From: Bacillota bacterium
GTDB taxonomy: Bacteria > Eremiobacterota > SpSt-956 > JAKJGF01
Assembly (NCBI GenBank): GCA_029555925.1
Contig: JAKPQU010000285.1
Span: forward strand, 1-14,856
Direction of reading: 5' to 3'
DNA length: 14,856 nucleotides
Position 1 is the stretch's first letter; each line of letters begins with the position of its first letter. This document shows, in pieces, positions 1 through 14,856 of this stretch. Made by a program: the position numbers and the translations under genes. Under the pieces are notes generated by a model. The model did not search any database. It had not been told where the DNA came from and was given only the letters and a program-made list of their open reading frames with translations.

Positions 1-1
1 A

Positions 2-1111
2 GATCTGGCTGCCATAGGTACAGCCGAGCTTATACATTCTGCCAACAGAGGGGAGAATATGACCATATTTTTTGTCAATAATGCCATTTATGGCATGACG
101 GGAGGTCAGATGGCTCCGACTACCCTTGTGGGACAGAAAACCATGACAACTCCTTATGGCAGAAATCCCCAGAATGAAGGTTATCCTATAAAGGTATGTG
201 AAATGCTTGCCACTCTGGAAGCACCTGTTTATCTTGAAAGGGTTGCCCTTACGGATGCGAAACATATAACAAAAGCCAGGCAGGCTATCAGAAAAGCTAT
301 AACCAATCAAATAAATAAAAAAGGTTTTTCTCTTGTAGAAATTTTATCTCCCTGTCCTACAGGCTGGGGCGTAGAACCTGTAGATGCTGCAAAATGGATT
401 GAAGAAAATATGATGCCATATTTTAAACTCGGAGTTTTTAAAGATATTGCAGAAGAGAGAGAACCTGTAGTAAGACCTGAGAAAATTACCGAACCGAAGG
501 AAGTTCTTGAAAAACTCGGTTTAAATAAAGAGAGTTTGACTTCTTCCGGAACTATTGCCATACCGAAGGAAAAATATAAAGATCCTTCAATTAAAGTTGC
601 CGGTTTCGGAGGACAGGGTGTTTTATTGCTCGGAGAAGTACTTGCAAAGGCTGCAATGTTAAAAGACTATGACGTTTCATGGCTACCTTCTTACGGCCCT
701 GAAATGAGAGGCGGTACTGCCAACTGTTCTGTTATAATACAGAAAGGGAAAATAGGATCTCCTATGGCAACCAATCCGAAGGTTCTTATAGCTATGAACA
801 GACCGTCTCTGGAAAAATTTGAAGGAGATGTTGTGCCCGGAGGAATTATATTCTATAACAGTTCCCTCATAGATATTACCCCTCACAGGACAGATGTTGA
901 AATAGTTCCTGTAAAAGCTACGGATATTGCAGATGAACTTGGCAATGTAAGAGTAGCCAATATGGTTGCCCTGGGGGCTTATATAGGTTATACGGGACTT
1001 TTAGAGAAGAATGATGTGGTAAAAGCCCTCTCAGATACTATAAGCCGTAAAAACCTCATACCTCTTAATGAACAGGCTATAATAAAAGGTATGGAGTCTG
1101 TAAAAGCTTAA
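2..1111 (+). CDS. 2-oxoacid:ferredoxin oxidoreductase, TPP-binding (beta) and gamma subunits fused; 5' end missing
   Basis: Partial gene: the frame is open to the left edge, giving 369 visible residues. This enzyme family oxidatively decarboxylates 2-oxoacids to acyl-CoA and passes electrons to ferredoxin in the cytoplasm. Numbering from the first whole codon, residues 1-130 are the end of a TPP-binding beta subunit, with the family motif NNAIYGMTGGQ at about 26-36 followed by PTT. A short linker leads to a gamma-type domain (about 198-365) beginning IKVAGFGGQG and containing PSYGPEMRGG, both typical of POR/KOR/VOR gamma subunits. Beta and gamma are often separate genes; here they are one chain with no stop between. 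The TPP diphosphate-binding GDGD segment would lie just outside the window. The alpha subunit and ferredoxin subunit are not visible, so the substrate (2-oxoglutarate, branched-chain 2-oxoacid or other) cannot be assigned. A strong terminator follows directly. Confidence 0.93.
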   Translation, partial: DLAAIGTAELIHSANRGENMTIFFVNNAIYGMTGGQMAPTTLVGQKTMTTPYGRNPQNEGYPIKVCEMLATLEAPVYLERVALTDAKHITKARQAIRKAITNQINKKGFSLVEILSPCPTGWGVEPVDAAKWIEENMMPYFKLGVFKDIAEEREPVVRPEKITEPKEVLEKLGLNKESLTSSGTIAIPKEKYKDPSIKVAGFGGQGVLLLGEVLAKAAMLKDYDVSWLPSYGPEMRGGTANCSVIIQKGKIGSPMATNPKVLIAMNRPSLEKFEGDVVPGGIIFYNSSLIDITPHRTDVEIVPVKATDIADELGNVRVANMVALGAYIGYTGLLEKNDVVKALSDTISRKNLIPLNEQAIIKGMESVKA

Positions 1112-1125
1112 TATTTTTTTAATTT

Positions 1126-1176
1126 TAAGGTCTATAGCTTATCTACGGCATAAAGCTATAGACCTTATTTTTTTTT
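1126..1176 (+). terminator. Rho-independent terminator of the oxidoreductase gene
   Basis: A perfect 15-bp inverted repeat (1126-1140 with 1153-1167, arms around GGTCTATAGC / GCTATAGACC) encloses a 12-nt loop and is followed by an unbroken run of nine T (1168-1176). It begins 15 nt after the stop codon. This is a classic intrinsic terminator and marks the end of the upstream operon. Confidence 0.95.
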
Positions 1177-1178
1177 AC

Positions 1179-1207
1179 GTCTAAAACTTTATATAAATGG
1201 GTATAAT
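1179..1207 (+). promoter_or_regulatory. Possible promoter of the prepilin-like gene
   Basis: A perfect -10 hexamer TATAAT lies at 1202-1207, between the upstream terminator and the prepilin-like gene, about 45 nt before its ATG. The sequence at the -35 position (1179-1184) matches the consensus poorly, so this rests on the -10 box and on the need for a promoter after a strong terminator. Confidence 0.4.
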
Positions 1208-1252
1208 CAGGTTAGAAATAATAGAAAATCTTTTATTATAGGAGAAGTGTAT

Positions 1253-1702
1253 ATGAAGAAATTTTTTTCAAAAACCGGACATAAAGGTTTTACTGTAGTA
1301 GAATTATTAACTATTGTATTATTAATATCTCTTCTTGCAACCCTTATGTTTCCCCATTTCAAAAAAGCTCTGGCCAATGCAAAAGTTTCCGATTGTATGA
1401 ATAATCAGAGACAGTTTGCTACTATGATACAGATTTATTATATTGAATGGAAGGTTTTCCCGGAGCCTGATTCAGATGGCAGCCTTACAAATTTGTTGCC
1501 TTATAATAGTCTTACTCCTGAATATACGGCAGCAAAACAAAAACTTTTTTGTCCTGATTCAAAAAGTTTATATTTATATCAAGCAAATGATAAGAGGGAT
1601 AATTTTACCATATCCTGCCGTTCAGGTCACCCGTTAGTCGGGTTGCCTGAGCTTAGACCCTACTATACTTATGCAGGAGGTCTTTTCAAGGGAGAGGATT
1701 GA
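1253..1702 (+). CDS. Type IV pilin-like / pseudopilin protein with prepilin leader
   Basis: A 149-aa protein with an N-terminal prepilin signal. The short basic leader ends at Gly12, followed by FTVVELL with the conserved Glu at +5 of the mature protein (E17) and a hydrophobic helix to about residue 34. Prepilin peptidase would cut after G12 and methylate F13. The rest is a small polar globular part with Cys residues at about 46, 99 and 122; size and layout fit a minor pilin or a type II secretion-like pseudopilin. ATG 1253 is preferred over the in-frame GTG at 1247 because GGAG at 1241-1244 is 8 nt from the ATG and only 2 nt from the GTG. The gene stands alone between two terminators, with no pilus assembly genes nearby, so its system is unknown. 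Confidence 0.85.
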   Translation: MKKFFSKTGHKGFTVVELLTIVLLISLLATLMFPHFKKALANAKVSDCMNNQRQFATMIQIYYIEWKVFPEPDSDGSLTNLLPYNSLTPEYTAAKQKLFCPDSKSLYLYQANDKRDNFTISCRSGHPLVGLPELRPYYTYAGGLFKGED

Positions 1703-1742
1703 TAAGGAGATTTTTTGAACATTTCATTCAAAACAAAATGAC

Positions 1743-1780
1743 AAAATGAAAAGGGTTTCTTCGGAAGCCCTTTTCATTTT
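1743..1780. terminator. Shared bidirectional terminator between the prepilin-like gene and queA
   Basis: Inverted repeat AAAATGAAAAGGG (1743-1755) with CCCTTTTCATTTT (1768-1780). Four further inner pairs (one of them G-U) close on a C-TTCG-G tetraloop (1759-1764), an unusually stable loop. The arms end in A/T runs, giving U-rich ends on both strands; the minus-strand read-out continues into a T-rich stretch (complement of 1725-1742). The right arm overlaps the last codons and stop of queA. Its position between converging genes fits a terminator used from both sides. Confidence 0.85.
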
Positions 1781-2793
1781 AACAGCATAGACGCATCGCC
1801 GAAGCTGTAGAAACGATAATGTTCTTTTATTGCTTCTTTATAGAGTGCATGGGTATGTTCTGTTCCTATAAAAGCACATACCAGCATAAAAAGAGTGGAT
1901 TTTGGCAGATGAAAGTTTGTTATAATTCCATCTACTATTTTAAATCTGTATCCGGGATAGATAAATAAATCGGTTTTCCTGTTCATTTCATTAATTTTTC
2001 CATCTTCACCGGCAGCACTTTCAAGAGTCCTCACGGATGTAGTCCCTACTGCTATTATTTTCCCGCCTTTTTCTCTGGTTGAATTTATCTTTTCTATATG
2101 GTCTTTTGTTATTATTGCGAGTTCTTTTTCCATTTTATGAGCTTCTATCTCTTCGGTTTTTACAGGACGAAATGTTCCCAGTCCTACATGAAGTGTTATT
2201 TTTATTACAGTAACTCCTTTTTCTTCGATTTTTTTGAGAAGTTCTTCCGTAAAATGTAATCCTGCGGTAGGAGCAGCAATTGATCCCGGCACTTTTGAAT
2301 AAATGGTCTGATATCTTTCGCCGTTTTCAAGATGTTTTTTTATATAAGGTGGCAGAGGCATATGGCCTATTTGCAATAATTTTTCATAATAAGAGGGATC
2401 GCTGAATGATATTATTCTCGTGCCATTGTTTTCTCTTCCGATTACTTCTCCTTCCAGAATTCCACCGGAAAAGAGGATTTTATGACCAGATTTTATCCGT
2501 CTGGAAGGATTTGCAAGACATTTCCATGTGCCTTTTTCCACTTCTTCTATTAAAAGTATTTCTATTTTTCCCCCTGTAGGAACTTTTTCCCCGAAGAGTC
2601 TTGCCGGAATGACTCTTGTGTTATTCAGGACAAGCAGGTCACCTTTATTCAGATAATCAATGCAATCAGTAAAGGTTTTATGGGAAAATTTATTATCTTT
2701 AAACAGGAGGAGTCTGGAATGTTCCCTTTTCTGGAGAGGTTCCTGTGCTATCAGTTCCTGAGGCAGATAATAGTCAAATTCTGAGAGTTTCAT
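1774..2793 (-). CDS. queA: S-adenosylmethionine:tRNA ribosyltransferase-isomerase (QueA)
   Basis: A 339-aa cytoplasmic enzyme of queuosine synthesis: it transfers and isomerises the ribosyl part of SAM onto 7-aminomethyl-7-deazaguanine in tRNA, giving epoxyqueuosine. Hallmarks run the full length: FDYYLPQELIAQ at the start, LNNTRVIPARL, GHMPLPPYI, GSIAAPTAGLHF, HVGLGTFRPV, GTTSVRTLES, ITNFHLPKSTL and YRFYSFGDASML at the end. Length is normal for the family. The frame extends upstream to 2832, but ATG 2793 is chosen because the protein then starts MKLSEFDYY as usual and AAAGGA lies about 7 nt before it; the longer form would overlap the previous gene. It is the last gene of the minus-strand block, 10 nt after the 189-aa gene. 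Usual partners (tgt, yajC, secD) are not here. Confidence 0.98.
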   Translation of the reverse strand: MKLSEFDYYLPQELIAQEPLQKREHSRLLLFKDNKFSHKTFTDCIDYLNKGDLLVLNNTRVIPARLFGEKVPTGGKIEILLIEEVEKGTWKCLANPSRRIKSGHKILFSGGILEGEVIGRENNGTRIISFSDPSYYEKLLQIGHMPLPPYIKKHLENGERYQTIYSKVPGSIAAPTAGLHFTEELLKKIEEKGVTVIKITLHVGLGTFRPVKTEEIEAHKMEKELAIITKDHIEKINSTREKGGKIIAVGTTSVRTLESAAGEDGKINEMNRKTDLFIYPGYRFKIVDGIITNFHLPKSTLFMLVCAFIGTEHTHALYKEAIKEHYRFYSFGDASMLLK

Positions 2794-2803
2794 AATTTTT
2801 CCT

Positions 2804-3373
2804 TTAGAATTTTGTTTTGAAAAATTTAACAAAAGAACTTCCGAATGATATAAATCCTACTATAACACTCAGTCCTGCTGTACCTTCTTTTTCTCTTTTC
2901 TGTATAAGATGGGTAGTTTCGTTGATTTTTCTTTCTACTTCCCTGACTTTAATACAAATTGGCTCCAGTTCGTTATTTTTTGCCATACCTATGGCTACTT
3001 TCCCTGCTTCTTCGAGCATATCCTGGCCTCTCAAAACCAGGGCATCATATCTTCTTTTTGCTTCCATACGTTCTGCCGAATTCAGAAGTTTATATATGAG
3101 ATCATCCAGAATTTTCTTCCACTGAGGTATATTTTCTGCAATTTCTCTTTTCTTTTCCAGATTGGCTTCCTGACCTGCTACCTGAATGGCATTATTGATT
3201 TCTGTTATATCATCTGATAATCTGTGGATCGTATCACTTTCGAGGCCTTTTTTTTTGAAAAGCTCAAATGCTTTAAGTCCTGCCTGCATCAGTAATTCCC
3301 TTTTCTTTTCATGTAATTCACCCAGTTCTATATATAATCTGGCTGTTTCTGACGAGTCTTCTAACATACCCAT
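2804..3373 (-). CDS. Unrecognised helical protein with hydrophobic C-terminal tail
   Basis: A 189-aa protein I do not recognise. Residues 1-160 are highly charged (Lys, Glu, Arg) with heptad-like leucines, as expected for long helices or coiled coil. Residues about 166-184 are hydrophobic and glycine/serine-rich (GLSVIVGFISFGSS), followed by a short basic end (KFFKTKF). There is no N-terminal signal peptide, so the arrangement resembles a tail-anchored or membrane-associated cytoplasmic protein. The start at 3373 is supported by an excellent Shine-Dalgarno AAGGAGG, 7 nt before the ATG; a second ATG two codons later is possible. It lies 52 nt after the HEAT-repeat gene and 10 nt before queA, probably on one transcript. 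Confidence 0.8.
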   Translation of the reverse strand: MGMLEDSSETARLYIELGELHEKKRELLMQAGLKAFELFKKKGLESDTIHRLSDDITEINNAIQVAGQEANLEKKREIAENIPQWKKILDDLIYKLLNSAERMEAKRRYDALVLRGQDMLEEAGKVAIGMAKNNELEPICIKVREVERKINETTHLIQKREKEGTAGLSVIVGFISFGSSFVKFFKTKF

Positions 3374-3393
3374 AGGATTGCCTCCTTATTATA

Positions 3394-3438
3394 GTTTAGG
3401 GTTGAGAGCTGAAGGTTTAAAAACTCTAAACACTCAAC
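3394..3438. repeat. Inverted heptamer array at the end of the HEAT-repeat gene
   Basis: On the plus strand 3394-3421 reads as four 7-mers GTTTAGG, GTTGAGA, GCTGAAG, GTTTAAA. On the minus strand 3438-3418 reads as GTTGAGT, GTTTAGA, GTTTTTA. The two half-arrays face each other and can pair in part (GTTGAG 3401-3406 with CTCAAC 3433-3438). The TAG stop codon of the HEAT gene (3428-3426) lies inside the second unit, so the array has grown into, or supplied, the end of the gene. Confidence 0.55.
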
Positions 3439-4613
3439 TTTTCTATTACTTCTTTAATTTTATCTCTTACTTCTTTTTTATTTTCCTGTTCCAGAGCAGC
3501 TTGCAGTTCATTCAAAATTTCTTTATTACCGAGCTTACCAAGTGCACATACTGCATCGAATCGCACTACCCATGCGTTATCCCTGAGGCATGCAATCAAA
3601 GGTTTTATAGCTCTCCTGTCACCTGAACGTCCGAGACCTGATGCGGCATTTCCTCTTACTGAAAAATATTCATCTTTCAGTGCTTCTATCATAGGTTCTA
3701 CAGATGTTTCATCTCCTATTTTAGAGAGAACAGAAGAAGCATGGAAACGAACTATTCTGTCATGATCCTTAAGTTTTTTACATAGCGGTAATACAGCTCT
3801 TTTATCTCCTATTTTCCCGAGAGACGTAATAATTTTCATTTTTAAATCATTATTGTCTGTCTCCAGTGCTTCAATAAGTGCCGGTATAGCTCTTTCATCT
3901 CCTATTTCACCCAGAGCTATTGCAGCCCCTGTATTACCTTCCTTTAGAGCTGCCAGCAAAGGATCTATAGCCTGTTTATTTTTTAGTTCTCCCAGTCCGA
4001 TACCTGCACCAATATTACCATTTTTGAGAGATTCTATCAGAGGATATAATGCTCTGTCAATACCAAGCTTTCCGAGGCCGATAGCTGCTGCTGTATTGCC
4101 TGCCTTAAGTGCTTCTATAAGTGCATCTACAGCTTCTGAATTGTCAAATCCGGAGAGAGCAGAAGCAGCTTCTTCTACAAGGTCAGGATCTTTTTTTTGC
4201 AATGATTTTATAAGTGGTTCAATCGCTCTATGATCTTTAATTACTCCCAGAGCTATTGCAGCACCGCTGTTACCATGTTCAAGTGCTTTAATGAGAGGCT
4301 CTACTGCACAGGGGACACCTATTTCTCCCAGAGCTATAGCTGCTGTCCTTCTTACAATTTTTTCTTCATCTTTCAATGCTTTTATAAGAGGTTCTACTGA
4401 CAGGTTATTCTTTAATTTACCCAAAATCATGGGGATGCGGTATCTTATACTGCAATCACTGTTCTCCAGTGCTTCCAGCAGTAATGGAAGTGCTTCTTCT
4501 CCCATGTTTTTTAACTCATCTTTTGCTTTATAAATTTCATTTATATTTTTGCTGCCAAGTTTTTCTATTAGGTCTTTGATTGTTTTTTCCCGGAGATTAT
4601 CCCGTTCTTCCAC
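3426..4613 (-). CDS. HEAT-repeat (PBS-lyase-type) scaffold protein
   Basis: A 395-aa protein made almost wholly of HEAT-like helix pairs, a fold used for protein-protein contact; no enzyme motif is visible. After about 40 helical residues I count twelve units: 41-71, 72-102, 103-129, 130-160, 161-187, 188-214, 215-241, 242-272, 273-303, 304-334, 335-365 and 366-395. Most are 31 residues on the pattern A-x-x-PLI-x-AL-(charged)-VR-x-x-A-x-x-ALG-x-(I/L)-GD-x-R. Four (103-129, 161-187, 188-214, 215-241) are 27 residues, lacking four residues where the others carry the (V/I)R segment and having GN-(S/T/I)-(G/A)-A instead. No signal peptide, so probably cytoplasmic. The start is GTG at 4613, supported by AAGGAG at 4628-4623, 9 nt away. 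It lies between two unrecognised genes in the minus-strand block. Confidence 0.9.
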   Translation of the reverse strand: MEERDNLREKTIKDLIEKLGSKNINEIYKAKDELKNMGEEALPLLLEALENSDCSIRYRIPMILGKLKNNLSVEPLIKALKDEEKIVRRTAAIALGEIGVPCAVEPLIKALEHGNSGAAIALGVIKDHRAIEPLIKSLQKKDPDLVEEAASALSGFDNSEAVDALIEALKAGNTAAAIGLGKLGIDRALYPLIESLKNGNIGAGIGLGELKNKQAIDPLLAALKEGNTGAAIALGEIGDERAIPALIEALETDNNDLKMKIITSLGKIGDKRAVLPLCKKLKDHDRIVRFHASSVLSKIGDETSVEPMIEALKDEYFSVRGNAASGLGRSGDRRAIKPLIACLRDNAWVVRFDAVCALGKLGNKEILNELQAALEQENKKEVRDKIKEVIEKLSV

Positions 4614-4630
4614 TTATAATCTCTCCTTAA

Positions 4631-4661
4631 ATGCGTGATGCGTGATGCGTGATGCGTCACC
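4631..4661. repeat. Heptamer array (CGTGATG)3 + CGTCACC
   Basis: Three perfect 7-mers CGTGATG (4634-4640, 4641-4647, 4648-4654) followed by a degenerate CGTCACC (4655-4661), with a partial unit ATG at 4631-4633. Read on the minus strand, the array ends two bases before the AAGGAG ribosome binding site of the HEAT-repeat gene. The unit differs from the CGTGACG unit elsewhere in the window by one C to T change. Confidence 0.85.
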
Positions 4662-4711
4662 ACCTATAATTTCGACAATTCACGCTTTTCTCCTTTTGAA
4701 ACTTTAAGTAA

Positions 4712-4739
4712 TAACTGGTCACTGCTAACTGGTCACTGT
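4712..4739. repeat. Four-unit heptamer array directly after the stop of the 744-aa gene
   Basis: TAACTGGTCACTG occurs twice (4712-4724 and 4726-4738), a 14-nt period made of alternating 7-mers TAACTGG / TCACTGC / TAACTGG / TCACTGT. On the coding (minus) strand it reads CAGTGAC, CAGTTAG, CAGTGAC, CAGTTA, beginning two or three bases after the TAA stop codon at 4743-4741. Confidence 0.8.
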
Positions 4740-4740
4740 T

Positions 4741-6975
4741 TTATATCATATCAAGCACATCCGATACGATGTCAAAATATTTATAACTTTCGTCATCCGG
4801 TGTATATTCTTCTTTTAATTCTTTAATCACCATTAATCTATTTGTAGCCTGAAGAAGTGAATAATAAGTTGTAAGTAAGAATAATCTCAGGTGAGTTGTT
4901 TTATACATTTCTATATCACTCTGAGCCTGCGTATATTCGCCGAGAGATTTCTGTATAAACATTTTGACTATTGAATCCGTGTCATCTACAGTGCTTAATA
5001 ACTGATTTTTTTCTGATATGTTATGAATCAGGCCGGCCAGTAAAGATATTTTTTCCAGAAATACTTCCTGACTTACCTGACCTATATGAAACCCTATAAA
5101 AGTATCCATAAAATCGTCCAGAGTGCTGTTGTAGAGGGGTGCTATTTTATATTCAAGACCTAAAGTCAGGAGTTTGTTTGATATAGTAAGTACCTGTGTG
5201 CTGAATACAAGCTCCAGCATATTTTTATTCTGGTAGAAAGTCTGTATTTGATCTATTGCCGTCTGAGTAAAGGTTATGGCTATGAGTCCTTTTTCAAGTA
5301 TCCACTGTTCCAGATAGGTCAGCCCCTGAGGAAATCTGTAAGTATCCCAGTGATTGGTTATACTATCTACTGTCTGTCTCAAAAAAATCAGGATATTATT
5401 TTGCATGAATTCCACTCTTTTACTGAGTTTAAGCAGAGTACTTTCTCCTTTGGGACTGTAGAGATTTGGATTCGCAAAACATTCTTCTACCAGTGTTATG
5501 AGACCGCTTATGGCTTCAGCCTTTTTTATTTTGCTCCATTGCTGCAGTTTTAACGAGTGATCTCTTAAAGCAGTGAATAATTCTTTTATCCATCCGCTTA
5601 GTTCCCATGGGCTTTCCAGGGCATGGGGAAGTCTTTCTATTTTTAATTCCAGATAGGTCAATTTATCAAATAACTCTTCCAGATTTTCATCGGACAGTAT
5701 ATAATCATCTTCATTGCCTGAGTAAGGATCCTCTTCCAGATTATACCAGTTTTTCCAGAGATCACTTATTTTATATCTCATATTTATTTCATATTCGTTT
5801 ACTCTGATCCATTCATCATAAGGCAGTTCATCGGCTTTAATTATTACGGCATCTTCCAGTAATTCACTTTCTTCTACCTGGGCTATTTCTATTACTTTCA
5901 TAATAGAACTGAGATATTCTGCTATACTGAGTCCTGCATTTAATGTAGCTACTATTTTATCCATAGTTTCTGTTCTTGCATCCTGAAAATTTATATAGAA
6001 TTTTGATATGTCGTAGATGAATAGATAATTTGAAGCTACAAGAAATAAAAGAGTTTTTACTCTCTCCATAAATATTTCTCCGTAATTTGAGAGTACCTCT
6101 TCAAGTGTATTAAGTATTCTATTTAATACACTCATATTTATACGTTGCTGGAAACCACATTCAGCAAGAAGTTTTATTTCAGATTCTGATAAAGATATTC
6201 CGATATTCTGCAATCTATTATTTAAATCTTCATATTGCTGTTCTGTTAATTTTTTACGTTCTAACGGAGGGCGGGTAATTTTCGCTATTTCCAGGGAGGA
6301 ATGATGTTCAATGTCTTTTCTTTCTATTCTTTCCCTGGGAATTTTAAGAGTAATAGAGAGTTTTTTTTCCGAATGTGCTAAAATTAAATCTATTTCGTCC
6401 TGATTGTAACCCAGATGTGACAGTGTTTTAGATAAACCTTTAGCAGAAAGTTTTTTATGTTTTAAATAATTTTCCAGAGCATTGAGTTTAAGTGCATTTA
6501 AATGGGTTTTCTTTAAATTATCTATGACATCTCTGTCTATTTCATACCATGGCTCGTTTGGAGCAAGTGTTTCTTTTGGTATGATTTCCTGTATTTCAAG
6601 TGCAGCAGTTGATTCTCCTGAAGGAATATTGTGAAGTTTTGCATCAATATCCAATAATATTTTATTTATGTCCTGTATCTTATTAATTTTTTCTTCAAGT
6701 TCGTTTGTTTCTGTACTCTCATCGTCAATGAACAGACTGATATCATCCAGCATATCAATATATTCTTTTATTATGTCGATATATTTTAGCAGCAGGTCTT
6801 TTTGTTCTTCCGTCCCGCCTTTTTTTAAATTTATCTTTATTTTTCTTAATAAAATTTTCATTGCACCTTCGGTTTTTTCAAGATATTCTAACAGAATATA
6901 TCTTTCTTCACCTTCAAGGACTGTGTTCATTTTGTTAATCAGTTCTGTAGAATATTCAGAATTATATCGTTCCAT
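4741..6975 (-). CDS. Large unrecognised helical protein, 744 aa
   Basis: I do not recognise this protein. It has no signal peptide and no convincing membrane span. It is rich in Glu, Lys, Leu and Ile and looks almost wholly helical, with likely coiled-coil stretches in the first 115 residues. Near residues 160-205 a helical segment contains LSKTLSHLGYNQDEIDLIL, reminiscent of a small three-helix module of the RuvA C-terminal/UBA type, and a loosely similar segment follows at about 238-275; this resemblance is weak. The C-terminal half carries no motif I can name. ATG 6975 is chosen over the TTG at 6987 because GGAG ends 6 nt before the ATG. It is the first gene of the minus-strand block; the next gene begins 127 nt on, beyond two heptamer arrays. 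A scaffold or structural role with the HEAT protein is only a guess. Confidence 0.75.
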   Translation of the reverse strand: MERYNSEYSTELINKMNTVLEGEERYILLEYLEKTEGAMKILLRKIKINLKKGGTEEQKDLLLKYIDIIKEYIDMLDDISLFIDDESTETNELEEKINKIQDINKILLDIDAKLHNIPSGESTAALEIQEIIPKETLAPNEPWYEIDRDVIDNLKKTHLNALKLNALENYLKHKKLSAKGLSKTLSHLGYNQDEIDLILAHSEKKLSITLKIPRERIERKDIEHHSSLEIAKITRPPLERKKLTEQQYEDLNNRLQNIGISLSESEIKLLAECGFQQRINMSVLNRILNTLEEVLSNYGEIFMERVKTLLFLVASNYLFIYDISKFYINFQDARTETMDKIVATLNAGLSIAEYLSSIMKVIEIAQVEESELLEDAVIIKADELPYDEWIRVNEYEINMRYKISDLWKNWYNLEEDPYSGNEDDYILSDENLEELFDKLTYLELKIERLPHALESPWELSGWIKELFTALRDHSLKLQQWSKIKKAEAISGLITLVEECFANPNLYSPKGESTLLKLSKRVEFMQNNILIFLRQTVDSITNHWDTYRFPQGLTYLEQWILEKGLIAITFTQTAIDQIQTFYQNKNMLELVFSTQVLTISNKLLTLGLEYKIAPLYNSTLDDFMDTFIGFHIGQVSQEVFLEKISLLAGLIHNISEKNQLLSTVDDTDSIVKMFIQKSLGEYTQAQSDIEMYKTTHLRLFLLTTYYSLLQATNRLMVIKELKEEYTPDDESYKYFDIVSDVLDMI

Positions 6976-7049
6976 AAATTTCTCCAACCAGTTTTCTCTT
7001 AATTGTATTATTTACTATAATTTTGCATTTTTTACACAAAGTCTTATGC

Positions 7050-7085
7050 CACCTTGGTGCGCACGGCCGTGCGCCACTACGGGGT
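7050..7085. repeat. GC-rich palindromic element
   Basis: A perfect 16-bp palindrome GCGCACGGCCGTGCGC (7059-7074) stands in otherwise very AT-rich DNA, with partly complementary flanks (ACCTTGGT before, CACTACGG after). Short GC palindromes of this look, often bounded by GTAGGGG / CCCCTAC-like ends, recur in intergenic DNA of many bacteria. Only one copy is in this window, so its being a repeat is inferred. Confidence 0.55.
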
Positions 7086-7157
7086 AACGGTTTTTCAAAA
7101 TTCTGCAAAAGTATAGTTATTTACTGAGATAAGAAATAAGTAATAAATATATGCTCT

Positions 7158-7190
7158 CGTGACGCGTAACGCATAAAGCGTGACGGGAGG
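7158..7190. repeat. Heptamer array, CGTRACG type, four units
   Basis: Four consecutive 7-mers CGTGACG (7158-7164), CGTAACG (7165-7171), CATAAAG (7172-7178, degenerate) and CGTGACG (7179-7185), ending in GGAGG (7186-7190). The same outer units and 3' edge occur in the arrays near 10339 and 12465. Confidence 0.85.
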
Positions 7191-7251
7191 AAAACTTTTC
7201 TTATATGCTTATGCTCAGGTCAATATATGACATAAATTCATAACAGGTGAC

Positions 7252-7293
7252 ATCACTATTCACTTCGCACGATTTACCACTCACCTCTCACTA
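7252..7293. repeat. Degenerate heptamer array with CAC core, six units
   Basis: Six 7-mers in strict phase: ATCACTA, TTCACTT, CGCACGA, TTTACCA, CTCACCT, CTCACTA. Positions 4 and 5 (A, C) are constant and position 3 is mostly C. On the minus strand the units read TAGTGAG, AGGTGAG, TGGTAAA and so on, giving the same GTGA/GTAA core as the CGTRACG arrays. More diverged than the other arrays. Confidence 0.6.
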
Positions 7294-7337
7294 CTTTAAT
7301 TATTCACCACTATAATAACAATTCCTTTTTGAACTTA

Positions 7338-7379
7338 TGAGTTTGTAAGGAAACTTACAAACTTAATTGCCTTTTTTTT
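7338..7379 (+). terminator. Hairpin with GAAA loop and downstream T-run
   Basis: GTTTGTAAG (7341-7349) pairs perfectly with CTTACAAAC (7354-7362) around a GAAA loop, extendable by three pairs, one G-U (7338-7340 with 7363-7365). A run of eight T (7372-7379) follows after six bases. It looks like a terminator on the plus strand, but no gene lies upstream on that strand. The TTGCCT promoter element overlaps the gap before the T-run. Confidence 0.4.
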
Positions 7380-7394
7380 ATTTTATGATATAAT
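7367..7394 (+). promoter_or_regulatory. Extended -10 promoter of the response regulator gene
   Basis: TATAAT at 7389-7394 is preceded by TG one base away (TGATATAAT, 7386-7394), the extended -10 arrangement. A fair -35 box TTGCCT lies at 7367-7372 with a 16-nt spacer. Transcription would begin near 7401, leaving a leader of about 120 nt before the ATG at 7522. Confidence 0.65.
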
Positions 7395-7410
7395 TATAAA
7401 ATTGCTACAG

Positions 7411-7480
7411 GCGCGAGTATTTTTATAATCTCCTTTACATTTGTTGTAAAAGGAGGAGTATTTTTACTTTTGGCGAAATC
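7411..7480 (+). promoter_or_regulatory. Structured 5' leader of the response regulator gene
   Basis: Within the predicted leader, CTCCTTTACA (7430-7439) pairs with TGTAAAAGGAG (7445-7455) with one bulged base around a TTTGT loop. The hairpin is bracketed by two copies of the 11-mer GAGTATTTTTA (7415-7425 and 7456-7466). TTTTGGCGAAAT follows. The U-run after the stem is only five bases, so it may act as a weak attenuator or as a regulatory RNA structure. It matches no riboswitch class I can recall. Confidence 0.45.
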
Positions 7481-7521
7481 TAAAATAATATCTTTCAGTA
7501 GATTTAGGAGAGAAGGCTAGA

Positions 7522-8532
7522 ATGCTAACGAAGTCTTGTATTTTAATAGTTGATGATGATCCGGATATTTTGAAATTATTGTCTTTGACACTTCAGAAAA
7601 GAGGATATCATGTAGTAACTGTAGGGCGAGGAATTGATGCCATCAAGGAAGTAGAGAGAAATAAATTTAATATTATATTATTAGATTTGAAGATGCCGGG
7701 TCTGGATGGTATGGAAACTTACAGGAGAATAAGATTACTTGATTCTGACGTTACGGTTATCATGATGACCGGTTATCATGATGAAGATGTGCTCAGGCAG
7801 GCCCTTAAAGAAGGTGTCTTCAGTGTTGCTCTTAAACCTCTTGACATAGCTAAAATGGTCAGTCTTGCAAACCTGAAATTAATCAATGTCTTCTATGATA
7901 TGACGTCAGATGAAATCAGTGAGATAGCAAATATAACTACTGAATGTAAATTTTCACCCAAAGAAGTAATATTTATACCGGACGATACTGCCGATGCAGT
8001 TTATTTTTTAACCAACGGACGGGTAAAACTTTATCAGATTTCATCAGAAGGAAAAGAGATAACGCTCGGTATCTTACAGCCAGGAGATATTTTCGGTGAA
8101 ATGGAAACTCTCGGACAGAGCAGACGTGAAGTTTTTGCCGAAGCCATGGATACATGCTATGCATGTAAAATTGATAAGAAGCCTTTTGAAAAGATGATTC
8201 AGGAAAAACCTAAAGTGGCATTGAAACTTATACAGGTCATGGCCAGGCGATTTCAACAGGCTCAATCAAAAATAGAGGATATGGCTTTTCGTGATGTTAC
8301 AGGAAGACTGTCCAAATTAATACTCAAGCTTGCAGAGGAATTTGGTGAACATACATCAAAAGGTATAAAGATAAGTGTAAAGCTTACTCATAGAGATATA
8401 GGTAATATGATTGGTGTTTCAAGAGAAACTACTACTTCTACGTTGAATAATTTTAAGAAACAAAGGTTTATAGACTTCAGTAGGAGATATATTACGGTTC
8501 TGGATAAAAAAGGCTTGGAAAATCTTATTTAA
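7522..8532 (+). CDS. Response regulator receiver domain fused to a CRP/FNR-type transcription regulator
   Basis: A 336-aa cytoplasmic DNA-binding protein. Residues 1-122 form a receiver domain with all key residues: acidic pocket D11-D13, phosphoacceptor D55 (LLDLKMPGLDG), T83 and K105 (KPLD). Residues about 125-245 form a cyclic-nucleotide-binding-type barrel with GEITLG-like strands and GDIFGEM. At the phosphate-binding cassette E193 and R202 are present, but the residue after the Arg is E203 rather than Ser/Thr, so cAMP or cGMP binding is doubtful. Residues 289-318 are a Crp-type helix-turn-helix (LTHRDIGNMIGVSRETTTS). The architecture implies that a histidine kinase, not a nucleotide, sets DNA binding; no kinase gene is nearby. 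The start has GAAGG 5 nt and GGAG 11 nt upstream. An extended -10 promoter and a hairpin leader precede it. Downstream is only a weak A/T hairpin, not a clear terminator. Confidence 0.93.
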   Translation: MLTKSCILIVDDDPDILKLLSLTLQKRGYHVVTVGRGIDAIKEVERNKFNIILLDLKMPGLDGMETYRRIRLLDSDVTVIMMTGYHDEDVLRQALKEGVFSVALKPLDIAKMVSLANLKLINVFYDMTSDEISEIANITTECKFSPKEVIFIPDDTADAVYFLTNGRVKLYQISSEGKEITLGILQPGDIFGEMETLGQSRREVFAEAMDTCYACKIDKKPFEKMIQEKPKVALKLIQVMARRFQQAQSKIEDMAFRDVTGRLSKLILKLAEEFGEHTSKGIKISVKLTHRDIGNMIGVSRETTTSTLNNFKKQRFIDFSRRYITVLDKKGLENLI

Positions 8533-8593
8533 AATAATGTAATTATACTTTTACAGATTTTAAAATTGTAAAAAAGTAATCTATTCAATTTTT

Positions 8594-8614
8594 AGGTGTC
8601 AGGTGTTGTATTAG
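8594..8614. repeat. Short heptamer repeat remnant
   Basis: AGGTGTC (8594-8600) and AGGTGTT (8601-8607) are adjacent near-identical 7-mers, followed by the diverged GTATTAG (8608-8614). Two units alone would be weak evidence; it is listed because other gaps here hold 7-nt-period arrays. Confidence 0.4.
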
Positions 8615-8645
8615 TAAGATTAAAACCCGGAACCTACGTGTAGAA

Positions 8646-8651
8646 TATAAT
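8646..8651 (+). promoter_or_regulatory. Possible -10 box of the RapZ-IMPase fusion gene
   Basis: TATAAT lies 35 nt before the ATG at 8687. No good -35 box is found at 16-18 nt upstream and there is no extended TG. The alternative is read-through from the response regulator gene, whose end is 154 nt upstream. Confidence 0.35.
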
Positions 8652-8686
8652 AGAATGGAATATATAGAATACAGGTTAAATAATTT

Positions 8687-10108
8687 ATGGTAGACAAAAA
8701 CTGGGAAGATGAGATTAAAAAGGTAGACATACATATATTATCAGGTTTTTCTGCATCAGGCAAAACTCTTGCCAATAGATTTCTTGAAGAACTGGGATTT
8801 ATAACAATTTCTCCTACTTCTCCCAATGATATAACTCAGGATGTTAAATCTCTTGTCATGAGAGGTATTAAAAAAATTGTTGTTAATGTCGATATTAGAA
8901 CTTATATAGCCAGTTGTCTTGAAAGGGAGCCCTTTCTTTCTTCTTTCAACAGAGCACTCGAGGAACTGTTCAATCCTCCTGTAATGTTTTTAAGCTGTTC
9001 AGATGAGGTGCTTATAAGGAGATTAAGCAAAGAAGGACGTTCTCTTCATCCTCTCTCTGCTATTTTAAGTATGGATATATCGGTGGAAGAGGCTCTTTCA
9101 CTTGAAAAAAGCATATTAATGCCTGTAAAAGAAAAAGCCAGATTTATTATAGATACTACTCTTACGAGTGTGTGGGGATTGAGAAGAAAGATTTTCGAGA
9201 TTTATACATCTCCTACTGATTTCAGTGATAAATTTACTAAATATTTTCTTTCAGATAGTGTCCATTATGATCAGGTGTTGCTGGACGTTGCAAAGAACAT
9301 AGTTAAAAAAGTAATTTCTGAAGTAAAGCCATTGTTGCTTTTTGATGCAGCCCGTTCCGGTGAAAAAGTTGAAAATCTTCGTGAAAAAGATCCGGAAGAT
9401 GAAACGAGAAAGATAGACATTATAGCAGAACAGGAATATATTCTTGGTCTTGAAAATAATGTAGGTGTACCCTATCTGTTGCTTACTGAAGAATCAGGTG
9501 AAATTGAAGTTGGAAAATCAAATCCTGATTTGATGGTTTTTGTAGATCCTCTTGACGGAACTGATCTTGCTATAAGAAGGATACCTTTATGTGCCACTTC
9601 TATATGTTTTTATTCTAAAACTCTTGGTGAATTCCTTGCTTCTGTAGTTGGAGATATTTTTACCGGACTTATTTATTATGCAAGTAAAAGTCAGAGCGGT
9701 GCCTATATGGAAGGTAATGATTTCGGGCCTATAAGGATTTTCCCGTCCCGCGTAAAATCTCTTTCTGATGCTTTTATAGCCAATTATGCTATAAAGCCTC
9801 AGAGACTGGTTTCTCTTGGAGAACAGAAGAATTTAATCCTTAAGTCCCTTAGAATGTTTAATAACGGAGGACCTCTTGAAATATGCAGAGTTGCATCTGG
9901 AGATACAGATGCCCTTGTTGAGTTTAATAAAGGTTTTGCCGGCTATGATTTATACTCCGGTGCTTTTATTTTATCTAAATCAGGCGGTATATGTAATCGT
10001 CTGGACGGAAAACCTCTGGAGGTCAGTGAAGATGTTAATTACAGGCAAAAATTTATTGCTGCCTGTAATGTAGAATTATTTTCCAGTATTAAAGATGTAC
10101 TGGTTTGA
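8687..10108 (+). CDS. RapZ/YvcJ-like P-loop domain fused to an inositol-monophosphatase-family domain
   Basis: A 473-aa two-domain protein. Residues about 13-172 match the N-terminal nucleotide-binding domain of RapZ (YvcJ): Walker A GFSASGKT (20-27), LEELGF (33-38), a VNVDIR strand (67-71) and the family-specific RRLS..GRSLHPLS (111-124), then DTTLTSVWGLR (156-166). RapZ then has its own C-terminal domain, which in E. coli binds glucosamine-6-phosphate and regulatory RNA. Here residues about 190-465 are instead an IMPase/FBPase-type phosphatase with its metal ligands: TEESGE (E268, E269), DPLDGTD (D287, D290) and GYDLYSG (D421) before SKSGG. Both halves look intact, suggesting a Mg-dependent sugar- or nucleotide-phosphate phosphatase coupled to a nucleotide-binding switch; substrate unknown. 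An in-frame stop precedes ATG 8687, so the start is fixed although the Shine-Dalgarno is weak (ACAGG, 11 nt away). No clear terminator follows. Confidence 0.9.
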   Translation: MVDKNWEDEIKKVDIHILSGFSASGKTLANRFLEELGFITISPTSPNDITQDVKSLVMRGIKKIVVNVDIRTYIASCLEREPFLSSFNRALEELFNPPVMFLSCSDEVLIRRLSKEGRSLHPLSAILSMDISVEEALSLEKSILMPVKEKARFIIDTTLTSVWGLRRKIFEIYTSPTDFSDKFTKYFLSDSVHYDQVLLDVAKNIVKKVISEVKPLLLFDAARSGEKVENLREKDPEDETRKIDIIAEQEYILGLENNVGVPYLLLTEESGEIEVGKSNPDLMVFVDPLDGTDLAIRRIPLCATSICFYSKTLGEFLASVVGDIFTGLIYYASKSQSGAYMEGNDFGPIRIFPSRVKSLSDAFIANYAIKPQRLVSLGEQKNLILKSLRMFNNGGPLEICRVASGDTDALVEFNKGFAGYDLYSGAFILSKSGGICNRLDGKPLEVSEDVNYRQKFIAACNVELFSSIKDVLV

Positions 10109-10150
10109 TGAACATAGTATTATTAATTAAAATTCACAGGAAATTTCATT

Positions 10151-10260
10151 TTTGACCAGGATTTATAGGATTTATGGGATTACCAGGATGATAAATAGAA
10201 TTACTTTACTTGAAAGTTCTATTCTCGATAATTCTTTAATCCCAAAAATCCCTGTTAAAA
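10151..10260. repeat. Palindromic element with 9-nt internal period
   Basis: Four 9-mers in phase: GGATTTATA (10159-10167), GGATTTATG (10168-10176), GGATTACCA (10177-10185) and GGATGATAA (10186-10194). The opposite arm, read on the minus strand, gives GGATTTTTG (10252-10244) and GGATTAAAG (10243-10235). The arms pair: GGATTTATGGGATTA with TAATCCCAAAAATCC (14 of 15), and an inner AATAGAA (10194-10200) with TTCTATT (10217-10223). The whole forms a long imperfect hairpin of about 105 nt. Elements of this look, with AGGATTTACAGGATT-like arms, recur between genes in many bacteria. No transposase is present. It begins about 40 nt after the RapZ-IMPase stop and could end transcripts. Confidence 0.65.
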
Positions 10261-10338
10261 TTAAAGCTTTAGATAAAAATTATGTAGAGGCAATTTATCT
10301 AGGAATGGCAGTTAAATAAATGTCTCAAATATATTAAT

Positions 10339-10372
10339 CGTGACGCGTAACGCGTAACGCGTGACGCGAGGA
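10339..10372. repeat. Heptamer array, CGTRACG type, four perfect units
   Basis: CGTGACG (10339-10345), CGTAACG (10346-10352), CGTAACG (10353-10359), CGTGACG (10360-10366), then the edge sequence CGAGGA (10367-10372). The array is bracketed by TGTCTC (10321-10326) and its complement GAGACA (10375-10380), and further out by TAGGAATG (10300-10307) and CATTCCTA (10394-10401). Confidence 0.9.
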
Positions 10373-10414
10373 AAGAGACAATTAATAAATTTTCATTCCT
10401 AAATAATAAAAAAA

Positions 10415-10434
10415 TCCTCGCGTGACGCGTTACG
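10415..10434. repeat. Heptamer array in opposite orientation, two units
   Basis: TCCTCG (10415-10420), CGTGACG (10421-10427), CGTTACG (10428-10434). On the minus strand this is CGTAACG, CGTCACG, CGAGGA, so it is inverted relative to the array at 10339. Its 10415-10428 pairs with 10359-10372 at 13 of 14 positions across a 42-nt loop. Confidence 0.8.
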
Positions 10435-10601
10435 AATAAAAAATCTTTAATTTTGGCAATAGTTTTTCTTATTCGGAAGGATTTCTATTTGACTGTAAAG
10501 AAGTATTATAGTTGAATTTATTTGTATTTTTTTAAAAAATTATTATTACACATATAATTTTTATTTATGTTGAATATAACCTGGAAGGTCTTTGTGAAGG
10601 T

Positions 10602-10610
10602 TGCTATAAT
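10602..10610 (+). promoter_or_regulatory. Extended -10 promoter of the kinase-like gene
   Basis: TGCTATAAT (10602-10610) is a perfect extended -10 element. No clear -35 box lies 16-18 nt upstream, which extended -10 promoters can tolerate. It leaves a leader of about 15 nt, containing the Shine-Dalgarno AGGGGAG (10621-10627), before the ATG at 10633. Confidence 0.55.
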
Positions 10611-10632
10611 TTAATTAGATAGGGGAGTAAAG

Positions 10633-12423
10633 ATGAGCGAACTAGAAAATGACCTGTCTGAAAAGAGGCCTGTTAAGAAGAAGATAATCAGAAAGAAAAT
10701 TATAAAAAGAAAACCTGGCGGTGAGCCGGGTGAAGTAATAGTTTCTCAGGATACGGAAACAAGAGACGATAGTTCAGATATACAGAAGAGTGAAGGTACT
10801 CCTGTAAGAAGAATTATAAAGAGGAAGGGTATCGTTCGAAAACATGCCAGAGAAAGTGTTGAAGAGGTTCTGGGAAAGAAGATTGCCCCGGCTTCGAAAG
10901 AACAGGAAAAAATAGTAGAGTATAAGGCTGCTCCTGTAGAAGAAGAAACAGGCCCGGATGATATGAAATCAGAAGGAGCAGAAGATGGAGATAGTTCCAG
11001 AGTAATAAGGCGCAGGGTTGTAAAGAAGAAGCCTGCTATAAAAAGGGTTATTAAAAAGAAGGCTGTTACCAGAAGACTGGCTCGTGAGACTATTGAACAG
11101 GTTCTGGGAAAAAAGCTTGAAGGTGAAGAGAAAAAGGAAGAAGAAAAACCGGTCAAAGAAGTTGCACCGGAGCCGGTGATCTCCGCACTTCCTAAAAGGA
11201 AGGCTATGGTTACGAAAAAGGTTTCTGATGAGGAACAAAAAGATAGAGAAATACAGAAACCTGTTGCTCCGACAGTAGTTATTCCTCCTGACTGGAAAGA
11301 ACGAAAGATTGCATCTTATAAAAAGAAACCAAACTCTCCTCCTGTATTTTCTCCTTTGCCTAAAGATACAAAGTTAAATGAGCGTTATAAGATACTGGAA
11401 TTAATACATTCCGACTGCTATGGTTGTGTTTACAGGGTAACAGATTTAAAGGAGAAAAATAAGGATCTTGCTTCCAGGGCAATTAAGGAAATACAGTATT
11501 CTCTTTCTGATTGTAATAATGTGAGCGGTCTTCAGGAAGCTATGAATATGCTTAAGAGAATTGCCTCTTTTCTGCAGGATATGAGTCATCCCTTTTTAGC
11601 AAAAATCTATGATTACTTTTTTGATATAGATGAAAAGAAAGGTGCAAGATTTTTTGTTGTTATGGAACTTGTAAAAGGAAAGCCACTGGAAGACATTCTG
11701 GCAGAATATAAAAAAGAAGGAAAATCTCTGAGTGCAAAACATATATTCAAAACTATATCCAATATATGTGATGCTATGTATTATTCCCATAATAAAAAGC
11801 CTTTCCCCATAGCATTTATAAATCTGAAACCTTCCAATATTATAGTTGCCGATGACGATAGCCTGAAATTTATAAATTATGGTATGGGAAGAATTCTTAT
11901 TAATCCGGACAATACGTCTGAATATAGAGGAACCCTGGGATATTCTGCACCAGAACAGAAGGGTGTGGATTTTACCAATACGAAAGCAGATATTTTTGCC
12001 TTCGGTGTTACCCTTTATTATCTTCTTTCCGGAATCAATCCGGAAGAATATCCCTATGAGTTTAAATCTATAAAAGATACAAAACCTTTTATTTCAGATA
12101 AGGTAGAAAACTTTATTTTCAAATGTGTAAATGTACACCCTGAAGATCGTCCCATTATTCAGGAAGTAAGAGAAACTATTAAAGGTTTTGATTTCTTTGA
12201 ACTTGATACGTCTACCGAAGAAAGTAAGAAAATAGAAGAAAAGAAAAAGAAAATAGAAGGTAGTAAAGCCAGGATAGTAGAACCCCTGGATGATATAATC
12301 GGTGAAGTTGTAGAAGAGGAACCGAAAAAACCTTCCAAAAGTAATCTTGCATGGATTATAATACCTGCTATAATATTTATTATACTGATAATATTACTTA
12401 TAATTTTCAAACCTTTCCATTAA
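10633..12423 (+). CDS. Tail-anchored Ser/Thr kinase-like protein, probable pseudokinase
   Basis: A 596-aa protein in three parts. Residues 1-235 are disordered and strongly charged, with a duplicated basic motif (59-83 and 137-161, both ending VLGKK). Residues about 250-517 are a protein-kinase fold: Lys at K285 (AIKE), helix C E302, SAPEQ (438-442) and D453 of KADIFAFGV. Three active-site elements are altered: the glycine loop is LIHSDCYGCVY (257-267) with only one Gly; the HRD motif is FIN (395-397) in FINLKPSN, so the catalytic Asp is Asn; and DFG is NYG (415-417), so the metal-binding Asp is Asn. Phosphotransfer is therefore unlikely. Residues about 571-593 are one membrane helix at the very C-terminus, which would leave the kinase fold in the cytoplasm. 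AGGGGAG precedes the ATG. It stands alone between repeat-filled gaps. Confidence 0.9.
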   Translation: MSELENDLSEKRPVKKKIIRKKIIKRKPGGEPGEVIVSQDTETRDDSSDIQKSEGTPVRRIIKRKGIVRKHARESVEEVLGKKIAPASKEQEKIVEYKAAPVEEETGPDDMKSEGAEDGDSSRVIRRRVVKKKPAIKRVIKKKAVTRRLARETIEQVLGKKLEGEEKKEEEKPVKEVAPEPVISALPKRKAMVTKKVSDEEQKDREIQKPVAPTVVIPPDWKERKIASYKKKPNSPPVFSPLPKDTKLNERYKILELIHSDCYGCVYRVTDLKEKNKDLASRAIKEIQYSLSDCNNVSGLQEAMNMLKRIASFLQDMSHPFLAKIYDYFFDIDEKKGARFFVVMELVKGKPLEDILAEYKKEGKSLSAKHIFKTISNICDAMYYSHNKKPFPIAFINLKPSNIIVADDDSLKFINYGMGRILINPDNTSEYRGTLGYSAPEQKGVDFTNTKADIFAFGVTLYYLLSGINPEEYPYEFKSIKDTKPFISDKVENFIFKCVNVHPEDRPIIQEVRETIKGFDFFELDTSTEESKKIEEKKKKIEGSKARIVEPLDDIIGEVVEEEPKKPSKSNLAWIIIPAIIFIILIILLIIFKPFH

Positions 12424-12464
12424 GGGGTTGTTAGAAAATAACTACATCATATTACAGTTTGTAT

Positions 12465-12496
12465 CGTAACGCGTAACGCGTAACGCGTAACGCGAG
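12465..12496. repeat. Heptamer array, four perfect CGTAACG units
   Basis: Four identical 7-mers CGTAACG (12465-12471, 12472-12478, 12479-12485, 12486-12492) followed by the edge CGAG (12493-12496) and an A-rich stretch. The array begins 42 nt after the stop of the kinase-like gene and lies in the same orientation as the array at 10339. Confidence 0.92.
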
Positions 12497-12566
12497 AATA
12501 AAAGCCATTCAGATAATTTGGCAGGGTTATTTTTGCAGTCCCTGATTATAATAAAATATTGTTAGT

Positions 12567-12572
12567 TATAAT
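12567..12572 (+). promoter_or_regulatory. Possible -10 box of the lipoprotein gene
   Basis: TATAAT at 12567-12572 lies 44 nt before the ATG at 12616; a second TATAAT is at 12547-12552. Neither has a good -35 box at normal spacing, so the choice between them is open. Confidence 0.35.
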
Positions 12573-12615
12573 GTTAAAACTTTAAAATACTTGTGTTTGC
12601 GGGGGAGATGGTTTT

Positions 12616-14796
12616 ATGGTTAAATATTTAATCTTTGCAGGATGGTTATTGATTGGTATTATTTTCCTGGCGGGGTGCGGAGGACTTGGAGGAGGAAGCG
12701 GTGTTTCTTCTGTAGGTAACACTGCTCCGGCACCGCCGGCTGCTGCGACTACACCGGAACAACCGGGCGATCTTACGCCGGGGCCTTCTGTTATACCTTC
12801 TGTACCCGGAGGAGATAACAGGTATGTAGTTTATAAATCCTCTGATAATTCTATTATGACTATTCTTGGTGCTTCTGTTCCACCTCCGGAAGGTTATACT
12901 CCGAATCCATCTGTGAAAATTTTTATGATAGATCGTGACGGACTTGCAGTAGATCTGCCTGTAGAAGGTAACGGTGCCTTTAATTTAGACAATGTTAGTA
13001 CCGGAATGAAGGATATGGTTGATATTAATGTTATAGATATTACGTCAGGAGAGGGTGTATTTATTCAACTTCCTGTTCTGGATATTGCTTCTACTTCATC
13101 CATTGTATCTTCACCGGATAGCGCCTCACCTGTTCCTTCTACTGCCACTCCGGTGAGTGATGCAAATAAGCCTGTTGAGCCAAATGCAGCTCCCAATACG
13201 ACAAAGCCTTCTGATGCCACAGTTCCGTCCGCTTCATCACTGGCAACAAATATGTCTTCGGAAAAGATAGTCCATATCAAGATTTTCCCTGATGTAAAGA
13301 CTGTATTAACCGGAGAACTCGTTTTTTATCGGGCTGTTGGAATTGATGCGAATGGTAAGAAAGTAAAACCTGCAAGTATAAAATGGTCAAAGAATATGAA
13401 ACCTGTATCAGGAGATCCGTCTATTGCTATCTTCAATCCTTCTACGACAGATGACAGGGTTGAAATAACGGCCTGGATGCCGGATGAACAGGATCCGGAA
13501 GATCAGGATAAAGCATTACACAGAGATGTGGCCATAGCAACTGTTCTTGATAGAACAAAAATGACAAAGGTTACCGGGACTCTCTATGATACAGATGGCA
13601 CAGCTCCTATGGCAGGTAGCCTGCTTATCTGTGATACTTTTTCACCGGGTGTAGATTATATACCATTGAAGAAGGTATGTCTGTCAGGTAATGACGGTAA
13701 ATATAATATCCATGTAATACCGGGTCTGACATATAATGTTTCCTTTATCAATCCTTCTGATAAAAAGTTTTATAAAGGCAATCCTGATAATATAAAACCG
13801 ACTGAAAGTCAGGAAGAGATGACTCAGATAATAAACAGAACTCCAACTGTTTATACATATAATAAATCCTTTAAACCTCTTCTTCCTGTAGAAGATTATA
13901 TACAGAATGCCTGGAATTTTGTTACAAACGTAACAGATAAACCGGTCCCGGGACTTTATATGGATATAAGTCATATTGTTAATACCCCCGGTGAAGAAAA
14001 AGAAGGAAAAGTAATGACAGGCGAATTTTCCCGTGGAACCTATGAATTAACCAAAAATAATGAGAATACATGGGATATAAGTCTTATAAATTATCAGAAT
14101 CACAGGAAAGCCAGAATAACATATGATAATACAAAATATAAAGGAGAACTGTCTTTTAATCCTTTTGGAATAACAGATGAAAAATATAGTTCAGATACTC
14201 TTTGCATAAGGCAGGATGAATGGAACATAAGTGATAATAATTACAAAGGCACATCAAAATATTATTCTTCAGGGCAGAAGGATAAACTCCTATATACATC
14301 CGATTTCGACTGGAGAATTAATGAAGATTTGAGTGTAGAGCAGACCGCGGAGTTATGGTTTCCTGACAGGGCTAAAAAAATGGGTAAGGTTTCAGTAATA
14401 AGACATTCCTCGAAGACAACTGATAATTCACATGATAGTGATAATTTATTATACAGTTTTACAGGGTCTATGGACATATATCTTTATGAGTCAGGTAATA
14501 ATAACACTCCCGGTAGAACAATGACCTGGGATATAAAAGATGGTTATATAAATCAAGACCTGACGGGTAAATTTGATATATCTGATATTACTAAAGAGAG
14601 TCAATATAAAGGAACCAGAGTTGTAATAAATCTTCAACGGGAAAAACAGGGTAAAATAAATGATGAGCAGATAGGGTCCGGCGAGTTATATCCTTATGGA
14701 AGTAATACCCCCTCTGCTACGTTTAAGATTTATGCGAATGGTTTGATAGAGGTAAAGAATAGTATTAGAGGCACAAAAGTGAAATTTACTTTATAA
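12616..14796 (+). CDS. Large secreted lipoprotein with Ig-like and carboxypeptidase-regulatory-like domains
   Basis: A 726-aa exported lipoprotein. A hydrophobic signal peptide ends in the lipobox LAGC with Cys21 as the lipidated residue, followed by a Gly/Ser-rich spacer. A Pro/Ala/Thr linker (about 34-65) leads to a small beta-rich part (70-157), a second Pro/Ser/Thr linker (160-215), then a bacterial Ig-like segment (about 217-312: IKIFPDVKTVLTGELVFYRA ... IKWS) and a carboxypeptidase-regulatory-like segment (about 317-388: VTGTLYDTDG ... GNDGKYNIHVIPGLTYNVSF). The last 300 residues are rich in Asn, Tyr, Trp and Thr, look like beta sheet, and resemble nothing I know. No catalytic motif is visible, so surface binding or structure is the likely role. 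ATG 12616 has GGGGGAG 8 nt upstream. The domain calls rest on sequence look alone. Confidence 0.85.
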   Translation: MVKYLIFAGWLLIGIIFLAGCGGLGGGSGVSSVGNTAPAPPAAATTPEQPGDLTPGPSVIPSVPGGDNRYVVYKSSDNSIMTILGASVPPPEGYTPNPSVKIFMIDRDGLAVDLPVEGNGAFNLDNVSTGMKDMVDINVIDITSGEGVFIQLPVLDIASTSSIVSSPDSASPVPSTATPVSDANKPVEPNAAPNTTKPSDATVPSASSLATNMSSEKIVHIKIFPDVKTVLTGELVFYRAVGIDANGKKVKPASIKWSKNMKPVSGDPSIAIFNPSTTDDRVEITAWMPDEQDPEDQDKALHRDVAIATVLDRTKMTKVTGTLYDTDGTAPMAGSLLICDTFSPGVDYIPLKKVCLSGNDGKYNIHVIPGLTYNVSFINPSDKKFYKGNPDNIKPTESQEEMTQIINRTPTVYTYNKSFKPLLPVEDYIQNAWNFVTNVTDKPVPGLYMDISHIVNTPGEEKEGKVMTGEFSRGTYELTKNNENTWDISLINYQNHRKARITYDNTKYKGELSFNPFGITDEKYSSDTLCIRQDEWNISDNNYKGTSKYYSSGQKDKLLYTSDFDWRINEDLSVEQTAELWFPDRAKKMGKVSVIRHSSKTTDNSHDSDNLLYSFTGSMDIYLYESGNNNTPGRTMTWDIKDGYINQDLTGKFDISDITKESQYKGTRVVINLQREKQGKINDEQIGSGELYPYGSNTPSATFKIYANGLIEVKNSIRGTKVKFTL

Positions 14797-14811
14797 AAAT
14801 AACATAAATAA

Positions 14812-14856
14812 ACCGTGAGAGACACATAGAGGGGAAAACATAAACCAGGGGGACAC
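14812..14856. repeat. Possible start of another short repeat, cut by the window end
   Basis: The sequence after the lipoprotein stop shifts to a purine-rich, low-complexity stretch (GTGAGAG, ACACATA, GAGGGGA and similar). It resembles the ACAGAGACACAGAG-type intergenic repeats of many bacteria, but it is truncated and no exact unit recurs. Confidence 0.3.

Follow-up and report, generated by a model that had tools for sequence, protein, structure and literature searches.

What is the role of a protein in which a P-loop domain of the RapZ/YvcJ type is joined, in a single reading frame, to a phosphatase domain of the inositol monophosphatase (IMPase) family? The question is raised by a gene, here called the fusion, in a contig stretch of 14,856 nucleotides (the window). 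A sequence-only reading had proposed that an IMPase domain replaces the usual C-terminal domain of RapZ in this protein, and that the product, under nucleotide control, would process a phosphorylated metabolite rather than only sense it. The architecture is genuine, rare and conserved, and it is built from two known domains.

Two domains in one frame

The fusion frame is uninterrupted from ATG to TGA and has 473 codons (Table 1). In Pfam scans, its N-terminal half matches RapZ-like_N (PF03668) at residues 14–172 with 76.8 bits (E 2e-21, cut-off 25.4), well over the cut-off, so that the earlier placement of residues 13–172 in the RapZ family holds. The C-terminal half matches Inositol_P (PF00459) at residues 220–446 with 68.1 bits (E 1.1e-18, cut-off 27). 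PF22740, the RapZ C-terminal domain, to which GlcN6P and RNA bind in the E. coli protein, has no Pfam match in the fusions. By sequence, the solved-structure matches are the AF2372 IMPase (E 5.8e-14), E. coli RapZ (9.7e-14) and Rv1421 (2.7e-12). The 50 matches listed for the full-length fold comparison spanned the C-terminal half only; therefore, the N-terminal half was modelled and searched alone. It is nearest in fold to the N-terminal domain (NTD) of Rv1421 and to E. coli RapZ. Domain scans and fold comparisons thus support the proposed domain swap. NCBIfam matches are partial only, and none of the eight families listed reaches its own cut-off. The junction is 89% identical over 28 residues to that of the related locus L001.

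Table 1. Features of the fusion locus in the window; residues are numbered as in the fusion.
Feature	Positions	Strand	Evidence or content
Response-regulator receiver + cyclic-nucleotide-binding + Crp-type HTH	7522..8532	+	Upstream of fusion, same strand; Pfam
Fusion gene, RapZ-type P-loop + IMPase-family domain	8687..10108	+	ORF, Pfam, P0001–P0005, L001
RapZ-like N-terminal P-loop domain, residues 12–172	8720..9202	+	Walker A 20–27, VDIR 68–71, RRLS 111–114, GRSLHPLS 117–124, DT 156–157
Junction, residues 173–200	9203..9286	+	Helix 176–187 (secondary structure); without RapZ C-terminal domain
IMPase-family phosphatase domain, residues 201–473	9287..10105	+	D244, E268, D287, L289, D290, T292, D421

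The RapZ/YvcJ signatures read earlier from the sequence, i.e., GFSASGKT, RRLS with GRSLHPLS, and DTTLTSV (residues 156–162), are all present. The Walker A motif is invariant in the five fusion sequences, of seven aligned, that reach it. Its residue 23 is alanine, versus glycine in all 30 proteins compared (29 RapZs of the phylum and P0007, a canonical RapZ), and relative to the same proteins one extra residue is found shortly upstream of the HP motif. The Walker A lysine, K26, and the VDIR, RR, HP and DT motifs are retained. The PF03668 score is about 77 bits, versus 147–176 bits in the ten canonical RapZs tested, and PRK05416, the full-length RapZ equivalog, gives 79.5 bits, under the cut-off of 244. 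A tree of five fusions, the 29 phylum RapZs and P0007 groups the fusion P-loop domains into a single clade with support 1.0, and the branch leading to it is long, at 1.72 substitutions per site. Among the 29 phylum RapZs, all canonical, five (L007, L011, L019, L027 and L031) have leucine for the Walker A lysine (GLSGAGLS), a sequence that suggests a branch binding nucleotide differently or not at all.

The C-terminal half has the IMPase metal site claimed for it, E268, D287, D290 and D421. D244, L289 and T292, which would complete the site by equivalence to human IMPase, are also present. All of these residues are invariant in the seven aligned fusion sequences (L001 and P0004 being of the same lineage), except that L289 is replaced by isoleucine in one. 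The best NCBIfam score is with PRK12676 (FBPase/IMPase), at 116.5 bits, under the equivalog cut-off of 264. PRK14076 (NADP phosphatase/NAD kinase) gives 95.5 bits versus a cut-off of 493, and only its IMPase half is matched (model positions 5–279 of 570). Among the 50 structure matches listed, the highest alignment identity is 30%, with the archaeal dual IMPase/FBPase type. The top PDB matches of this half include SuhB, one being the SuhB–NusA complex.

Outside the fusions, the best-scoring relatives of the C-terminal half are a Nocardia protein, P0014 (E 6e-26), and a Nonomuraea locus, L040 (E 7e-28), with 32–33% identity over most of the domain. The L040 record is unannotated at the IMPase-like site (8001–8861). 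In both, DPLDTS replaces DPLDGT. This motif in the closest stand-alone relatives indicates that the subfamily may be chemically unusual; by sequence, the two are perhaps a distinct IMPase subfamily. Within the phylum, the best other match to the C-terminal half scores 41.6 bits, versus 562 for G001, the genome that holds L001. A horizontal source of this half is possible, given the weak phylum match and the identity to the actinobacterial stand-alone proteins. Forty-eight plasmid records match the query, none covering 80% of it, and the best 15 of the 48 are all C-half matches. On the Thiodictyon plasmid pTs485 (L041, 3974–5731), an IMPase-family gene adjoins an antiviral radical SAM gene of the viperin family, and integrases are encoded close by. 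A phage origin was considered and rejected, as neither the fusion alignment nor P0007 gave a relative when scanned against viral contigs. P0014 has no match among phage records, and among viral structures a giant-virus fructose-bisphosphatase matches best, with 14% identity.

Lineages, neighbours and gene content

A first search of about 5.8 billion proteins recovered five fusion clusters, full-length or partial (P0001–P0005), among 12 matches. An alignment-based second search recovered the same five among 8 matches, the sole addition being P0013, the matching part of which has 99% identity with the protein of the window. These searches scored the 7997 and 7995 candidates that had the most words in common with the query, and a scan of contigs from one genome per species, suited to close relatives only, gave one fusion locus, L001; it follows that more distant fusions may exist. 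P0004 does not differ from L001 across 385 residues; the former is labelled Candidatus Eremiobacteraeota and the record of the latter Bacillota. The distinct lineages are thus the window with P0001 (96% identical), L001 with P0004, P0002, P0003 and P0005, with 64–87% identity between lineages. The fusion therefore extends beyond one assembly, as the sequence-only reading needed. An assembly or frameshift artefact joining two neighbours is ruled out by the frame, which is continuous across the junction in five lineages; beyond the rarity of the fusion nothing speaks for it, and we give it a negligible probability. Beyond residue 459 or so, the C-terminus of P0003 (its last ~20 residues) no longer follows the other fusions, a divergence that may be sequencing-adapter read-through.

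Both halves are under purifying selection. Between the window and L001, the P-loop half has a dN of 0.082 and a dS of 0.909 (NG86), the IMPase half a dN of 0.104 and a dS of 1.352; of the two, the P-loop half is evolving a little more slowly.

The L001 gene order matches that of the window, as follows: pilin-like, queA, HEAT-repeat, 748-aa protein, response-regulator/Crp, fusion, kinase. Identity between the two loci is 88% for the response-regulator/Crp gene and 84% for the fusion, versus 60–70% for three other neighbours. Between the response-regulator/Crp gene and the fusion lie 154 nt in the window, a gap for which neither a terminator-like nor a promoter-like site is listed, and 7 nt in L001. 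The two genes are possibly co-transcribed. With up to 14 candidates scored per genome, a whole-length match to the response-regulator/Crp protein was found only in G001; elsewhere, mainly the Crp part matches. The gene downstream of the fusion is of the Ser/Thr kinase type with a C-terminal hydrophobic stretch. Promoter-like sites are not enriched in the window (13, versus a mean of 14.8 in shuffles), and an RNA element was rejected, as no Rfam match reached the gathering score. Other observations concern the rest of the window. GC-rich CGTRACGCGTRACGCG repeats lie between genes (7158–7173, 10339–10434 and 12465–12494), with eight partly overlapping matches at no more than one mismatch versus none in 200 shuffles; they may represent a small repeat element, mobile or structural. 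A single frame at 59–1111 encodes the C-terminal region of a 2-oxoacid:ferredoxin oxidoreductase beta subunit plus the gamma subunit, and this gene may start before the window. The 748-aa protein (4741–6987, minus strand) has no Pfam match over cut-off and matches one of 149 phylum genomes at E ≤ 1e-5 (G001, 60% identity).

In these 149 genomes the fusion occurs once, in G001. In 102, the best match is a RapZ half, and three of these also have a separate IMPase match. The remaining 46 have no match to the fusion-built profile at E ≤ 1e-5; thus, a missing canonical RapZ is not rare by itself. The 29 best-matching of the 102 are those used for comparison above. A GlmR-like frame adjoins rapZ in 26 of them (in L003 as a partial frame at a contig end); L004 and L027 end at a contig edge, and L015 shows none. 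PF22740 is present in all ten canonical RapZs scanned from this set.

Inferences about gene content are drawn from G001, whose fusion is the 84% identical one. The fusion is its sole PF03668 match above cut-off. PF22740 was not found at E ≤ 0.1 in G001, a genome of unestablished completeness, in a search whose control matched in only 7 of 14 reference genomes. G001 has GlmR (CofD family, 394 bits; YvcK model, 399.9 bits versus a cut-off of 196), and glmR does not lie beside the fusion; its neighbour is presumably a glycoside-hydrolase-like gene, so named from its sequence. G001 also encodes inositol-3-phosphate synthase (PF07994, 340.9 bits; 7nwr, E 4.7e-163) and a glpX FBPase; a class I FBPase was not found at E ≤ 0.01. 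Because of glpX, the fusion was rejected as the organism's sole fructose-1,6-bisphosphatase. At E ≤ 0.1, G001 has two PF00459 matches, the fusion and L033. The latter scores 108.8 bits with HisN, 92.9 with PRK12676 and 90.7 with CysQ, each under its cut-off, and could be the inositol phosphatase of G001.

A candidate ligand-gated phosphatase

The substrate loop of the fusions, LRxFNNGGPLEICR, differs from that of the stand-alone IMPases aligned. This divergence, with all NCBIfam IMPase-type equivalogs far under cut-off, means that the protein may act on neither inositol phosphate nor fructose bisphosphate; given the altered loop, another sugar phosphate is possible. The presence of inositol-3-phosphate synthase and glpX in G001 makes inositol phosphate a sensible first substrate to try and fructose bisphosphate a weaker one.

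We tentatively propose, at somewhat below even chances, that the fusion is a two-domain ligand-gated small-molecule phosphatase, with a nucleotide-binding RapZ/YvcJ half and a catalytic IMPase-fold half. The N-terminal half would bind UDP, UDP-GlcNAc or another nucleotide. On binding, it would change shape or oligomer and thereby turn phosphatase output up or down. The C-terminal half would be a Mg2+-dependent phosphatase, whose most likely substrate is myo-inositol monophosphate, a hexose phosphate or both. The models support both folds, and the predicted active-site residues are intact. Catalysis, the substrate, coupling of one half to the other and a functional link with the response-regulator/Crp protein are inferred; a UDP-type ligand would follow by homology to published relatives. 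The suggestion of metabolite processing under nucleotide control is consistent with the conserved active-site residues and with the UDP and UDP-GlcNAc binding published for those relatives. We know of no RapZ-family P-loop domain that gates a fused enzyme.

A more specific form of the proposal, which we consider unlikely, is that in this lineage RapZ, a sensor of cell-wall precursors, was stripped of the domain that binds metabolite and RNA and became joined to an inositol or sugar phosphatase, giving a UDP-GlcNAc-gated enzyme. The UDP-GlcNAc level would then govern a metabolite pool through catalysis, not through RNA decay or GlmR binding, the protein perhaps still partnering the retained GlmR and the adjacent response-regulator/Crp protein.

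The alternatives differ mainly in what they ask of the P-loop half. It might be a passenger that only aids folding, oligomerization or localization of an unregulated IMPase, as its low PF03668 score and long branch would allow; retention of K26 and the other motifs, together with its slightly slower evolution, argues against this, and we doubt it. If instead the P-loop half were a real kinase whose phosphate the IMPase half removes, the fusion would be a bifunctional antagonistic enzyme like MJ0917. This we regard as quite improbable, since the domain is closest to Rv1421-NTD and RapZ, which have been studied as binding or sensor proteins. To our knowledge, RapZ-family N-terminal domains have no established small-molecule kinase activity, and the MJ0917 kinase belongs to a different fold family. 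A signalling or scaffold role is equally improbable in our estimate. The IMPase half would then be mainly a binding module in the style of SuhB–NusA, and the protein would modulate its response-regulator/Crp neighbour as RapZ does QseE/QseF. The conserved adjacency and high conservation of that neighbour favour such a role, as do the SuhB matches of the C-terminal half. So does the reported binding of E. coli RapZ to QseE and QseF, two-component control having been suggested as its primordial function (PMC7073468).

For the ligand-gated phosphatase that we prefer, a measurable enzymatic activity would report directly which ligand the RapZ P-loop domain senses. The architecture further points to the usual C-terminal domain of RapZ being replaceable. 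The fusion should not be named RNase adapter RapZ, as the defining C-terminal domain is absent; that automatic name, carried by P0004, is misleading for such fusions.

Comparison with known systems

The view that this architecture was not a described system has held up: in the open-access literature, no account of a RapZ + IMPase architecture was found, nor a paper naming both RapZ and inositol monophosphatase. The fusion shares with RapZ, YvcJ and Rv1421 the P-loop domain and the Walker A, VDIR, RR...HP and DT motifs. It differs from them in lacking PF22740, in having A for G in Walker A and, in G001, in not lying beside glmR. YvcJ is reported to bind UDP-GlcNAc, with loss of binding in K22A, and to interact with UDP-GlcNAc-bound GlmR; NTPase and phosphatase activities are ascribed to it, and what it does in B. 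subtilis is described as unclear (PMC7525490). The Rv1421 N-terminal domain is reported to be stabilised most by UDP and less by UDP-GlcNAc, ADP, UDP-Glc and ATP; GlcN6P binding was not detected for the isolated domain, in which Arg replaces the Walker A lysine (PMC11229554). Because of that Arg, the Rv1421 ligand preference need not carry over to the fusion. In E. coli RapZ, the C-terminal domain is reported to respond to GlcN6P, and the N-terminal domain appears auto-inhibitory (PMC7073468). Compared with E. coli RapZ, the fusion retains the nucleotide-binding half without the GlcN6P-binding half.

On the phosphatase side, the fusion has the fold and the metal and catalytic residues of the archaeal IMPase/FBPases AF2372 and MJ0109 (PRK12676), but it scores below the equivalog cut-off, has an altered substrate loop and carries a P-loop domain. 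It shares the GD(I/L)F and EF.KGFA motifs with Nocardia P0014 and Nonomuraea L040, which lack the P-loop domain and have DPLDTS rather than DPLDGT. In archaeal MJ0917 (PRK14076), the best precedent, an IMPase-family domain is, as in the fusion, joined to a second domain. The IMPase-family half of MJ0917 is reported to have NADPase and FBPase activity and no IMPase activity (PMC8553519), which weighs against the reading of the fusion that we prefer. Its partner is an NAD kinase and its IMPase half is N-terminal, whereas in the fusion the partner is PF03668 and the IMPase half is C-terminal.
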